From Synechococcus sp. CS-1329 (lineage in GTDB: Bacteria; Cyanobacteriota; Cyanobacteriia; PCC-6307; Cyanobiaceae), in assembly GCF_025128055.1 (NCBI RefSeq), contig NZ_JAHLYS010000024.1, forward strand, positions 1 to 64,000: a stretch of 64,000 nt of DNA. Direction: 5' to 3'. A program made the position numbers and the translations under genes. The notes below the pieces were generated by a model. It saw only the letters and a list, made by a program, of their open reading frames with translations, was not told the origin of the DNA and ran no database searches. Positions 1-64,000 of the stretch are shown piece after piece (within the stretch, counting starts at the first letter, position 1; every line of letters begins with the position of its first letter).

Positions 1-51
1 CATGGCGACCCTGGCCTTGAACTCGGGGCTGTGGGTTCGGCGTTTGCTCAA
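1..51 (-). CDS. IS3-family transposase OrfA, N-terminal fragment
   Basis: Read from a TTG at 51, the minus strand encodes LSKRRTHSPEFKARVAM and runs off the window. This matches the start of IS3-family OrfA proteins (S-K-R-R-x-H-S-P-E-F-K-A-x-V-A), the first helix of the helix-turn-helix that binds the IS ends. A purine-rich GAAGGAG directly precedes the TTG, which is closer than usual, so an in-frame TTG about 27 bases upstream is an alternative start. Only 17 residues are visible; intactness cannot be judged. Confidence 0.6.
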   Translation of the reverse strand, partial: MSKRRTHSPEFKARVAM

Positions 52-112
52 CTCCTTCGGAGAAGGCTTCGCCAACGTTGGGAGCCCCTTTCAGGGGCGG
101 TGCCCCGCCTCA
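1..112 (-). mobile_element. IS3-family-like insertion sequence, one end (partial)
   Basis: The minus strand from 112 reads TGAGGCGGGGCACCGCCCC, which starts with the TG expected at an IS3-family terminus, and leads after about 60 bases into the N-terminus of an OrfA-type transposase. The rest lies outside the window. The adjoining exporter fragment stops exactly at this end: its TGA stop (110-112) is the first three bases of the putative IS. The exact terminus is inferred from this junction; neither the other end nor a target duplication is visible. Confidence 0.55.
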
Positions 113-803
113 GAGGTTAACGATGGGCCCTGTCCAGAAAAGCCAGACCACCTCATAGAGCACCATCAGTCCGGTGCCGAAGCTGGCCATGAGGCTGGGG
201 AGCAGGAAGCGGGAATCACGGGCCAGGCGGCCATAAATCAGGGCGACCTCGCCCAGAGGCAACCGCGCCCTCCTCTCCCCCTGGGGCAGGCGATGGGCCT
301 CCGTCAACCCACGCGAAACGGCCACCGCCGTGGCCGCTCCCAACAACGCCAGCAGCAGAAAATCGCCCCGCCACGGAGCCACCCGGGCGATCTGTCCGTC
401 CAAAAAGGGCGCCAGGCCGAGGGCCAGGGCAAAACTCATCGCCACGTAGGACATCGCCCGTGTCAACGACCGATCGCTGAAGACATCGCGCAGACAGGCC
501 CTCGACACAGAGGTGCCGCAACCGGCGCCGATGCCCTGGATCAGGCGCAGGATCAGAAAGGGAACAAAACCCGGGACCAGCCATCGGAGAGAGGTCCCCA
601 GGCCAACTGCGAGAGGCCGTAGCCCAGTGCATAGGCGGTGATCGTCTCCTGGCTGGAAGCGGCGCTCACCTGAAAGTCGCGCGCCAGCTGCGGCAGGGAG
701 GGCAGATCGATGAACAGCCCCGCCTGGCCCAGAAACGTGGCAGCGCAGCCGTAAAGAATCGGGCTTCGTTGCGCTGCCGCTGAAGTGATGCCGAATCCTG
801 CAT
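110..803 (-). pseudogene. Bcr/CflA-type MFS drug exporter, broken
   Basis: Major facilitator of the drug/H+ antiporter (Bcr/CflA) type, in pieces. The N-terminal part (about 575-770) encodes the first transmembrane helices and ends in GLSQLAWGPLSDGWSRV, the usual helix 2-3 loop. It then loses frame near 570 and resumes in another frame as FLILRLIQGIGAG, followed by the conserved SRACLRDVF segment. About 25 residues expected between the two blocks are missing, so a small deletion plus frameshift is likely. The C-terminal half is absent: the frame ends at 110-112, where the IS-like end begins. The ATG at 801-803 is out of frame with the first helix, so a further indel or a different start is possible. 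Probably non-functional. Confidence 0.7.
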
Positions 804-907
804 CTGAGCGTTGATCGTATCGGCGGCCACAAGCCAAAACGCTGCAGCAGGGCCTGTCTGGCGACAGGGCGCGCCATGGTGGAGCGGTAGCCGCCGCAGC
901 GAGCATC

Positions 908-3205
908 GTGAAGGCAGAACCGCCTGAATCCAGCAGCGCCCCTGAGGTGGGCGGCGGCTGGCCCGTGATCGACGGCTGGGCCAAGGCCACCCTCTCCCCC
1001 CAAGGCCCCCTGCTCTGGCAGACCCTGCTGCACAAGAGCGCCTGCCTCTCCTGCGCCTGGGGCACCGGCGGCCAGAATGGCGGCTTTCGCGATGAGCTGG
1101 GCGAACCGCTGCAGCGCTGCCTCAAGAGCGTCGAGGCGATCGGGGCGGAACTGCAGGCGGCGGTGCCCGAGGCGGTCTTCGGTCAGCGCAGTCTCCAGGA
1201 GCTGCAGCGGCTCAGCTCGCTGGAGGCCGACCGCCTCGGTCGCCTCAGCCATCCCCTGATCCTGCGCGAGGGGCGCAGCCATTACGAGCGCCTCAGCTGG
1301 GACGACGTGCTGGAGCTGGCCGAAACGGCCTTCCGGCGCCCGCCGGAGCGGGTGGCCTCCTACAGCTCCGGCCGCTCCTCCAACGAGGCCGCCTACCTGC
1401 TGCAACTGCTGCTGCGGGCCTGGGGCTCCAACAACCTGGCCGACTGCTCCGACCTCTGCCACGCCCCCTCCACCGTGGGCCTCAGCGAGGTGTTTGGCTC
1501 CGGCACCTCGATGGTGAGCCTCGAGAGCCTGCAACAGGCCGAGTGCGTGGTGCTGGTGGGCTCCAACGCCCCGGCCAACCACCCGCGGCTGATGAACGAG
1601 CTGATCCGCCTGCGCGAGCGCGGCGGCAGCGTGATCGTGATCAACCCGGTGCTGGAGGTGGGCCTGCTCAAGTTCGGCTCGCCGGCCTTTCCGATCAAGT
1701 CGATGCTGCGGGGCTCGGAGATCGCCTCGCTGTTCCTGCAACCGGTGCCGGGCAGCGACACCGCCGTGTTCCTTGGAATCCAGAAGGCGCTGCTGGAGGC
1801 CGGTCAGGTTCGGCTGGAGTTCCTCAAAGCCCACGCCGAAGGCGCCGAGGCGGTGCTGGAGCAGCTGCGCACCACCAGCTGGGAAGCGATCAGCGCCTGC
1901 TGCGACCTCAGCCGCGAGGAGCTGGAGCAGGCCGCCGCCGTGATCGCCCGCTCCAGCGGCGTGGTCTTCGCCTGGGCGATGGGGATCACCCACCACGCCA
2001 ACGGCACCGCCAACGTCCATGCCATCGCCAACACCGCCCTGCTCAGCGGCAACGTGGGTCGGCCCGGCGCGGGCACGATGCCGATCCGCGGCCACTCCAA
2101 CGTGCAGGGCTTCGGCTCGATGGGCGTCACGGTGAAGCTGCGCGCCGAGATGCAGCAGGCCCTCGAAGCGCTGCTGGGCCGTCCACTCAGCCGGGTGCCC
2201 GGCTACGACACCCGCGCCCTGATCGAAGCGGCGGAAGCCGGAGGGGTGGACACCCTGCTCTGCCTGGGGGGCAACCTCTGGGGCGCCAACCCGGATTCCG
2301 AGCAGGCCCGCCGCGCCCTCGGCCACATCGACACCGTGATGTATCTGGCCACCAAGCCCAACCAGGGGCACTTCCATGGCCTCGGCGCCCGCCAGACCCT
2401 GGTGCTGCCGGTGTTCAACCGCTTCGAGACCCCACACCGCACCACCACTGAATCGGGCAACAACTTCGTGCGCCTGAACGAACCCGGCACCACCCACCTC
2501 AAGCGCGCCGACCTGATCAGCGAGGTGGGCTTCCTGGCCGAGCTGGCCCGGCGGCTGATGGGCAGCGAGCCCGTGGACTGGGGCCGCCTCCAGGATCCTG
2601 TGTATGTGCGCCAGTTGATCGCCCGCACGGTGCCCGGCTATGGCCCGATCGCGGCGATCGATGCCACCAAGCGCGAATTCAGCGTGGAAGGGCGGGTGTT
2701 CGAGCAGCCCAGCTTCCCGACGCCGTCAGGGAAAGCACGGATGGAGCCCACACCCCTGCCGGCGCTGCAGCTGCCTGAGCCGGCCCACTTCGGTGGCCTG
2801 GCGCCGGGGGAGAGCGGCCTGGTGCTGGCGCTGATCACCGCCCGCAGCTACGGCCAGCACAACACGGTGGTCTACAAGGCGGGCGACGCCTACCGGGCCA
2901 TGCCCCACCGCCAGACGATCCTGATGAACCGCGCCGACCTGGCCCGCACCGGCCTGGCCGCCCACCAGCGGGTGACGGTGCAGGGCGAGGCCGGCCGCCT
3001 CGAGGAGATCGAGATCATCCCCGGCGAGATCCGCGAGGGCGCCGCGCTGATGTTCTATCCGGAGGTGAACGCGATCATCCGCGCCCCGGTGGATCCCCGC
3101 AGCGGCACGCCGGCCTTCAAACGGGTGCCGGTGCTGGTGCGCGGCGGGCTCAGGCCGGTGGCGACGGCGCCAGGCGCCGCGTCAGCTGGTGCAGGGGCAG
3201 GCTGA
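908..3205 (+). CDS. FdhF/YdeP-type molybdopterin oxidoreductase alpha subunit
   Basis: A 765-residue protein of the bis-MGD oxidoreductase superfamily, closest in layout to the YdeP / CbbBc group (oxidoreductase alpha molybdopterin subunit). An N-terminal ACLSCAWGTGG block (about residue 45) sits where that group has CPGCAW. The central segment DCSDLCHAPS (about 178-187) corresponds to the active-site region DCSNMCHEPS. The C-terminal molydopterin dinucleotide-binding domain includes ARSYGQHNT. The substrate is unknown for this group; formate oxidation has been suggested for some members. The GTG start lies about 100 bases from the broken exporter on the other strand. The Mo-cofactor genes moaA and mobA lie about 2 kb downstream on the opposite strand, so cofactor supply is local. 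The 3' end overlaps the convergent APC permease by 56 bases. Confidence 0.85.
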   Translation: MKAEPPESSSAPEVGGGWPVIDGWAKATLSPQGPLLWQTLLHKSACLSCAWGTGGQNGGFRDELGEPLQRCLKSVEAIGAELQAAVPEAVFGQRSLQELQRLSSLEADRLGRLSHPLILREGRSHYERLSWDDVLELAETAFRRPPERVASYSSGRSSNEAAYLLQLLLRAWGSNNLADCSDLCHAPSTVGLSEVFGSGTSMVSLESLQQAECVVLVGSNAPANHPRLMNELIRLRERGGSVIVINPVLEVGLLKFGSPAFPIKSMLRGSEIASLFLQPVPGSDTAVFLGIQKALLEAGQVRLEFLKAHAEGAEAVLEQLRTTSWEAISACCDLSREELEQAAAVIARSSGVVFAWAMGITHHANGTANVHAIANTALLSGNVGRPGAGTMPIRGHSNVQGFGSMGVTVKLRAEMQQALEALLGRPLSRVPGYDTRALIEAAEAGGVDTLLCLGGNLWGANPDSEQARRALGHIDTVMYLATKPNQGHFHGLGARQTLVLPVFNRFETPHRTTTESGNNFVRLNEPGTTHLKRADLISEVGFLAELARRLMGSEPVDWGRLQDPVYVRQLIARTVPGYGPIAAIDATKREFSVEGRVFEQPSFPTPSGKARMEPTPLPALQLPEPAHFGGLAPGESGLVLALITARSYGQHNTVVYKAGDAYRAMPHRQTILMNRADLARTGLAAHQRVTVQGEAGRLEEIEIIPGEIREGAALMFYPEVNAIIRAPVDPRSGTPAFKRVPVLVRGGLRPVATAPGAASAGAGAG

Positions 3206-4550
3206 GCAGGATCAGGCCGAAGGCAGCGGCGCTGTTGGCGGTGTCGTTACCGATGGCGGCGATCAGGAAGGCCAGGGAGCCCAGCCAGACGATCAGCGCA
3301 CTGATCGGATAGCCCGGGTCGCGGAAGGGCCGCTCCAGGCCGGGCTCCCGCCAGCGCAGCAGCAACAGCGAGGTGATGCCGCTCAGATACAGCAGCACAT
3401 AGAGGAAGGAGGCGATCCCCAGCAGGATCGTGAAATCACCGAACGCCACCAGCAGTCCCGCCGTGGAGGCGGTCAGCACCAGGGCCAGCACGGGGGTGCC
3501 GCCGGCACTCACGGCCGCGAACTGAGGCAGGAAAAGGCCATCGCGGCTGAGGCCGTAGAGGATGCGCGGCGCACCCATCACCACGGCATTCACCAGGCCG
3601 AAGGAGGAGATCAGCGCCAGCACCACGATCAGCTGGGAGCTCCACGACCCGAAGATCACCTCGGCGGCATCGGCCAGGGGCAGCACCGACCCGGCGATGC
3701 GCGAGACCGGCAGCAGCCGCAGCAGGGCCAGGTTCACCAGCAGATACAGCCCCGCCACGCTGAGCACGCCGCCCACCAGGGAGCGGGGCAGATCCTTGCT
3801 GGGCTCGGCGAATTCCTCGGCGAAATAGATCGGGCTGTGCCAGCCGTCGTAGGTGGTGATCACCGCCTGCATGGCGAACACCGCACCGATGCCGAGGCTG
3901 ATCCCACCAGCCGCCAGAGGATCAGCGGGGCCCGCGGCCTCCAGCAGCGGCTCGGACAGGCCCGCCAGCTCCCTCACCGGAGGGTGCAGGAAGCAGGCCG
4001 TGATCAGACCGAGGAAGGCGATGGCCTTGCCCAGGCTGAGGATCTTCTGGCTGAGGCTGCCGGCCTCAAGGCCCAGCTGCTGGATCAGCGCAAAGGCCAG
4101 CAGCACCAGCAGGGCCACCACCTTGCTGCCCACGGGCAGGGCCGGCAGCAGACCGATCGTGTAGTCGCCGATGGTGACCGCCACCCAGGCCAGGCCAGCG
4201 CAATGGCCCACCCAGTCGATCCAGCCCACGGAGAAGCCGGCCTGATCCCCCAGGGCCCGACGGGCATAGACAGTCCAGCCGCCGGCTTTGGGCATGGCCG
4301 TGCTCAGTTCGGCCACAGCCAAGGCCCCCAGCAGGGCATAGAGCGCCCCCACCACCCAGGCGGCCAGGATCAGGGGCGCACTGCCGAGCTGCTCGGCCAC
4401 CAGACCGGGGGTGCGCAGTATGCCGGCCCCGATCGTGCCCCCCACCGCCCCGGCGATTCCAAAGCTGACCCCGAGGATCTGCAGCAGTGAGCCGGACTGG
4501 GCTGGTGCTGGTTCGGGTGCAGCAGCGGTTGCTGGTTCAGTATTGGACAT
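3150..4550 (-). CDS. APC-superfamily amino acid permease
   Basis: A 466-residue integral membrane protein with about 12 hydrophobic segments. The first helix carries GGTIGAGILRTPG, the unwound substrate-binding motif of the amino acid/polyamine/organocation family. The second helical block (LYALLGALAVAELSTAMP) and the helix-3 region also fit. The ATG at 4550 was chosen because the 53 in-frame codons upstream are charged and low-complexity, unlike a transporter N-terminus. The first 30 residues are Ala/Pro/Glu-rich and cytoplasmic. The substrate is not readable from sequence. It is convergent with the molybdo-oxidoreductase, and its direction matches the moaA/mobA block upstream. Confidence 0.85.
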   Translation of the reverse strand: MSNTEPATAAAPEPAPAQSGSLLQILGVSFGIAGAVGGTIGAGILRTPGLVAEQLGSAPLILAAWVVGALYALLGALAVAELSTAMPKAGGWTVYARRALGDQAGFSVGWIDWVGHCAGLAWVAVTIGDYTIGLLPALPVGSKVVALLVLLAFALIQQLGLEAGSLSQKILSLGKAIAFLGLITACFLHPPVRELAGLSEPLLEAAGPADPLAAGGISLGIGAVFAMQAVITTYDGWHSPIYFAEEFAEPSKDLPRSLVGGVLSVAGLYLLVNLALLRLLPVSRIAGSVLPLADAAEVIFGSWSSQLIVVLALISSFGLVNAVVMGAPRILYGLSRDGLFLPQFAAVSAGGTPVLALVLTASTAGLLVAFGDFTILLGIASFLYVLLYLSGITSLLLLRWREPGLERPFRDPGYPISALIVWLGSLAFLIAAIGNDTANSAAAFGLILLSLPLHQLTRRLAPSPPA

Positions 4551-4633
4551 CGGGCAGCCTGCGATCAGCGCTGGCGGAACCCGAACCGGCTCCCACCAGC
4601 GGCGAGTCTGCTTGGCGGCCAGGGGGCAGTGAC

Positions 4634-5086
4634 TTACCGGGGAGTCATCGCCCCGCCGGTTCCTGTGCCCGTTTCCGCTAGAGGCGGGCACTCCAGATTC
4701 CCCTGCCACGAACCACCTCCCTTGGAGTGGGCCGCCCAGGTGATGCCGGGGCGGCCATCACGAGCCACCGCCTTGCATGAGCGCCGCTCTCCCGCAGCGG
4801 TGGTCAGCAGAGCATCACCCGTCTGGCAGCTGTAGGTCTCTTTCGTCCCTTTGCCACTGGCCCTACAACCGACCAGGTTGGAGAAGCTCACCTTCGATCC
4901 ATCCTCCATCGCTTTCTTGCCGAGATAAGTGGCAAAGGAGGTGGGGTCGGGCTTGAACGGCAGGGCGACGGCAGCCAATGGCAAGCTGAGCACCAAGAGG
5001 GCCAGCGCGACTTGAAACGTGTGGCGCATGAAAGGCAAGGCGATTGACGGCTGAAGCGAACGCATGGGCGTTCTTTCGATCATCAC
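4634..5086 (-). CDS. Small secreted cysteine-containing protein
   Basis: An unrecognised protein of 150 residues from the first ATG. A Sec-type signal peptide is clear (hydrophobic VALALLVLSLPLAAVA, then LPFKPD), leaving about 110 exported residues. The mature part has four cysteines (VGCRAS, YSCQTG, RSCKAV, LECPPL), consistent with two disulfides in the periplasm. The ATG at 5086 overlaps the moaA stop as ATGA, suggesting translational coupling; internal ATGs at 5065 and 5029 would give a shorter and more typical signal peptide. No catalytic motif is visible and the function is unknown. Confidence 0.6.
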   Translation of the reverse strand: MMIERTPMRSLQPSIALPFMRHTFQVALALLVLSLPLAAVALPFKPDPTSFATYLGKKAMEDGSKVSFSNLVGCRASGKGTKETYSCQTGDALLTTAAGERRSCKAVARDGRPGITWAAHSKGGGSWQGNLECPPLAETGTGTGGAMTPR

Positions 5087-6159
5087 CCGCCCAGATAAGC
5101 CATCTCCGCATGGGGCCGTTGAGTTGTGACAGTCCCTGAAGATTGCCCCTGGGCGCGCTGCTCGCTGTAACGGTCGTGGCGTGCACTCCAGAGGCTGTGC
5201 AGTCCTTCGTTCAGGTTGCCGCCAGCGGCGGCAGAGGCGCGCAGCCAGGGTTTGAGATCCAGGCCGCTGGAGGCGAACAGACAGGTGTAGGCCACCCCGT
5301 CGGCGGTGACGCGCAGGCGGTCGCAGTCGCCGCAGAAGGGGGCGGAGATCGAGGCCACGACGGCCAGATGGCCCGCTCCATCGCGATAGCGCCAGCGGCT
5401 GGCCGTGCCATGGGCCTGGCGACCCAGGGGCACCAGGGGCCAGTGGGCGCCGATCCGGCGCACCATCTCGGTGGCGGGCAGCACCAGATCCGGCTGCCAG
5501 CCGTTGCGGTTACCCACGTCCATGAACTCGATCAGACGCAGCTCGATCCCCCGCTGGCGGGCCAGCTGCGCCAGCGGCAGCAGCTGATCCTCGTTGCGGC
5601 CCCTGGCGATCACGGCGTTGAGCTTGAGGGCGCCGGCGGCGGGATCGAAACCGGCGGCGGCGGCATGGTCGAGGGCGGCCAGCACCTTCTCGAGCACGGT
5701 CTCACCGGCCGCCGGGCCGCCGGCGAGACCCGCCATGCGCGCCACCGTGGCGCCATCGGTGCCATCGAGGCTGACGCTGATCCGATCCAGGCCAGCCGTC
5801 CGCAGGGCCTGGGCCCGCTCGACGCTGAGCAGCACCCCATTGGTGGTGAGGGCGATCTCGTTCAGCCCCGGCTCGCCAGGGCTGGCCGGGGCTGAACGCA
5901 GGGGCTGCAGGGCCGCCACCAGCTCCTCCAGACCCCGGTGCAGCAGGGGTTCCCCACCGGTGAGCCGCAAGCGACGGAAGCCCAGCGCCGACGCCGCGCT
6001 CACCAGCTGGAGCCGTTCAGCCTGGGTCAGCAGCTCGGGAGGGTCGTGGCTGTCCGGGCAGCAGTAGGGGCAGGCGAGGTTGCAGCGAGCGGTGAGGGAA
6101 AGACGCAGCACTCCACCCGGGCGGCCCAGTTGATCAAGGGGTGGGGTCGAAGCTGCCAC
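5083..6159 (-). CDS. moaA: GTP 3',8-cyclase (Mo cofactor biosynthesis)
   Basis: Radical-SAM enzyme that converts GTP to the cyclic precursor in the first step of molybdopterin synthesis. The radical-SAM cluster motif is CNLACPYC (about residue 30) and the second, C-terminal 4Fe-4S site is CGDCDRLRVTADGVAYTC. LTGGEPL, the SAM-binding stretch, is also present. The GTG at 6159 was chosen because VAASTPPLDQLGRPGG gives the usual short lead before the cluster and a normal length (358 residues); starts farther upstream would overlap mobA. It follows mobA by 34 bases on the same strand. Its product feeds NarB and the YdeP-type enzyme nearby. Confidence 0.93.
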   Translation of the reverse strand: MAASTPPLDQLGRPGGVLRLSLTARCNLACPYCCPDSHDPPELLTQAERLQLVSAASALGFRRLRLTGGEPLLHRGLEELVAALQPLRSAPASPGEPGLNEIALTTNGVLLSVERAQALRTAGLDRISVSLDGTDGATVARMAGLAGGPAAGETVLEKVLAALDHAAAAGFDPAAGALKLNAVIARGRNEDQLLPLAQLARQRGIELRLIEFMDVGNRNGWQPDLVLPATEMVRRIGAHWPLVPLGRQAHGTASRWRYRDGAGHLAVVASISAPFCGDCDRLRVTADGVAYTCLFASSGLDLKPWLRASAAAGGNLNEGLHSLWSARHDRYSEQRAQGQSSGTVTTQRPHAEMAYLGG

Positions 6160-6193
6160 ATCTGCCCGGCCGGAGCGGCCGGCTGCCGGGAGT

Positions 6194-6874
6194 TCAGCCT
6201 GGCGCAGACCCGCTGAAACCGTCGCCTGGCGCCGGCCCGCAATCGGCCGGGGTATTGGCATTGAGCAGCTGGACGGGATCGAGGTCCACGGCGCAGACGC
6301 AACGGGTCTGCTCCAGCCAGCGCAGCAGGCTGCGGCCGCCCCGGCCGGTGAAGGCCTCCGCCGCCGCCCGGTTGGAGGGGGTGGCCGGATAGAGGCCCAG
6401 CAGGGGCTGCAGGCGGCGGCCGTCATGGGCCAGGTGAATGGTGTCGGGATCAAAGCCGGCCTCGGCAGCACCCACCAGGGTCCGCAGGCTCTCCAGCTGC
6501 AGGCGCGGCATATCCACCGGTGCGAGCAGCAGGCGCTGGCCGGGGTGGAGCGCCATCAGCCGGGTGAGTGCCAGCAGGGGTCCCTCCCGGGGCGGCGGCT
6601 CCAGCAGCACCTCAATCTCCAGCCCGAGCCGCTGGTTCAACTCATGGGCCAGCCGGCCGTGGGAGCGGTGACGACTCACCAGGGTGAGCGGGACTCCAAG
6701 ACCAGCGAGCAGCTCCAGGGCCTGCTCCAACCAGGTGCCGCCATGGGGGTGGGGCAGCAGGGCCTTGTCGGTGCCCATGCGCCGGCTGTCCCCACCACTG
6801 AGGAGGCAGGCCCGCAGGGGGACCGGTTGCGGCCTGGGATCAAGGCGCGACGGGCCGCCGGCTGCTCCGCTCAT
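6194..6874 (-). CDS. mobA: Molybdenum cofactor guanylyltransferase
   Basis: A 226-residue nucleotidyltransferase that attaches GMP to Mo-molybdopterin, forming the guanine dinucleotide cofactor used by NarB-type enzymes. The N-terminal signature LLSGGDSRRMGTDKALL (about residues 24-40) matches the GTP-binding LAGGxSxRMGxDKA motif of MobA. LLAPVDMPRL supplies the Mg2+-binding aspartate, and the ending PLLGLYP fits the family. It lies 39 bases after the psiE-family gene and just before moaA, which it probably shares a transcript with. Confidence 0.9.
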   Translation of the reverse strand: MSGAAGGPSRLDPRPQPVPLRACLLSGGDSRRMGTDKALLPHPHGGTWLEQALELLAGLGVPLTLVSRHRSHGRLAHELNQRLGLEIEVLLEPPPREGPLLALTRLMALHPGQRLLLAPVDMPRLQLESLRTLVGAAEAGFDPDTIHLAHDGRRLQPLLGLYPATPSNRAAAEAFTGRGGRSLLRWLEQTRCVCAVDLDPVQLLNANTPADCGPAPGDGFSGSAPG

Positions 6875-6913
6875 CCACGAACTGAAGCACGCTGGCGACC
6901 ACCACTTCCAGAC

Positions 6914-7513
6914 TCAGTGCTGGGCGAAGGGACCCTGCTTCATCATCCGCGCCGAGACTTTCTTCTCCGGATCCACTCCGGCGAAGGTGGGTGGCAGCCA
7001 GACCCTCACCACCAACAGCAGGGCCATGGTGATCAGGAACATGCAGACCGCCAGGATCTGGTGCCAGTCGGTTTCAAGCACGCCGTTCACAATCACTTCC
7101 CGCAGCACCGACACGATCGCGATCTCCACCGACACACCGATCGACACCCTCTGCTCCTGCAGATAGATGATCAGCAGGCGGAACAGCTCCACCAGGATCA
7201 GGATGAAGAGGATGTCAGCGGTGATGGCGTGAAACTGGGGCGCCATCAGCAGCGTTGAAAAGAGGATGCGCATCTGCAGCACCATCACGCAGAACAGGCC
7301 CACGCAAAGGGACACCGCGATCAGGTCCTGAATGGCTTCCAGCGACTGAACGATCTGGACACGGCGGAACTGCTGGTACCAGCGCACATCGCCCGGGAGC
7401 GGTGTAGCCGAGCCGACCGAGGCCGGCAGCGGTTCGGCGTGGGCCGGCGGCCGCTCGACGCTGATCGGCTCAGCGGTGCTGGTGGGAGTGACGGTTGGGG
7501 TGGGTGAACTCAC
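6914..7513 (-). CDS. PsiE-family membrane protein
   Basis: A 199-residue protein with a Pro/Thr-rich cytoplasmic N-terminus of about 45 residues and four predicted membrane helices, for example LIAVSLCVGLFCVMVLQM and ILFILILVELFRLLIIYL. The stretch ELFRLLIIYLQEQRVS matches the phosphate-starvation-inducible PsiE family, whose biochemical role is unknown. It is divergent from narB across 157 bases and heads the mobA-moaA run. The location suggests co-regulation with nitrate or Mo genes, but there is no direct evidence for that. Confidence 0.75.
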   Translation of the reverse strand: MSSPTPTVTPTSTAEPISVERPPAHAEPLPASVGSATPLPGDVRWYQQFRRVQIVQSLEAIQDLIAVSLCVGLFCVMVLQMRILFSTLLMAPQFHAITADILFILILVELFRLLIIYLQEQRVSIGVSVEIAIVSVLREVIVNGVLETDWHQILAVCMFLITMALLLVVRVWLPPTFAGVDPEKKVSARMMKQGPFAQH

Positions 7514-7670
7514 GGGGAATCGGGCTCAGCGATCGGGAATCTGTGGGCTGACCTTAGGCGGCACTTTTCTTATGGGTCAACCAGTGAACGATGAGGTTTG
7601 TTGATTGGCGCCATAGGCCCCTGCTCCCACGGCCACGTCCACACCCCTCCAGCACGGGCGATGGGCGAGC

Positions 7671-9872
7671 ATGGGCTGTGGCCCCCCTTGCACCACCGAC
7701 CCAGTGCCAGCTCCCGCCAAGGCTCAGTGCCCCTACTGCGGGGTGGGCTGTGGCCTGGAGCTCAAGCCACCGGCGGCAAACACCCCCAACAGCAGCAGCA
7801 GCCCAGCAGACAGCCCAGAGGGCGCCGCTGCGATCTGGTCGGTGCGGGGAGACCGGCAGCATCCCTCCTCCCTCGGCCAGGTGTGCATCAAGGGGGCCAC
7901 GGTGGCCGAAACCCTGGATCGCAATCGCCTGAGCACCCCCCTCTGGCGCGAGCAGCGCGACCAGCCCTTTGAGGCCATCAGCTGGGAGCGGGCCTTCACG
8001 ATCCTGGTGGAGCGGATCCAGGCCATTCAGGCGGAGCGGGGATCCGCTGGGATCGCCATGTATGGCTCCGGCCAGTTCCTCACCGAGGACTACTACGTCG
8101 CCAACAAGCTGATCAAAGGCGCCCTGGGCACCAACAACTTCGATGCCAATTCACGGCTGTGCATGAGCTCGGCGGTGTCGGGCTACAAGCTCAGCCTGGG
8201 CTCCGATGGCCCCCCCTGTTGCTACGACGACCTCGACCTGGCCGGCACGGTGCTGCTGATCGGCACCAACACCGCCGAATGCCACCCTGTGCTCTTTCAA
8301 CGGCTGCTCAAGCGCAAGCGCCGCCAGAAAGACGCGCTGCAGCTGATCGTGGTCGACCCCCGGGCCACCGCCACCAGCGAGGCGGCCGACCTGCACCTGG
8401 CCATCCGCCCGGGCACCGACCTGGTGCTGCTCCATGGCGTGGGCCATCTGCTGCTGCAGCTGGGGGCCGTGGATCCGGAGCGGGTGGCGGCCAGCGCCGA
8501 TGGCTTCGCTGAGCTGGCCGCCCTCTGGGCCGACTGGACACCGCAACGGGTCTGCAGCCTCTGCGGCATCGAGGAGGCGGCGCTGCGGCGCCTGGCGGCG
8601 CTCTGGGCCGCCAGCAGCGGGGTGCTCAGCCTCTGGTCGATGGGGGTGAACCAGAGCGTGGAGGGCACCGCCACGGTGGCGGGGATCATCAACCTGCATC
8701 TGGTCAGCGGCCAGATCGGCAAGCCCGGGGCCGGGCCCTTCTCCCTCACCGGACAGCCCAATGCCATGGGCGGGCGGGAAGCCGGGGGGCTGGCCGCACT
8801 GCTGCCCGGCTACCGCTCGATCCATGAGGCCAGCCACCGGGCCGTGATCGAGCAGCACTGGGGCTTTGCCCCTGGGGCGATCTCAGCGCGCGATGGTCTC
8901 TCGGTGTGGGAGCAGATCGAGGCGATGGAGCGCGGTGAGCTGGGGCTGTGGTGGGTGGCGGCCACCAACCCGCTGGTGAGCCTGCCCTGGCTGGATCGGG
9001 TGCGGCAGGCGGTGGAGCGCTGCCCCCTGGTGGTGCTGAGCGAGCCCTACGCGGGAACCGAAACCGAAGCGGTGGCCCACCTGGTGCTGCCGGCCGCCCA
9101 GTGGAGCGAGAAGGCCGGCGTGATGACCAACTCGGAGCGCCGGGTCACCTTGTCGGAGGCCTTCCGGCCGCCCCCCGGCCAGGCCCGCCCCGACTGGTCG
9201 ATCTTCGCGGAGGTGGGCCGGCGGCTGGGCTTTGCCAGCCAGTTCGCCTACGGCTCCTCGGCGGAGGTCTACGCCGAGTTCGCGGCGATCACCGCCGGGC
9301 GGATCTGCGACCACAGCGGCCTCAGCCATGGCCTGCTGGCCGAGCACGGGCCGCAGCAATGGCCGTTCCCGGCCGGCACCGCTCCGGGGGGCGGCCAGGC
9401 GCGACTGCACACCGCGGGCGTCTATCCCACCGCCAACGGCAAGGCCCGCCTGGTGGCCCAGCAACCCCTGGGGCTGGGGGAGCCGCCGGATGCCCGCTTC
9501 CCTCTGGTGCTCACCGTGGGGCGCTACCTCGGCCACTGGCACACCATGACCCGCACCGCCCATGTGGAGCGGGTCAGCCGCAGCCACCCGGAACCCCTGC
9601 TGGAGATCCACCCCGCCGACGCGAAGCGCTGCCAGCTCGAGGATGGCGGCCAGGCAAGGGTGAGCTCCCGGCGCGGATCCCTGACCGTGAAGGTGCAGAT
9701 CAGCGATCGGATTCGCCCGGGCACCGTTTTCCTGCCGATGCACTGGGGCGCCGCCCAGGAGCAGGTCTGCGAAGCCAACCGGCTGATGCACGCCCTCGGC
9801 TGCCCGATCTCGAAGCAACCCGAACTCAAGGCCGCCGCCGTGCGGGTGGAGCGGGCCGAGGAGGCTGGTTAA
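7671..9872 (+). CDS. narB: Ferredoxin-nitrate reductase
   Basis: Assimilatory nitrate reductase (733 residues), reducing nitrate to nitrite with electrons from reduced ferredoxin, using one 4Fe-4S cluster and bis-MGD. The N-terminal cluster ligands are CPYCGVGC plus the later Cys in GQVCIKG. SRLCMSSAV carries the Mo-ligand cysteine region. There is no C-terminal flavin or extra cluster domain, as expected for the cyanobacterial enzyme. The 157-base divergent upstream region has no clear GTA-N8-TAC box by eye. It is convergent with the Crp-family gene, with 3 bases between the stop codons. Confidence 0.95.
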   Translation: MGCGPPCTTDPVPAPAKAQCPYCGVGCGLELKPPAANTPNSSSSPADSPEGAAAIWSVRGDRQHPSSLGQVCIKGATVAETLDRNRLSTPLWREQRDQPFEAISWERAFTILVERIQAIQAERGSAGIAMYGSGQFLTEDYYVANKLIKGALGTNNFDANSRLCMSSAVSGYKLSLGSDGPPCCYDDLDLAGTVLLIGTNTAECHPVLFQRLLKRKRRQKDALQLIVVDPRATATSEAADLHLAIRPGTDLVLLHGVGHLLLQLGAVDPERVAASADGFAELAALWADWTPQRVCSLCGIEEAALRRLAALWAASSGVLSLWSMGVNQSVEGTATVAGIINLHLVSGQIGKPGAGPFSLTGQPNAMGGREAGGLAALLPGYRSIHEASHRAVIEQHWGFAPGAISARDGLSVWEQIEAMERGELGLWWVAATNPLVSLPWLDRVRQAVERCPLVVLSEPYAGTETEAVAHLVLPAAQWSEKAGVMTNSERRVTLSEAFRPPPGQARPDWSIFAEVGRRLGFASQFAYGSSAEVYAEFAAITAGRICDHSGLSHGLLAEHGPQQWPFPAGTAPGGGQARLHTAGVYPTANGKARLVAQQPLGLGEPPDARFPLVLTVGRYLGHWHTMTRTAHVERVSRSHPEPLLEIHPADAKRCQLEDGGQARVSSRRGSLTVKVQISDRIRPGTVFLPMHWGAAQEQVCEANRLMHALGCPISKQPELKAAAVRVERAEEAG

Positions 9873-9875
9873 CGC

Positions 9876-10478
9876 TCAGCTGTGCTGCAGCACCGCCTCC
9901 ACCAGCTCAGGGGAAAGGCGCAGCAGCAGGGGGCCTCCGCCGGTGGGATGGTCTTCCACCAACCCCGACTGGCGCAGCCGCGAGAACATCTTGGTGACCG
10001 TGACGCGGGTGTTGCCGATCAACTCCGCCAGGCGCTCGTGGGTGATCCGGATCGGCAGTTCGTACCAGAGGCCATTGCGTCGTCCCAGCCGCTCCACCAG
10101 CAGGGTGAGCAGCGCCCTCAGGCGTTTTTCGGTGTCCGGGTGATGGCGGATCATCAGCAACTCCAGGGTCCAGGTGCTGAGGTCGGTGAGATCAGCCAGC
10201 GCTTCAGCTCGCTCCACCCGCTCGATCTGCACCTGGGTGAGGGCTTCGAGGCCCACCCAGTCGCGGCGAAGGGCGAGGGCATCGCAGACATCACCGGGCT
10301 GCAGAAAGCCGATCGTGATCTCCTGACCCGTGGAGACCAGCAGAAACACCCGCAGAACACCGGAGAGGATCCGCACCGGGGAGGTGGCCGCCGCGGTGCC
10401 GCCATCAAGCAGCAGGCTCTGACCCACCGCCATCGACAGCTGGCAGAAGGATTGATGAAGCGAAAGAGCTGTCCTCAC
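9876..10478 (-). CDS. Crp/Fnr-family transcriptional regulator
   Basis: A 200-residue regulator with an N-terminal cupin-like sensor domain (FLLVSTGQEITIGFLQPGDVC) and a C-terminal winged helix. The recognition region ITHERLAELIGNTRVTVTKMFSRL resembles that of NtcA, whose HTH reads [21 protein letters not shown], but the sensor half is short and divergent. It is therefore probably not the global NtcA. Its GTG start overlaps the nrtD stop as GTGA, making it the last gene of the nrtABCD run. A cluster-specific nitrogen regulator is a reasonable inference. The effector is unknown. Confidence 0.8.
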   Translation of the reverse strand: MRTALSLHQSFCQLSMAVGQSLLLDGGTAAATSPVRILSGVLRVFLLVSTGQEITIGFLQPGDVCDALALRRDWVGLEALTQVQIERVERAEALADLTDLSTWTLELLMIRHHPDTEKRLRALLTLLVERLGRRNGLWYELPIRITHERLAELIGNTRVTVTKMFSRLRQSGLVEDHPTGGGPLLLRLSPELVEAVLQHS

Positions 10479-11314
10479 GTGTCGTCGTGGGCGAAACGGC
10501 GGTAGAGAAAATCGAGGGCGCGGTTGCGGTAGTCGAAGTATTCGGGCAACTCCATCAGGCGGGCCCGATCGCGGGGCTGCGGGAAGGGAAGCTCAAGGAT
10601 TTCGCCGATCGTGGCCGCCGGTCCGTTGGTCATCATCACCACCCGATCCGCCAGAAACAGGGCTTCATCGATGTCGTGGGTGATCATCAGCACCGTGATC
10701 TTGTGCTCCGACCAGATCTTGATCAACTCCTCCTGCAGCTCCTCCCTGGTGATCGGATCGAGCGCCCCGAAGGGTTCATCCAGCACCAGCACCTTCGGCT
10801 GCAGGGCCAGGGCCCTGGCGATCGACACCCGCTGTTTCATGCCGCCGGAGAGGCTGCCCGGCTTCTTGGCGGCGGCCTCAGTGAGGCCCACCATGGCGAG
10901 GTGCTTGTCGACCAGGGCCTTGGCCTGGCCGTTGCGCTTGAGCTCGGGAAAGACGTTGTTCACCGCCAGGGCGATGTTGTCGTAGGCCGAGAGCCAGGGC
11001 AGCAGGCAGTAATTCTGGAACACCACCATGCGATCGGGGCCGGGCTCCACGATCGGCTGCGACTCCAGCCGCACCTGACCGCTGGTGGGCTCGCGGAAGC
11101 CGGAGACCATATCGAGCAGGGTGGATTTGCCGCAGCCGGAGTGACCGATCACGCAGACGAACTCACCTTCGTGCACCTCCAGGTGCACATCGTCGAGAAC
11201 GGTGTAGGGGCCGTTGGCGGTGGGATACACCTTCGAGACCCCATCGATCACCAGGAACGGCTCCGATCCCTGGCTGGTGGCTGCGGCTGAGGTGGCGGTG
11301 GGAAGGGTCTGCAT
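10475..11314 (-). CDS. nrtD: Nitrate ABC transporter ATP-binding protein
   Basis: ATPase subunit (279 residues) of the nitrate/nitrite importer. Walker A is GHSGCGKSTLL, the Q-loop region is VVFQNYCLLPW, the ABC signature is LSGGMKQR, and Walker B is VLVLDEPFGALD, followed by the switch histidine in MITHDIDEA. Unlike NrtC it ends soon after the ATPase domain. It follows nrtC by 20 bases and is translationally linked to the Crp-family gene downstream. Confidence 0.95.
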   Translation of the reverse strand: MQTLPTATSAAATSQGSEPFLVIDGVSKVYPTANGPYTVLDDVHLEVHEGEFVCVIGHSGCGKSTLLDMVSGFREPTSGQVRLESQPIVEPGPDRMVVFQNYCLLPWLSAYDNIALAVNNVFPELKRNGQAKALVDKHLAMVGLTEAAAKKPGSLSGGMKQRVSIARALALQPKVLVLDEPFGALDPITREELQEELIKIWSEHKITVLMITHDIDEALFLADRVVMMTNGPAATIGEILELPFPQPRDRARLMELPEYFDYRNRALDFLYRRFAHDDT

Positions 11315-11334
11315 CGGTTGGAAGGTGAGGAATC

Positions 11335-13362
11335 TCAGCGGAGCGGCGCCGCCGGCTCAGGGGTGGTGGGTCGCTCGGGCAGCACGATCGTTTCGTAGCG
11401 GATGCTTCTGCTGGAGCCGAGTTGCCGGAGATAGGCCATCGGATCGCTGGGATCGAGGGACTGGTTCTCGAACAGCGGCACAGGCAGCAGCCTGTGGCCA
11501 TTGGCGCTCGGCTCAGGGGCCAGTTCGCCGCTGGCCTGGGCAAAGAGATCGGGGCGCTGAACGCGCTCCAGCACCTCGCTCCAGTTCTCGGGGAAAGCGG
11601 TGATGCCCCAGCGGGCCAGCTGAGTGAGAATCCAGAGCCCGTCGCGGCTGTTGGGGGCGTTGGCCTGGGCGGCGTGGAACCGGTTGAAGTCCGGGATCAG
11701 CTCCGGAGTGCCGGTGCCACGGTCGTAGGGGTCCACCAGGCCTGGCCGGATCGTGGCCAGTTCGGTGCCCACGTACTCGCGGCGGGCCAGCAGTTCGGCC
11801 ACCTCGGCACGGTTGGCGGGGTCCTGGCAGTAGCGGCAGGCCTCCAGCAGTGCCTTGATCAGGGCCTGGTGGGTGCGGGGATGGGCCGCAGCCCAGTCTT
11901 CGCGAACCCCGAGCACCTTTTCGCAGTGGCCGGGCCAGAGCTCGCTGTCGGTGGCGATCACCGTGCCCAGCTGCTGCTGAACGGCCCGGCTGTTCCAGGG
12001 TTCGCCAACGCAGAAGCCATCAATGGTGCCCGCCTTGAGGGTGGCCACCATCTGGGGGGGAGGGATCACGATCAGGCTGACATCGCGGTCGGGATCGATG
12101 CCGGCCGAGGCCAGCCAGGCCCGCAGGATCAGGTTGTGCATCGACGCCGGATGCACCATGGCCAGCACCGGCTTGCGCTCGGGATGGGCTGCGATCCAGG
12201 CCTTGAAATCGGCGAGGCTGCGCACACCGGCGTCGTGGAAGCGGCGATGCAGCGTGACGGCGTTGCCGTTACGCGAAAGGGTGAGCGCCGTGACCATGGG
12301 CAGGGGCGGTTTGCCCTGGGAGCCGAGGGTGATGGCCAGAGGCATGCCGGCCACCATCTGAGCGCCGTCGATCACCCCCTCGCGCAGGTTGGCCTCCAGG
12401 GTTTTCCAGTTGGTCTCGCGCTGGAGGCTGACCTGATCGAGCCCGAATTTGACGAAGAATCCCTTCTCCCTGGCCACCACCAGGGGGGCGCAGTCGGTGA
12501 GGGGGATGAAGCTGAGGCTGAGGTTGACCTTCTCGAGGTCGTTGGCCGCGATGGCCGCCGAGGGATTCAGCCGCTGCTTGCGGGCCTGCTTCTGCTGGGT
12601 GAGGAACTGGACCACCTCACCACGCAGGCTGTAGTAACCAGGGTCTTCAACCACGGTGAGGTGGGTGCGGGGGCGGGCCAGGGGCACATCGAGGATCTGG
12701 CCGATGTAGGCCTCAGGGCCATTGGTCATCAGCACCACCCGATCGGAGAGCAGCAGGGCCTCATCCACATCGTGGGTGACCATCACCGTGGTGACCTTGG
12801 CCTCCTCACAGATGCGCATCAGCTGCTCCTGGAGATTGCCGCGGGTGAGGGCATCAAGAGCCCCGAAGGGTTCGTCGAGCAGCAACAGCTTGGGGCGCAG
12901 GGCCAGGGCTCGGGCAATCGCCACCCGCTGCTTCATTCCACCGGAGATCTCACTGGGGAACTTGTCGGCGGCGGCATTGAGACCCACCAGTTTGATGTTG
13001 TAGTCAATGATCGAGTGGCGCTCTTCCTGGGTGGAGCCCAGCATCACATTATCGACAGCCAGAGCGATGTTCTGACGGACTGATTTCCAGGGCAACAGGG
13101 AGTAGTTCTGGAACACCACCATCCGATCCGGGCCTGGCTCAGTAACTTCCCGACCAGCCATCAGGATCCCACCTTCGCTGGCCCTGGTGAGGCCAGCGAG
13201 CAGATTGAGCAGGGTGGACTTGCCACAACCGGAATGGCCCACCAGAGAAAGAAATTCTCCTTCGGCCACGTTCAGGAAAATATCCTTGAGAGCCACATAG
13301 CTGCCACCATCCTTGAGCGGAAAGGTCTGGGTGACGTTATCAACAGTGAACAGAGCTGGCAT
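11335..13362 (-). CDS. nrtC: Nitrate ABC transporter ATPase fused to NrtA-like regulatory domain
   Basis: A 675-residue two-domain subunit specific to cyanobacterial nitrate importers. Residues about 1-260 are an ABC ATPase (GHSGCGKSTLL, ISGGMKQR, LLLLDEPFGALD). The remainder resembles NrtA without its signal (NLSLSFIPLTDCAPLVVAR, later GFCVGEPWNSRA). In Synechococcus this C-terminal domain is known to mediate inhibition by ammonium. Here it keeps full length. It sits 2 bases after nrtB and 20 bases before nrtD. Confidence 0.95.
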   Translation of the reverse strand: MPALFTVDNVTQTFPLKDGGSYVALKDIFLNVAEGEFLSLVGHSGCGKSTLLNLLAGLTRASEGGILMAGREVTEPGPDRMVVFQNYSLLPWKSVRQNIALAVDNVMLGSTQEERHSIIDYNIKLVGLNAAADKFPSEISGGMKQRVAIARALALRPKLLLLDEPFGALDALTRGNLQEQLMRICEEAKVTTVMVTHDVDEALLLSDRVVLMTNGPEAYIGQILDVPLARPRTHLTVVEDPGYYSLRGEVVQFLTQQKQARKQRLNPSAAIAANDLEKVNLSLSFIPLTDCAPLVVAREKGFFVKFGLDQVSLQRETNWKTLEANLREGVIDGAQMVAGMPLAITLGSQGKPPLPMVTALTLSRNGNAVTLHRRFHDAGVRSLADFKAWIAAHPERKPVLAMVHPASMHNLILRAWLASAGIDPDRDVSLIVIPPPQMVATLKAGTIDGFCVGEPWNSRAVQQQLGTVIATDSELWPGHCEKVLGVREDWAAAHPRTHQALIKALLEACRYCQDPANRAEVAELLARREYVGTELATIRPGLVDPYDRGTGTPELIPDFNRFHAAQANAPNSRDGLWILTQLARWGITAFPENWSEVLERVQRPDLFAQASGELAPEPSANGHRLLPVPLFENQSLDPSDPMAYLRQLGSSRSIRYETIVLPERPTTPEPAAPLR

Positions 13363-13364
13363 GA

Positions 13365-14195
13365 TCAGTGTCCTCCACTCACCTTCGAGCCCACATAGGC
13401 CACGAGGCGGTCCAGCAGCAGCCCCACGATCCCCACATAGACAATCGCCAGAATGATCTGACTGGCACTGGTGTCACCACCGGCGTTGTAGGCATCCCAG
13501 ATGAAATAGCCGATACCACCATCGGCCTTGAGCATTTCTGCCGCCACAATCGCCAGCCAGGCCAGACCCACAGCAATGCGCAGACCGGTGAACACGTAAG
13601 GGACCGTGGCCGGAATTACAATCTCGCGGATGTAAGAGCGCTTACGTAAACGCAGCACCCTGGCGACATTGGTGTAATCCTGCGGGATCTGGCGGATGCC
13701 CACAGCTGTGTTGATGATCACCGGCCAGATCGAGGTGATGAAAATCACGAAGACCGCTGAAGTATTGGCATCCTGGAACACCATCAAGGCAATGGGGAAC
13801 CAGGCCAGCGGTGGCACCGTGCGCAACACCTGAATCACCGGATCAAAGCCCTTACCGATGAAACGGTTGAGGCCCAGAAGGCCCCCGATGGCGATGCCCA
13901 CCACGCCAGAAAGGCTATAGCCAATCGCCACCCGCTGCAGCGAGATCAGAATCTGCCAGCCGAGGCCCTTGCTGGTCCCCCCGTCGTCATAGAAGGGATC
14001 GCTGATGTAAGGATCCCAGGTGTCCACCACCACTTTGATGGGCCCAGGCAGCCGGGCAGGCCCGAGGATGCCCGAGAGCAATTGCCAACTGATCAGGAAG
14101 GCCCCGATACAGATCACATAGGGGACCATTCCCTTGAGAATGGCTGAGTTGAACGGACGGGGTCTCCGCCGCTCGAGGGGAGCAGTGAGGGTCAT
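13365..14195 (-). CDS. nrtB: Nitrate ABC transporter permease
   Basis: Membrane subunit (276 residues) with about six helices and the conserved cytoplasmic EAA-like loop around YTNVARVLRLRKRSYIREIV that contacts the ATPases. An unusually polar N-terminus (LERRRPRPFNSAIL) precedes the first helix. The flanking genes nrtA and nrtC identify it as the nitrate rather than the bicarbonate or cyanate permease of the same family. Confidence 0.93.
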   Translation of the reverse strand: MTLTAPLERRRPRPFNSAILKGMVPYVICIGAFLISWQLLSGILGPARLPGPIKVVVDTWDPYISDPFYDDGGTSKGLGWQILISLQRVAIGYSLSGVVGIAIGGLLGLNRFIGKGFDPVIQVLRTVPPLAWFPIALMVFQDANTSAVFVIFITSIWPVIINTAVGIRQIPQDYTNVARVLRLRKRSYIREIVIPATVPYVFTGLRIAVGLAWLAIVAAEMLKADGGIGYFIWDAYNAGGDTSASQIILAIVYVGIVGLLLDRLVAYVGSKVSGGH

Positions 14196-14233
14196 GGAAA
14201 GACGTTGGTGAGTCGGGCTGGATCCCGATCAGG

Positions 14234-15544
14234 TCAGGCCAGGGCCTTGAACTTGAGCGAATCGAGGTAGGCCTTGGGGTTCTCGGGGTCGAAGACCACA
14301 CCGTCAAAGAAGGTTTCCTTGCCGCGGGAATCGGAGGCGGGAATGGCCTTCTCCTGACCGATGGCGATGGCGGCCTCCTTCCAGAGGTCGGAGCGGTTGA
14401 CCTTGTCGATCAGAGCTTTGGTATCGGTGGTCTGGGGCAGGTAGCCCCAGCGGATGTCTTCGGTGAGGAACCAGAGGTCGTGGCTCTTGTAGGGGAACGA
14501 GTGGGAGTCGGTCTCCTGCCAGAAGTGCATTCTCAGGGGTGAATCGGTGACGCTGCGGCCATCACCGAATTCGAAGGTGCCAGCCAGACGGGGCTTGATG
14601 TCCGCGACGGGAGTTTTGAAGTATTTGTCCTTGGAGGTGATCTCACACAACTCATCCAAGTTGGCAGGATCCTGGCACCAGATCTGGGCTTCCTGAACCG
14701 CCATCAGCATGGCCTTGGTCGCCTTGGGGTTCTTATCGACCCAGTCGGCCCGCATGGAGAAGGCCTTCTCCGGATGATCCTTCCAGAGTTCCCCGGTGAT
14801 CGCTCCGGTGTAGCCGATCTTCTTGTTGACGGTGCGCTGGTTCCAGGGTTCACCCACGCAGAAGGTGTCCATGGTGCCGGTCTGGAGGTTGGCCACCATC
14901 TGGGCCGGGGGCACCACCACCAGATCCGCTTCAGAGACCGGATCCACGCCATTGGCCGAGAGCCAATAGCGCATCCAGAGATCGTGGGTGCCGCCGGGGA
15001 AGGTCATGGCGGCCTTGAGCAAGGAGCCGCTGGCCTTCTTGCGATCAGCGATCTCTTTCACCTTGGGGCTCTGAAGAGTGACTTTCTCCTTCAGAAATTC
15101 ATTGGAGAGGGAGATGCCCTGGCCATTGACATTCAGCCGCGCCAGGATGTACATGGGCAGCGGCTTGCTGGTCTTGGTGATGCTCCCCACCGTGAGCAGG
15201 TACGGCATCGGCGTGAGGATGTGAGCCCCATCAATGCCCCCGCGGTCTGCTCCCAGTTCCAGGTTGTCGCGGGTGGCGGCCCAGGAGGTCTGCTTCACCA
15301 CCTTGACATCGGGCATGCCGTGCTTGGCAAAGAAGCCCTTCTCCTTGGCGATGATCAGCGGAGACGCATCGGTGAGGGCGATGAAGCCGAGGGTGGCCCC
15401 TTTCACCTCAGTGTCGGAAGCACCAGCAGCCATCGGGGCCGTGCTGGTTTCGCTCTTCTTGCCACCGCAGGCACTCAACCAGACGGCACCAGCAGCTGTG
15501 CCGGCTGCGGTGATCAGAAACTTACGGCGCGAAAGATTGGACAT
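14234..15544 (-). CDS. nrtA: Nitrate/nitrite-binding lipoprotein
   Basis: Substrate-binding protein (436 residues) of the nitrate importer. The ATG at 15544 gives MSNLSRRKFLITAAGTAAGA, with a twin-arginine-like SRRKFL and then a lipobox ending in LSAC, so the protein is probably an acylated lipoprotein on the periplasmic face. The mature part opens with GATLGFIALTDASPLI and holds FCVGEPWNQR, both hallmarks of NrtA. An NtcA-type box lies about 150 bases upstream. First gene of nrtABCD-crp. Confidence 0.95.
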   Translation of the reverse strand: MSNLSRRKFLITAAGTAAGAVWLSACGGKKSETSTAPMAAGASDTEVKGATLGFIALTDASPLIIAKEKGFFAKHGMPDVKVVKQTSWAATRDNLELGADRGGIDGAHILTPMPYLLTVGSITKTSKPLPMYILARLNVNGQGISLSNEFLKEKVTLQSPKVKEIADRKKASGSLLKAAMTFPGGTHDLWMRYWLSANGVDPVSEADLVVVPPAQMVANLQTGTMDTFCVGEPWNQRTVNKKIGYTGAITGELWKDHPEKAFSMRADWVDKNPKATKAMLMAVQEAQIWCQDPANLDELCEITSKDKYFKTPVADIKPRLAGTFEFGDGRSVTDSPLRMHFWQETDSHSFPYKSHDLWFLTEDIRWGYLPQTTDTKALIDKVNRSDLWKEAAIAIGQEKAIPASDSRGKETFFDGVVFDPENPKAYLDSLKFKALA

Positions 15545-15654
15545 GGAGCCTGAACGGATGGTTGAGGTAGTCGGGCTGCGAACAATCGCAATCCGGACGG
15601 GCTCCGCAATCAAGCGCACCGAACCGGCAGGTGGTGCTGGCGCTCAGGCTGACC

Positions 15655-15705
15655 AACTTACTAACAAGATCACAATCCGCCACAGCTCAGCGTAGTGATT
15701 GCTAC
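15655..15705 (-). promoter_or_regulatory. NtcA-type promoter of nrtABCD
   Basis: At 15692-15705 the sequence is GTAGTGATTGCTAC on the plus strand, and GTAGCAATCACTAC on the minus: an exact match to the NtcA consensus GTA-N8-TAC in both directions. Reading toward nrtA, AT-rich candidates for a -10 box follow (TAGTAA at 15658-15663 and TAAGTT at 15655-15660). They are somewhat farther away than the usual 22 or so bases. NtcA activates nitrate genes when 2-oxoglutarate is high; binding here is inference. Confidence 0.75.
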
Positions 15706-15727
15706 CGGGAAAGCCTCCTGTCAGCAT

Positions 15728-16198
15728 TCACGCCCATCCGGAACCCAGCCCGAACTCCTTCAGGGCCCTGGGCAGATTGCGGTGTTCATGGCCGGGGTGA
15801 CTGAGCTTGGCCAGGGCAAAGCGCTCCAACTCATCGAGGTCCTGCCACTGCGCCAATTCCACGGCGGTGCCCAGCTGCTCGCAGGCCGCCCGCAGGCGCT
15901 CGGGCACGGCATCGACTTGCTGCCAGTCGGCGGCGATGGCCGGCTCCAGGTCCTTGGCCGGACCATCGGCCAGCTTGGCGCTGCGCCCCTTCAGCCACTG
16001 GCGCAGCTCAGTGATGGCTTCAGGCCCATCGGCCCAGGCCAGCAGCCGCCCCCGTTCGCTGGGGTCCAGGCCGTGCCAATGGCTCAACTTGAGCTTGACG
16101 CCAGCCAGATCGAGCTTGCGGCGCACCGCCATCGGCAGGCAGCGCAGATCATCGACAAAATCAGCTTCAAAGGCAAAGCAGCGCTCGTGCAGGCTCAT
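15728..16198 (-). CDS. Nitrate reductase-associated protein
   Basis: A 156-residue soluble protein of the cyanobacterial nitrate-reductase-associated family. It is recognised by the opening FEADFVDDLRCLPMAVRRKL followed by DLAGVKLKLSHW, which closely resembles family members. The biochemical role is not established. The ATG at 16198 overlaps the cnaT stop as ATGA, so the two are translationally coupled. It lies between cnaT and nrtA on the same strand. Confidence 0.85.
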   Translation of the reverse strand: MSLHERCFAFEADFVDDLRCLPMAVRRKLDLAGVKLKLSHWHGLDPSERGRLLAWADGPEAITELRQWLKGRSAKLADGPAKDLEPAIAADWQQVDAVPERLRAACEQLGTAVELAQWQDLDELERFALAKLSHPGHEHRNLPRALKEFGLGSGWA

Positions 16199-17268
16199 GC
16201 CGAGAGCTCCTGACGCAGACGTTCGCCGCTGCGGGCCGCCAGCAGGGCCCTGGCCTGCGCCATGCCCGCACCAAGGCTGTCGCAGCGATCCGCCTGCCAC
16301 CAGTACACCGCCAGATTCCAGAGCAAGGCGTCAGCCAGGGGTCCCACACCCACCAGCGCCGCCAGGGCCTGATCGCGCCAGATCTCCAGGGTCTGCCAGG
16401 CCACCTCCTGGGCGGTGATGCCGTGGTCGCGGGGGTGCAGCAGGATCCGTTCCATGGCGCCGTGGCGGCGGCGGGCGGTGATGCCGGCCCTGGTGGTGGG
16501 CAGGTCGGTGGAGCCTTCCAGACCCTTGACCGTGTACAGATCGAGTTCACCGGCGTGGCCCAGGGCCTCCCAGGCACGGCTTTCGGTGGGGGGGTGCACG
16601 AAGCCGCTCACCAGCAGGTGCTCCCCCTGATGGGGGGTCCAGAGCAACTCCAGGCTGGCCACGGGCGGCCGCTTGCCGATGGCATCGCGCACGGGCAGCA
16701 GGCGCTGGGCACGGGGGAAGTGCTCCGGCTGGTGGGTGAGGGCCAGGCCGAAACGATCCAGCCGCCGCTGCACCGCCTCCAGGCTCAGGCCCCGCCATTC
16801 GATCCCCAGGGCCGCGAACAGCTCCGCCAGGGTGACGCCGTATTTGACGGGCATGGGATCGCCGCCATGGAGCACCACCGGCTGATCCGCCGCCGCCAGC
16901 ACCAGGGCCAGCAGGGGCAGCACCGGCGCCGTGCGGTTGCGGCCGTCGTAGGGGACACCGAAGCAGAGGGGCTTGCGCCCCGGACTGCTGAGGGCGGGGC
17001 CCAGCAGCCGGTAACTGTCGAGCATGCCGGTGAGCTCGATCGGTGACGGCCGGCGAATGCGGTGGGCGATCAGGAAGGCCCCCAGCTGGGCCTCGCTGAT
17101 CTCTCCCATCAGCATCAGGTCCATGGCCTCACGGGCCTCGGAGCGGGTCAGCCCCGTGCTGGTGTGCTCGCCACTGCCCACCTTGGCCAGCAGTTCCCGG
17201 AAGCGCAGCGCATCTGAGGTGAGCTGCGGCCGCCTCGGCACCTGCCCACGGACCAGCTCTGGAACCAT
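16195..17268 (-). CDS. cnaT: Nitrate assimilation protein, anthranilate phosphoribosyltransferase-like
   Basis: A 357-residue protein with the anthranilate phosphoribosyltransferase fold: an N-terminal helical domain (SEAREAMDLMLMGEISEAQLG) and a phosphoribosyl-binding region. The usual PRPP loop GTGGD is not conserved; VLHGGDPMPVKYG occupies that zone. In Anabaena the similar gene cnaT is required for nitrate assimilation. The position beside nirA and nrtA makes this the better call than trpD. Start at ATG 17268; an upstream TTG at 17289 is possible. Confidence 0.8.
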   Translation of the reverse strand: MVPELVRGQVPRRPQLTSDALRFRELLAKVGSGEHTSTGLTRSEAREAMDLMLMGEISEAQLGAFLIAHRIRRPSPIELTGMLDSYRLLGPALSSPGRKPLCFGVPYDGRNRTAPVLPLLALVLAAADQPVVLHGGDPMPVKYGVTLAELFAALGIEWRGLSLEAVQRRLDRFGLALTHQPEHFPRAQRLLPVRDAIGKRPPVASLELLWTPHQGEHLLVSGFVHPPTESRAWEALGHAGELDLYTVKGLEGSTDLPTTRAGITARRRHGAMERILLHPRDHGITAQEVAWQTLEIWRDQALAALVGVGPLADALLWNLAVYWWQADRCDSLGAGMAQARALLAARSGERLRQELSA

Positions 17269-17273
17269 GTTTG

Positions 17274-17320
17274 GTACTACCTGCAACAAGAAAAAGCGGC
17301 ACGTGCTGGGACGCTAAACG
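17274..17320 (+). promoter_or_regulatory. Possible NtcA half-consensus promoter of nirA
   Basis: In the 79-base divergent gap between cnaT and nirA, 17274-17287 reads GTACTACCTGCAAC, one mismatch from GTA-N8-TAC. A TAAACG at 17315-17320 could act as -10 for nirA with spacing similar to that seen upstream of nrtA. The match is imperfect and short motifs of this kind occur by chance. Confidence 0.35.
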
Positions 17321-17347
17321 CTCAGGCCTCAGAGTTCGGGAGCGTTC

Positions 17348-18928
17348 GTGACTTCAGCTCAACCATCCGCAGGAGGGCCTCTCAGTCAGGTCGTGGCTCC
17401 CGTGAAGCTGAGCAAGGTGGAGAAGGCCAAGGCCGAAGCCTGCGGGCTGGATCTGGCCCCGCGTCTGGCCGCCCTGGGAGCTGAAGGGTGGGAATCCCTG
17501 GATGAGGCCACCCTCACCATCCATCTCAAGTGGCTGGGCATCTTCTTCAGGCCCGTGACGCCGGGGCGTTTCATGGTGCGCCTGCGCCTGCCCAACGGCG
17601 TGCTCAGCGCCGATCAACTGGAGGTGCTCGCCGATGTGGTCGACCGCTGCGGAGAGCACGGCAGCGCCGACATCACCACCCGGCAGAACATCCAGCTGCG
17701 CGGTCTGCTGCTGGAGGACATGGCCCCGCTGATGACCGCCCTGGAGTCAGTGGGGCTCACCAGCCGCCAGTCGGGTCACGACAACCCCCGCAACGTCACC
17801 GGCAATCCCCTGGCGGGCCTCGATCCGGAGGAATTCCTCGACACCCGCCCCCTGGTGGAGGCGATCCAGGCGGCCCTGCTGGGGCCCGAGGGTCCGCGCA
17901 ACCTGCCCCGCAAGTTCAACGTGGCCGTGGGCGGAGCGCCCGACAGCTTCCTGTTGCACAACGATCTGGCCTTCCTGCCCGCCCATCACGGCGATGAACT
18001 GGGCTTCACGGTGATGGTGGGAGGTTTCTTCTCAGCCCAGCGCAACGAACTGGCCATCCCCCTGGGGCTGTGGCTGCGGGGCGAGCAGCTGCCGGCCTTC
18101 AGCCTGGCGGTGCTGCGCCACTACGAGCGGGAGGGCAGCCGCGAGAACCGCAACAAGACCCGCTTGATGTATCTCATCGACGCCCTCGGCCTGGAGGACT
18201 ACCGCGCCCAGGTGCTGGACACCTTCGCGGAGTTCGTGGGCGTGGAGGAGGCCGCCGCCACCCCCACCCACGGCGGCTCCCATCTGGTGAAACGGGCCCC
18301 ACGCGACATCTGCGGGGTCCACGCTCAGAAACAGGAGGGCCTGCACTGGGTGGGCCTGAACGTGCCGATGGGCCGGCTGGAGGCCGCCGAGATGGTGGAA
18401 CTGGCCCGTCTGGCCCGGACCTACGGCACCGGCGAACTGCGGCTGAGCGAGAGCCAGAACGCCCTGATCGCCCATGTGCCCGAGCAACAGCTGGATGCCC
18501 TGCTGGTGGAGCCCCTGCTGGAACGCTTCCAGGTGAGCCCTGGCCCCCTGCAGGCCGAGGCGGTGAGCTGCACCGGCAACCGCTACTGCAGCTTCGCCCT
18601 CATTCCCACCAAGAGCACGGCCCAGGCGGTGGTCGACGAACTGGAGCAGCGCCTGGAGCTGCCCCATGGGGTGCGCACCCACTGGACCGGCTGCCCCAAT
18701 GCCTGCGGTCAGCCCTACATGGGCCAGATCGGCCTGATGGGCGCCAAGACCCGGGTGGACGGGCAGATGGTGGAAGCCGTCAAGATCTTTCTCGGTGGCG
18801 CCATGGACGCGAATCCGAAACTGGCCGCCCTGCACGACAAGGGCGTGCCCCTCAGCCAGCTCACCGACGTGCTGGAAGGGTTGCTGGTGGAGCACTACGG
18901 CGCCCGCCCGCGTGCGGCTGCGGGCTGA
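17348..18928 (+). CDS. nirA: Ferredoxin-nitrite reductase
   Basis: Six-electron reductase (526 residues) converting nitrite to ammonium with ferredoxin as donor, carrying siroheme bridged to a 4Fe-4S cluster. The four cluster cysteines appear in SCTGNRYCSFA and TGCPNACGQP. The repeat-domain residues STRQN-like ITTRQNIQLRG and the later RLSESQNALI are those of the nitrite/sulfite reductase family. GTG start with GGGAG about 5 bases upstream. No C-terminal ferredoxin extension is present. Confidence 0.95.
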   Translation: MTSAQPSAGGPLSQVVAPVKLSKVEKAKAEACGLDLAPRLAALGAEGWESLDEATLTIHLKWLGIFFRPVTPGRFMVRLRLPNGVLSADQLEVLADVVDRCGEHGSADITTRQNIQLRGLLLEDMAPLMTALESVGLTSRQSGHDNPRNVTGNPLAGLDPEEFLDTRPLVEAIQAALLGPEGPRNLPRKFNVAVGGAPDSFLLHNDLAFLPAHHGDELGFTVMVGGFFSAQRNELAIPLGLWLRGEQLPAFSLAVLRHYEREGSRENRNKTRLMYLIDALGLEDYRAQVLDTFAEFVGVEEAAATPTHGGSHLVKRAPRDICGVHAQKQEGLHWVGLNVPMGRLEAAEMVELARLARTYGTGELRLSESQNALIAHVPEQQLDALLVEPLLERFQVSPGPLQAEAVSCTGNRYCSFALIPTKSTAQAVVDELEQRLELPHGVRTHWTGCPNACGQPYMGQIGLMGAKTRVDGQMVEAVKIFLGGAMDANPKLAALHDKGVPLSQLTDVLEGLLVEHYGARPRAAAG

Positions 18929-19229
18929 TCCGGCCGGGTCGGGCTGGTGGCCTGCCACCCCAAGCCCAGCGGAAGCCCGCTCGGGGCTCGACGCAGGCCG
19001 GCTCGCTCCAGTTGGCATCAAGGGCCATCAGGGCCTCGCGGTCGTCGCAGGGCTGGCCGCCATAGAGCAGTGCGGTGATGCGATCAGGATCGATCTCCAG
19101 CGCAGCCACTTCCTCCCAGAGCCGGCGGGTGAGCTCCCGGTCGGCACGAACGAACTGGGCTTCGGCCAACTGGCGCACAAGGGTGAACACCAACTGCTGC
19201 TGCTTGACCTGAGCGAAAGTGGCCGGCAT
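18861..19229 (-). CDS. Hypothetical protein next to nirA
   Basis: An unrecognised protein of up to 122 residues. The first 75 residues look like real coding sequence, charged and helical (FTLVRQLAEAQFVRADRELT, then RRLWEEVAALEIDPDRI). The last 40 are Arg/Pro/Ala-rich and overlap the end of nirA antisense (18861-18928). The ATG at 19229 was preferred over one at 19304 because the extra segment is low-complexity. No membrane segment or known motif is present. Confidence 0.5.
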   Translation of the reverse strand: MPATFAQVKQQQLVFTLVRQLAEAQFVRADRELTRRLWEEVAALEIDPDRITALLYGGQPCDDREALMALDANWSEPACVEPRAGFRWAWGGRPPARPGRISPQPHAGGRRSAPPATLPARR

Positions 19230-19453
19230 CAGCCCCGCCGACCTGGCGCCGCTGCCGGCGCAGGCTCCTCGATCCATCGAGGTTGCTGTGGTGGCGTAGC
19301 CCATGGCGTCCTTGCCCTGACGACTGTGTCTTATTCCTTGCTAAGCGGGGAGCAAGCCCTTCACCAGGTCCAGTCGATGAAACGTATCAATGGAGACACT
19401 TTGCAATTCAGCCCAGCCGCGTGGGGCCAGCTGATGGCGCAGGCGAAACCCTT

Positions 19454-20758
19454 GTGACATCCCGACCGTGCCAGCTGCCAGCTGAAGGCAGCCCGGAGCG
19501 CTGGCCCTGGCTGCAGCGCCTCAGGCGTTCGGATGCCGTGGAGCCTGGCCCCTGGCTGGAGGCCATCGAGCAGGGTTCGTTGCCTGTCGCCAGCGACCTG
19601 GTGGCGGTGCTGGTGGAGAAGCTCGATGGCGCTGGATCGGCCCGGCTACTGCGCTGGTGGCTGGCCCTGCCCCCCAGCAACGAGCCTGCGCTGATGACCC
19701 AGCGGCTGGAGCTGCTGGATCTGATCGGCCGCCGCCGCGATCCCGCCTGCGCCGCCCTGCTGCGCGCCGCCGTGGCCGAACGGCCGGATCCGGCCCTGCT
19801 GGCGCTGCTCGGGCACCAACGGGACCGGCGCGACTTCGTCCGCCTCGAGCAGCTGGCCCGCCGGGCCGGCCCGGCGGCATCGCGTCGCGCGGCCCTGGAG
19901 GGCCTGGCGGTGGGGCTGAGCGTCTGGCCCCAGGCGGCGCTGCAACACCTGCTGCAGGAGCTCTGCACCGACCTCGATGCCCCCCTGGCCTCCCAGGCTG
20001 TGGATCTGCTCGCCCGCCTGCCCAACGCCCGCCGCGGGCTGGAGCAGGTGCTGGAGCGCCCCCTCGAGCCCGGGGCGGAAGCCCGTGCCCGGCGCCGCCT
20101 GGCGGCGCTGCCACGCAGCCCGCTGCTGCTGGTGGTCCATGGCCGCGCCGGGGGGGTGATTCCCGAGGAGCTGCAGACCCTGGCCCAGGAGCTGGAGCAG
20201 CGCCGGCGCGCTCCGGTGCAACTGCAGACCCTCAGCGGCAACCCGGTTGCACCCGAAGCCTCCCCCGTGCCGGGGCAGCCCCAGCGGCCGCTCACCCTGG
20301 TGCCCCTGCTGCTGCTGCCCGGCAACCACGTGCGCCACGACATCCCGGCGATTGCGGCGGCCTGGCGCCGCCTCGGCCCCCTGCGGCGGCTTCCCTTCCT
20401 GGGGGCGTGGCCCAGCTGGCAGGGCGCGATCGCCGACGAGCTGGCAGCCCTGTCTGAGCTGGCGGCCAGCAGCGGCCTCGCTGCGCCACCGCTGCTGCTG
20501 CATCACCCGCTGGAGCCGGGCGTGGCTGACCGCTACCTGGCCCATCTGGGGCGCCGCTGCGCAGCGACATGTCAAGCCACTCCATACACTGCGACAGATC
20601 TTGAGGACCTGGCCCTGGCAATCCGCGGCGCCGCCCTGCCCCTGGCCCTGGCCGCGAACCGGCTCACCGAGAACCTGCCAACGGCGCTGGGGGCGCCGCT
20701 GCTGCAGCGGCCGCGCTTTCGCACCCTGCTGCTCGATCAGCTCGGGGCGCTGCCATGA
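19454..20758 (+). CDS. CbiX-type (sirohydrochlorin chelatase-like) protein with helical-repeat N-terminus
   Basis: A protein of about 434 residues. The C-terminal part, from about residue 225, is a single CbiX-like domain: LLLVVHGRAGG at the strand that carries the metal-binding His in CbiX/SirB, and LLLLPGNHVRHDIPAI at the second conserved site. The first 200 residues are Leu/Ala/Arg-rich helices resembling HEAT repeats. The stop overlaps the cobA start as ATGA. That link and the nearby nirA suggest it inserts Fe2+ in siroheme synthesis. The GTG at 19454 is the likely start; longer starts give an atypical N-terminus. Confidence 0.75.
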   Translation: MTSRPCQLPAEGSPERWPWLQRLRRSDAVEPGPWLEAIEQGSLPVASDLVAVLVEKLDGAGSARLLRWWLALPPSNEPALMTQRLELLDLIGRRRDPACAALLRAAVAERPDPALLALLGHQRDRRDFVRLEQLARRAGPAASRRAALEGLAVGLSVWPQAALQHLLQELCTDLDAPLASQAVDLLARLPNARRGLEQVLERPLEPGAEARARRRLAALPRSPLLLVVHGRAGGVIPEELQTLAQELEQRRRAPVQLQTLSGNPVAPEASPVPGQPQRPLTLVPLLLLPGNHVRHDIPAIAAAWRRLGPLRRLPFLGAWPSWQGAIADELAALSELAASSGLAAPPLLLHHPLEPGVADRYLAHLGRRCAATCQATPYTATDLEDLALAIRGAALPLALAANRLTENLPTALGAPLLQRPRFRTLLLDQLGALP

Positions 20759-21576
20759 GCGCTGTCAGCCTGGACCGTGCAGGAGCCGCTGGCGACCAGC
20801 TATCCCCGGGCACCGTCTATCTGGTGGGGGCCGGCCCGGGCGATCCAGAACTGATCACCCTCAAGGCCCACCGGCTGCTGCAGTGCTGTGATGCGCTCGT
20901 CTACGACTCCCTGGTGCCCACGGCCCTGCTGGAGCTGACGCCGGCGGGCTGCGAGCGGCACTTCGTGGGCAAGCGCCGGGGGCATCATTCCGTGCCCCAG
21001 CCCAGCACCAATGCCGTGCTGGTGGACCTGGCCCAGCGCCACCGCACGATCGTGCGCCTGAAGGGCGGCGATCCCTTCCTGTTCGGTCGAGGCGGCGAGG
21101 AAGCGGCCCACCTGGCTAGCCATGGGGTGCCGGTGCAGGTGGTGCCGGGCGTCACCGCCGGCATCGCCGCGCCGGCCTACGCCGGCATCCCGGTCACCCA
21201 CAGAAAGGCGGGCTCCAGCGTCACCTTCGTGACCGGCCACGAAGAGATCGACAAGGCTCGCCCCGGGGTCGACTGGCGTGGCCTGGCCCGCAGCAGCGAT
21301 GGGCTGGTGATCTACATGGGTCTGCACAACCTCCGCCGCATCTGCGATGAGCTGATCGCCGGCGAGCTGGCGCCAGAGACGCCGGCGGCGGTGATCCAGC
21401 AGGGGACGGTCAGCGGCCAGCGGTTCCTGGTCAGCAGCCTTGGGGGCCTGGCGGATGCCGCCGAAGCCGAGGGCTATGGCTCCCCCTCGATCGTGGTGAT
21501 CGGCCAGGTGGTGCTGGAGCGGGTGGCCACCTGCGCGCCCCCACCGGCGGACGTGGAGATGCCGATCCCGTTCTGA
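20755..21576 (+). CDS. cobA: Uroporphyrinogen-III C-methyltransferase
   Basis: SAM-dependent enzyme (273 residues) making precorrin-2, the branch point to siroheme and cobalamin. Motifs: VYLVGAGPGDPELITLKA at the N-terminus, LKGGDPFLFGRGGEEA in the middle, and VVPGVTAG, all typical of SUMT. There is no fused uroporphyrinogen synthase or dehydrogenase domain. It overlaps the CbiX-type gene by 4 bases; together they would supply siroheme to NirA. Confidence 0.93.
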   Translation: MSAVSLDRAGAAGDQLSPGTVYLVGAGPGDPELITLKAHRLLQCCDALVYDSLVPTALLELTPAGCERHFVGKRRGHHSVPQPSTNAVLVDLAQRHRTIVRLKGGDPFLFGRGGEEAAHLASHGVPVQVVPGVTAGIAAPAYAGIPVTHRKAGSSVTFVTGHEEIDKARPGVDWRGLARSSDGLVIYMGLHNLRRICDELIAGELAPETPAAVIQQGTVSGQRFLVSSLGGLADAAEAEGYGSPSIVVIGQVVLERVATCAPPPADVEMPIPF

Positions 21577-21656
21577 GCGGGCCCGGGGAGGGGTGGTTCG
21601 GCAAGCCGCCCCACGCAAGGCCCGTCCTGGTTTGTAACGTAATGTAAAAACAGGCC

Positions 21657-21839
21657 ATGAACGACCCCGTCTCCCTCTCCCGCGAGTTCTCCACAGCCGT
21701 GCACTCCCGCGCCATCGACAACTGCGACGACGTTGAGGAGCTGCGCCAGGTGGCCAAGACCCTGCTGCGCGCCTGGCAGCTCCAGGCTGCCTTCACAGCC
21801 GATTACGGCGCCAAGCTGCTCAACATCAAACCCCGCTGA
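21657..21839 (+). CDS. Small conserved-type protein, 60 residues
   Basis: An acidic, helical 60-residue protein (SREFSTAVHSRAIDNCDDVE) without a signal peptide or membrane helix. Function unknown. Support for coding comes from even residue composition and from an AT-rich upstream stretch, TTTGTAACGTAATGT (21631-21645), that could hold a -10 box, unusual in this GC-rich window. If TAATGT is the -10, the leader would be very short. Confidence 0.6.
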   Translation: MNDPVSLSREFSTAVHSRAIDNCDDVEELRQVAKTLLRAWQLQAAFTADYGAKLLNIKPR

Positions 21840-21867
21840 GCAACCTGCGCCCAGCCACCATCCAGGA

Positions 21868-22752
21868 TCACTCCAGCTGCAGCACCCCGCGGGTGCGTTC
21901 ACGCCGCTGCTGCTCCTGGGCGTTGAACTCGGCCATGCAGTTGCCCCTGGGCACCAGCAGGCAGCTCACGTAACTGGAGGCATCAATCATGGCGGCACGG
22001 ATCGCCTTCGCCGCCGGTGTGCGCTGGGCCTCGGAGCTGTTGGAGCCGAAATTCAGGGTGCCGGCGGCGCCGGTGAGCCCCTGGCCGGTGCGCCCCATGT
22101 TGGGCGCCAGGAAGAGCGCCAGACCGGCGGCCGGCAGCAGATTCACCCCGTTCTCGCGGGCGGCGGCCGTGTTGCTCGCCCGCCCTTCCACCGTGCGCTG
22201 ACCCACCACTTCACCGGTGGTGCTGTCCACCACCCGCACGTCGATCGCCACGTAGTCCTTGGTTTCCGCCTGCTGCTTGTTGGTGCCGAAGCCCAGCAGG
22301 CCGAAGTTGCTGCCGGAGGTCTTGCTCTCCACGTTGGTCTCGTAGGAGCTGATCGTGCCCAGCACGATGTAGCGCGCCCCGGTCATCTGACCCCGCTGGG
22401 CGGCATTGGCGTTCTTGCGCACGATGCCCAGTTCGGCGAGTTCCTGCTCCGAGAGCACCGCTTTGATGTTGTTGCGCTCCACCACCTGGATGTCGCCGGT
22501 GGCCTGGAGCTCATTGGAGAGCATCGCCGCGAGATCGGTGGCCACGGGTCCCTCCCACCACCAGGTCTGCTGGGTGACGGTGTTCTTGAAATCAGGCACC
22601 GAGACGGTGGGCCGACCCACCGGGCGGGGCTGCGCCAGGGCCGGGGCTGCAACCGTGCCCAGGCCGACTCCAGCGGCCAGGAGCAGGGACGCGGAGCGGA
22701 CGGACAGCCAGCCCAGGGGCGCCGTGGGAGGGCAGGTCGGGCGATCGGACAA
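21868..22752 (-). CDS. CsgG/HfaB-family secreted protein
   Basis: About 294 residues from a TTG at 22752; the true start is uncertain because no good ATG precedes the signal peptide. That peptide (SLLLAAGVGLGTVAAPALA) is clear. The mature part has the CsgG-like pattern: VPDFKN, ELQATGDIQVVERNNIKAVL, MTGARYIVLGTISSYE, YVAIDVRVVDSTTGEVV. CsgG in enteric bacteria forms the curli secretion pore, and relatives occur widely with unknown function. No curli genes are nearby, so only the fold family is assigned. Confidence 0.75.
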   Translation of the reverse strand: MSDRPTCPPTAPLGWLSVRSASLLLAAGVGLGTVAAPALAQPRPVGRPTVSVPDFKNTVTQQTWWWEGPVATDLAAMLSNELQATGDIQVVERNNIKAVLSEQELAELGIVRKNANAAQRGQMTGARYIVLGTISSYETNVESKTSGSNFGLLGFGTNKQQAETKDYVAIDVRVVDSTTGEVVGQRTVEGRASNTAAARENGVNLLPAAGLALFLAPNMGRTGQGLTGAAGTLNFGSNSSEAQRTPAAKAIRAAMIDASSYVSCLLVPRGNCMAEFNAQEQQRRERTRGVLQLE

Positions 22753-22982
22753 GGCGATGGATCCAGGGGAGCCCCCATTCAACCAATGATGGCCAGGCTT
22801 GGCACAACCGCATCGGCTTCTGGCCCCACGGATCGGTTCCGTAGCGTCCTGCACCTTGATGGGAAGGGCGGTTCTGTTCAATGGAGAGACTTCACACCGC
22901 CTGGCCATCAGCGCCGGCGGTTGCCGCCATGGCCGCATCCCTGCTCCGAAACAGTGAACAGAAAGGCCCCAGACCGGCCCCG

Positions 22983-23459
22983 ATGTTCGAGCTGATTCCC
23001 TATGAGAAGTTCCGGGATACCCCGGCCGTGCGCTTCTTCGACATCACGGTGCCCACCTCCAATGCCCGGGATCTGGTGGTGCACACCGGCCCGGCGGTGA
23101 GCCCCCCCGACGATCCTGAAACCGGGGCCTGGCAGTTCTATCTCCACCCCCACCAGGAAGACAACCTGCTGGCGATGCACGGTGGCCGCACCTTTTTTCT
23201 GGTGAACCTGGGCTGGAACTACCCCTTCCACATCGTCCGCCTCGACACCGGCGGTGACATCCTGCGCATCCCTCCCGGCACCTTCCACCGCTCGGTCTCC
23301 GATCCGGATGGCTCCCTGGTGCTCAACCAGGCCGTGCGCGAGGAGGGTGTTTCGCTGGTGCGTGAATTTCACGTCTACAACAGTCATCGCATCCCCCGGC
23401 TGTTTGCCGTCACCAGCCAGACAGCGCCCCTGCCGAAGCTGCACGGTGTGAGCTGGTGA
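22983..23459 (+). CDS. Cupin-like protein
   Basis: A 158-residue protein starting at ATG 22983 (MFELIPYEKFRD); an in-frame ATG at 22881 would add a low-complexity tail. The body is beta-rich with a cupin-like layout: WQFYLHPHQEDNLLAMHGGR for motif 1 (His and Glu possible metal ligands) and RIPPGTFHRSVS for motif 2. The reaction is unknown. It is divergent from the CsgG-like gene and ends 26 bases before the tRNA gene on the other strand. Confidence 0.7.
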   Translation: MFELIPYEKFRDTPAVRFFDITVPTSNARDLVVHTGPAVSPPDDPETGAWQFYLHPHQEDNLLAMHGGRTFFLVNLGWNYPFHIVRLDTGGDILRIPPGTFHRSVSDPDGSLVLNQAVREEGVSLVREFHVYNSHRIPRLFAVTSQTAPLPKLHGVSW

Positions 23460-23485
23460 GGGCCAAATCCGGCGCCTGCTGAGGA

Positions 23486-23558
23486 TGGGGGTCCCGAGGA
23501 TCGAACTCGGCTCAGGCGGATTATGAGCCCGCTGCATTCACCAGATTGCTAGACCCCC
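23486..23558 (-). tRNA. tRNA-Met (CAT)
   Basis: A 73-base cloverleaf reads on the minus strand. The acceptor stem is GGGGGTC paired with GACCCCC, with discriminator A. The anticodon stem GCGGG/TCCGC closes the 7-base loop CTCATAA with anticodon CAT, at 23523-23525 on the plus strand. The T arm is CCGAGTTCGATCCTCGG. CCA is not encoded. CAT can also be tRNA-Ile with modified C34; the elongator Met form is the default call. Confidence 0.9.
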
Positions 23559-23574
23559 GAGATGGGCTCTGGAT

Positions 23575-24153
23575 TCACCAGAGTCCGCGCACTGGAGCCT
23601 CCTGATTGGGACGGGCCACGGGCCAATCATGGCCTGTCGGCTGAGCGGCTTGCACCGGCAACGGCATGGGAGCCCCGTTCAGGCTGGAGGAGAAGAGCGA
23701 GGGGAGGTCAGCCGTGCGCTGGGGCATCGGCAGGCTCTGCTGTTCCAACAGGGCCCTGGTGGTGGTGCCGATGGCTGAAGCGTCCCAGATGATGGCCTGC
23801 TCGGGAAAGCCGAGCCCCATCACCCGGTTGCCATCGCGGCCGCCCATGGCGATGCCGAGCATGTCGGTGATCTGGTGGCTGAGGCTGACGCCACGGGCGA
23901 AGCTGGAGCGCCAGGTGTGAGCCCGCTCGCCCATCAGCTGCGGGGTGCTCTGAACCACCTCGCAGCGGCTGACCTCCACGGGGGCACTGGGCAGCCGGCT
24001 GCTGTTGCCGCTGCCGGCCAGGGGTGCTTCCAGGGTGGTGGTGCAGATCACCGGACCCGCCAGAGCCGGAGCAGCGGCCAGCAGTGCCAGCGCAGCCATC
24101 GCGGCGGCAGCGGGGGGAGTGGCGGGGGATGTGGCTGTTCGGCGGCTGTTCAT
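23575..24153 (-). CDS. Hypothetical secreted protein
   Basis: A 192-residue protein with a Sec signal peptide (AAAAMAALALLAAAPALA). The mature segment contains two cysteines near its start (VICTTTLEA, SRCEVV), possibly a disulfide. It also has a conserved-looking core with Arg/Trp and Gly motifs (HTWRSSFARGVSLSHQITDM, GIAMGGRDGNRVMGLGFPEQ). No known family recognised. It ends 16 bases upstream of the 5' end of tRNA-Met on the same strand. Confidence 0.7.
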   Translation of the reverse strand: MNSRRTATSPATPPAAAAMAALALLAAAPALAGPVICTTTLEAPLAGSGNSSRLPSAPVEVSRCEVVQSTPQLMGERAHTWRSSFARGVSLSHQITDMLGIAMGGRDGNRVMGLGFPEQAIIWDASAIGTTTRALLEQQSLPMPQRTADLPSLFSSSLNGAPMPLPVQAAQPTGHDWPVARPNQEAPVRGLW

Positions 24154-24274
24154 GGCGCGAAAGGCCGACTGGGCAACGGGATGGGCCTCAGACCCTGATC
24201 ATCACGCAAACTAGGCCGCTGAACCGTGCTCGGCCAGGGACCTGGGCCGCAGCTCTGCCGCCACCTCCCCTCCG

Positions 24275-24865
24275 ATGACCCTGCCACCCATCCCCTCCAC
24301 AGCCCCGGAGCGGCGCCAGGTGCTGCTGGAGCTGCTGGCCACCAGGGCCTACCGCCACGGCCAGTTCACCCTGGCGTCGGGTCGCAGCAGCGACCACTAT
24401 GTGAACTGCAAGCCGGTGAGCCTCAGCGGCCACGGGCTGGCCCTGCTGGCCATGGCCCTGCTGGAGCAGGTGGAGGAGGGGGCCGCGGCCGTGGCCGGCC
24501 TCACCCTCGGCGCCGATCCCCTGGTGAGCGGCGTGGCGATGGCGGCCGCCCAGGCGGGTCTGCCCCTCGACGCCCTGATCGTGCGCAAGCAGGCCAAGGG
24601 GCACGGCACCGGCGCCTGGCTGGAGGGGCCCCTGCCCGCCGCAGGGAGCCGCATCACCGTGCTTGAAGACGTGGTGACCACAGGGGGGTCCTCCCTCAAG
24701 GCCGTGGAGCAGCTGCGCGAGGCCGGCTACGTCGTGGAGAGGGTGGTGACGATCGTTGATCGCCAGGAGGGGGGCCTGGAGGCCATGACGGCGGCGGGCC
24801 TGGAGCTGCGCAGCCTCTTTCTGCTGGAGGACATCGCCGCTGCGGCTCAGACTTTGCAAGGGTGA
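24275..24865 (+). CDS. pyrE: Orotate phosphoribosyltransferase
   Basis: A 196-residue enzyme of pyrimidine synthesis joining orotate and PRPP to give OMP. The PRPP-binding signature is [14 protein letters not shown] (about residue 127). [16 protein letters not shown] near the N-terminus is the conserved orotate-site segment, and the catalytic loop lies around [11 protein letters not shown]. Length is normal. Followed 19 bases later by ygfZ. Confidence 0.95.
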
Positions 24866-24884
24866 GTCCATCGCTGAGCCCGCC

Positions 24885-25862
24885 ATGGACCTGAACCGCT
24901 CCACCCCACCGGGCCCCTGGGACTGGCGGCCCGCCAGCCCCAGCCGCTGGCAGCAACCCGTGACTCTGGTGCGCCTTGAGGGGCCCGACAGCCTGCGCTT
25001 TCTCCATGGCCAGAGCAGCCAGGACCTGGAGCGGGCCCAGCCCGGCCAGTGCCTGGCCACCTGTTGCCTCACCCCCACCGGGCGGGTGCGCGGCCTGGCC
25101 GAAGTGCTGGTGGACGCCAGCGGGGCCTGGCTGGTGATCACCGCCGGCGATGGGGCCGCCATCCACCAGGCCCTCGACCGGGTGCTCTTCCCCGCCGATC
25201 AGGTGAATCTGGGGCCGCTGCTGGCCGGAACGCTGATCTGCCTGGAGGGCCTGGAGGCCGCCGGATCCCTGGAGGCGCCCGCCACACCTGCCTCGCCTGC
25301 CGCGGGCTGGTCCCTGCCCGGTCAGCGGCTGGTGCTCAGGGAGGACGAAGAGCTCCCCGCTGAGCTGGAGGCCCTTCCGGCCCTGGGGCCGATCGAGAGC
25401 GAGCGCTGGCGCCTCAGCCAGGGGCGAGCGCTGGCCCCCCATGAAATCAGCGATGAGGTGAACCCCTTCGAGATCGGTGTGGCGGATCGGGTCAGCCTGA
25501 GCAAGGGCTGCTACGTGGGACAGGAAACCCTGGCCAAGCTGGCCACCTACGACGGCGTCAAGCAACAACTGCGGCGCTGGTGCTGGGCGGAGCCGGCCGC
25601 AGGCAGCGCCAGCGACGGGCCAGCTCCGCTGCCGGGGGCGGTGCTGCGCACCCCCAGTGGTGAGCGGGCCGGGCGGATCACCTCCAGCCTGCGGCTGAAC
25701 GCCGGGCCCGATGGCACCAGCCTCTGGCTGGGGCTGGCCCTGGTGCGGCGTCAGGCGCTGCTGGAACCACTGCTGCTGACTGGCGAGGGGATCGGCCTGG
25801 AGATCTCCGAGCCCACGGGAGTGGTGGCACCACCGGTGGGAGCTGGCGGCGCGGCGTCCTGA
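24885..25862 (+). CDS. ygfZ: Folate-binding protein YgfZ (Fe-S cluster assembly)
   Basis: A 325-residue GcvT-like protein. The family signature KGCYVGQE is present (SKGCYVGQETLAKL, about residue 206), with the cysteine known to be important in YgfZ/IBA57. The N-terminal RFLHGQSSQDLE and TPTGRV also match. It helps maintain 4Fe-4S proteins using tetrahydrofolate. Its last 112 bases overlap the convergent nuclease gene. Confidence 0.88.
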   Translation: MDLNRSTPPGPWDWRPASPSRWQQPVTLVRLEGPDSLRFLHGQSSQDLERAQPGQCLATCCLTPTGRVRGLAEVLVDASGAWLVITAGDGAAIHQALDRVLFPADQVNLGPLLAGTLICLEGLEAAGSLEAPATPASPAAGWSLPGQRLVLREDEELPAELEALPALGPIESERWRLSQGRALAPHEISDEVNPFEIGVADRVSLSKGCYVGQETLAKLATYDGVKQQLRRWCWAEPAAGSASDGPAPLPGAVLRTPSGERAGRITSSLRLNAGPDGTSLWLGLALVRRQALLEPLLLTGEGIGLEISEPTGVVAPPVGAGGAAS

Positions 25863-27343
25863 GTGAGCAGCCAGCGGGCCACCGCCCAGGTGGCCAGGCC
25901 GTCGTCGTGGTTGTAGCGGAAGATCCGGCGCAGGCCATGGAGGCTGCCCCGGCCCTCCGGAGTGCCATCCCCCCGCCACTGGCGCCACCAGAGCAGGCAG
26001 CGGGCGCCATCCACCCCCTTCTGGCTCCAGGCAAAGCCCAGCCAGCCCGCCACCGCCTTGAGGCCGTAGCTGTTCACCGGCAGCAGCCAGTGGCGTCGCA
26101 GCCGCTGGTGCAGGTCCACCAGGCGCTTGCGCAACGCCGCCAGCTCCCGCTCGCTGGCCCCCTGGCGCTGGGCCAGACGCACCAGCGCAATCGATTCAGT
26201 TTCGCCGTAGTGGAGCAGGGGCCAATCAGAAGGGGTGGCCGCCAGCAACCGGCGCAGACGCTGCCAGAGCCTGGCCTCGCCGTGCTCATGCAGGGCCAGC
26301 AGCGGCCTGTAGCGGCCGATGTCAGCCGCCTGCCCCTCGGGCCAGCGGCCATCGCCCCCCCGCTCGATGCGCAGGAAGCCATGCAGGAAGTCGTCGCGGG
26401 CGTCGGGGTCGGATTCGATGTCGTAGACGAGCACCCCGCTGGCGCCCGCCAGCTCGGGCAGGGCGGAGATCGGTTGGTGGGGCTCCGGCGGCAGGCGCAG
26501 GGGTTCCCCCCGCTGCTGCACGCGGGCCTGGGCCACCAGCCGCGCCGCCACCTCGCGGTGCTGCTCCCCGTGCACCTCCAGGGCATCGGCGAGGGCTTCG
26601 GGGTCGGCCGCGGCCAGGGCACTGAGCTGGGGCAGGCCCAGCTCGATCAGCAGCTCCCGCCGCTTGGCGCCGATGCCGCTCACCTCGCTGAGGTGGCCCT
26701 GCAGGGCGGCTTCGCGGTCGCAGAGGCCGCGCCAGGAGCAGAGCACACACTTCTTGCGGTCGCTCACCAGTGGCGGCGGCTGGGAGCGGGCCAGGTCTGC
26801 CGCCACTTTGGGCAGGGCCTCCTCCAGCTGGCGCTGCAGACCCTCCCCCAGCGCCAGCCGTTCCCGCTCCAGCCGCCCGGGCCCCGTCGCCACCACCAGG
26901 CCATGGCTGACCGCCCCCTGCTGCCAGCCCGAGAGCAACGTTCCCCAGAGGCCCATCACCAACCGGTGCTCGCGGGTGAGCCTTCGGCCCTGACGGGCCA
27001 TCACCGGCTGGTAGGCGTAGGCCCCCCAGCGGCTCTCACCACTGCAGCGCTGCAGCAGCGGTGGGTGGGCCTCCAGCTCCAGGCCGGCGGGGCCCCGGCC
27101 CTTGAGACGCACACCCACCACCGCCGGGGCACCGGCAGCGCAGGCGGCTTCCCTGGCCAGCGGCTGCCGCTCCAGCAAGCTCACGAAACAGCGCTGCTGA
27201 TCGTCGAGCTGGAGGGCCCGGTGGGCGCTCCACAGCCGCTGGCCCTGATCCCCATGGCGATCGAGCCAGGCACGGCGCCGACAGCGCAGCCAGCTGCGCA
27301 GCAACCGGTCGCTCACCAGCCGGTTGGACGGTTCAGCAGACAT
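25751..27343 (-). CDS. TM0106-family RecB-like nuclease
   Basis: A 530-residue protein of the TM0106 type. An N-terminal RecB/Cas4-like region carries a cysteine in LRCRRRAW and a cluster CVLCSWRGLC near residue 200, plausibly four ligands of a 4Fe-4S cluster. A helix-hairpin-helix follows (GHLSEVSGIGAKRRELLIEL). The C-terminal half opens with VLVYDIESDPDARDDF, an RNase H-like exonuclease motif. The role is unknown; DNA repair or processing is inferred. Convergent overlap with ygfZ. Confidence 0.8.
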   Translation of the reverse strand: MSAEPSNRLVSDRLLRSWLRCRRRAWLDRHGDQGQRLWSAHRALQLDDQQRCFVSLLERQPLAREAACAAGAPAVVGVRLKGRGPAGLELEAHPPLLQRCSGESRWGAYAYQPVMARQGRRLTREHRLVMGLWGTLLSGWQQGAVSHGLVVATGPGRLERERLALGEGLQRQLEEALPKVAADLARSQPPPLVSDRKKCVLCSWRGLCDREAALQGHLSEVSGIGAKRRELLIELGLPQLSALAAADPEALADALEVHGEQHREVAARLVAQARVQQRGEPLRLPPEPHQPISALPELAGASGVLVYDIESDPDARDDFLHGFLRIERGGDGRWPEGQAADIGRYRPLLALHEHGEARLWQRLRRLLAATPSDWPLLHYGETESIALVRLAQRQGASERELAALRKRLVDLHQRLRRHWLLPVNSYGLKAVAGWLGFAWSQKGVDGARCLLWWRQWRGDGTPEGRGSLHGLRRIFRYNHDDGLATWAVARWLLTQDAAPPAPTGGATTPVGSEISRPIPSPVSSSGSSSA

Positions 27344-27445
27344 GGCGGCAGGCTACGGCGGACAGTGGCCTGCCGCCAGGCCGGCACCCGCTGAACCCCA
27401 GGCAGGGCGGCCTGCTGCTACGAGCTACTCAACCCCGCTGAGCCC

Positions 27446-28966
27446 ATGGCGTCTGCCCCCCTGCCCCTGGAACCCAGCCCGATCAAATTCGGCACCGACG
27501 GCTGGCGCGGCATCCTTGGCGTCGATGTGACGCTGGAGCGCCTGCTGGTGGTGGCCGCGGCCGCGGCCCGCGAACTGGAACGCGCCGCGCCGGCGCAACT
27601 CAGCAGCCGCGAGGTGGTGATCGGCTACGACCGCCGCTTCCTGGCACCGGAGCTGGCCGAAGCCATCGCCAGCGCCGTGCGCGGCGCCGATCTCGAGCCG
27701 GTGCTCACCGATTCGGCCGTGCCCACCCCCGCCTGCAGCTGGGCGGTGGTGGAGCGGGGCGCCCTCGGGGCTCTGGTGATCACCGCCAGCCACAACCCCC
27801 CCGAGTGGATCGGCCTGAAGATCAAGGGCCATTTCGGCGGCTCGGTGGAGGAGTCCTTCACCGCCGCTGTGGAGAGGCGCCTGGAGGCGGGGGGGCTCAG
27901 CGTGCCCATCCCGGGCGACACCCCGCGCCTCGATGGCTGGGGCGGCTACCTGGCGGGTCTGAGCCAGCTGGTGGACACAGGCGCCCTGCGCCTTGGGCTG
28001 GAGTCGATGGGTCTGCGGGTGATCGTGGATCCCATGCACGGCTCGGCCGCCGGGGGATTGCCGGCCCTGCTGGGGGCCGGAGCACAGAGCGGATCACAGA
28101 GCGGTGAGGGAGGCGCCGGTGGCGCAGCCGAGGGCTCAGGCGAGGGCTGCATCGAGGAGATCCGCTCCTGGCGTGATCCGCTCTTCGGTGGCCATCCGCC
28201 CGAGCCGCTGGCGCCCTACCTGCAGGAGCTGATCGCCGCGGTGCGGGCCAGCGCTGAGGCCGGCCGACCGGCTGTGGGGATCGTCTTCGATGGCGACGGC
28301 GACCGCATCGCCGCGATCGACGAGCGCGGCCGCTACTGCAGCACCCAGCTGCTGATGCCCCTGCTGATTGATCACCTGGCCCGAGCTCGGCAACTGCCGG
28401 GAGCGGTGATCAAGACCGTGAGTGGCTCCGACCTGATGCAGCTGGTGGCCGAGGGGCTGGGGCGAGCGGTGATCGAGAAGCCCGTGGGCTTCAAGTACAT
28501 CGCCACGGAAATGCTCGCCGGCGGGGTGCTGGTGGGCGGCGAGGAATCGGGCGGCGTGGGCTTCGGCATGCACCTGCCCGAACGGGATGCCCTCTTCGCC
28601 GCCCTGCTGGTGCTGGAGGCGCTCGTGGAAGGCGGCCTGCCCCTGGGCGAGCGCCTCGATCGGCTCCAGGCCGCCCACGGCGGCGCCAGCGCCTACGACC
28701 GGCTCGACCTGCGCCTGCGGGACATGGCCAGCCGCGAGCGGCTGGAGCACCAGCTGGCCCAGGAGCCCCCCACCAGCGTGGCCGGCTGGCCGGTGCAGGA
28801 GGTGGTGAGCACCGATGGGGTGAAACTGCGCCTCGGCCCCAGCCACTGGCTGATGCTGCGCTTCTCCGGCACCGAACCGCTGCTGAGGCTCTACAGCGAG
28901 GCCCCCAGCGGGGAGCGGGTGGCGGAGATCCTGGCCTGGGCCCGTCAGTTCGCCGAAGCGGCATGA
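27446..28966 (+). CDS. Phosphoglucomutase/phosphomannomutase family enzyme
   Basis: Alpha-D-phosphohexomutase (506 residues) interconverting hexose 1- and 6-phosphates. The four sites are FGTDGWRG at the N-terminus, TASHNPPEW with the phospho-serine, DGDGDR for Mg2+, and GGEESGG for sugar recognition, with RFSGTEPLLRLY for phosphate binding. A glycine/serine-rich insert (about 28080-28145) widens domain 2. Start at ATG 27446. It overlaps rdgB by 4 bases. Confidence 0.92.
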   Translation: MASAPLPLEPSPIKFGTDGWRGILGVDVTLERLLVVAAAAARELERAAPAQLSSREVVIGYDRRFLAPELAEAIASAVRGADLEPVLTDSAVPTPACSWAVVERGALGALVITASHNPPEWIGLKIKGHFGGSVEESFTAAVERRLEAGGLSVPIPGDTPRLDGWGGYLAGLSQLVDTGALRLGLESMGLRVIVDPMHGSAAGGLPALLGAGAQSGSQSGEGGAGGAAEGSGEGCIEEIRSWRDPLFGGHPPEPLAPYLQELIAAVRASAEAGRPAVGIVFDGDGDRIAAIDERGRYCSTQLLMPLLIDHLARARQLPGAVIKTVSGSDLMQLVAEGLGRAVIEKPVGFKYIATEMLAGGVLVGGEESGGVGFGMHLPERDALFAALLVLEALVEGGLPLGERLDRLQAAHGGASAYDRLDLRLRDMASRERLEHQLAQEPPTSVAGWPVQEVVSTDGVKLRLGPSHWLMLRFSGTEPLLRLYSEAPSGERVAEILAWARQFAEAA

Positions 28967-29589
28967 GCATCCCCAGCCCCCAGCCGGCCCCGAGGGTGCT
29001 GGTGATCGCCAGCGGCAATGCCGGCAAGATCAGGGAGTTCACGGCTCTGCTGGCCTCGGCGGGCCCGGAGCTCGGCCTGGAGGTGCGTCCCCAGCCCCAG
29101 GGCCTGGAGGTGGAGGAAGACGGCGACAGCTTCGCCGCCAACGCCCGCCTCAAGGCCGAAGCCGTGGCGCGGATCACGGGGCACTGGACCTTGGCCGATG
29201 ATTCCGGATTGAGCGTCGAGGCCCTCGGCGGAGCCCCCGGCATCCACTCCGCCCGCTACGCCAGCTCCGATCCGGAGCGCATCGCCCGGCTGCTGCGGGA
29301 GCTGGCGGGAGAGAGCAACCGGCGGGCGATCTTCACGGCCGCCCTGGCGGTGGCTGATCCCAGTGGTCGGACCATCCTGGAAGTTGAAGGCCACTGCCAG
29401 GGTGAGATCCTGGAGACTCCAAGCGGGGAGGGCGGCTTCGGCTACGACCCACTGTTCCTGGTGGCTGAAACGAGCCTCAGCTTTGCCCAGATGACACCTG
29501 ATCTCAAGCGACGCGTGGGCCACCGCGGCCGGGCCCTCGACGCCCTGCTGCCACCACTGCTGCAGCTCTTCGGCGGGGAGGTGGCTTGA
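28963..29589 (+). CDS. rdgB: XTP/dITP pyrophosphatase
   Basis: House-cleaning nucleotide pyrophosphatase (208 residues) removing XTP and dITP from the pool. Motifs: VIASGNAGKIREF at the N-terminus, LADDSGLSVEALGGAPGIHS in the middle, and EGGFGYDPLFL near residue 155. ATGA overlap with the mutase upstream and TGATG overlap with the HAD gene downstream suggest one transcript. Confidence 0.93.
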   Translation: MSIPSPQPAPRVLVIASGNAGKIREFTALLASAGPELGLEVRPQPQGLEVEEDGDSFAANARLKAEAVARITGHWTLADDSGLSVEALGGAPGIHSARYASSDPERIARLLRELAGESNRRAIFTAALAVADPSGRTILEVEGHCQGEILETPSGEGGFGYDPLFLVAETSLSFAQMTPDLKRRVGHRGRALDALLPPLLQLFGGEVA

Positions 29590-30815
29590 TGGCCAGCCGC
29601 AGGCGAGTGCGGCGGGGTCTGGGCAGGGCGATGGCGGTAGCCAGGGCCGTGGCGGTGGGAAGCCTCCTTGCCCTGGCGGCAGTGAGCCCGTCGATGCCTG
29701 GGTTGGCGGCCCCGCTGAAGACCCCCAGAGCAGCCCCGGCCCTCTCCGCTCAACCCCTCGCTCAACCCCTGCCCTCCTGGCGTGAGGGACCCACCAAGGC
29801 ACGGATCCTGGCCTTCATCGCCAGCGTCAGCCGCGAGGGGGACGCGGCCTATGTGCCACCGGCGGAGCGCATCGCTGTTTTTGACAACGACGGCACGCTC
29901 TGGTCGGAGCAGCCGATGTACGTGCAGCTGGCCTTCGCGATCGAGCGGGCCCGCGCCCTGGTGGCCCAGCAGCCCGAACTGGCCGCCAATCCGGTGCTGG
30001 CTGCGGCGGCCGCGGCCGGGAACGGCGAAGCGGTGCTGACCATGGGCACCAAAGGTCTGCTGGAGCTGGTGACGATCACCCATGCGGGCATGAGCACCGA
30101 GGTGTTCCGCGACCTGGTGCGCGAGTGGCTCGATGGCGCCTGCCACCCCACCTGGAAGCGTCCCTACACCGCGCTCACCTACCAGCCGATGCGGGAGCTG
30201 CTCGACCACATGCGCGCCAACGGCTTTCGCACCTACATCGTCTCCGGTGGCGGCGTGGAGTTCATGCGGGTGTTCGCCGAAGAGGTCTACGGAGTTCCCC
30301 CCGAGCAGGTGATCGGCTCGACCGTGGGCACCCAGTTCAGCCGCCGGGCCGGCCGCCCGGTGATCCTGCGCAAGCCCGAGCTGCAGGTGGTCAACGATCA
30401 GGCGATCAAACCGGTGATGATCGAGCAGGTGATCGGCCGCAGGCCCATCGCCGCCTTCGGCAACTCCGATGGCGATTTCGAGATGCTCGAGTGGACCACC
30501 AGCCAGCCCGGTTCACGGCTGGGGGTGATCATTCACCACGACGATCCGGAGCGGGAGGTGGCCTACGACAGCCCATCCGCCTTCGGTCGCCTCGATCGAG
30601 CGCTGCGGGAGGCGCCGCGGCGGGGCTGGTCGGTGGTGTCGATGCGCGACGACTGGAGCCAGGTGTTCGCTGCCCCCGCAGCCCCTGGCGATTCAGCCGG
30701 AGCCGGGGGAGCCAACCGCTGCGCGGGTGGCACTGGGCAGCTCCCCGAACAGCCGGCTGTAGTCCCGGGCGAAATGCCCCGGGTTGAGGAAGCCCCAGCT
30801 GGCCGCCAGCCCTGA
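29589..30815 (+). CDS. Secreted HAD-family phosphatase
   Basis: A 408-residue protein from ATG 29589 (a TTG lies one codon upstream). A basic signal peptide (MAVARAVAVGSLLALAAVSP) directs export. The HAD nucleophile motif is AVFDNDGTLW, motif II lies in TYIVSGGGVEFM, and the acidic motif is AAFGNSDGDFEML; the layout resembles subfamily IB, as in phosphoserine phosphatase. The last 40 residues overlap the convergent AraC gene and are low-complexity. Substrate unknown; a periplasmic phosphoester is plausible. Confidence 0.8.
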   Translation: MASRRRVRRGLGRAMAVARAVAVGSLLALAAVSPSMPGLAAPLKTPRAAPALSAQPLAQPLPSWREGPTKARILAFIASVSREGDAAYVPPAERIAVFDNDGTLWSEQPMYVQLAFAIERARALVAQQPELAANPVLAAAAAAGNGEAVLTMGTKGLLELVTITHAGMSTEVFRDLVREWLDGACHPTWKRPYTALTYQPMRELLDHMRANGFRTYIVSGGGVEFMRVFAEEVYGVPPEQVIGSTVGTQFSRRAGRPVILRKPELQVVNDQAIKPVMIEQVIGRRPIAAFGNSDGDFEMLEWTTSQPGSRLGVIIHHDDPEREVAYDSPSAFGRLDRALREAPRRGWSVVSMRDDWSQVFAAPAAPGDSAGAGGANRCAGGTGQLPEQPAVVPGEMPRVEEAPAGRQP

Positions 30816-31673
30816 GATCGTCACCGTGTCCGGGCCCGCCCCCAGCAGCGCCCGGCGCACCCCATGCAGCCGCTGCAGCTTGAAATAGGCCATCGGGCCG
30901 AGGCCCAGGTGCTCCTGGAATCCCTGGATCAAGCAGCGCCGCCCCACATGCACCTGCTGGCAGAGGGTCTCCAGGCTGATCGGCTCCTCGGGATGGTCCA
31001 TCACCCAGTCCTGCAGCTGCTTGACCAGGGCGATCCGGGCCGGGGGCCGGGTCGGGGCGCCCTGCAGCTCCAGGCCGTGGCCCAGGGCCTCCGCCAGCAG
31101 GGGCATCAGGGCGCCCTCGGGCCTGCCTGGAAGCGGTGGCGGCGGCCCCGCCCCCACGATGAACTGCCCCTCCCGAAACGACAAGGCGTTGAGCAGGTGC
31201 CCTCTGAGCGCAACCCGGTGGTGGGTGGCGATGGGCAGGAGGTTGGCGCGGAAGGGGGCCGTCTCCAGGTCGAGGCCGCCCGGGCCATCGCTCCAGGGCG
31301 TCAGGCTGGTGGGCTCCAGCAGCAGCAGCGCCAGGTCCATCCGCTCGGGAGTGGAGAGGTGCACCTCCCCGCGGGGATCGAGCCCGAAGAGCACCTCGGC
31401 GCCGATACGCGTTCCGTGGGCCCGCAGGGGCAGCGCGCTGCTGTGGGGGTGCAGGCTCAGGGCGATCATCCGCTGATCCCGAGGTTTGCCGCCCGCCACA
31501 TGCAGGCGACGGTTGGCCTGGAGGCGCAGCAACCGCAACGGCCCAAGACGGCTGAAGAACAGGCTGCCGTTGAGACGGCCGTTGGAGAGCTGGCTCAGCC
31601 GCAGATCAAGCCCAGCGCTCCGCAACTGGGTTTCCAGCTGTTCGACGGCCTCAAACCTCTGGGCCGGGGCCAT
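30693..31673 (-). CDS. AraC-family transcriptional regulator
   Basis: A 326-residue regulator. The C-terminal domain has two helix-turn-helix units: ISLETLCQQVHVGRRCLIQG, then the second around ISGLAASWGFLNPGHFARDY with the family ending FGELPS. The N-terminal 200 residues are a sensor domain without recognisable binding motif. ATG at 31673 was chosen; upstream codons cross the promoter. Divergent from the arylsulfatase across 85 bases, so it likely controls that gene and perhaps itself. Confidence 0.85.
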   Translation of the reverse strand: MAPAQRFEAVEQLETQLRSAGLDLRLSQLSNGRLNGSLFFSRLGPLRLLRLQANRRLHVAGGKPRDQRMIALSLHPHSSALPLRAHGTRIGAEVLFGLDPRGEVHLSTPERMDLALLLLEPTSLTPWSDGPGGLDLETAPFRANLLPIATHHRVALRGHLLNALSFREGQFIVGAGPPPPLPGRPEGALMPLLAEALGHGLELQGAPTRPPARIALVKQLQDWVMDHPEEPISLETLCQQVHVGRRCLIQGFQEHLGLGPMAYFKLQRLHGVRRALLGAGPDTVTISGLAASWGFLNPGHFARDYSRLFGELPSATRAAVGSPGSG

Positions 31674-31758
31674 CGGCGCTTGCACTTTCTGAGTGGGCTC
31701 ACACTGCCATGGGCGGCATGTTGAGGAAGAGTTCACCTGCGCGACGACCCCGCCTCCC

Positions 31759-33261
31759 ATGCCCAACGGAAAGCCCAACGTCCTGATCCTCTGGGGCGAC
31801 GACATCGGCCAGAGCAACCTGAGCTGTTACAGCGACGGCCTGATGGGGTACCAGACCCCGAACATCGACCGCGTCGCCAAGGAGGGCGCCAAGTTCATTC
31901 ACTACTACGCCGAGCAGAGCTGCACCGCCGGCCGCGCCGCCTTCATCTCCGGCCAGAGCGTGCTCCGCACCGGCCTCAGCAAGGTGGGCCTGCCCGGCGC
32001 CAAGGTGGGCTATCAGGACGAAGACCCCACCATCGCCGAGCTGCTCAAGCCCCAGGGCTACCGCACGGGTCAGTTCGGCAAAAACCACTTCGGGGATCGG
32101 GATGAATATCTGCCGACGATGCACGGCTTCGATGAGTTCTTCGGCAACCTGTATCACCTGAACGCCGAAGAAGAACCTGAGCTGCGCGACTATCCCCCCG
32201 AAGCTGACTACCCCAACTTCAAGAAGAATTTCGGACCCCGCGGCGTGTTGCACTGCTGGGCCAATGGCGACGGCACCCAGCGCATCGAGAACACCGGCCC
32301 GCTGACCAAGAAGCGGATGGAGACGGCCGACGAAGAGTTCATGAAGGAGGCCAAGCGCTTCATCAAGGACGCGGTGGCTTCCGGGGAGCCGTTCTTCGTG
32401 TGGTTCAACACCACCCACATGCACTTCCGCACCCATGCCAGGCCCCAGGATGTCGGCCAGTCAGGGCGGTGGCAATCGGTCTACCACGACGTGATGATCT
32501 ATCACGACAACTGCATCGGTGAGATGCTCGACCTGGTGGACGAGCTGGGCATCAGCGACGACACGATCGTGATGTACAGCACTGATAACGGTCCGCACAT
32601 GAACAGCTGGCCCGATGCCGGCATGACCCCCTTCCGCAACGAGAAGAACTCCAACTGGGAAGGGGCCTACCGGGTACCCTGCCTGGTGCGCTGGCCCGGC
32701 CAGATCGAGCCCGGCAGCCTGTTCACCGGCATCGTCAGCCACCTCGACTGGCTGCCCACGCTGCTGGCGGCCGCCGGTGAACCGGACATCAAGCAGAAGT
32801 GCCTGGAGGGCCACCAGGTGGGCAACAAGACCTTCAAGGTGCACCTGGATGGCTACAACATGCTCGACTACTGGACCGGCAAAACCGACACCAGCCCGCG
32901 GATAGATTTCTTCTACTTCTCCGACGACGGCGATCTCACGGCGCTGCGTTACGACAACTGGAAGTTCGTGTTCATGGAGCAGCGCGCCGTCGGCACGCTG
33001 CAGATCTGGCTGGAGCCTTTCACTGTGTTGCGCGTCCCCAAGATCTTCAACCTGCTCACCGATCCCTACGAGCGGGCCGACATCACCTCCAACACCTACT
33101 TTGACTGGCTGATGGACCATGTCTTCCTACTGGTTCCAGCTCAGGCGAGGGTGGCCCAGGCCCTGGAAACCCTCAGGGCCTTCCCGCCGCGCCAGAAGGC
33201 GGCCAGCTTCACGGTGAGCGATGCGATCGAGAAGATGACGGCCACCCTCGGCAGCTCCTGA
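31759..33261 (+). CDS. Arylsulfatase (Cys-type sulfatase)
   Basis: A 500-residue sulfatase hydrolysing organic sulfate esters. The signature SCTAGRAAF (about residue 53) has the C-x-A-x-R core whose cysteine becomes formylglycine. Metal and substrate residues are also seen: WGDDIGQSN near the N-terminus, GKNHFGD, NTTHMHF, and STDNGPH. No signal peptide is visible from ATG 31759, so the enzyme appears cytoplasmic unless the in-frame upstream stretch is translated. Its maturase is the next gene, 7 bases downstream. Confidence 0.92.
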   Translation: MPNGKPNVLILWGDDIGQSNLSCYSDGLMGYQTPNIDRVAKEGAKFIHYYAEQSCTAGRAAFISGQSVLRTGLSKVGLPGAKVGYQDEDPTIAELLKPQGYRTGQFGKNHFGDRDEYLPTMHGFDEFFGNLYHLNAEEEPELRDYPPEADYPNFKKNFGPRGVLHCWANGDGTQRIENTGPLTKKRMETADEEFMKEAKRFIKDAVASGEPFFVWFNTTHMHFRTHARPQDVGQSGRWQSVYHDVMIYHDNCIGEMLDLVDELGISDDTIVMYSTDNGPHMNSWPDAGMTPFRNEKNSNWEGAYRVPCLVRWPGQIEPGSLFTGIVSHLDWLPTLLAAAGEPDIKQKCLEGHQVGNKTFKVHLDGYNMLDYWTGKTDTSPRIDFFYFSDDGDLTALRYDNWKFVFMEQRAVGTLQIWLEPFTVLRVPKIFNLLTDPYERADITSNTYFDWLMDHVFLLVPAQARVAQALETLRAFPPRQKAASFTVSDAIEKMTATLGSS

Positions 33262-33268
33262 CGATCCG

Positions 33269-34300
33269 ATGCCGCCCGCTCCCCTGTCTCGTCCCAGTCC
33301 AGCCCCTCAGGCCCTGAGGCCTCCGGGGCGTCCGCCGGCTCGGGACATGGCCTGGATTCCCGGCGGCAGCTTTTCGATGGGCTCCGATGCCCACTACCCG
33401 GAGGAGGCCCCAGCCCACCGGGTGGTGCTGGATGGCTTCTGGATCGATCGCAGCCCGGTCACCAACGCCCAGTTCCGCAAGTTCGTCAAGGCCACGGGTC
33501 ATGTGACCCTGGCCGAGCGTCCGGCGGATCCGGCGGCCTATCCCGGCGCCCTGCCGGAGCTGCTGGTGCCGAGTTCGATCGTCTTCGTGCCGCCGCCGGG
33601 GCCCCTCAGTACCGGTGATCCCTACCGCTGGTGGCAGTACCTGCCCGGTGCCAACTGGCGACACCCGGAAGGACCGGGCAGCTCGATCAAGACCCGCGAG
33701 CACCATCCTGTGGTGCATGTGGCCCACGAGGATGCTCTGGCCTATGCCGCGTGGGCCGGCAAGCAACTGCCCAGCGAGGCGGAGTGGGAGCGGGCCGCCC
33801 GCGGCGGTATGGAGGGGATTGAATTCGCCTGGGGGGAGGAGCTCCATCCCGGCGGGCGGCCGATGGCCAACACCTTCCAGGGGGACTTCCCCCACCACAA
33901 CAGCCTCCTGGATGGCTGGGAGCGCACCTCGCCGGTGGGAACCTTCCCGGCCAATGGATACGGCCTGCTCGACATGATCGGCAACGTCTGGGAGTGGACC
34001 GACGACTGGTACGCCGGCCATGGCGCCACCGTGGCGGCCCACAAGCAGGCGGGGGGCTGCTGCACGATCGAGTCCCCCCGGGGGACCTCGCGGCAAGCGA
34101 GCATCGACACCAGCTCCCAGCACGGCACCATCCCCCGCAAGGTGGTGAAGGGCGGCTCCTTCCTCTGCGCCCCCAGCTACTGCCGCCGCTACCGGCCCGC
34201 GGCCCGCATGGCCCAGGGCCTCGACACCTCCACCTGCCACATGGGCTTCCGTTGCCTGGTGCGGCCGCCCGTGGCCTCCCCTCCCCCCTCCCAGCCATGA
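33269..34300 (+). CDS. Formylglycine-generating enzyme
   Basis: A 343-residue copper-dependent oxidase that converts the sulfatase cysteine to formylglycine. It has the FGE fold opening MAWIPGGSFSMGSD, VTNAQFRKF, PSEAEWERAARGG and NVWEWTDDWY. The two active cysteines are in LCAPSYCRRYRPAAR (C-x4-C, as in characterised FGEs), with the ending MGFRC. A Pro-rich lead of 25 residues precedes the domain. It directly follows the sulfatase and is coupled to the DUF1622 gene by ATGA. Confidence 0.93.
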   Translation: MPPAPLSRPSPAPQALRPPGRPPARDMAWIPGGSFSMGSDAHYPEEAPAHRVVLDGFWIDRSPVTNAQFRKFVKATGHVTLAERPADPAAYPGALPELLVPSSIVFVPPPGPLSTGDPYRWWQYLPGANWRHPEGPGSSIKTREHHPVVHVAHEDALAYAAWAGKQLPSEAEWERAARGGMEGIEFAWGEELHPGGRPMANTFQGDFPHHNSLLDGWERTSPVGTFPANGYGLLDMIGNVWEWTDDWYAGHGATVAAHKQAGGCCTIESPRGTSRQASIDTSSQHGTIPRKVVKGGSFLCAPSYCRRYRPAARMAQGLDTSTCHMGFRCLVRPPVASPPPSQP

Positions 34301-34674
34301 CCTTCGCCTTCCTCAACGGGCTTGAGCTGCTGGCGGGTCAACTGCGCCTGGTTCTGGAAACCCTCTCGGTGCTCTGCGTGCTGGCGGGGCTGCTCGCCAC
34401 CCTGGTGCGGGCCCTCACCCAGCCCCACCGCCGGCCCTGGCGCCTGCGCCCCTCGAACGGCGTGCGGCTCACCTTCGGCAGCTGGTTGGCGATGGCGCTG
34501 GAATTCCAGCTCGCCTCCGACATCGTGGCCACCACCACGGCGCCCACCGAAAGCAACCTGATCCAGCTGGGGGTGGTGGCCGTGATCCGCACCTTCCTCA
34601 ACTTCTTCCTCTCCAAGGAACTGGAGGCCGAAAGGGAGCTGGAGCAGCGGCGCAGCCCGGATGCCACCTCTTAA
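34297..34674 (+). CDS. DUF1622 membrane protein
   Basis: A 125-residue protein with three hydrophobic segments (VLETLSVLCVLAGLLATLV, WLAMALEFQLASDIVATT, IQLGVVAVIRTFLNFFL). The middle motif FGSWLAMALEFQLASDI is typical of the DUF1622 family, which has no known function. ATGA overlap with the FGE gene makes it part of the sulfatase operon. Confidence 0.8.
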   Translation: MTFAFLNGLELLAGQLRLVLETLSVLCVLAGLLATLVRALTQPHRRPWRLRPSNGVRLTFGSWLAMALEFQLASDIVATTTAPTESNLIQLGVVAVIRTFLNFFLSKELEAERELEQRRSPDATS

Positions 34675-34701
34675 GCCCCTCCCACTGCAGATCACACCGC
34701 C

Positions 34702-35088
34702 GTGAGCCTCAACAACGAACTGGCCAAGGAACGCAACCGGGCCGCGGCCGAGCGCACCCTGATGGCCTGGATCCGCACCTGCCTGTCGCTGATCAGCTTC
34801 GGCTTCGGCCTCGACAAGATCATCGGCGCGATCCAGGCCAGCCGTTTTGAGGGCAGTTCCCATGCCCACCTCAGCGTGCGCCTGATCTCCATCGGCTTCG
34901 TGATCACAGGGATCCTGGCCATGGCCGCCGCCACCCGCCAGCACCGCAGCACCCTGCGGCGCCTCAAGTCCGACGACTTCACCTACCGCGAAGAGACCTC
35001 GGTCAGCACCGCCACGGCCCTGGCCCTCACCGTGATCGGTGTGGTGGCCCTGGTGCTGCTGGTGGCCGGTGGCGGGGGGAGCGTATGA
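34702..35088 (+). CDS. DUF202 (YidH-like) membrane protein
   Basis: A 128-residue protein with the DUF202 signature: NELAKERNRAAAERTLMAWI followed by RTCLSLISFGFG, then two further membrane helices. GTG start at 34702. Such proteins are small three-helix membrane proteins of unknown role. It overlaps the next gene by 4 bases. Confidence 0.82.
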   Translation: MSLNNELAKERNRAAAERTLMAWIRTCLSLISFGFGLDKIIGAIQASRFEGSSHAHLSVRLISIGFVITGILAMAAATRQHRSTLRRLKSDDFTYREETSVSTATALALTVIGVVALVLLVAGGGGSV

Positions 35089-35957
35089 GCGGCGCCGCAG
35101 CGGCCCTGGTGGGCCTGACCCTGTTCAGCTTGATGTTCAGCCTGGGGCTCAGCCTGGAGCTCGATGGATCTGAGATGAGGAAGGCGCGGCGGCGGCCAGG
35201 CGTGCTGATCCGGGTGCTGATCGGCTCCTGCCTGCTGGTGCCCCTGCTGGCCCTGCTGCTGCTGGCCTCCCCGCCTGGCCTGGCCCTGGCACCGCCGGCA
35301 CGCTTCGGCATCGCCCTGATGGCCCTCTGCCCCAGTGCCCCTCTGGCGATGCGCAAGGCCCGGACGGCGGGAGGGGCATCGGAGCTGGCGGCCCTGCTGC
35401 AGGTGTCCGCCGCCCTGCTGGCCGTGGCCTCGATTCCACTGATGGCCCAGGTCTTCCGCCACAGCTTCGCCATCGAGGGATGGGAGCTCAGGCCGGAGCA
35501 GGTGATGGTCCAGATCAGTCAGGTGCAGCTGCTGCCGCTGCTCTGCGGCATCGCTCTGCGCCGCTGGCAGCCTGCTCTCACGCACCGTTTTGAGGGGACC
35601 GCGATGCGGCTGGCGAACGCCCTGCTGGTTCTGCTGGTGGTCCTGTTCCTGGTGGCATTGGGCCCTGATCTGCTGGCCTTCGTGATCGGCAACGGCCCGG
35701 CCCTGCTGGTCATGGCCCTGATGACCCTGGGCTCCCTGGGCCTCGGTGCCCTGCTGGCCGGCAGAGATCCGATCGCCCGCACCACCGTGCCGCTGGTGAC
35801 CTCCATGCGCAATCCAGGCCTGGCGCTGCTGTTCGCCGGGATCCACGGCGGCGGCATGCCCGAGATCAAGACGGCGATCCTGGCCTATCTGCTGGTCACG
35901 ATCCTCGTTTCGATTCCCTTTGTGAGCTGGCGGAAAAAGCGGAGGATTGCGGGCTGA
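35085..35957 (+). CDS. Bile acid:sodium symporter-like (BASS) transporter
   Basis: A 290-residue membrane protein with about nine helices. LMFSLGLSLELDGSEM at the N-terminus resembles the FxMGL entry of BASS-family transporters, and TTVPLVTSMRNPGLALLF matches their conserved R-N-x-G-L-A segment. BASS proteins move organic anions with Na+. Placement in the sulfatase run suggests import or export of a sulfated or desulfated compound; substrate unproven. Confidence 0.65.
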   Translation: MSGAAAALVGLTLFSLMFSLGLSLELDGSEMRKARRRPGVLIRVLIGSCLLVPLLALLLLASPPGLALAPPARFGIALMALCPSAPLAMRKARTAGGASELAALLQVSAALLAVASIPLMAQVFRHSFAIEGWELRPEQVMVQISQVQLLPLLCGIALRRWQPALTHRFEGTAMRLANALLVLLVVLFLVALGPDLLAFVIGNGPALLVMALMTLGSLGLGALLAGRDPIARTTVPLVTSMRNPGLALLFAGIHGGGMPEIKTAILAYLLVTILVSIPFVSWRKKRRIAG

Positions 35958-36026
35958 TCCCCTGGATCCGGCGGGTTCGCCCCAGGCGTCTGGAGTCAGG
36001 ATCATTCCGTTCCTTCAGCTTCAGGC

Positions 36027-37697
36027 ATGCCCCCGTTGCTTTCCTCACTTCGGCCCAGGGGCAGCCGGCGCGGGCTGCAGCAGGCGGATCTCTCAGCCGG
36101 GCTGACCGCCGCCGCGGTGGTACTGCCCAAGGCGATGGCCTACGCCACGATCGCCGGCCTGCCGGTGCAGGTGGGGCTCTACACGGCCCTGGTGCCGATG
36201 GCGCTCTATGCCCTGCTGGGCAGCTCCAGGCCCCTGAGCGTGAGCACCACCACCACCCTGGCGATCCTGGTGGGCAGCGAACTGAACCGGATCTCGCCGT
36301 CGGGCGACCCCGGCGCCCTGGCGGCGGCCAGCGCCACCCTGGCCCTGCTGGTGGGGGCGATGCTCTGCGGCGCGGCCCTGCTGCGGCTGGGCTTCATCGC
36401 CAACTTCATCTCCGAGTCGGTGCTGGTGGGCTTCAAATCCGGCATCGGCCTGGTGATCGTGGTGGATCAGCTGCCGAAGCTGCTGGGGCTGCATGTGGAG
36501 AAGGAAGGCTTCTTCCGCGACCTCGGCGCTCTGATCAGTCAGATCCCCCAGGCCTCACTCGCCACGGTGCTGCTCTCGGCCGGTCTGTTCAGCCTGCTAC
36601 TGGGCCTGCGGCGCCGCTGGCCGTCACTGCCGGCGCCGCTGCTGCTGGTGGCCGTCGCCATCGCCAGCTGCGGCCTGCTGGGGCTCGATCGCTTCGGCGT
36701 GGAGCTGGTGGGCGCGGTGCCCAGGGGCCTGCCCCCCCTCAGCTGGCCCCAGCTGGATCTGATCGGCGGGCTCTGGCCGGGGGCGGCGGGCATCGCGACG
36801 ATCAGCTTCACCGAGAGCATCGCAGCGGCCCGGGCCTTCCGCGCCAGTGATGAACCCTCGCCCAATCCCGACCGGGAACTGCTGGCCCTGGGGGTCGCCA
36901 ACATCGGCGGTGGTCTCTTCGGGGCGATGGCGGCGGGGGGCGGCACCACCCAGACGGCGGTGAACCGTCAGGCCGGTGCCCGCAGCCAGGGGGCCGAACT
37001 GGTGACGGCGGCTGCCGCCCTGGCCACGCTGCTGCTGCTGGCCCCCTGGCTGGCGCTGATGCCCCTGGCCGCCCTGGCGGTGGTGGTGATCGTCTACTCC
37101 TTCGAGCTGATCGCCCCCGGTGAGTTTCTGGCGATCCGCCGCGTGCGCCATGCCGAATTCCAGTGGGCCGTGGTGGCCTTCCTGGGGGTGGTGTTCCTGG
37201 GCACCCTCCAGGGCATCCTTGTGGCCGTGATCCTCTCGCTGCTGGCCCTGGTGCAGCAGGAGGTGAACCCGCCGGTGTATGCCATCGGCCGTAAGCGCGG
37301 CACCGATGTGTTCCGCCCGCTCTCGGAGCGCCACGCCGCCGATGAGACCTGGCCAGGGCTGCTGCTGCTGCGCGCCGAAGGGCGCCTGTTCTTCGCCAAT
37401 GCCCACGGCGTGCTCACCCGCATGGGCGCCGAGGTGGAGCAGCACCGGCCCCAAGTGGTGGTGCTCGATGGCAGCGCCCTGATCGACATCGAATACTCCG
37501 CCCTCAAAACGCTCACCGAAATGGAACGGCGCCTGGCGGGCGACGGCATCAGCCTCTGGCTGGCCGGTCTGAACCCCTCCGTGCTGGAGGTGATCCGTCG
37601 CTCCGAGCTGGGTCAGCGGCTGGGCCAGGCGCGCATGCACCGCAACATCGAGCGGGCCGTGGAACATTATCTGGCTGCAGCGAAGGTTGAGCCCTGA
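36027..37697 (+). CDS. SulP-family anion transporter with STAS domain
   Basis: A 556-residue SulP transporter. The membrane part opens with LSAGLTAAAVVLPKAMAYAT, the conserved SulP helix 1 region, and includes FISESVLVGFKSGIG. A C-terminal STAS domain (about 430-545) includes VVVLDGSALIDIEYSALKTL. SulP proteins in cyanobacteria carry sulfate or, as BicA, bicarbonate; sequence alone does not decide. Its place after the sulfatase genes favours sulfate, but there is a 69-base gap and transcription may be separate. Confidence 0.85.
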   Translation: MPPLLSSLRPRGSRRGLQQADLSAGLTAAAVVLPKAMAYATIAGLPVQVGLYTALVPMALYALLGSSRPLSVSTTTTLAILVGSELNRISPSGDPGALAAASATLALLVGAMLCGAALLRLGFIANFISESVLVGFKSGIGLVIVVDQLPKLLGLHVEKEGFFRDLGALISQIPQASLATVLLSAGLFSLLLGLRRRWPSLPAPLLLVAVAIASCGLLGLDRFGVELVGAVPRGLPPLSWPQLDLIGGLWPGAAGIATISFTESIAAARAFRASDEPSPNPDRELLALGVANIGGGLFGAMAAGGGTTQTAVNRQAGARSQGAELVTAAAALATLLLLAPWLALMPLAALAVVVIVYSFELIAPGEFLAIRRVRHAEFQWAVVAFLGVVFLGTLQGILVAVILSLLALVQQEVNPPVYAIGRKRGTDVFRPLSERHAADETWPGLLLLRAEGRLFFANAHGVLTRMGAEVEQHRPQVVVLDGSALIDIEYSALKTLTEMERRLAGDGISLWLAGLNPSVLEVIRRSELGQRLGQARMHRNIERAVEHYLAAAKVEP

Positions 37698-37707
37698 ACA
37701 TTGCAGT

Positions 37708-37723
37708 CAGGGCGTCAGCCCTG
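37708..37723. terminator. Possible bidirectional hairpin
   Basis: CAGGGC-GTCA-GCCCTG forms a 6-bp stem with a 4-base loop between the SulP gene and the convergent MscS gene, overlapping the MscS stop. No T-tract follows on either strand, so it is at best a weak terminator. Confidence 0.3.
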
Positions 37724-39394
37724 GGGCAGGGTGCTGGGGTTGCCGTTGCGCAGGGCGTGATAGCCGGGCGAGAGAATTTCCACCCCCGCCTCCGCAAACT
37801 GATCCTGCAGGGCGGCGAGCATCGCGGAGAGGGTTTCGCGGTAGAGCGACACATCCCCCAGATAGGCCACCAGCTCATAGCTGATGTGGAAATCATTGAG
37901 GGAGGTCTGCAGCACGAAGGGGGCGATTTCGCCGGTGATTCCCTCCACGCTGTTGGCGGCAGCCAGCATCAGTTCATGCACCTGCCGCCAGGGCACGTCG
38001 TAGCCGATGGTGATCGTGGTGGAGAGCGCCACCGGCTTGAGAATCTCCCGGCGCGAGAAGCTGAAATTCACCACCGAGGCACCGATCACCATGGCATTGG
38101 GAATGCTCACCAGTTCGTTGCGGGGCGTGCGCACCCGGGTCACCAGCAGCGCCCTCTCCTGCACCACCCCCACCGTTCCGTTGATCTCAACGCGATCGCC
38201 GAGGCGAAAAGCGCGGGTGTAGATCAGCATCACGCCACTGATGATGTTGGTGGCGATGGCACTGGAGCCGAGGGCCGCCAGGGCACCCACGAACAGGCCG
38301 GCGCCCTGGAAGGCCTGGCTGCCGGATCCGGGGATGTAGGGGTAGGCCAGCACCACCCCCACCAGGGAGATGAAGATCGTCACCAGCCGTGCCGTGGGCA
38401 GGGCCCACTCCTGATGAAAACCGGGAATGCGCAGCCGGCCGCGATCGAGGGCAGCGAACCAGGCCTTGCTGGCACGGATCGCCAGCACCGTGCCCGTGAT
38501 GATCACCAGGATCCAGAACAGATCGGGGATCGCCCCGGCCACAGCGCCTGCTGCGTTCTCGATCACCTGCAGGATCTGCTGACGCAGGCCAGCGGCGACG
38601 ACCTGCGTGGGCGGAAACAGGCTCAGCAGCAAGGGCACCAGCAGGTAGCTGATCAGCAGCAACAGGAACCAGTGGCTGAGGCGGCGGACCAGCTGCAGGA
38701 TCTGGCGCACCTGAGTGGATTCCAGCAGCTGGTTGGAGCCGATGCGCAGGCCCTGCAAGCGACGGTTCTGATCAAGGGCAATCCACTGGGCCAGCCGCCG
38801 GTTCAGCTTCAGCTGGGTGCGCAGCCAGACCAGATAGACGGCCAGCACCAGCAGAGCCAGCAGGGTGCCCTGGATCCAGGCGATGGGGGTGTTGCTGCGT
38901 CTGTAGGCGCTGATCGCCGCCGCCAGCTCGCCGCGGTAGCGCTCGGCCAGCTGTTGCCGGCTGAGGCCGAAGCAGGCGCCGGCCTTGTCATCGACGGCCA
39001 TCAGCCGATCGCTGCTGCCATCAGGCCGCTTGATCACCAGGAAGGTGTACGGCGGGGCATCACTGACCGCCAGATTCTCCGGCTGGAACGACTGGTCCTT
39101 GGCCAGGCGGAGCAGCTCCCGGTTGGCTTGGCGCACGAACCCCGCAGGGCTCTGGGCGCCGACCGCCGCGCGGACTTCCAGCACCTGGCGCCCATCGAGG
39201 GTCAGGAACTGGGGTGGATCGGCACAGCCCGGCCTGGTGCTGGCGGGCGGGGAAGACGATGGCTCCTGCTGGGCCTGGAGGGGAGACGGTGTCACCGCCC
39301 CCATCCCCAGAGCCAGCACCAGGGCGAGCAGCAGCCACAGAGCCGCCCGCAGCCCCCGTCTCAGCCCGCCTGATCGCCCCACGGCACCCCTCAC
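37715..39394 (-). CDS. MscS-family mechanosensitive channel, copy A
   Basis: A 559-residue channel protein. Signal peptide (ALWLLLALVLALGMGAV), then a periplasmic domain of about 130 residues with cysteines (PGCADPP, AGACFGL) and the stretch LDGRQVLEVRAAVGAQ. Five or so membrane helices follow. The last is the pore-lining segment, GAGLFVGALAALGSSAIATN, then the MscS beta domain (GDRVEINGTVGVVQ, RNELVSIPNAMV). GTG start. Close paralogue of the gene at 41112-42785 over nearly full length. It would open on hypo-osmotic stretch or carry ions. Confidence 0.88.
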   Translation of the reverse strand: MRGAVGRSGGLRRGLRAALWLLLALVLALGMGAVTPSPLQAQQEPSSSPPASTRPGCADPPQFLTLDGRQVLEVRAAVGAQSPAGFVRQANRELLRLAKDQSFQPENLAVSDAPPYTFLVIKRPDGSSDRLMAVDDKAGACFGLSRQQLAERYRGELAAAISAYRRSNTPIAWIQGTLLALLVLAVYLVWLRTQLKLNRRLAQWIALDQNRRLQGLRIGSNQLLESTQVRQILQLVRRLSHWFLLLLISYLLVPLLLSLFPPTQVVAAGLRQQILQVIENAAGAVAGAIPDLFWILVIITGTVLAIRASKAWFAALDRGRLRIPGFHQEWALPTARLVTIFISLVGVVLAYPYIPGSGSQAFQGAGLFVGALAALGSSAIATNIISGVMLIYTRAFRLGDRVEINGTVGVVQERALLVTRVRTPRNELVSIPNAMVIGASVVNFSFSRREILKPVALSTTITIGYDVPWRQVHELMLAAANSVEGITGEIAPFVLQTSLNDFHISYELVAYLGDVSLYRETLSAMLAALQDQFAEAGVEILSPGYHALRNGNPSTLPQG

Positions 39395-39516
39395 AGCTGG
39401 CTCAACTGGATTGCACTGACGTCATGTTGCTGCCACCCAGCCCCCATCACCACGGCAAGCCGAGGGGGCACGCCAATCTCAGTAGGTTGCCCCCATCCTG
39501 GGGAGCCTCCCCGCCC

Positions 39517-41127
39517 ATGATTGCGAAGCCACCAGGGCGCCGGCGCCTGCTGCTGCTGGCGGCCCTGCTGGTGGGCCTGCTGGCAGGCCTGCTGCCGATG
39601 AGCCCGTCGTTGGCTGCTCCCTCGCCCACGGCCGCTGAGGTCCCCTCGGCCCAGGTGGAAGTGGATGGCACCGGCCTGTTCCGGGTCTGGGCCTCCAAGG
39701 ACTACAGCGCCGAGCAACGGGTGGAGGCGGCCAATGGATCGCTGCAGCGGGCCGCCCAGAACCCCGGGCCGGCGGCTCTGGAGGTGGCGGAGCGCAACGG
39801 CCTGCCGGTGATCAGCCTCGACGGCAAACCCCTGCTGACGGTGACCCGACTGGATGCTCCGGAGGGCGTGAGCCTGCAGGAGCAGGCCGAAGTCTGGAAG
39901 CGACGGCTGGAGGAGGCCCTGGGGGAGGCACGCCGCCAGCGCCAACCCGACTACATCCGCCGGATGGTGATGCGCTCCCTGGCGCTGCTGCTGGGGGCCT
40001 TTCTGCTGCAGCGCCTGTTGGGGGCCCTGTTTCGGCGCACCTTCCCCTGGGCCTGGCCGCGGCCGGGCGATGACAGCGACACCGCCGCCAGAGCAACCTC
40101 CAAAGGCTTCCTGCTGAAGGCATTCCTGCGCACGCTGCAGGCGGCGATTTGGATCGGCGTGGCCTCGGCGGTGGTGGACCTCTTCCCGGTCAGCCGCACA
40201 GCTGTGCAACGGTTGCGTGTCGCCCTCTCCGACAGCCTGGCCTCCCCCTTCCTGCCCCTGGGGGAACGCAGCTATTCGGTGCTGGATGTGATCGTGCTGA
40301 TCACCCTGTTTCTGGCCCTGGCCAAGGGGCTGGGGATGCTGCAACGGGTGTTGCGCAACCGCGTCCTGCAATACACTGGAATCGGCAAAGGGACCCAGGA
40401 AGCGATCGCCTTCGTGGCGCAATACGCCCTGTTGTTCATTGGCTCCCTGGTGCTGCTTCAGCTCTGGGGTCTTGACCTGAGCTCCCTGGCCCTGTTCGCC
40501 AGCGTCTTCGGCGTGGCCCTGGGTCTCGGGCTTCAGGGCATCACCAAGAATTTCATCAGTGGTCTGATCATCATCTTCGAGCGACCGATTCAGGTGGGTG
40601 ACTTCGTCGAGATCGGCGAACTGCAGGGCACCGTGCAGAAGATCAGCCTGCGCTGCACCGAAGTGGTGACCCTGGATCGCATTTCGATCATCGTGCCGAA
40701 TGCCGAATTTCTGGAATCCCAGGTGGTGAACTGGAGTCACGGCAGTCCCACCTCCAGACTGATCCTGCCGATCGGCGTGGCCTACGGTTCGGATTGCAGC
40801 GTGGTGCGCCAGGCCCTGGTGGAGGCCTGCAGCGACTATGCCGGCATTCTTGCGGATCCCAAACCCAAAGTGTTCTTCAAGGGCTTTGGCGACAGCTCCC
40901 TCAACTTCGCGCTGCTGGTGTGGATCAACCAGCCGATGCGTCAGTACGAGATCATCAGTGATCTGAATTACCGGCTTGAGGCCGTGCTGCGCCACAGAGG
41001 GATTTCCATCCCCTTCCCCCAGAGGGATCTTCACCTGAGCCAAGAAACCCTTCAGGCCCTGCTCGCCAGCACCACGGCCCCGCCCGCCCAGCAGGGGGCC
41101 GAGCCTAAGGATCAGGAGCCGCCGTAA
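39517..41127 (+). CDS. MscS-family mechanosensitive channel, copy B
   Basis: A 536-residue MscS-type channel from ATG 39517: signal peptide (LLLLAALLVGLLAGLLP), an N-terminal exported domain with repeats of VEVDGTGLFRVWAS type, four helices, and the pore helix with SSLALFASVFGVALGLGLQG. The beta domain holds QVGDFVEIGELQGTVQKISL and IIVPNAEFL. It is more like the classical MscS/YnaI core than copies A and C. Divergent from copy A and convergent with copy C (16-base overlap). Confidence 0.88.
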   Translation: MIAKPPGRRRLLLLAALLVGLLAGLLPMSPSLAAPSPTAAEVPSAQVEVDGTGLFRVWASKDYSAEQRVEAANGSLQRAAQNPGPAALEVAERNGLPVISLDGKPLLTVTRLDAPEGVSLQEQAEVWKRRLEEALGEARRQRQPDYIRRMVMRSLALLLGAFLLQRLLGALFRRTFPWAWPRPGDDSDTAARATSKGFLLKAFLRTLQAAIWIGVASAVVDLFPVSRTAVQRLRVALSDSLASPFLPLGERSYSVLDVIVLITLFLALAKGLGMLQRVLRNRVLQYTGIGKGTQEAIAFVAQYALLFIGSLVLLQLWGLDLSSLALFASVFGVALGLGLQGITKNFISGLIIIFERPIQVGDFVEIGELQGTVQKISLRCTEVVTLDRISIIVPNAEFLESQVVNWSHGSPTSRLILPIGVAYGSDCSVVRQALVEACSDYAGILADPKPKVFFKGFGDSSLNFALLVWINQPMRQYEIISDLNYRLEAVLRHRGISIPFPQRDLHLSQETLQALLASTTAPPAQQGAEPKDQEPP

Positions 41128-42785
41128 GGGGGAGGCAGGGTGCTGGCACGGCCACTGCGGATCGCGTGATATCCCGGCGAGAGAATTTCCACCTGAGCGG
41201 CGGCGAACTGATCCTGCAACGCCGCCAGCAGATCAGAGAGGGTCTGCCGGTAGGTGTTGACATCACGCACAAAGGCATTGACCTCATAGCTGATATGGAA
41301 ATCATTGAGAGAAGTCTGGATCACATAGGGGCTGATCTCATCGGTGATGCCATCCACACTGCGAGCAGCTGCCAGCATCAGCTCATGCACCTGGCGCCAG
41401 GGCACGTCGTAGCCGATGGTGATGGTGGCAGCCATGGCCACAGGCTGGGCAATCTCCCGGCGGGAGAAGCTGTAATTGAGGATCGAGGCTGAGATCACCG
41501 TGGCATTGGGAATGCTCACCAGTTCATTGCGGGGGGTCTGAATCCGCGTCACCAGCAGATCACGGCCCTGCACCACACCGATGGTGCCGTTGATCTCCAC
41601 TCGATCACCTTCGCGGAAGGCGCGGGTGTAGATCAGCATCAGCCCGCTGATGATGTTGGTGGCGATGGCGCTGGATCCCAGGGCCGCCAGCACCCCCAGC
41701 AACAGCCCCGCCCCCTGGAAGGCCTTGCTGCTGGAGCCGGGAATATACGGATAGGCCAGCACCACGGTGGCCAGCACGATCAGGATCATCGCCAGCCGCG
41801 CCGTGGGCAGAGCCCACTCCTGATAAAAACCGGGGATACGAATTCGGCCGCGATCCAGTGCCCGGAACACGGCATTGCTGCAGCGGCCCACCAGCACCGC
41901 GATCAGCACGATCAGCAGGATCGCGAAGAGGTTGGGGATGATGGCCTCAATCCCGCCCAGCAGCGTGGCAACCAGGGAGAGAATCTGCCCCCGCAATCCC
42001 TCGGCCATGACCTGGGTGGGAGGGAATAGGCCCAGCAGCAACGGAATCAGCAGATAGCTGACCAGCAGCAGCAGCGCCCAGTGGATCAGCTGCAGCAACA
42101 GCAACAGCACCGAGCGGATCTGGCCGGAATCCAGCAGCTGGCCGCTGCGCTGCTGTGCCAGCTGGAACAGCCCGGATTCCTGGGCGGCAATCCAGGCGCG
42201 GACGCGGTCACGCAGACGCTGCTGCAGACGCACCCAGAGCACGTAGATCCCGAGCACCAGCAGTGCCAGGGCCGTGCCGCGCAGCCACGACCCCAGGGTG
42301 TTATCGCGGCGATAGGCGGCCAGGGCCTGGCGCAAATTGTCGCGATAACGCTGGGCCAGCTCCTGACGGCTGAGTTGGAAACAGGCCGCGCTGCGATCAT
42401 CCACCGCCAGGGCGGGGGTGAAGACCTCGCCGCGCTCCACACCGATCAGCGCATACGGGGGTTCATCGCGCACGACGATCTGATCCGGCTGAACGGCAAG
42501 GTCGCTGGCCCACCGCTGCAGCGTTTCGCTGCCGCGCCTGGCATACACCGGTACTTGCTGGGCACCGGGAGCTGAGCGAACTTCCAGCACCTGGCGGCCA
42601 TCCAGCCTGATCCACTCCGGCTTCACAGCGCAGTGCTTCGGCAGCTTGTCGGCCGGCTGGGTCTGAGGCGAAGCCAGCAGCGGGGTGAAGTTCAGGCCAA
42701 GGACCAGCAGCAGGCCCAGCAGCCACAGAGCCATTCGACCCACAGCCCTGGTGGAACCCGAAGCGCGGGCCAGGGCCATGGACAC
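41112..42785 (-). CDS. MscS-family mechanosensitive channel, copy C
   Basis: A 557-residue paralogue of copy A with the same order: signal peptide (ALWLLGLLLVLGLNFTPL), an exported domain (WIRLDGRQVLEVRSAPGAQ, ACFQLSRQELAQRYRDNL), membrane helices, the pore segment GAGLLLGVLAALGSSAIATN, and GDRVEINGTIGVVQGR. The C-terminal 150 residues are nearly superimposable on copy A. GTG at 42785 or ATG at 42779 may start it. Likely arose by gene duplication. Confidence 0.88.
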   Translation of the reverse strand: MSMALARASGSTRAVGRMALWLLGLLLVLGLNFTPLLASPQTQPADKLPKHCAVKPEWIRLDGRQVLEVRSAPGAQQVPVYARRGSETLQRWASDLAVQPDQIVVRDEPPYALIGVERGEVFTPALAVDDRSAACFQLSRQELAQRYRDNLRQALAAYRRDNTLGSWLRGTALALLVLGIYVLWVRLQQRLRDRVRAWIAAQESGLFQLAQQRSGQLLDSGQIRSVLLLLLQLIHWALLLLVSYLLIPLLLGLFPPTQVMAEGLRGQILSLVATLLGGIEAIIPNLFAILLIVLIAVLVGRCSNAVFRALDRGRIRIPGFYQEWALPTARLAMILIVLATVVLAYPYIPGSSSKAFQGAGLLLGVLAALGSSAIATNIISGLMLIYTRAFREGDRVEINGTIGVVQGRDLLVTRIQTPRNELVSIPNATVISASILNYSFSRREIAQPVAMAATITIGYDVPWRQVHELMLAAARSVDGITDEISPYVIQTSLNDFHISYEVNAFVRDVNTYRQTLSDLLAALQDQFAAAQVEILSPGYHAIRSGRASTLPPPYGGS

Positions 42786-42836
42786 AACACCGATCAGGCC
42801 AGAATCATGGCAGCCCCATGGGGTGGCGACGGCGGC

Positions 42837-43751
42837 TCAGGTTCCGCCCTGCCCCCGTCCATCCCTGAGCTGAACCTCCAGCGGCGGCACCTGCACCAGC
42901 TGCACCGTGGTGGAGGCGATACCCACCCGCCCACCACTGGCCTCGAATGCTTCAAGGATGGAGGTGAACAGCAGGTCCTTGGTGAAGCGCCGCCGTTTGC
43001 AGTCCACGATGTAGCGCAGCGTGAAGGCCAGCCAGTTGTCGGTCACCACCATCGAAACAGAGGGCTCCAAACTGGCGGACTCCAACAGATAGCGGCGGAT
43101 CAACTGCTCCCAGGCCTGGCGGGAGGCGAGCATCAGATCATCGGTGTAGAGATCCCTCACCGCTTTCTCCAAAATAGCCCGGGCCAGACGGTGATCACTG
43201 CCGTGCTTCACCGGCACCTTGATCTCATCCCAGAGAAAGGGAAAGTCGCCGGAGTAGTTGAAGACAGGCTCCTTGAACACAAAGCTGTTGGCGATGCGCA
43301 CCACCCGGCCGCTGTAGAGATCGGAGTCCACCCATTCACCCAGCTCCATCATCGTTGTTCTGAGAATGCCGATGTCGATCACATCTCCCTTGATGCCACC
43401 GAGCTGAACGCGATCGCCAGGTTTGTAGAAGCCGCCGAAGGAAATCGCGATCCAGCCGGCGATGCTGCCGATCACCTCCTGCAGCGCGAAGGCGATGCCG
43501 GCACCGGCCACGCCGATCGCCACGGTCAGCCCCACCAGGCGGTCGCGGTAGACGATCGACACCAGCAGAATCCCCGCCAAATAGCCGGCGAAGGTGATCA
43601 GCTTGCGGCCGTAGTAGCGGCTGTCTGAATCCTTGAGGTTGCGGGTGATTACGTGCTGGGCCAGGCGCACAGCCAGCCCGATCAGCAGCAGGCCCACCAG
43701 GGCTGCCAACAGTTTGGCGATCGCCGGCTCCTGCCACCAGGACACAGCCAT
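42837..43751 (-). CDS. MscS-family protein, short copy D
   Basis: About 304 residues from ATG 43751; longer in-frame starts would enter the divergent DUF389 promoter. There is no signal peptide. A hydrophobic start, then LVGLTVAIGVAGAGIAFALQ as pore helix and FGGFYKPGDRVQLGGIKGDV as beta domain. It lacks the exported domain of copies A and C. A C-terminal region of about 120 residues (RYLLESASLEPSVSMVVTDN) follows. The start is uncertain. Confidence 0.78.
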   Translation of the reverse strand: MAVSWWQEPAIAKLLAALVGLLLIGLAVRLAQHVITRNLKDSDSRYYGRKLITFAGYLAGILLVSIVYRDRLVGLTVAIGVAGAGIAFALQEVIGSIAGWIAISFGGFYKPGDRVQLGGIKGDVIDIGILRTTMMELGEWVDSDLYSGRVVRIANSFVFKEPVFNYSGDFPFLWDEIKVPVKHGSDHRLARAILEKAVRDLYTDDLMLASRQAWEQLIRRYLLESASLEPSVSMVVTDNWLAFTLRYIVDCKRRRFTKDLLFTSILEAFEASGGRVGIASTTVQLVQVPPLEVQLRDGRGQGGT

Positions 43752-43905
43752 CAGGGGGAGGGGAAGCAGCGCTGGCACGGCACGCCGACGACGGGAGGGT
43801 CTCCAGCCTCGCGCCTCTGCCCATGGACCGGACTGATCAGCCCACCTAAGGTGATCAGCCCTGATCGGCACCAGGCCCATCGCACTGCCGCCACTCCTTG
43901 CGGGT

Positions 43906-45036
<1,131 letters not shown>

Positions 45037-45070
45037 CAAGGAGAGGTCAGCACCGTCCCAGGCAGCACCG

Positions 45071-45235
45071 ATGTCCAAAGCTCAACTGAGTGCCTTCCTG
45101 ATCGAAGTGGAAGGCGATGCCGCCCTGCGCCAGCGGGTGGAAGCGGCCACCGATGCCAACGCCGTGGCCGCCATCGCCCTGGAGCGCGGCCACGTGTTCT
45201 CCGCCGCCACCCTCAGCCGCCACCAGCGAGGCTGA
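45071..45235 (+). CDS. Nif11-domain short protein
   Basis: A 54-residue protein starting MSKAQLSAFLIEVEGD, then ALRQRVEAATDANAVAAIAL and ERGHVFSAATL. This is the Nif11 pattern (S-x-x-Q-L-x-A-F-L, D-x-x-L-x-x-x-x, A-I-A-x-x-x-G-x-x-x-S-x-x-x-L). Nif11 domains serve as leaders of RiPP precursors or as free small proteins. This one has no double-glycine plus Cys core, so it is probably not a prochlorosin precursor. It lies 34 bases after the DUF389 stop and may share its transcript. Confidence 0.75.
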   Translation: MSKAQLSAFLIEVEGDAALRQRVEAATDANAVAAIALERGHVFSAATLSRHQRG

Positions 45236-45238
45236 AGC

Positions 45239-45724
45239 TCAGGATGCCGGCTCGAGGCTGAGGCGCAGTTGCTCGAGCCGGCGGGCGTTCACGCCCAGGT
45301 CGGAATCGCCCAGGCGGGATTCCGATCGCGCCTGAAGGCCGGTGCCGGAGGGATCCAGCGCCAGTTCCAGATCATCGACAAAACCGAACAGCTGGCTTTC
45401 AGCCGTGGCATGCAGATAGCTGAGCTGGGGGGAGTCGAGCCTGGTTTCGATCTGCACCGCTGGGGTGGCCTCCAGCTGCAGCGCCAGCTGCTCAAGCGCC
45501 GCCTGGGGATCGGCCAGCGGCCAGTCCTGGCGAGCGCAGTGGGCCGGGCTGGGGCAGGGCCTGAGCTGTCCATCGAGCAGGCCGAGATCGGCCGGCGGCT
45601 CTCCGGAGAAATGCAGCCAGGATGCCTGGGCAGCGCCGGGATGGCCCAGCAGCAGCAGCCAGGCCAGCAGTTGGATGCCCATCAGCGCCAGACGGGTGAA
45701 GGGGCGAACAGTGGTGGTTCTCAT
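45239..45724 (-). CDS. DUF1499 secreted protein
   Basis: A 161-residue protein with a signal peptide (LLAWLLLLGHPGAAQA) and the DUF1499 core: LRPCPSPAHCARQDWPLADP, then YLHATAESQLFGFVDDLELA, and a final SRLGDSDLGVNARRLEQLRL. The function of the family is unknown. ATGA overlap with the carotenoid oxygenase stop suggests co-translation. It ends 3 bases from the Nif11 stop on the other strand. Confidence 0.85.
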   Translation of the reverse strand: MRTTTVRPFTRLALMGIQLLAWLLLLGHPGAAQASWLHFSGEPPADLGLLDGQLRPCPSPAHCARQDWPLADPQAALEQLALQLEATPAVQIETRLDSPQLSYLHATAESQLFGFVDDLELALDPSGTGLQARSESRLGDSDLGVNARRLEQLRLSLEPAS

Positions 45725-47250
45725 GCTGCGGCCGCCCAGCTGCCGTGCAGACCGTGGGGCAGGGCCAGAGGCATCGGCAGCACCGCCTGCTCGCTGAGAT
45801 CAGCGGCGTTGAGGATCACCAGGTCACTGGCGCAGCGGGCCCCGTTCCAGACCACGCAGAGGATCCAGCCGTCGTCTTCGGCGCAGGGTTCAGCCGCGCC
45901 GGCTTGATCAGCCGCCGGCCGCGGGCGCGGCACCATCACGGGCTCACTGACGAAGCCGCGGGGGGCCGCGCTCCAGAGGCGGCGTTCGCCACTGATCAGA
46001 TCCAGCTTCTCGATCGCCTGCAGGGGGGCATTGCCGCGCTCCTGCTCGGTGACCGCCATCCAGGTGTAGCGGGCCTCAAGGCCCACCCGCTGGGGGTTGA
46101 CCATGGCGAACTCGCAGCAGCGCTCCTCCAGCAGCTCCGTGCTCACCGCACCGCTGGCCAGGTCGATGCGGCAGCGCTTGAGCTGACCGATCGGCAGGCT
46201 CTCGAAATCGACGGCGCGGAAATCGACGCCGGGGCCGATGGTGGGGAAGTCGTCGTAGAAGATCGAATCCACCACCACCTGGCCGGCCGTGCCGGCACTG
46301 GGATCCTCGAAGGCATTGAGGTGGTGGAAGACAAACCCTTCGGGGGCGCTCACCTGCAGCGGCTCGCCATCGCCCGAGCGGGGGATCAACCAGAACTGGC
46401 CCCGCTCTCCGGGCTTGGAGTCGAGGCACTGGGCGGCTCCCTTCCAGCCGAGCACGAAGCCGAGCGGGTTGAAGCCCATGGCGTTCTGCAGGAACACCGC
46501 CCAGTTGGCGGTGATGGCGAAATCATGCAGAAAGGCAAAGCCGTTGAAGCTGCGCTTCTGGTCCACCACCAGGGTGCCGGCGGCGGCACCGGGGCTGGCG
46601 TCGAACTCCATCAGGCGGATGGTGCTGCGTGGGCCGGCCTTGACGCCGAAGGTGACCATGCGCTGCTGGCCGTGGTGGCCGGGATCAAAGCGAGGGTGAG
46701 CGCTGAAGGCCTCACCCTCCGCGAGCACGCCGCCGAGCAGCTCCAGCCCTTCGGTTTCGAGGCTGGTGGGATCGAGGCTGTGGGGGGAGCTGGCCTCCCA
46801 CAGCGCCAGCAGCTTCTCGCCCAGACGCACCACATGGGTGTTGGCGATGTTCTTGAGGCGCAGGTCGAAGGCGTTCGCGAGCGGGCCGCCGGGCTTCTGG
46901 CTGCCGAAGACACCGCGATAGAGGACCTTGTCGGCCGCCTCCTCCGCCAGCCAGCCCTCCGTGCGCACGAAGCGGTTGCTGAGCTGCGCGGCGCCAGCCT
47001 CGAAGCGCACGGCGGTGATCATGCCGTCGCCATCGAAGGGGTGGTGCACCCAGCGGCCGCCGCGCTCCAGCCGCCCGGGGCCATTGCGGTAGAGACTGCC
47101 GCTGAGCTCGGTGGGGATGGTGCCGCTGGCGGCGGCCAGGGGCACGGCGCTGAGTTCGCTGCCCACATTGCGGAAGGCACTGGCCCAGTCGGCACGGTTG
47201 TACAGGGCAGCGGCCTCGCTGGGTTCGGGCCGACTGGGGGCAATGGTCAT
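45721..47250 (-). CDS. Apocarotenoid/carotenoid cleavage oxygenase
   Basis: A 509-residue RPE65-family dioxygenase that cleaves a polyene double bond with non-heme iron. Four iron-ligand histidines can be matched: SAHPRFDPG, FLHDFAIT, FVFHHLNAFED, and the C-terminal PHGLHGSW. LSGSLYRNGPGRLERGG, near residue 50, is the family entry motif. The likely substrate is an apocarotenal giving retinal, as for cyanobacterial ACO, but a beta-carotene cleaver is not excluded. Coupled to DUF1499. Confidence 0.88.
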   Translation of the reverse strand: MTIAPSRPEPSEAAALYNRADWASAFRNVGSELSAVPLAAASGTIPTELSGSLYRNGPGRLERGGRWVHHPFDGDGMITAVRFEAGAAQLSNRFVRTEGWLAEEAADKVLYRGVFGSQKPGGPLANAFDLRLKNIANTHVVRLGEKLLALWEASSPHSLDPTSLETEGLELLGGVLAEGEAFSAHPRFDPGHHGQQRMVTFGVKAGPRSTIRLMEFDASPGAAAGTLVVDQKRSFNGFAFLHDFAITANWAVFLQNAMGFNPLGFVLGWKGAAQCLDSKPGERGQFWLIPRSGDGEPLQVSAPEGFVFHHLNAFEDPSAGTAGQVVVDSIFYDDFPTIGPGVDFRAVDFESLPIGQLKRCRIDLASGAVSTELLEERCCEFAMVNPQRVGLEARYTWMAVTEQERGNAPLQAIEKLDLISGERRLWSAAPRGFVSEPVMVPRPRPAADQAGAAEPCAEDDGWILCVVWNGARCASDLVILNAADLSEQAVLPMPLALPHGLHGSWAAAA

Positions 47251-47311
47251 CGCTCACTCACGCAGAGAGACCACCATCATCACGTAACGGAGTGTGACGG
47301 CGTGATCGGTC

Positions 47312-47959
47312 TCAGCCCAGGGCCCCCGCCCGCTCCAGCACACCCTTGCTGCTGGGCACCTCACCGCAGCGGCGCGGATCCAGCTCCACCGCCTGGCGCA
47401 GGGCCCTGGCAAAGGCCTTGAAGCAGGCCTCGACGATGTGGTGCGAATTGAGGCCATCGAGCTGACGGATGTGCAGGGTGAGCCCCGAGTTGTTGACCAC
47501 CGCCACGAAGAACTCGCGCACCAGCTCGGTGTCGTAGGTGCCGATGCGCTGGCCCGGAATCACCAGGCCGTAGCTGAGGTGGGGGCGGCCGGAGCAATCC
47601 AGCACCACCTGCACCAACGCCTCATCCAGGGGCGCGGTGAAATGGCCGAAGCGCTGGATGCCCTTACGGCTCCCCAGGGCCTGGGCCAGGGCCTGACCCA
47701 CGGCAATGCCCACGTCCTCGTTGGTGTGGTGGTCGTCGATGTGGGTATCGCCCTCGGCGCTGATCTCCAGGTCGAGCAGGCCGTGACTGGCGAGCTGATG
47801 GAGCATGTGATCGAGGAAGGGCACACCGGTGCTCACCCGGCAGCGGCCGCGGCCATCGAGGTTCAGGCGTACGCGCACATCGGTTTCACCGGTGGCGCGG
47901 TGAACAGTGCCGCTGCGGCCGCCGGAGCTGCCGGGATCGAGGTCCGGAAGGGAGGACAT
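47312..47959 (-). CDS. hisB: Imidazoleglycerol-phosphate dehydratase
   Basis: A 215-residue enzyme of histidine synthesis, dehydrating IGP. The two metal-binding repeats are [19 protein letters not shown] and [20 protein letters not shown], with [13 protein letters not shown] between. It is monofunctional, as is normal for cyanobacteria. ATG at 47959 preferred over 47989 because the upstream residues are not conserved in the family. Confidence 0.95.
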
Positions 47960-48045
47960 GGGGCAACGGGGCGGAACTGCAGCAATCATGCCGAAACCGA
48001 AGGCCGGAATCAGTCCACAATCACCTGCACCGATCAGGCCGCGGC

Positions 48046-48666
48046 TTGAACAACTGTCCCCAGGCGGTGCTCACTGAGCTGCGCGCAGGCCACCGGCGCT
48101 TCCTGGATGGTGAATCGCTCCATCCCCACAGCAGCCGCGAGCGCATGCTCGAAGTGGAATCGGGTCAGCACCCAACTGCAGCGGTGCTGGGCTGCGCCGA
48201 TTCGCGGGTGCCTGTGGAACTGCTCTTCGACACGGGCTTCGGCGACCTGTTCGTGGTACGCAACGCCGGCACCCTCTCCACCACCGCGGCGATCGCCTCG
48301 CTGGAGTACGCCGTGGCCCACCTGGGCGTTCCCGTGATCGTGGTGCTGGGCCATGAACGCTGCGGCGCCGTGGAGGCGGCCCTGAACCCGGCGCTCACCC
48401 TCACCCCGAGCCTGGCCCAGCTGGTGGGGCAGTTGCGCATGGAGCTGATCAACCTCGGCGGCCACCACGACCTCGACCAGGCCTCCCGCCACCACACCCT
48501 CAACGCCGCCCGCAACCTGGTCGATTCCAGCGTGCTGCTCACCGATCTGATGCGCGGCGGCCGCCTGCAGGTGGAGGCCGCCTTCTACAACCTGCACACC
48601 ACCACCATCGACTGGATGGGTTCGGTGATGCCGATGCGCTCGGAGACGCTGCTCAACCCACCGTGA
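48046..48666 (+). CDS. Beta-carbonic anhydrase
   Basis: A 206-residue zinc enzyme interconverting CO2 and bicarbonate. Zinc ligands: the Cys in [16 protein letters not shown] and the His/Cys pair in [12 protein letters not shown]; the aspartate-arginine dyad is in CADSR. VRNAGTL is the conserved helix. Start is TTG 48046; no better start is visible. It may be soluble; no signal peptide. Not beside carboxysome genes in this window. Confidence 0.92.
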
Positions 48667-48681
48667 GGGGGGCGGCGGCGC

Positions 48682-49464
48682 TCACATGCCGTTGATGCAG
48701 TAGCCGGCATCCACGTAGATCACCTGGCCGGTGATGCCGGAGGCCAGGGGGCTGGCCAGGAAGGCGGCGGTGCTGCCCACTTCGTCCTGGGTCACGGTGC
48801 GCTGGAGCGGCGCCTTCTCCTCCACGTTGTGGATCATGTCGAGGATGCCGCCGATGGCGGAGCTGGCCAGGGTGCGGATCGGGCCGGCGCTGATGGCGTT
48901 GACGCGCACCTGCTTCTCGGGGCCCAGCTCAGCGGCCAGGTAGCGCACCGAGGCCTCCAGGGCCGCCTTGGCCACGCCCATCACGTTGTAGTTGGGGATG
49001 GCGCGCTCGGCGCCCAGGTAGCTGAGGGTGATCACGCTGGCCCCCTGGCTGAACAGGGGCTTGGCGTGGCGGCAGAGGGGCGCCAGGGAATAGGCGCTCA
49101 CCTCCAGGGCGCGGGCGAAGCCCTCGGGGCTGATGTCGGAGTAGTTGCCGATCAGCTCCTCCTTGCCGGCAAAGGCCAGGCAGTGCACGAGCACATCGAT
49201 CGAGCCCCACTGCTGCTTCACCTGCTGGAACACCGCCTCGATCTGGGCGGGGTTCTGCACGTTCAGCGGCTCGAACAGCGTGGGGTTCAGCGGTGCGGTG
49301 AGCTCCCGCACCTTGGCCTCGAAGCGGCCCTTCTCATCCGGCAGGTAGGTGACCCCCAGCTCGCAGCCGGCAGCCACCAGCTGCTGGGCGATGCCCCAGG
49401 CGATCGAGCGGTTGTTGGCGATGCCCGTGACGAGGGCCTTCTTGCCGCGCAGATCGAGGAGCAT
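48682..49464 (-). CDS. fabI: Enoyl-ACP reductase (NADH)
   Basis: A 260-residue short-chain dehydrogenase catalysing the last step of each fatty-acid elongation cycle. MLLDLRGKKALVTGIANNRS is the nucleotide-binding start. The FabI catalytic Tyr-x6-Lys is in NYNVMGVAKAALEA, and SAGPIRTLAS follows. ATG 49464 was chosen over a longer in-frame extension of low-complexity residues. Confidence 0.95.
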   Translation of the reverse strand: MLLDLRGKKALVTGIANNRSIAWGIAQQLVAAGCELGVTYLPDEKGRFEAKVRELTAPLNPTLFEPLNVQNPAQIEAVFQQVKQQWGSIDVLVHCLAFAGKEELIGNYSDISPEGFARALEVSAYSLAPLCRHAKPLFSQGASVITLSYLGAERAIPNYNVMGVAKAALEASVRYLAAELGPEKQVRVNAISAGPIRTLASSAIGGILDMIHNVEEKAPLQRTVTQDEVGSTAAFLASPLASGITGQVIYVDAGYCINGM

Positions 49465-49556
49465 GGGGGAGATGCCGAGGACCGGCCAGGGGACAGTGGG
49501 GGGATTCTCCTCTACCGCTTCCGGCAGCCCCGAGCCAGCCCATCCCGCATCAGCCG

Positions 49557-50456
49557 ATGACAGCACCCGCTCCCCTGCCAGATCCGACGGCCTCCGATCA
49601 GCCCAGCGCCACGGACCTCGCCGGCATGCCCCTGGGCTGGCCCGGGCACAGCGGCGATCTGCCGCGCCGGTTCCCAGGCCGCGAGGCCCTGGTGCAGGAG
49701 CTGGCGGCACGGTTCCCCGAGGCCAGCGGTGGCGCCAGCCCGATCCGGGGGGGCTCGAAGCCGGCTCTGGCAGGCCTGGAGGCCCTTGATCCGGTGCGCT
49801 ACGCCTCCAGCCGCAACCACCTCGATGGTGCCGTGAGCGGCCTCTCCCCCTACATCCGCCACGGGGTGGTGAGCCTGGCGCAGGTGCGTGATCTGGTGCA
49901 GCAACGCATGACCGGAGGGCCGGAGCCCGTGAGCGAGAAGCTGTTGCAGGAGCTGGCCTGGCGCGACTACTGGCAGCGGCTCTGGGTCCGGCTGGGCGAT
50001 GGCCTCTGGGAGAACCTGGAGCCGCTCAAGACCGGCCACCCCGAGGCGGCCTACGCGCCCGGGTTGCCCGGCGACATCGACCAGGGCCGCACGGGCCTGG
50101 CCTGCATCGATGCCTTCGCACGCCAGCTGATCGAGCACGGCTGGCTGCACAATCACGCCCGGATGTGGCTGGCTGCCTACGTGGTGCACTGGCGCCGGGT
50201 GCGCTGGCAGGCGGGGGCCCGCTGGTTCCTGCGCCACCTGCTCGATGGCGATCCCGCCAGCAACAACCTCAGCTGGCAGTGGGTGGCCAGCAGCTTCAGC
50301 TCCAAGCCCTACGTCTTCAACCGCGCCAACCTGGAGCGCTTCGGCGCAGGGCGCCATTGCCCGGGCTGCCCGGCCGCGGCGGCCTGTCCCTTCGAGGCCA
50401 GCTACGAGGCCCTGCAGGCCCAGCTGTTCGCCGCGCCCCAGGGCGAGGCGAATTGA
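49557..50456 (+). CDS. Photolyase-like FAD-binding domain protein (no antenna domain)
   Basis: A 299-residue protein equal to the C-terminal helical FAD domain of the cryptochrome/photolyase family. Matches: SGLSPYIRHGVVSLAQV, ELAWRDYWQRLWV, EHGWLHNHARMWLAAYVV, and HLLDGDPASNNLSWQWVASS, which parallel blocks in the full photolyase at 54038. It has no N-terminal alpha/beta domain. The C-terminus carries a Cys set (HCPGCPAAAACPF) not in classical photolyases, possibly for a metal or Fe-S site. The missing domain is encoded by the next gene, 2 bases away. Confidence 0.82.
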   Translation: MTAPAPLPDPTASDQPSATDLAGMPLGWPGHSGDLPRRFPGREALVQELAARFPEASGGASPIRGGSKPALAGLEALDPVRYASSRNHLDGAVSGLSPYIRHGVVSLAQVRDLVQQRMTGGPEPVSEKLLQELAWRDYWQRLWVRLGDGLWENLEPLKTGHPEAAYAPGLPGDIDQGRTGLACIDAFARQLIEHGWLHNHARMWLAAYVVHWRRVRWQAGARWFLRHLLDGDPASNNLSWQWVASSFSSKPYVFNRANLERFGAGRHCPGCPAAAACPFEASYEALQAQLFAAPQGEAN

Positions 50457-50458
50457 GC

Positions 50459-50908
50459 ATGGAGCGCCCGGTGCTCTGGATCCACGCCGAGGCCCTGGGT
50501 CCGGCCAATCCCGCCCTGCAGGCCCATCCGGGCCAGCCGGCCCTGTTCGTCTTCGAGCCGGGGCTGCTGGCGGGCGACGCCGGGCCGATCAGTCTCCAGC
50601 GGATCGTCTTCCTCTACGAGTGCCTGCTGGAGCTACCGGTCACAATCCGCCAGGGCGATGGGGCCGAGGAGGTGCTGGCCTTCGCCGCCCGTCACCGGGC
50701 CGATGGGGTGGTGACCAGCGCCTGGGTGGACCCGCAGCTGGGGGAGATCGCCGCCGGCGTGGCCGCCTCCCTGCCCCTGCAGGTGCTGGAGCCGGAACCC
50801 TTCGTGGTGCTGCCGCAGCCGGTGGATCTGCGCCGTTTCAGCCGCTACTGGAAGCTGGCCGGGCCCAGGTTGCGGCCGGATCGCGCCGAGACAGACACGT
50901 TCTCGTGA
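50459..50908 (+). CDS. Photolyase-like alpha/beta (antenna) domain protein
   Basis: A 149-residue stand-alone domain resembling the N-terminal Rossmann-like half of photolyases: RPVLWIHAEALGPANPALQA (LVWFRxDLRxxDNxAL-like), ALFVFEPGLL, LQRIVFLYECLLELPV and RQGDGAEEVL. It ends where the linker to the FAD domain would start. The partner FAD domain is the gene just upstream, so the usual order is reversed. ATG at 50459; GTGA overlap with the phosphopantetheinyl transferase. Confidence 0.75.
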   Translation: MERPVLWIHAEALGPANPALQAHPGQPALFVFEPGLLAGDAGPISLQRIVFLYECLLELPVTIRQGDGAEEVLAFAARHRADGVVTSAWVDPQLGEIAAGVAASLPLQVLEPEPFVVLPQPVDLRRFSRYWKLAGPRLRPDRAETDTFS

Positions 50909-51594
50909 TCGATCCCAGCGAAGCCACCGTCCTCCGCGGCCCCATCACCCCCGGCGACCCCGCCCTGGCCGCGCCGCGGCGGCTGGAGCAGCCCGGGCTG
51001 CCGGCCACGGTCTGGTGGGCGGCGCTGAGCTGGCTCACACCCCAGCGGCGGCAGGAGTTGCTGGCGCTGCTGCCGGCCGAGGAACACCAGCGGTTGCAGC
51101 GCTGGCGCCAGCCGGCCGATCGGGATCGTTTCCTGCTGGGCCGGGGCCTGCTGCGGCTGCAGCTGGGGCAGGCGCTGGGGCTGGAGCCCGCCGCCCTGCG
51201 CTTCCGCCTCGGGCCCCAGGGCAAACCGGCCCTGGAGGAGGGGCTGAACGGCCAGAGCACCTTGCAGTTCAACCTGGCCCATTCGGGCGAGCTGGTGCTG
51301 CTGGCCCTCCACCCCGAGCGGCCGGTGGGGGTGGATGTGGAGCGGCAGCGGCCGGGGCTGAACTGGCGGCCGATCGCCAGGCGCCACCTGTCCAGTGGCT
51401 GCCTTGGGGCCCTCGAGGCGCTGCCGGTGGAGCAGCAGCTCGATGGCTTCCTGCAGCACTGGTGCCGCCTGGAGGCGGGGCTGAAAGCGACGGGACTCGG
51501 TCTGGCCGCAGCCGGCGCCCCACCACCACCAGGCCTGGAGCTGCACGATCTGCAGCTGCCGGCGGGCTACAGCGGCAGCCTCGCCCTGCTCTGA
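50905..51594 (+). CDS. Sfp-type 4'-phosphopantetheinyl transferase
   Basis: A 229-residue transferase loading phosphopantetheine on carrier proteins. Family blocks: KPALEEG, QFNLAHSGELVLLAL, VGVDVERQRPG (Mg2+ acid residues), and the helix HWCRLEAGLKATGLGL, corresponding to W-x-x-K-E-A-x-x-K with Arg-Leu replacing the usual Thr-Lys. GTG start overlapping the previous stop. The common target in cyanobacteria is the fatty-acid ACP. Confidence 0.85.
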   Translation: MIDPSEATVLRGPITPGDPALAAPRRLEQPGLPATVWWAALSWLTPQRRQELLALLPAEEHQRLQRWRQPADRDRFLLGRGLLRLQLGQALGLEPAALRFRLGPQGKPALEEGLNGQSTLQFNLAHSGELVLLALHPERPVGVDVERQRPGLNWRPIARRHLSSGCLGALEALPVEQQLDGFLQHWCRLEAGLKATGLGLAAAGAPPPPGLELHDLQLPAGYSGSLALL

Positions 51595-51600
51595 ACCTCC

Positions 51601-52182
51601 CTAGGGCTGGTTCTCCTGCTCACGGATCGTGTCGGGATCCAGGAGCAGATCCTCCTCTTCGAGCATCGGCAGCTTCTCCACCTTCACCTGGGAGGGATGA
51701 CGGGGTGGCTCGATCCACTCCCAGCTGCTGCGCGGAGCGCGGCTGAGGCAGAGGGCCTCCAGTTCCCTGCGCAGGGCCCGGCGCACATCGCGGCGGGCCA
51801 CGGCGGCGAAGAACTCCTCGCGGCTGGCCAGGCCGGAGCTGAACGGGTGGTCGCCGTTGCCGTTGAACAGCCGCGCCGGATCCGGCAGCCAGCGGGGCCG
51901 GCAGTAACCCGTGCGGCGGGTGTCGGTTTCGAGCCAGATGTGCAGCCCATAGCCATCGGGCTGGCTGACCACCGCCAGGCCGTCGTGGGGCTGCTGCCGC
52001 TGCAGGGGAAAGAGGCGCCAGGAGGGGCGGCGGGCAGCGGGCACGCAGGCGGCCACGGCCGTCAACGTCGCCAGGGCAGCCAGCGCCAGCAGGAGGGATG
52101 CCGGACGGTGGGGGGGCCGGGCCAAGGGCGGGATGCGGGTGGGGGGATCCTGCCTTGGTCCCGCCGCGGCCGTGGACGCCAC
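51601..52182 (-). CDS. Hypothetical protein, probable lipoprotein
   Basis: A 193-residue protein from GTG 52182 with a hydrophobic segment LLLALAALATLTAVAAC that could be a lipobox (VAAC). The mature part has YGLHIWLETDTRRTGYCRPR and REEFFAAVARRDVRRALRRE; the C-terminus is acidic. No family recognised. It is divergent from the thioredoxin-fold gene across 36 bases and convergent with the phosphopantetheinyl transferase. Confidence 0.6.
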   Translation of the reverse strand: MASTAAAGPRQDPPTRIPPLARPPHRPASLLLALAALATLTAVAACVPAARRPSWRLFPLQRQQPHDGLAVVSQPDGYGLHIWLETDTRRTGYCRPRWLPDPARLFNGNGDHPFSSGLASREEFFAAVARRDVRRALRRELEALCLSRAPRSSWEWIEPPRHPSQVKVEKLPMLEEEDLLLDPDTIREQENQP

Positions 52183-52218
52183 AATCACTTCAGTGTTCAG
52201 CGCAGCAACGGTCGATCC

Positions 52219-52788
52219 ATGGCCCTGACTCCCTCGACGATGCTGCCGCTGGAGCATCCTTTGCCCGGTTTCGCGCTGGAGAGCAGCGATGGGGAGCTGG
52301 TGAGCAGCAACGGGCTGCCACCACGGCCCCTGCTGGTGCTGTTCCTCTGTGCCCACTGCCCCTTCGTGAAACACATCGAGGCGGAGCTGAGCCGGATCGA
52401 TCGCGACTACAGCGACCGGATCACGATCCTGGCGATCGCCAGCAACAGCCTGATCACCCATCCCCAGGACGGGCCGCAGCAGCTGGCGGAGCAGCGCCGC
52501 CGCTGCGGCTGGAGCTTCCCCTACCTGCTGGATCCGGAGCAGAACGCGGCCCAGGCGTTCAAGGCGGCCTGCACTCCGGATCTGTTTCTGTTCGATGCCG
52601 ACCAGCGGCTGGTGTACCGCGGCCAGCTCGATGACAGCCGCCCGGGCAACAGCCAGCCGCCCGATGGCGCCGACCTGAGATCGGCCCTTGATTCGCTGCT
52701 GGCGGGGCGACCACTGGAGCGGGAGCAGAAGCCTGCAATCGGTTGCAATATCAAGTGGCACCCGGGACTGGAGCCGGCCTGGGCCTGA
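52219..52788 (+). CDS. Thioredoxin-fold AhpC/TSA-type protein
   Basis: A 189-residue protein of the peroxiredoxin-like group: LPGFALESSDGELV, LLVLFLCAHCPFVKHIEAEL with a C-x-x-C, ILAIASNSLITHPQDGPQQL, and FPYLLDPEQNAAQAFKAACT. The C-x-x-C gives thiol redox rather than typical peroxidase chemistry. C-terminal SQPPDGADLRSALDSLLAG is conserved in this subgroup. Cytoplasmic; substrate unknown. Confidence 0.85.
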   Translation: MALTPSTMLPLEHPLPGFALESSDGELVSSNGLPPRPLLVLFLCAHCPFVKHIEAELSRIDRDYSDRITILAIASNSLITHPQDGPQQLAEQRRRCGWSFPYLLDPEQNAAQAFKAACTPDLFLFDADQRLVYRGQLDDSRPGNSQPPDGADLRSALDSLLAGRPLEREQKPAIGCNIKWHPGLEPAWA

Positions 52789-52815
52789 CCCTTGGGGGGG
52801 CTTAAGGTTGCTGCC

Positions 52816-54024
52816 ATGCAGGTGCCCCCCTTCGATCTCACCGAGCAGCTTCATCAACTGGGTGAGGCCCTCGAAGACGCCGTTCTGCAGGTGTTGCGCA
52901 GCGGGCAATACATCGGGGGCGCCACGATTGCCCGCTTCGAGCAACAGTTCGCCGAGGCCGTGGATGTTCCCCACGCCATCGGCTGCAACAGCGGCACCGA
53001 CGCCCTGGTGCTGGCCCTGAGGGGTCTGGGCATCGGCGAGGGCGATGAGGTGATCACCAGCTCCTTCAGCTTCTTCGCCACCGCCGAAGCGATCAGCGCC
53101 GTGGGTGCCACGCCGGTGTTCGTGGATGTGGACGAGTCCACCTACCTGATCGATCTCGAGCGGATCGAGGCGGCACTCACCCCCGCCACCAAGGCGGTGA
53201 TGCCGGTGCACCTGTTCGGGCGGCCGGTGGACATGGAGCGGCTGGGGCAGATCGCCGCCGCCCACCAGCTGCTGGTGATCGAAGACTGCGCCCAGGCCAC
53301 CGGCGCCAGCTGGGCCGGGCGGCCGGTGGGCGGCTGGGGCGATGCGGGCTGCTTCAGCTTCTTCCCCACCAAGAATCTCGGCGCTGCAGGCGACGGCGGT
53401 GCGGTCACCTGCCGGGATCCGCAGCTGGCCGCCCGCATCCGTGAGCTGGCGGTGCACGGCATGCCCCGCCGTTACCTGCACACATCCCTGGGGTACAACA
53501 GCCGCCTCGACGCCATGCAGGCGGCGGTGCTCTCCGTGAAACTGCCCCACCTGCCTGGCTGGGTGGAGCGGCGGCAGCAACTGGCGAGCACCTACCGCAG
53601 CGAGCTGGCGGATCTGCAGGGGCTGGTGCTGCCGGCAGCGGGCCCCGGCGGCCACAGCTGGAATCAGTTCGTGGTGCGCGTTCCCCGCTGCCCATCGGCC
53701 CAGGCGGCGGGCTGCGGCGGCGGTTGCCAGCCCTCCAGCGACAGTGCCACCTATGGCCTGCCGGAGAGCTGCTGCCGCGACTGGCTGAAGCAGACCCTGG
53801 CTGAAGCCGGCGTCAACACGATCATCTATTACCCGATTCCGATCCACCGCCAGCCGGCCTACGCCCAGCTGGGCTATGGGCCCGGCAGCCTGCCGATCAC
53901 CGAGCGGCTCACCGCCGAGGTGCTGAGCCTGCCGATCTTCCCGGAACTGAGCGCCGCCCAGCAGGCCACCGTGACGGCCGTGCTGCGCCAGCTGGTGGCT
54001 CAACCCCTCAGCCTGGCCTCCTGA
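52816..54024 (+). CDS. DegT/DnrJ/EryC1/StrS aminotransferase
   Basis: A 402-residue PLP enzyme transferring amino groups to nucleotide-linked keto sugars. SGQYIGG at the start, GCNSGTDALVLAL, PVHLFGRPVDM, EDCAQATGA and SFFPTKNLGAAGDGG with the PLP lysine follow the family. Unusual is an insert near residues 296-325 with five cysteines (RCPSAQAAGCGGGCQ, ESCCRDW). ATG at 52816 was preferred to one 24 bases upstream. No sugar operon is nearby. Confidence 0.88.
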   Translation: MQVPPFDLTEQLHQLGEALEDAVLQVLRSGQYIGGATIARFEQQFAEAVDVPHAIGCNSGTDALVLALRGLGIGEGDEVITSSFSFFATAEAISAVGATPVFVDVDESTYLIDLERIEAALTPATKAVMPVHLFGRPVDMERLGQIAAAHQLLVIEDCAQATGASWAGRPVGGWGDAGCFSFFPTKNLGAAGDGGAVTCRDPQLAARIRELAVHGMPRRYLHTSLGYNSRLDAMQAAVLSVKLPHLPGWVERRQQLASTYRSELADLQGLVLPAAGPGGHSWNQFVVRVPRCPSAQAAGCGGGCQPSSDSATYGLPESCCRDWLKQTLAEAGVNTIIYYPIPIHRQPAYAQLGYGPGSLPITERLTAEVLSLPIFPELSAAQQATVTAVLRQLVAQPLSLAS

Positions 54025-54037
54025 GGAGCTGCTCTCC

Positions 54038-55525
54038 TCAAGCCACCGGTGCGGAGGCCACCGAAGCCGCGTGCAGGGCCTTGAAGCGGGCCTGCTGCGT
54101 CTTGTGATTCACGATCGGGGCCGGGTATCCCCGCCGCTCCAGGGGGGCGATCTCGCCGCGGATCAGGTCAGCTGTGGCCACCCGCGCAAGCTCAGGTAAC
54201 CAGCGGCGAATGTAGGTGGCCTCGGGATCGAAGCGGGCCGCCTGGGTGTAAGGGTTGAAAATGCGCAGCGGTTTGGGGTCCATGCCGCTGCTGGCACTCC
54301 ACTGCCAGCCACCGTTGTTGGCCGCCAGATCACCGTCCACCAGCAGGCGCATGAACAGGCGTTCACCCCAGCGCCAGTCGACGATCAGATCCTTCACCAG
54401 GAAGGAGGCCACGATCATGCGGCAGCGGTTGTGCATCCAGCCCGACTCCTGCAGCTGGCGCATGGCGGCATCGACGATCGGCACGCCGGTGAGGCCGTCG
54501 CACCAGGCGGCGAAGCGGCCCTTGTCGTTTTCCCAGGGGAAGTGGCGCCACTGGGGGCGATAGGGCCCATCCGCCAGAGCGGGGAAATGGAACAGGGCCT
54601 GCTGATAGAACTCGCGCCAGGCCAGTTCCTGCTCCCAGACCGTGATCGCCTGGTGCTCCTCCTCGCTGCGGGCCCGGGGGCGCTGCTCCTGGGCGGCGGC
54701 CCAGGCCTGGCGGGGGCTGAGGGTGCCGAACTTGAGCGCCGCGCTCAGGCCTGAGGTACCCGGCTCCGCCGGCAGATTTCGCCCTGGCTCGTAGCCCAGC
54801 AGCGGGCCATCGGCGAAGGCCGCCAGCTGGGCAGCGGCGGCGGCCTCACCGGGACGGCAGGGGCAGAGATCCGCGCCGGTGAAGGCGGCACCGGGCAGGC
54901 CATCGCCGGGGCTGGGCACGGCCTTGAGCCAGCTCAGCTGATCCCAGAGCCGACGGCCCTCGGCGGGAAGGGCGGCTGGGTCGAGATCGATCAGAGCCGC
55001 CGGTGCGGCCACGGGCGCGCAGGCTTCAGCGCCGGCCAGCTCGAGCCGCCGGCGCCAGGAGCGCAGGTAGGGGCCATAGACCCGGTAGGGATCACCGGCG
55101 CCGGTGGCCAGAGCGTCGGGGGGCACCAGCAGCTGGTCCCAGTCGGAGAGCAGCTTGCAGCCGCCGGCGCGCAGGGCCTCAGCCACGCGGCGATCACGGG
55201 CACGGCCGTAGGGCTCCACATCGCGGTTCCAGGCCACCACCTCAGCGCCGCTGGCCTGGGCCAGCTGCGGCAGCACCACGGCCGGATCACCTCGCAGCAG
55301 CAGCAGCCGGGAGCCGGCCTGGCGCCAGCGCTCCTGCAGCTCCCGCAGGCTCTCGCTCAGGAACCAGAGCCGGGCCGGGGAGAGATCCGGGGCCTCCAGC
55401 AGGCCTGGATCGAAGATGAACACCCCGGTGACGGCGGCGGTGGCGCGGGCGGCGGCCGCCAGACCGAGGTTGTCGGCCAGGCGCAGATCGCGGCGGTGCC
55501 AGAACAGCCAGCGCGGCGGGCTCAT
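54038..55525 (-). CDS. phrA: Deoxyribodipyrimidine photolyase
   Basis: A 495-residue class I photolyase repairing cyclobutane dimers with blue light. N-terminal antenna domain (WLFWHRRDLRLADNLGLA), FAD domain (WEQELAWREFYQQALFHFP, TGVPIVDAAMRQLQESGWMH, LLVDGDLAANNGGWQWSASS, IFNPYTQAARFDPEATYI). Probably 8-HDF-type antenna, as in other cyanobacteria. ATGA overlap with the Nudix gene's stop. Confidence 0.93.
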   Translation of the reverse strand: MSPPRWLFWHRRDLRLADNLGLAAAARATAAVTGVFIFDPGLLEAPDLSPARLWFLSESLRELQERWRQAGSRLLLLRGDPAVVLPQLAQASGAEVVAWNRDVEPYGRARDRRVAEALRAGGCKLLSDWDQLLVPPDALATGAGDPYRVYGPYLRSWRRRLELAGAEACAPVAAPAALIDLDPAALPAEGRRLWDQLSWLKAVPSPGDGLPGAAFTGADLCPCRPGEAAAAAQLAAFADGPLLGYEPGRNLPAEPGTSGLSAALKFGTLSPRQAWAAAQEQRPRARSEEEHQAITVWEQELAWREFYQQALFHFPALADGPYRPQWRHFPWENDKGRFAAWCDGLTGVPIVDAAMRQLQESGWMHNRCRMIVASFLVKDLIVDWRWGERLFMRLLVDGDLAANNGGWQWSASSGMDPKPLRIFNPYTQAARFDPEATYIRRWLPELARVATADLIRGEIAPLERRGYPAPIVNHKTQQARFKALHAASVASAPVA

Positions 55526-56085
55526 CCGAGGCCCAGCAGCTGGCGTGCCCGGAACCAGGCGGTGACGCTCTTGCCATCGAGGGCCTCATCGCCGCTGGCC
55601 AGGGCTGCATCGAGGGCGGATGGCTCCAGCAGCAGCACCTCCAGATCCTCGTCGTCGTCGCCGGCGGGACGCTCGCTGAGGAGGGTGAGATCGCGGGCCA
55701 GGAACAGGTGGATCACCTCATCGGAATAGCCGGGACAGGGCAGCATCAGGCCGAGGGAATCCCAGCGGCTGGCGCTGTAGCCCGCCTCCTCGCCCAGCTC
55801 CCGCTGCATCGAGCCCAGGGGATCCTCGCCGTCCTCCAGGGTGCCGGCGGGAAATTCAAGGATGCGCCGCTCCACCGCGAACCGGTATTGGCGCAGCAGC
55901 ACCACCCGCCCATCGGCCAGCACCGGCACCGCCAGCGAGGCACCGGGATGGCGAATGATCCCGTAGGTGGCCTCCACCCCCATCGGCAACAGCACCCGGT
56001 TGAGCTCGAAGCGGATCTTGCGGGCCTCGAGCACCGCCGTGGTTTCCAGGTGGGTGGAGGGCTCGGGCGGCGGCAGGGGAGCCAT
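55522..56085 (-). CDS. Nudix hydrolase (ADP-ribose pyrophosphatase-like)
   Basis: A 187-residue hydrolase. The Nudix box is GTLEDGEDPLGSMQRELGEE followed by AGY. LEFPAGTLEDGE and GYSDEVIHLFLARDL resemble ADP-ribose pyrophosphatases. ATG 56085 was chosen over a GTG three codons upstream. Downstream it overlaps phrA by 4 bases and upstream lies folK after 68 bases. Confidence 0.88.
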   Translation of the reverse strand: MAPLPPPEPSTHLETTAVLEARKIRFELNRVLLPMGVEATYGIIRHPGASLAVPVLADGRVVLLRQYRFAVERRILEFPAGTLEDGEDPLGSMQRELGEEAGYSASRWDSLGLMLPCPGYSDEVIHLFLARDLTLLSERPAGDDDEDLEVLLLEPSALDAALASGDEALDGKSVTAWFRARQLLGLG

Positions 56086-56153
56086 CAACAGCACTGCAGC
56101 AGGCCCACCAGTGTGACCGCCGGCCGCGGCCGGCGCGGTTCGGAGCGCGCGGT

Positions 56154-56759
56154 TCAGATCTCCTCGGGCCAGCCCTCCTGCGCAGGCAGCGGCAGCGGCG
56201 GAGGCTCGGCACCGGGGCCGCTGAGCAGCTCAGCCAGCAGGGCAGCGGCGGTTTGGTGGCCACCGGGGAGCAGCAGCGGCGCTGCGACCGCCGCCAGCGG
56301 GCCCACCACGAAGGCGCGCTGGCGCAGGCGCGGGTGGGGCAACTCCAGCTGGGGACTGCTGCAGCGGGCATCACCGCACCAGAGGAGATCGAGATCAAGG
56401 CTGCGGGGTCCCCAGTGCTGCAGCCGCTGGCGGCCAAAGCGCGCCTCCAGCCCCTGCAGCCGCTCCAGCAGCGCCAGCGGATCCGGCCAGGGCTCACCCC
56501 GCAGCACCAGCAGAACCCCATTGACGAAGGCGGGCTGCCCCGGCGGTCCCCCCACCGGAGCCGTGCGGAACAGGGGTGACCACTCGAGCACCAGCTCAGT
56601 GCCAGCCCCAGCCATCCAGCTGTGGAGCTCACTGCGCAGCAGTGGCCGCACGGCCTTCAGGGTGGCGATCGGGTCGCCGAGGTTGGCCCCCAGGGCGATG
56701 GCCACACTGGCCTCGGCGCTGATGCCCTGAGGGGTGCTGGCCGGATCACCGCTGGGCAT
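56154..56759 (-). CDS. folK: 2-amino-4-hydroxy-6-hydroxymethyldihydropteridine pyrophosphokinase
   Basis: HPPK (201 residues) of folate synthesis. VAIALGANLGDPIATL near the N-terminus, FRTAPVGGPPGQPAFVNGVL, and WGPRSLDLDLLWCGD are the pterin, ATP and Mg2+ motifs. LPHPRLRQRAFVVGPLAAVA closes the domain. A Pro-rich tail of about 20 residues is added. Confidence 0.93.
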   Translation of the reverse strand: MPSGDPASTPQGISAEASVAIALGANLGDPIATLKAVRPLLRSELHSWMAGAGTELVLEWSPLFRTAPVGGPPGQPAFVNGVLLVLRGEPWPDPLALLERLQGLEARFGRQRLQHWGPRSLDLDLLWCGDARCSSPQLELPHPRLRQRAFVVGPLAAVAAPLLLPGGHQTAAALLAELLSGPGAEPPPLPLPAQEGWPEEI

Positions 56760-56773
56760 GCAGGGCCGTGAGC

Positions 56774-57283
56774 TCAGGACTCACCGAGGAAATCGCGCTT
56801 GCCCAGCACCACGCCGTTGTGGCGCAGGATCGCGTAGGTGGTGGTGGCGTGGAAATAGACGTTGGGCAGCACGAACATCGAAAGGAAAGGCCACCCCATC
56901 ATGGTGATCATCTCGCCGCGGCCGATCGGCACAGTGATCTCCCGTTCTTCACTGCCGTCGATCTGATCAGCCCTGAAGCCATCGAGGTAGTCGATCGAGA
57001 GCTGCAGGCGATCGATCAGTTCAGGAAAGCTGGTTTCGCTGTCCGCCAGCGACGGCGCCTCGAGACCGGCCAGGCGAGCCACACCGCGGCGGGCCAGGTC
57101 GGAGGCGATCTGCACCTGCCGAGCCAGGGGGAACATGTCGGGATAGAGGCGGCTGGTCACCAGCACGGCGGGATCGAACCCCTGGGCCTCGGCGTGGGCC
57201 AGGCCCTTGCCGAGCACCGCGATCAGGTTGGTGAGCGTCCGGCGCAGGGGCGGCAGCGAGGCCTGGGACATGGTCAGTTCCAT
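56774..57283 (-). CDS. DUF1993 protein
   Basis: A 169-residue protein of the DUF1993 type (DinB-like helical bundle): LRRTLTNLIAVLGKGLAHAE, FPLARQVQIASDLARRGVAR, and LPNVYFHATTTYAILRHNGV. Function unknown in the family. ATG 57283 has AGGA 8 bases upstream, better than the longer frame start at 57307. Confidence 0.82.
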   Translation of the reverse strand: MELTMSQASLPPLRRTLTNLIAVLGKGLAHAEAQGFDPAVLVTSRLYPDMFPLARQVQIASDLARRGVARLAGLEAPSLADSETSFPELIDRLQLSIDYLDGFRADQIDGSEEREITVPIGRGEMITMMGWPFLSMFVLPNVYFHATTTYAILRHNGVVLGKRDFLGES

Positions 57284-57338
57284 GGGGACGTCCTTGAACC
57301 TCGGCATGGGCCGAGGCTAGGTGCAGGCCCACGGAGCC

Positions 57339-57545
57339 TCAGGGCAGGAAGCCGAGATCATCGAAGCGAGGCACCAGCCAGCTGGGAATGCCGTCCTTCT
57401 CCCAGGTCCAGAAGTCGCCCCGGCCCAGATACACCGGATGGCCCAGGCGGTAGGCCTGGGCCACGGTGGAGAGATCGAGGCGTTGCAGCGCATCCTCACG
57501 GCTGACGCGACGGCTGCGATCGGCAAGGGAGACCCGGGAGGCCAT
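57339..57545 (-). CDS. Small hypothetical protein, 68 residues
   Basis: Opens with MASRVSLADRSRRVSREDAL and has a tightly packed C-terminal part (HPVYLGRGDFWTWEKDGIPS, then WLVPRFDDLGFLP) rich in aromatic residues. Composition suggests a folded real protein. No family assigned and no membrane segment. Lies between DUF1993 and the amine oxidase on the same strand. Confidence 0.55.
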   Translation of the reverse strand: MASRVSLADRSRRVSREDALQRLDLSTVAQAYRLGHPVYLGRGDFWTWEKDGIPSWLVPRFDDLGFLP

Positions 57546-57607
57546 CGCGCAGACGCTGTCAGAAGGAGGGCCGCCAACTCTATCGGCGTTTCACGCTCCC
57601 CCACCGA

Positions 57608-59032
57608 TCAACCGAGTCGTTGCAACAGTGACGCCGCCGCCTCCTCACCGCTGCGCACCGCCCCCTCGAAGAAGCCGGGCCAGCGCTCGGCCACTTCGGT
57701 GCCAGCCCAGAACACCAGGCCGTGGGGTCGGCGCAGGGCCTCACCGCAGCGGGTCCACAGGCCCGGCGGCATCCAGCCGGCATAGGCGCCACCCACGAAC
57801 GGCACCGACGGCCAGTCCTTCTCCACGTAGGCCAGGGGGGTGAGGGCCTGGGGCCCCAGATAGGCGGCCAGATCCGCCAGCAGCGCCTGCCGGCGCCCGG
57901 CGTCATCCAGGGCAGACCAGCCCCGGTAGCGGTGCCCCACCACGAAGGCGGCCAGCACACCGCAGCCGTTCTCGGGATCGGAGCTGTCGGCGCAGAGCTC
58001 GACGGTGGGCCGATCGCCGATGGCGATCCCCGAGAGCCCCTGCTGCCGCCACCAGGGGCTGGCGTACACCACCATCACCTTGGCGCAGACGCCCATGGCC
58101 ATCCCGTCGTTGAGCTGCTGGCGATCGGCGGGCAGCGCTGGTGAGAAGCGCAGGTGGCCCGCCTGCGCCGGCGGCATGGCCACGATCACGGCCCGGCAGG
58201 GGTAGCTGGCCTGATCGGTGTGCACCTGCACCGGGTGCTCGCTCCCGGGCAGCGCCTGCTCGATCGCCCGCACCGGCTCACCCAGCCGCAGCACTCCGTC
58301 TCCCAGCTCGGCGGCCAGCAGGGCCGGCAGCTGACCGGCACCGCCATGGAGCAGGAACTCCTCCGGATGCTCGCCCTGGGAAGCGGTGCGCTGGCCCCAG
58401 AGCACATGCAGCAGCGACACCTGCTCCGGCTCCGCTGGACCGAGAAAACCCACCGCCCGGCAGAAGTAGGCGAAATACCAGGCGGCGAAGGGGGTGTGGG
58501 TGTGGGCGTCGATCCAGTCCTGAAAGCTCTGGCGATCGAGTTCGGCGGCGGCGGGATGGCGGTGGGGATGGCCCGGCGGCAGCTGGGCCACCAGCTGCCT
58601 GAACTGCTCCAGGGCCGCCATGGCGTCGTCCCAGTCGGCGCTTGGAACCGCTGGGGGCTGGCCCTCGGGGAAGCCCTGGAAGAAGCCGGCGAAACGGCAG
58701 CGGCTCTCGCCGAACACCAGGGCCGTGTCGCCGCTGTGCGGAGACGTGAAGCGGCGGATGCCGTGGCGATCCAGCAGGTCCAGGTAGCGGGTCTGGGTGG
58801 GGCCCATCCACTGGCCGCCGAGGTCGATCCAGGCCTGGCGCCCCTCCGCCCCAGCCTTCTCCGCCGCCAGCTGCAGGCGCTCACCCACCATCCGGCCACC
58901 GGCCGTGGCGGCGGCCTCGATCAGGCGCAGCGAGCGGCCCGCCCGCTGCAGGCTGCGGGCCGCCACCAGCCCCGCGAGGCCGGCGCCCACCACCACCACA
59001 TCAACGGGTTGAGCAACAGAGGCCAGAGTCAT
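57608..59032 (-). CDS. FAD-dependent amine oxidase-like oxidoreductase
   Basis: A 474-residue flavoprotein with the dinucleotide motif VVVVGAGLAGLVAARSLQRA and AAATAGGRM for the second FAD loop, and the C-terminal FAD contact PHGLVFWAGTEVAERWPGFF followed by EGAVRSGEEAA, typical of monoamine oxidase/amine oxidase proteins. IDLGGQWMGPTQ is also conserved. Substrate unknown (amine, or carotenoid-type desaturase relative less likely). Confidence 0.85.
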   Translation of the reverse strand: MTLASVAQPVDVVVVGAGLAGLVAARSLQRAGRSLRLIEAAATAGGRMVGERLQLAAEKAGAEGRQAWIDLGGQWMGPTQTRYLDLLDRHGIRRFTSPHSGDTALVFGESRCRFAGFFQGFPEGQPPAVPSADWDDAMAALEQFRQLVAQLPPGHPHRHPAAAELDRQSFQDWIDAHTHTPFAAWYFAYFCRAVGFLGPAEPEQVSLLHVLWGQRTASQGEHPEEFLLHGGAGQLPALLAAELGDGVLRLGEPVRAIEQALPGSEHPVQVHTDQASYPCRAVIVAMPPAQAGHLRFSPALPADRQQLNDGMAMGVCAKVMVVYASPWWRQQGLSGIAIGDRPTVELCADSSDPENGCGVLAAFVVGHRYRGWSALDDAGRRQALLADLAAYLGPQALTPLAYVEKDWPSVPFVGGAYAGWMPPGLWTRCGEALRRPHGLVFWAGTEVAERWPGFFEGAVRSGEEAAASLLQRLG

Positions 59033-59348
59033 GCTCCAAGCATCGCAAGCGGCGCCCGTGGGCCTGAACTCCGAAGGCCCCTATGCCATTGAGCTGTCGC
59101 GGGCGGAATGATCCAGTGCAGACATTTCCGGGGCGGATGTCGTCGGCACAGACATCTCCAGAGCTGACATTCTTGGCCTGGCAATTTCAAGTCCAGACGC
59201 CCCTGATCCGATGATCTTTGACTTGATTTTCGTCACCCTGGATAGCCTCAGTCAAGCTATTTTAAATGGCAGAGGAATAAACTGCGGCCTATTATTCAAG
59301 CCTTGAAACTATGCCACAGGCGGCTAATCACTCCCTCTCCGCCTGGCC
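59033..59348. other. 316-base stretch without an intact gene, AT-rich in part
   Basis: Between the amine oxidase start and the next small gene. The first 80 bases are GC-rich and could hold the amine oxidase promoter. 59112-59306 holds the pentapeptide-repeat relic listed separately. The tail (about 59215-59330) is unusually AT-rich for this window. No RNA gene recognised. Confidence 0.6.
59112..59306 (+). pseudogene. Relic of a pentapeptide-repeat protein
   Basis: Open frame from the codon after a TGA (59109-59111) to a TGA at 59304-59306. Starting at 59121 the sequence repeats every 15 bases and translates as ADISGADVVGTDISRADILG, the A-D-(I/V)-x-x pattern of pentapeptide repeats, decaying to AISSP and DAPDP. 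There is no start codon before the repeats (the only ATG follows them), so it is probably a remnant. It continues for 30 unremarkable residues. Confidence 0.6.
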
Positions 59349-59531
59349 ATGGCATACTTCATTGAACAAGCATGTCCAGCTGTGGCGAACGATAAAAGCT
59401 CTGCGAAATCAGCGCTGGCAGGCGTTCTGGTTCTTCTGGCCGTGGTGGGTGGTCTGGCGCTCACCGGTTGGCTCACGATCGTGATGCTCGACCTCAAGCA
59501 CCTGAACACCTCCGGTTTCACCCTGCCCTGA
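59349..59531 (+). CDS. Small single-helix membrane protein
   Basis: A 60-residue protein: a short polar lead, then one helix (ALAGVLVLLAVVGGLALTGW), and a polar tail ending in HLNTSGFTLP. An internal GTG at 59385 would give a 48-residue form starting before the helix. The upstream region is AT-rich. No family recognised; a hairpin follows the stop. Confidence 0.5.
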   Translation: MAYFIEQACPAVANDKSSAKSALAGVLVLLAVVGGLALTGWLTIVMLDLKHLNTSGFTLP

Positions 59532-59551
59532 GGCCCCGCCGTGGTGGGGCC
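59532..59551. terminator. Probable bidirectional hairpin terminator
   Basis: GGCCCCGC-CGTG-GTGGGGCC makes an 8-bp stem with one G-T pair, immediately after the stop at 59529-59531 and just before the end of the convergent transglutaminase gene. There is no T-tract, so strength is uncertain. Confidence 0.4.
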
Positions 59552-59554
59552 GGC

Positions 59555-60352
59555 TCAGGCGGTCCAGACCCGGAAGGATTCCAGCTGGGAGAGGCCGAAG
59601 CTGGTGGTGAGCGCCACATCGGCTGCATCGCGGCCACGGGCGATCAGGATCCGCCCGATCCGGGGGGTGTTGTTGCGTGGGTCGAACACGTGCCAGCCAT
59701 CGCCGAGGTAAGCCTCGAACCAGGCCGAGAAGTCCATGGCCGAGTGGGGCGGCGGCACACCGATGTCGCTGAGGTAACCGGTGCAGTAGCGGGCCGGGAT
59801 GTTCATGCAGCGGCAGAAGGCGATCGCCAGATGGGCGAAGTCGCGGCAGACCCCTTCGCGGCTGTCGTAGGTGGTCAGGGCTGATTTCGTCGGGCTGGAG
59901 CGTCCGTAGTCGAAATGCACGTGATTGTAGACAAAATCACAGATCGCCTGCACCCGCCCCCAGCCCATGGGGGAGCCCTCGAACAGCGACCAGGCCAGAT
60001 CGTTGAGCAGATCGCTCTCGCAATAGCGGCTCGAGAGCAGGAACAGCAGCGCCTCCTCCGGCAGGGCCTCCACCGGCAACTGCTGCAGCGCCGGCAGCAC
60101 CGGATCGGGCCGGCCGGGATCCGCCACCACGCCGGTGGCCTGCAGGCGCAGCACCCCGGTGGGGGCCACCAGCCGCTGGCAGTGGTTGCCGTAGGAATCG
60201 ATGTAGGAGCGCAGCGGCACCGCCGGCTCCACCTGCAGGGTGTCGGGCTCCAGCAGATCGGCCGCCCGGCTGGCATGGACGCCGAGGGTGACGATCAGCG
60301 GCGTGGGCTGGGGGCAGCGCAGCTCCAGCTCAAAGCCCACCCTGATCTCCAT
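59555..60352 (-). CDS. Transglutaminase-like cysteine protease-fold protein
   Basis: A 265-residue protein. The transglutaminase core triad: Cys in DSREGVCRDFAHLAIAFCRC, His and Asp in AYLGDGWHVFDPRN. An N-terminal bacterial transglutaminase-like beta domain (ELELRCPQPTPLIVTLGVHA) precedes it. Probably a peptidase or amidase rather than a crosslinking enzyme. ATG 60352 preferred to 60382. It follows the N-formylglutamate amidohydrolase-like gene by 33 bases. Confidence 0.85.
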   Translation of the reverse strand: MEIRVGFELELRCPQPTPLIVTLGVHASRAADLLEPDTLQVEPAVPLRSYIDSYGNHCQRLVAPTGVLRLQATGVVADPGRPDPVLPALQQLPVEALPEEALLFLLSSRYCESDLLNDLAWSLFEGSPMGWGRVQAICDFVYNHVHFDYGRSSPTKSALTTYDSREGVCRDFAHLAIAFCRCMNIPARYCTGYLSDIGVPPPHSAMDFSAWFEAYLGDGWHVFDPRNNTPRIGRILIARGRDAADVALTTSFGLSQLESFRVWTA

Positions 60353-60385
60353 CGTCGAGGCGGAATCGTGCTGTTGATGCATCCA

Positions 60386-61192
60386 TCAGCCTAGGGGCGG
60401 AGCACCGTGGCGCAACGGCGGCAGCTCCTCTGCCAGGGATTGCCCAAGCACGACAGCAAGCCGCTCGGCCCACTCCTGCTGCCCCGCCTCGCTGGAGAGC
60501 AGGTCCTGGCGGACTTCCAGCTCCACATGGGGAATGCGCCGCCGCTCGCCATGGACCACCAGGGTGTGATCGCTGTCATCACTGACCGCATAGGGCTCGT
60601 TGTCGCCCACCTGCAGCCCCCGCTCCTGCCGGAGCCCCCGCAGCAGCCGCCGGGCCAGGCGCCCGTCACGGCCGTGCAGCACGCCCACATGCCAGGGACG
60701 CTCCTGGCCCGAATGCACCGGCGTGAAGCTGTGCAGGGCCACCAGCACGCTGGGCTGGCCGCGGCGCTGGCGGCCGTCGAGCTCGGCGGCGATGCGGCGG
60801 TGATAGGGATCGAAGAGGGCCCGGCGCCGCTGCTCTCGCTGGGCAATTGAGAGCTGGCTGTTGGCGGGGATCGGCGTGTGATCGCTGTGGCTGACGATTG
60901 AATCGGGCGCTCCGGGCGGACGGTTCACGTCGATCACCAGCCGTGAGTAGTTGTGCAGGATCAAAAAGGCATCCAGCCGGGCCGCCAGGCGCTCAGCCAG
61001 CTCGGCCACGCCCAGATCCCAGGCCACATGGGTGTCGAGCACAGCGGGGCTGAGCTGAAGGCCGCCCAGGCGGCCGGGGATGGCGCGGCCGGCGTGGTCG
61101 GCGGTGAGCAGCCACTCGGAGCGGCCGCTGCAGCCGACGATGCGGAAAACGTCCGGATCGTCGGCTCCCAGCAAGGGATCCGGAAGCGTCAT
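60386..61192 (-). CDS. N-formylglutamate amidohydrolase-like protein
   Basis: A 268-residue metal hydrolase family member: LLTADHAGRAIPGRLGGLQL, DTHVAWDLGVAEL, NYSRLVIDVNRPPGAPDSIV and ALHSFTPVHSG match the FGase family. In histidine breakdown the enzyme frees glutamate, but no hut genes are here; members in many bacteria have other or unknown substrates. Likely co-transcribed with the transglutaminase-like gene. Confidence 0.85.
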   Translation of the reverse strand: MTLPDPLLGADDPDVFRIVGCSGRSEWLLTADHAGRAIPGRLGGLQLSPAVLDTHVAWDLGVAELAERLAARLDAFLILHNYSRLVIDVNRPPGAPDSIVSHSDHTPIPANSQLSIAQREQRRRALFDPYHRRIAAELDGRQRRGQPSVLVALHSFTPVHSGQERPWHVGVLHGRDGRLARRLLRGLRQERGLQVGDNEPYAVSDDSDHTLVVHGERRRIPHVELEVRQDLLSSEAGQQEWAERLAVVLGQSLAEELPPLRHGAPPLG

Positions 61193-61287
61193 GGCAGTCA
61201 GAATGGCGAGTCCAAGGGTCTGGGAATCACGGACCGATCGCTTGCGTCCGGTGAGCCCTCGTCGGTGCGGTTCGTCAGCGGATCAGC

Positions 61288-61497
61288 TCAGAACTTACGC
61301 AGTTCCCTGCGCATCTTGAGGGGATGGTGGCCGGCCTGCTGCTGGTTGAAGATCACGATCGACGCGGCGGCCAGCAGGAGAGCGATGACGGCCACAACAC
61401 CCCAGGAGATGGCAGGCCGGCCCTGGGGAAGGCCGTGGACGCGTCGCCTGGACGCAGCGCGGCGCCGCCATCCTGATGGCCTCTTGAACCTTCCCAT
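61288..61497 (-). CDS. Small membrane protein, 69 residues
   Basis: Basic N-terminus (KRPSGWRRRAASRRR), one membrane helix (WGVVAVIALLLAAASIVIF), basic tail (PLKMRRELRKF). Unrecognised. It could be a true short protein; the base composition around it is ordinary. Confidence 0.45.
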   Translation of the reverse strand: MGRFKRPSGWRRRAASRRRVHGLPQGRPAISWGVVAVIALLLAAASIVIFNQQQAGHHPLKMRRELRKF

Positions 61498-61579
61498 CGA
61501 CGATCCTCAGTCACTGATCCCGGCCCCGATCGATGGAGAGGGGTGAAAAGATACCCAGCATCGCCCCAGCTGGCCTGCC

Positions 61580-62630
61580 ATGGACGTTCCAGTCCTGCTG
61601 CTTTCTACCGGTGGCCACCAGCTCGAAGCGGCCGAGACGCTGGTCCAGGCGGGCCGGTTCGCGGTGATCCTGTTCGCCGCCAGGGCCATGGCCGAGCTGA
61701 TGGTGCGGCTGCGCCTGCCGGCCATCCTCGGGGAACTGGTGGCGGGTGTGCTGATCGGCGTCTCAGGGCTTCCCCTGATCCTGGCCCCGGAGCTGGTCGG
61801 GGACCTCAACTCCTTCGCCCAGGGCGCGATCGCTTCACTGGCCCAGGTGGGCCCCGACCAGGTTCAAGAGATCTACGACCACAGCTTCAGCAACCTGCAG
61901 GCGGTGGGCAAGATCGGCCTCTTCGCCCTGCTCTTTCTCACCGGGCTGGAGAGCGAACTCGATGAACTGATGGCGGTGGGGATGCAGGTGATCACGGTTG
62001 CCCTCACCGGGGTGGTGCTTCCCTTTGCCCTGGGGACCTTCGGCCTGCATGCCCTCTTCGCCGGTGCGGCGATGACGACCACCAGCATCGGCATCACGGC
62101 CAGCGTGTTGGGGGAGCTGAAGTTCCTGCGCACCCGTGATGGCCAGACGGTGATCGGCGTCGCCGTGCTCGATGACTCCTCGGCATCGTGATCCTGGCCG
62201 TGGTGGTGGCACTGGCGGGCGGGGAAGGCTTAGCCATCGCACCGGTTCCCAAGCTGATCGCAGCGGCGGTAGTGTTTGCGGGTGTGGCGCTGTTCCTGAG
62301 CCGTACCGCCGCCCCCGCCTTCGACTTGCCGCTGGATCGCCTGAAGGCCCCCGGCGAGATGGTGGTGGCGGCCTGATCCTGAGTGCCTCGCGGCACCGGC
62401 ATTCGATCGAGGAGGCGGTGAAGCCCCTGGTGGCACTGTTCGCCACAGTGTTTTTCGTGCTGATCGGCAGCGGCCTCGATCTGGCCGTTCTCAATCCCTT
62501 CGAGGCCGCTAACCACGAGGGGCTGGTGATGGTGATGGGCACCACCTTTCTGGCTCCGGTGCTGCTGCGCCTCGTGCTGGCCAATCCTGAGGCTGCCGTT
62601 GAGGTCGCCCCAAGGATCTCGTCTCCCTGA
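61580..62630 (+). pseudogene. CPA2 cation/proton antiporter, frameshifted and deleted
   Basis: Reads well as a KefB/CPA2-type antiporter in three frames. Segment 1 (61580 to about 62176) covers helices 1-5 with LPAILGELVAGVLIG and ITASVLGELKFLRTRDGQTV. At about 62176 GATGACTCCTCGGC lacks one base relative to the family D-D-I-L-G-I, so D-D-S-S-A-S-stop results. Segment 2 (about 62177-62372) resumes at VILAVVVALAGG. Segment 3 (about 62370-62630) resumes as GLILSASRHRHSIEEAVKPL and VLIGSGLDLAVLNP. The last quarter also lacks the conserved MMPRGEV region, so there is a deletion. Not functional. Confidence 0.8.
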
Positions 62631-62646
62631 TGGCGACCCAACTCCC

Positions 62647-63741
62647 CTAATCCTCGCTCGACTTCGACTTCCCCGCCGGCAGGGGTGGCAGAGCGGGTGG
62701 AGAGAGCACCTCCAGCTCGGGGGGATTGGGAGCGGTTTCAGGGCCGATCAGGTCCACCGCGGAGCGTTGCACCACCAGACGAAAGCGCAGGGGTGCCTGC
62801 TTCTGGTTGATGAAGTCCTGCACGGCGGCCACCTGCTGGGTGGTCGGCAGCGCCGGATCAGTGACCCGCACCCGGGCCCGGATCAGGGGCGGATTCTTCT
62901 GCCAGTCAATGGAGACCCCCACCAGATCAATGGCGGGGTCGCCGCCGAGGGTGATCGTGCTGCTGCGCAGGCGCTGCTCGATCACCGCCTCCAGCTGCTG
63001 AGCCTTGGTTTCCAGCCGGTAGCGGCTCACCAGGCGATAGAAGCTCGCGCTCAGTGGAATCACCAGCAGGGCGGTGAGGGCCACGCTGGTGAGACCGAGC
63101 CTGCTCTGGAAGAGGCGACGCCGGTAGGCCCGCTCAAGGATGGCCAGGGCCGCCATCGCCCCCACCATGATCCCGAGCAGGTTGGTGGCGAACAGCAGCA
63201 GCGCGCCATAGGCCTGCAGCCAGTAGGAGGAGGCCAGCAGGATTCCCACCACGCACATCGGTGGCACCAGGGCCACGGCGATCGCCAGGCCCGCCAGGGC
63301 CGAGATCGCATCCTTTCTGAGCTTGGCGAACATCGCCACCGCGCCTGCCACCAGGGCCACGCCCAGATCCAGCAGGTTGGGGCTGGTGCGGTTCATCACT
63401 TCGCTGCCGAAGCTGGGGAAGGCCACCAGATGGCCCACCCCCATGGCCAGCAGCACGCAGATCACCACCCCAAGCATCAGGGTGCGCAGGGCCCGCAGCA
63501 CCATCGGCGCCCGACCCCGCAGGGTCTCGAAGGCCATCGCCTGCAGCGGCAGGATCCAGGGGGCCACTACCATCGCGCCGATCACCACACCGGGGCTGTT
63601 GGCCAGCAGGCCGAGGGTGGCGATCAAGGTGGCCCCCACCGTGAGCACCACAAACACCAGGTTGAAGCTGGCCTCGTGCTCGAACTCCCGACGCAGGGCA
63701 TCCAGACGGGCGTCGTCCGGGGTGGCGGTGGTGGCAGTCAT
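62647..63741 (-). CDS. DUF389 membrane protein, second copy
   Basis: A 364-residue protein with about six helices, paralogous to 43906-45036: VFVVLTVGATLIATLGLLAN, VIGAMVVAPWILPLQAM, NRTSPNLLDLGVALVAG, IDWQKNPPLIRARVRV. The C-terminus has short proline-containing segments (SPPALPPLPAG), not the long run. ATG 63741 was chosen. Function unknown. It ends 16 bases after the antiporter relic on the other strand. Confidence 0.85.
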   Translation of the reverse strand: MTATTATPDDARLDALRREFEHEASFNLVFVVLTVGATLIATLGLLANSPGVVIGAMVVAPWILPLQAMAFETLRGRAPMVLRALRTLMLGVVICVLLAMGVGHLVAFPSFGSEVMNRTSPNLLDLGVALVAGAVAMFAKLRKDAISALAGLAIAVALVPPMCVVGILLASSYWLQAYGALLLFATNLLGIMVGAMAALAILERAYRRRLFQSRLGLTSVALTALLVIPLSASFYRLVSRYRLETKAQQLEAVIEQRLRSSTITLGGDPAIDLVGVSIDWQKNPPLIRARVRVTDPALPTTQQVAAVQDFINQKQAPLRFRLVVQRSAVDLIGPETAPNPPELEVLSPPALPPLPAGKSKSSED

Positions 63742-63857
63742 TGCTGGGCCGGAGGCGGTCGGCGGAGGCCAATGATGCTGCCTGCAGATCAAGCCAGCCC
63801 GTTGGCAGCGCTGCACCCGTTGCAGCAATCCGATTCAGGGCTGGATCGGTACTCCAG

Positions 63858-64000
63858 ATGTTCCTGCTCGCCGCTGCGATGCCGATTCCCCTGACCGCCC
63901 TGCTGCTCGCACTCGCAGCCCCCCAGCCCGTTGTCCTGCCCGAATTCGTTCAAGCCGGCGCCAGGCCGATGGCCGTGGCTGCCGGTGGCTGGGTCGCCCA
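63858..64000 (+). CDS. Start of a secreted or membrane protein (cut by window end)
   Basis: Only 47 codons are visible. ATG 63858 gives a signal-like start (MFLLAAAMPIPLTALLLALA, then AAPQP), followed by VLPEFVQAGARPMAVAAGGW. Product cannot be named. Divergent from the DUF389 gene across 116 bases. Confidence 0.55.
   Translation, partial: MFLLAAAMPIPLTALLLALAAPQPVVLPEFVQAGARPMAVAAGGWVA

Follow-up and report, generated by a model that had tools for sequence, protein, structure and literature searches.

The phr4/phr5 pair of Synechococcus sp. CS-1329, a conserved two-gene photolyase with reversed domain order

The window analysed here, a stretch of 64,000 nucleotides of Synechococcus sp. CS-1329, carries the phr4/phr5 gene pair, an already published, real and conserved two-gene photolyase. 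We consider it very probable that Phr4/Phr5 is a photolyase made of two chains. The whole explanation, a two-subunit, domain-permuted photolyase with an Fe-S cluster and a separate antenna, most likely acting on CPD, is held with good confidence. Our analysis adds to what is known of the pair by arguing for two chains, by extending its known range, and by showing that its active site is at odds with the substrate tentatively proposed in the literature.

In the proposed mechanism, Phr4 would bind FAD and also an Fe-S cluster, through C183, C268, C271 and C277. Phr5 would be an antenna subunit in its own right, docked on Phr4 in a physical complex. It would hand light energy from its putative chromophore to the FAD, and the FAD would then split the pyrimidine dimer through electron transfer. 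Overlap or near-overlap of the genes would balance the amounts of the subunits, with the chains staying separate. If Phr4/Phr5 is indeed an Fe-S CPD photolyase, then an Fe-S cluster is no marker of (6-4) repair, and the antennas of photolyases can be separate subunits.

The pair had been put forward, from the sequence alone, as a candidate for an undescribed system. This did not hold, as Haney et al. (2022) name phr4 and phr5 and note their reversed order and four cysteines (PMC9426592). A fused phr6 is reported in the same paper for two Cyanobium strains, and the pair and its expression are mentioned in PMC3441193 and PMC7393227. Among the matches listed in a literature search, with most subscription journals outside its coverage, there was no later functional study of phr4/phr5.

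The gene pair and its neighbours

The features of the locus are the following:

49557..50456, + strand: phr4, FAD-domain subunit, 299 aa (ATG 49557, TGA 50454-50456)
50103..50105, + strand: codon of C183, first of the four Fe-S-type cysteines of Phr4
50148..50165, + strand: lesion-site motif H198-N199-H200-A-R-M203 of Phr4, with Asn where (6-4) photolyases carry the catalytic His
50358..50387, + strand: CxxCx5C of Phr4, with the codons of C268 (50358-50360), C271 (50367-50369) and C277 (50385-50387)
50454..50461, + strand: Phr4-Phr5 junction, with stop TGA, 2-base gap and start ATG
50459..50908, + strand: phr5, antenna (Rossmann) subunit, 149 aa (ATG 50459, TGA 50906-50908)
50905..51594, + strand: HetI/Sfp-type phosphopantetheinyl transferase (PPTase), GTG 50905, start codon not firm
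54038..55525, - strand: full-length photolyase, a separate enzyme and neighbour, 3.1 kb beyond phr5

The host genome has 2.58 Mb in 49 contigs, and its nearest named relatives, among the matches listed in a GTDB scan, are Cyanobium and Synechococcus. As originally predicted, a gene with the FAD domain only is followed by one with the antenna domain only, the reverse of the order in ordinary photolyases, and sister genomes keep this arrangement. The predicted 2-base gap between them (50456 / 50459) was also found, and the probable co-translation that had been proposed is supported. A full photolyase is indeed nearby, 3.1 kb past phr5 where 4 kb had been given. Its best NCBIfam model is photolyase_8HDF (647 bits, under the cut-off of 884.6).

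Within the genus, five sister genomes encode Phr4 and Phr5 proteins with 79-98% identity to those of the window, and the gap between their genes is 2 bases in 6/6 genomes, window included. Furthermore, dN is lower than dS in all ten comparisons (dN/dS 0.12 to 0.57). Fused relatives, found in 25 of the 110 loci described below, might raise the suspicion of an error in sequencing or assembly, or of a photolyase in decay. They do not imply a frameshift artefact, because all six genomes of the genus keep the split. Error and decay are ruled out by the sister genomes; with the identical gap, the dN/dS values and a domain order reversed relative to ordinary photolyases all against them, we give them practically no chance. 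The view that the split is not a simple frameshift artefact thus stands.

Downstream of the pair lies the PPTase gene, whose product matches the Pfam domains AASDHPPT_N (1.8e-12) and ACPS (1e-8). Its start at GTG 50905 is not firm because the match begins at residue 12-15 in four of the five sister genomes, and the 4-base overlap with phr5 noted earlier is real only if this GTG is the start. The coupling of the PPTase to the pair holds in the genus, where it is directly downstream in 6/6 genomes, and is lineage-specific in the host family. Of the 24 family genomes with both genes, 13 have the PPTase no more than 5 kb from the FAD gene (upstream in 4 of these), and 11 have it far away or on another contig. 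As a functional partner across the host family it was therefore rejected. The PPTase is the sole PF01648 match in the host genome at E 0.1, and its probable role is therefore the general activation of carrier proteins. It is probably a housekeeping gene packed into a short operon, and not part of the photolyase enzyme.

A second photolyase-like FAD gene is found near the pair in at least 16 of 80 named loci, a lower bound because many of the loci are truncated. It is on the opposite strand, as in the window, in nine picocyanobacterial loci (L004, L005, L007, L008, L015, L019, L023, L052 and L053), and on the same strand in L022, L042, L043, L045, L046, L071 and L081. Beyond the window region, the host has two more photolyase-family genes (G000:C30:2454-3041 and G000:C48:72071-72739), of which one encodes a FAD_binding_7 protein and one a PhrB-type protein.

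Distribution, spacing and number of chains

The locus set joins 80 relatives from the GTDB scan (the best of at least 404) with 30 loci from 151 genomes of the host family. This gives 110 rows, of which 109 are distinct (L021 and L109 stand for one contig), and the counts over rows or pairs below refer to this set. We classed 61 as split, 25 as fused (one a duplicate) and 24 as lacking an adjacent antenna match. Their labels, taken from record titles, include Nostocales, Chloroflexi, Acidobacteria, Planctomycetes, Verrucomicrobia and Proteobacteria. In L008 a stop falls close to the start assigned to it and is shown as X in alignments, and the antenna genes of L041 and L043 extend past the contig end.

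The 24 rows without an adjacent antenna match consist of 13 long single-chain relatives (L070, L072-L083), one locus cut by a contig end (L064) and ten genomes treated below. The 13 long relatives, mostly labelled Burkholderiales, are without the last three Fe-S cysteines, and L070, L073 and L081 have weak C-terminal matches to the antenna profile. Perhaps they form a fused, cluster-less branch.

In the host family, the FAD gene is present in 52 of the 151 genomes. A survey of the pair across these genomes, as had been suggested, revealed strict pairing: an antenna gene follows on the same contig and strand, at most 500 bp downstream, in 52/52, with one open frame in 18. The copy at G140:C1:2975609-2976481(-) has a TGA in frame within its FAD match, either a broken copy or a sequence error, and was not counted as fused. 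Two family genomes (G047 and G138) have only a partial antenna match, one of them at its contig's first base.

Haney et al. left open whether a +1 frameshift yields one chain, and a constant phr4-phr5 spacing of 7 bases is stated for their strains (PMC9426592). A programmed ribosomal frameshift fusing Phr4 and Phr5 into a Phr6-like chain, the possibility they raised, would agree with this spacing and with the natural fused genes. We consider it highly improbable. Among the 61 split pairs no constant spacing was found: it ranges from -44 to 136 bases, with a 4-base overlap commonest (19/61). All three frames occur, phr5 being in frame 2, 0 or 1 relative to phr4 in 41, 11 and 9 pairs, respectively, independently of the start codon chosen. 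L053 and L113, two near-identical Synechococcus junctions, have the stop and an AGGAG word in common and differ in spacing by one base, which places phr5 in frames 2 and 0.

The halves can also lie apart. Each of the ten genomes that lack an antenna gene next to the FAD gene encodes one elsewhere, and seven of these cases are not explained by contig breaks (two Nostoc, two Brasilonema, two Scytonema and one Fischerella). In G155 the two genes share a contig, with the antenna gene 5.9 kb downstream. In the other six it is on another contig, and the 1.35 to 3.96 kb after the FAD gene are free of it. Flanks of the antenna gene were inspected in five of the seven (G156 and G157 were left out). Three genomes were excluded from the non-adjacent count, namely G158, where a FAD tail sits beside the antenna gene, and G159 and G160, for contig ends judged from coordinates. 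When the halves are not adjacent, frameshifting cannot join them. Some lineages may still use a frameshift; as for the question raised in 2022, of one frameshifted chain or two chains, the evidence leans to two.

Shine-Dalgarno-like words precede phr5 in 23/61 pairs, where shuffling gives 9.2 on average. Of the pairs whose gap is at least 8, only 2/15 have such a word. A dedicated ribosome site thus does not seem general for phr5, and between the two options translational coupling appears better supported.

In a quick tree, the split or fused state needs 7 changes as drawn, with starred branches forcing only 2 for “fused”. In this tree 42 of 117 inner branches are open and the outgroup does not form one side (4/10 rows are on the wrong side), and neither the root nor the placement of Phr7 is trusted. 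Tentatively, and with somewhat more doubt than confidence, we suggest an obligate two-protein photolyase spread across several phyla, with an Fe-S cluster and a CPD-type site, a free and sometimes unlinked antenna, and repeated fusion and fission. L077, a MAG labelled Klebsiella pneumoniae, groups in the tree with Burkholderiales-type sequences and is probably a mislabelled bin.

The FAD subunit and the antenna subunit

The sole Pfam match of Phr4 is FAD_binding_7 (E 2.3e-25), and its best PDB sequence relatives are class I CPD photolyases (1OWL, 1.2e-22). A structure was predicted for L109, a natural Phr4-Phr5 fusion (pLDDT 87.8, pTM 0.88). By VIA-align, whose rows cover mainly residues 14-323 (the FAD half), the closest structures are prokaryotic (6-4) photolyases (Z 17.4, 3.9 A, 271 residues), with class I photolyases behind at a Z of about 14. 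Class I photolyases lead in the Foldseek E-value ranking of the same model.

In terms of cysteines, profile alignment places C183, C268, C271 and C277 of Phr4 on the four cysteines of PhrB-type proteins (C346, C434, C437 and C450 in L120), with PhrB-type spacing. The PhrB-type profile contains 7/9 such proteins from the host family, including L121 of the host genome, with two short ones left out. The last three cysteines of Phr4 are present or absent together: they occur in 25/25 fused and 56/61 split rows, and the remaining five split rows lack all three, with C183 present in 3 of them. Phr4 likely carries an Fe-S cluster on these four residues. The C-terminal cysteines had already been proposed as an Fe-S site, a proposal that the PhrB alignment favours and to which it adds C183 as the fourth ligand candidate.

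The cysteine-poor split pairs (L047, L048, L051, L058 and L059) come under four phylum labels and still keep both genes. Judging from the alignment, the cluster was apparently lost or never gained in them. In the marine-type Synechococcus loci L007, L008, L053, L104, L111 and L113, the last residues of Phr4 before the stop form a short basic stretch, ARP(K/Q)R.

As for Phr5, the window protein itself has no Pfam or NCBIfam match. When ten proteins were scanned with DNA_photolyase (PF00875), all 7/7 stand-alone Phr5 relatives matched, each scoring under the curated threshold (E 8.5e-5 to 0.01), and the three fused or long ones gave no match. With hhalign, the N-termini of 6 photolyase-family proteins align with the Phr5 family profile (96.9%, E 1.4e-10), and in the PDB this profile matches cryptochrome and photolyase chains (best 7.7e-5). 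The antenna-like nature assigned to this alpha/beta protein in the original prediction, which was to be checked against a photolyase profile, agrees with these matches.

The AlphaFold model of Phr5 (pLDDT 89.5) has photolyases on top in Foldseek (1QNF first, E 2.6e-5) and CryB/PhrB antenna domains on top in VIA-align (Z 13.1, 144 residues, 4.4 A). Universal stress proteins, which share the broad fold of the antenna domain, rank lower (VIA-align best Z 10.9).

R48 of Phr5 is present in 85/85 antenna sequences of the set, and it aligns with R52 of P0004, the window photolyase. We take this R52 as the counterpart of SePhrA R51, whose role is described in PMC9178010; the correspondence is our own. 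Aligned PDB cryptochrome chains also have Arg in this column, so R48 is not diagnostic of 8-HDF. As the antenna chromophore of Phr5, 8-HDF is only suggestive and we do not claim it. The CofH match in the host genome reaches 346.5 bits, below the family cut-off of 374.1. Position 47 is Gln in the window Phr5 and Lys in 71/85 antenna sequences, which we count against the main reading.

Substrate and comparison with known photolyases

At the lesion site, N199 is found in 110/110 FAD rows (109 distinct) and M203 in 105/110. In the same columns class I CPD photolyases have HN..RM, the Drosophila (6-4) photolyase HH..RH and PhrB-type proteins HH..RL. The changes H366N and H366N/L370M abolish (6-4) repair in PhrB (PMC4619345), and the residues of the double mutant are those natural to Phr4. 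Similarly, His365 to Asn abolishes (6-4) repair in the Drosophila enzyme (PMC9852545). L130, a protein of a relative that we labelled Phr7-like, bears the same HNH..RM motif, and Phr7-type enzymes are reported to be single-strand CPD photolyases (PMC9426592). The four cysteines are also all present in a PhrB-type protein of the host genome, so a (6-4) function would make Phr4/Phr5 its second (6-4) enzyme. Because Asn199 replaces the catalytic His, mutants of this kind lose (6-4) repair and a PhrB-type gene is already present, we lean towards CPD as the probable target of Phr4/Phr5, contrary to the published (6-4) proposal.

Protection that is independent of light is not expected of a photolyase. 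Disruption of phr4 in RS9916 cuts survival under UV-C, not under UV-B, with a 20-30 fold drop under UV-C, a range that covers the phr2, phr3 and phr4 mutants, and the authors read the UV-C-only phenotype as (6-4) repair (PMC9426592). In the same study, phr4/5 gave E. coli the same protection against UV-C whether it was kept in the light or in the dark. Both observations speak against, or fit poorly with, a CPD photolyase. No photolyase reading explains the equal protection of E. coli well.

Haney et al. based their proposal of (6-4) repair on the Fe-S cysteines and the UV-C phenotype; that the same two-subunit enzyme acts on (6-4) photoproducts is in our view rather unlikely. The UV-C phenotype of the phr4 mutant would fit, as would the four FeS-BCP-type cysteines, the VIA-align result for the FAD half and the CryB/PhrB resemblance of the Phr5 model. 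These are set against an Asn for the catalytic His in every row, the very swap that kills (6-4) repair in PhrB and Drosophila, and against the class I CPD photolyases as top PDB sequence relatives and the PhrB-type gene of the host.

It had also been supposed that the pair has another job, as a light sensor or redox protein with DNA repair not its main task. This idea, to which the light-independent protection of E. coli and the several further photolyase-family genes of the host would be favourable, was not supported, and we regard it as improbable: the phr4 disruptant is UV-C sensitive (PMC9426592), the lesion-site motif is conserved, and Pfam reveals no sensor or output domain in the phr4 or phr5 products.

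The two-chain photolyase that we favour, probably acting on CPD, can be compared with four known groups. With the Phr4/Phr5/Phr6 of marine Synechococcus and Cyanobium (PMC9426592), the window shares the FAD-then-antenna order, the four cysteines and the fused relatives. The spacing differs, being 7 bases there and 2 bases in the window, and the available portions of that paper make no mention of the PPTase that lies directly downstream in the genus of the window.

The FeS-BCP or prokaryotic (6-4) photolyases (PhrB, CryB, SePhrB) have four cysteines that align with those of Phr4, and both window domains are structurally near to them. However, they carry the antenna first, in one chain, and a catalytic His (His366 in PhrB), whereas the window has the opposite order, two genes and Asn199.

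NewPHL, short photolyase-like (SPL) and Phr7 proteins, reported as single-strand CPD photolyases of inverted topology (PMC9426592, PMC13274461), have the FAD domain first, as in the window, and the Phr7-like L130 has the HNH..RM motif in common with the window Phr4. Phr7 (PMC9426592) and L130 have no Fe-S cysteines, whereas Phr4 has four; this group also has one chain with a short Z-domain, unlike the window pair.

Lastly, class I CPD photolyases (1OWL, and the window gene at 54038-55525) give the best sequence match of Phr4 and have the Asn and Met of the lesion site in common with it. They differ in having the antenna N-terminal in the same chain and, over the aligned part, in lacking counterparts of the Fe-S cysteines.
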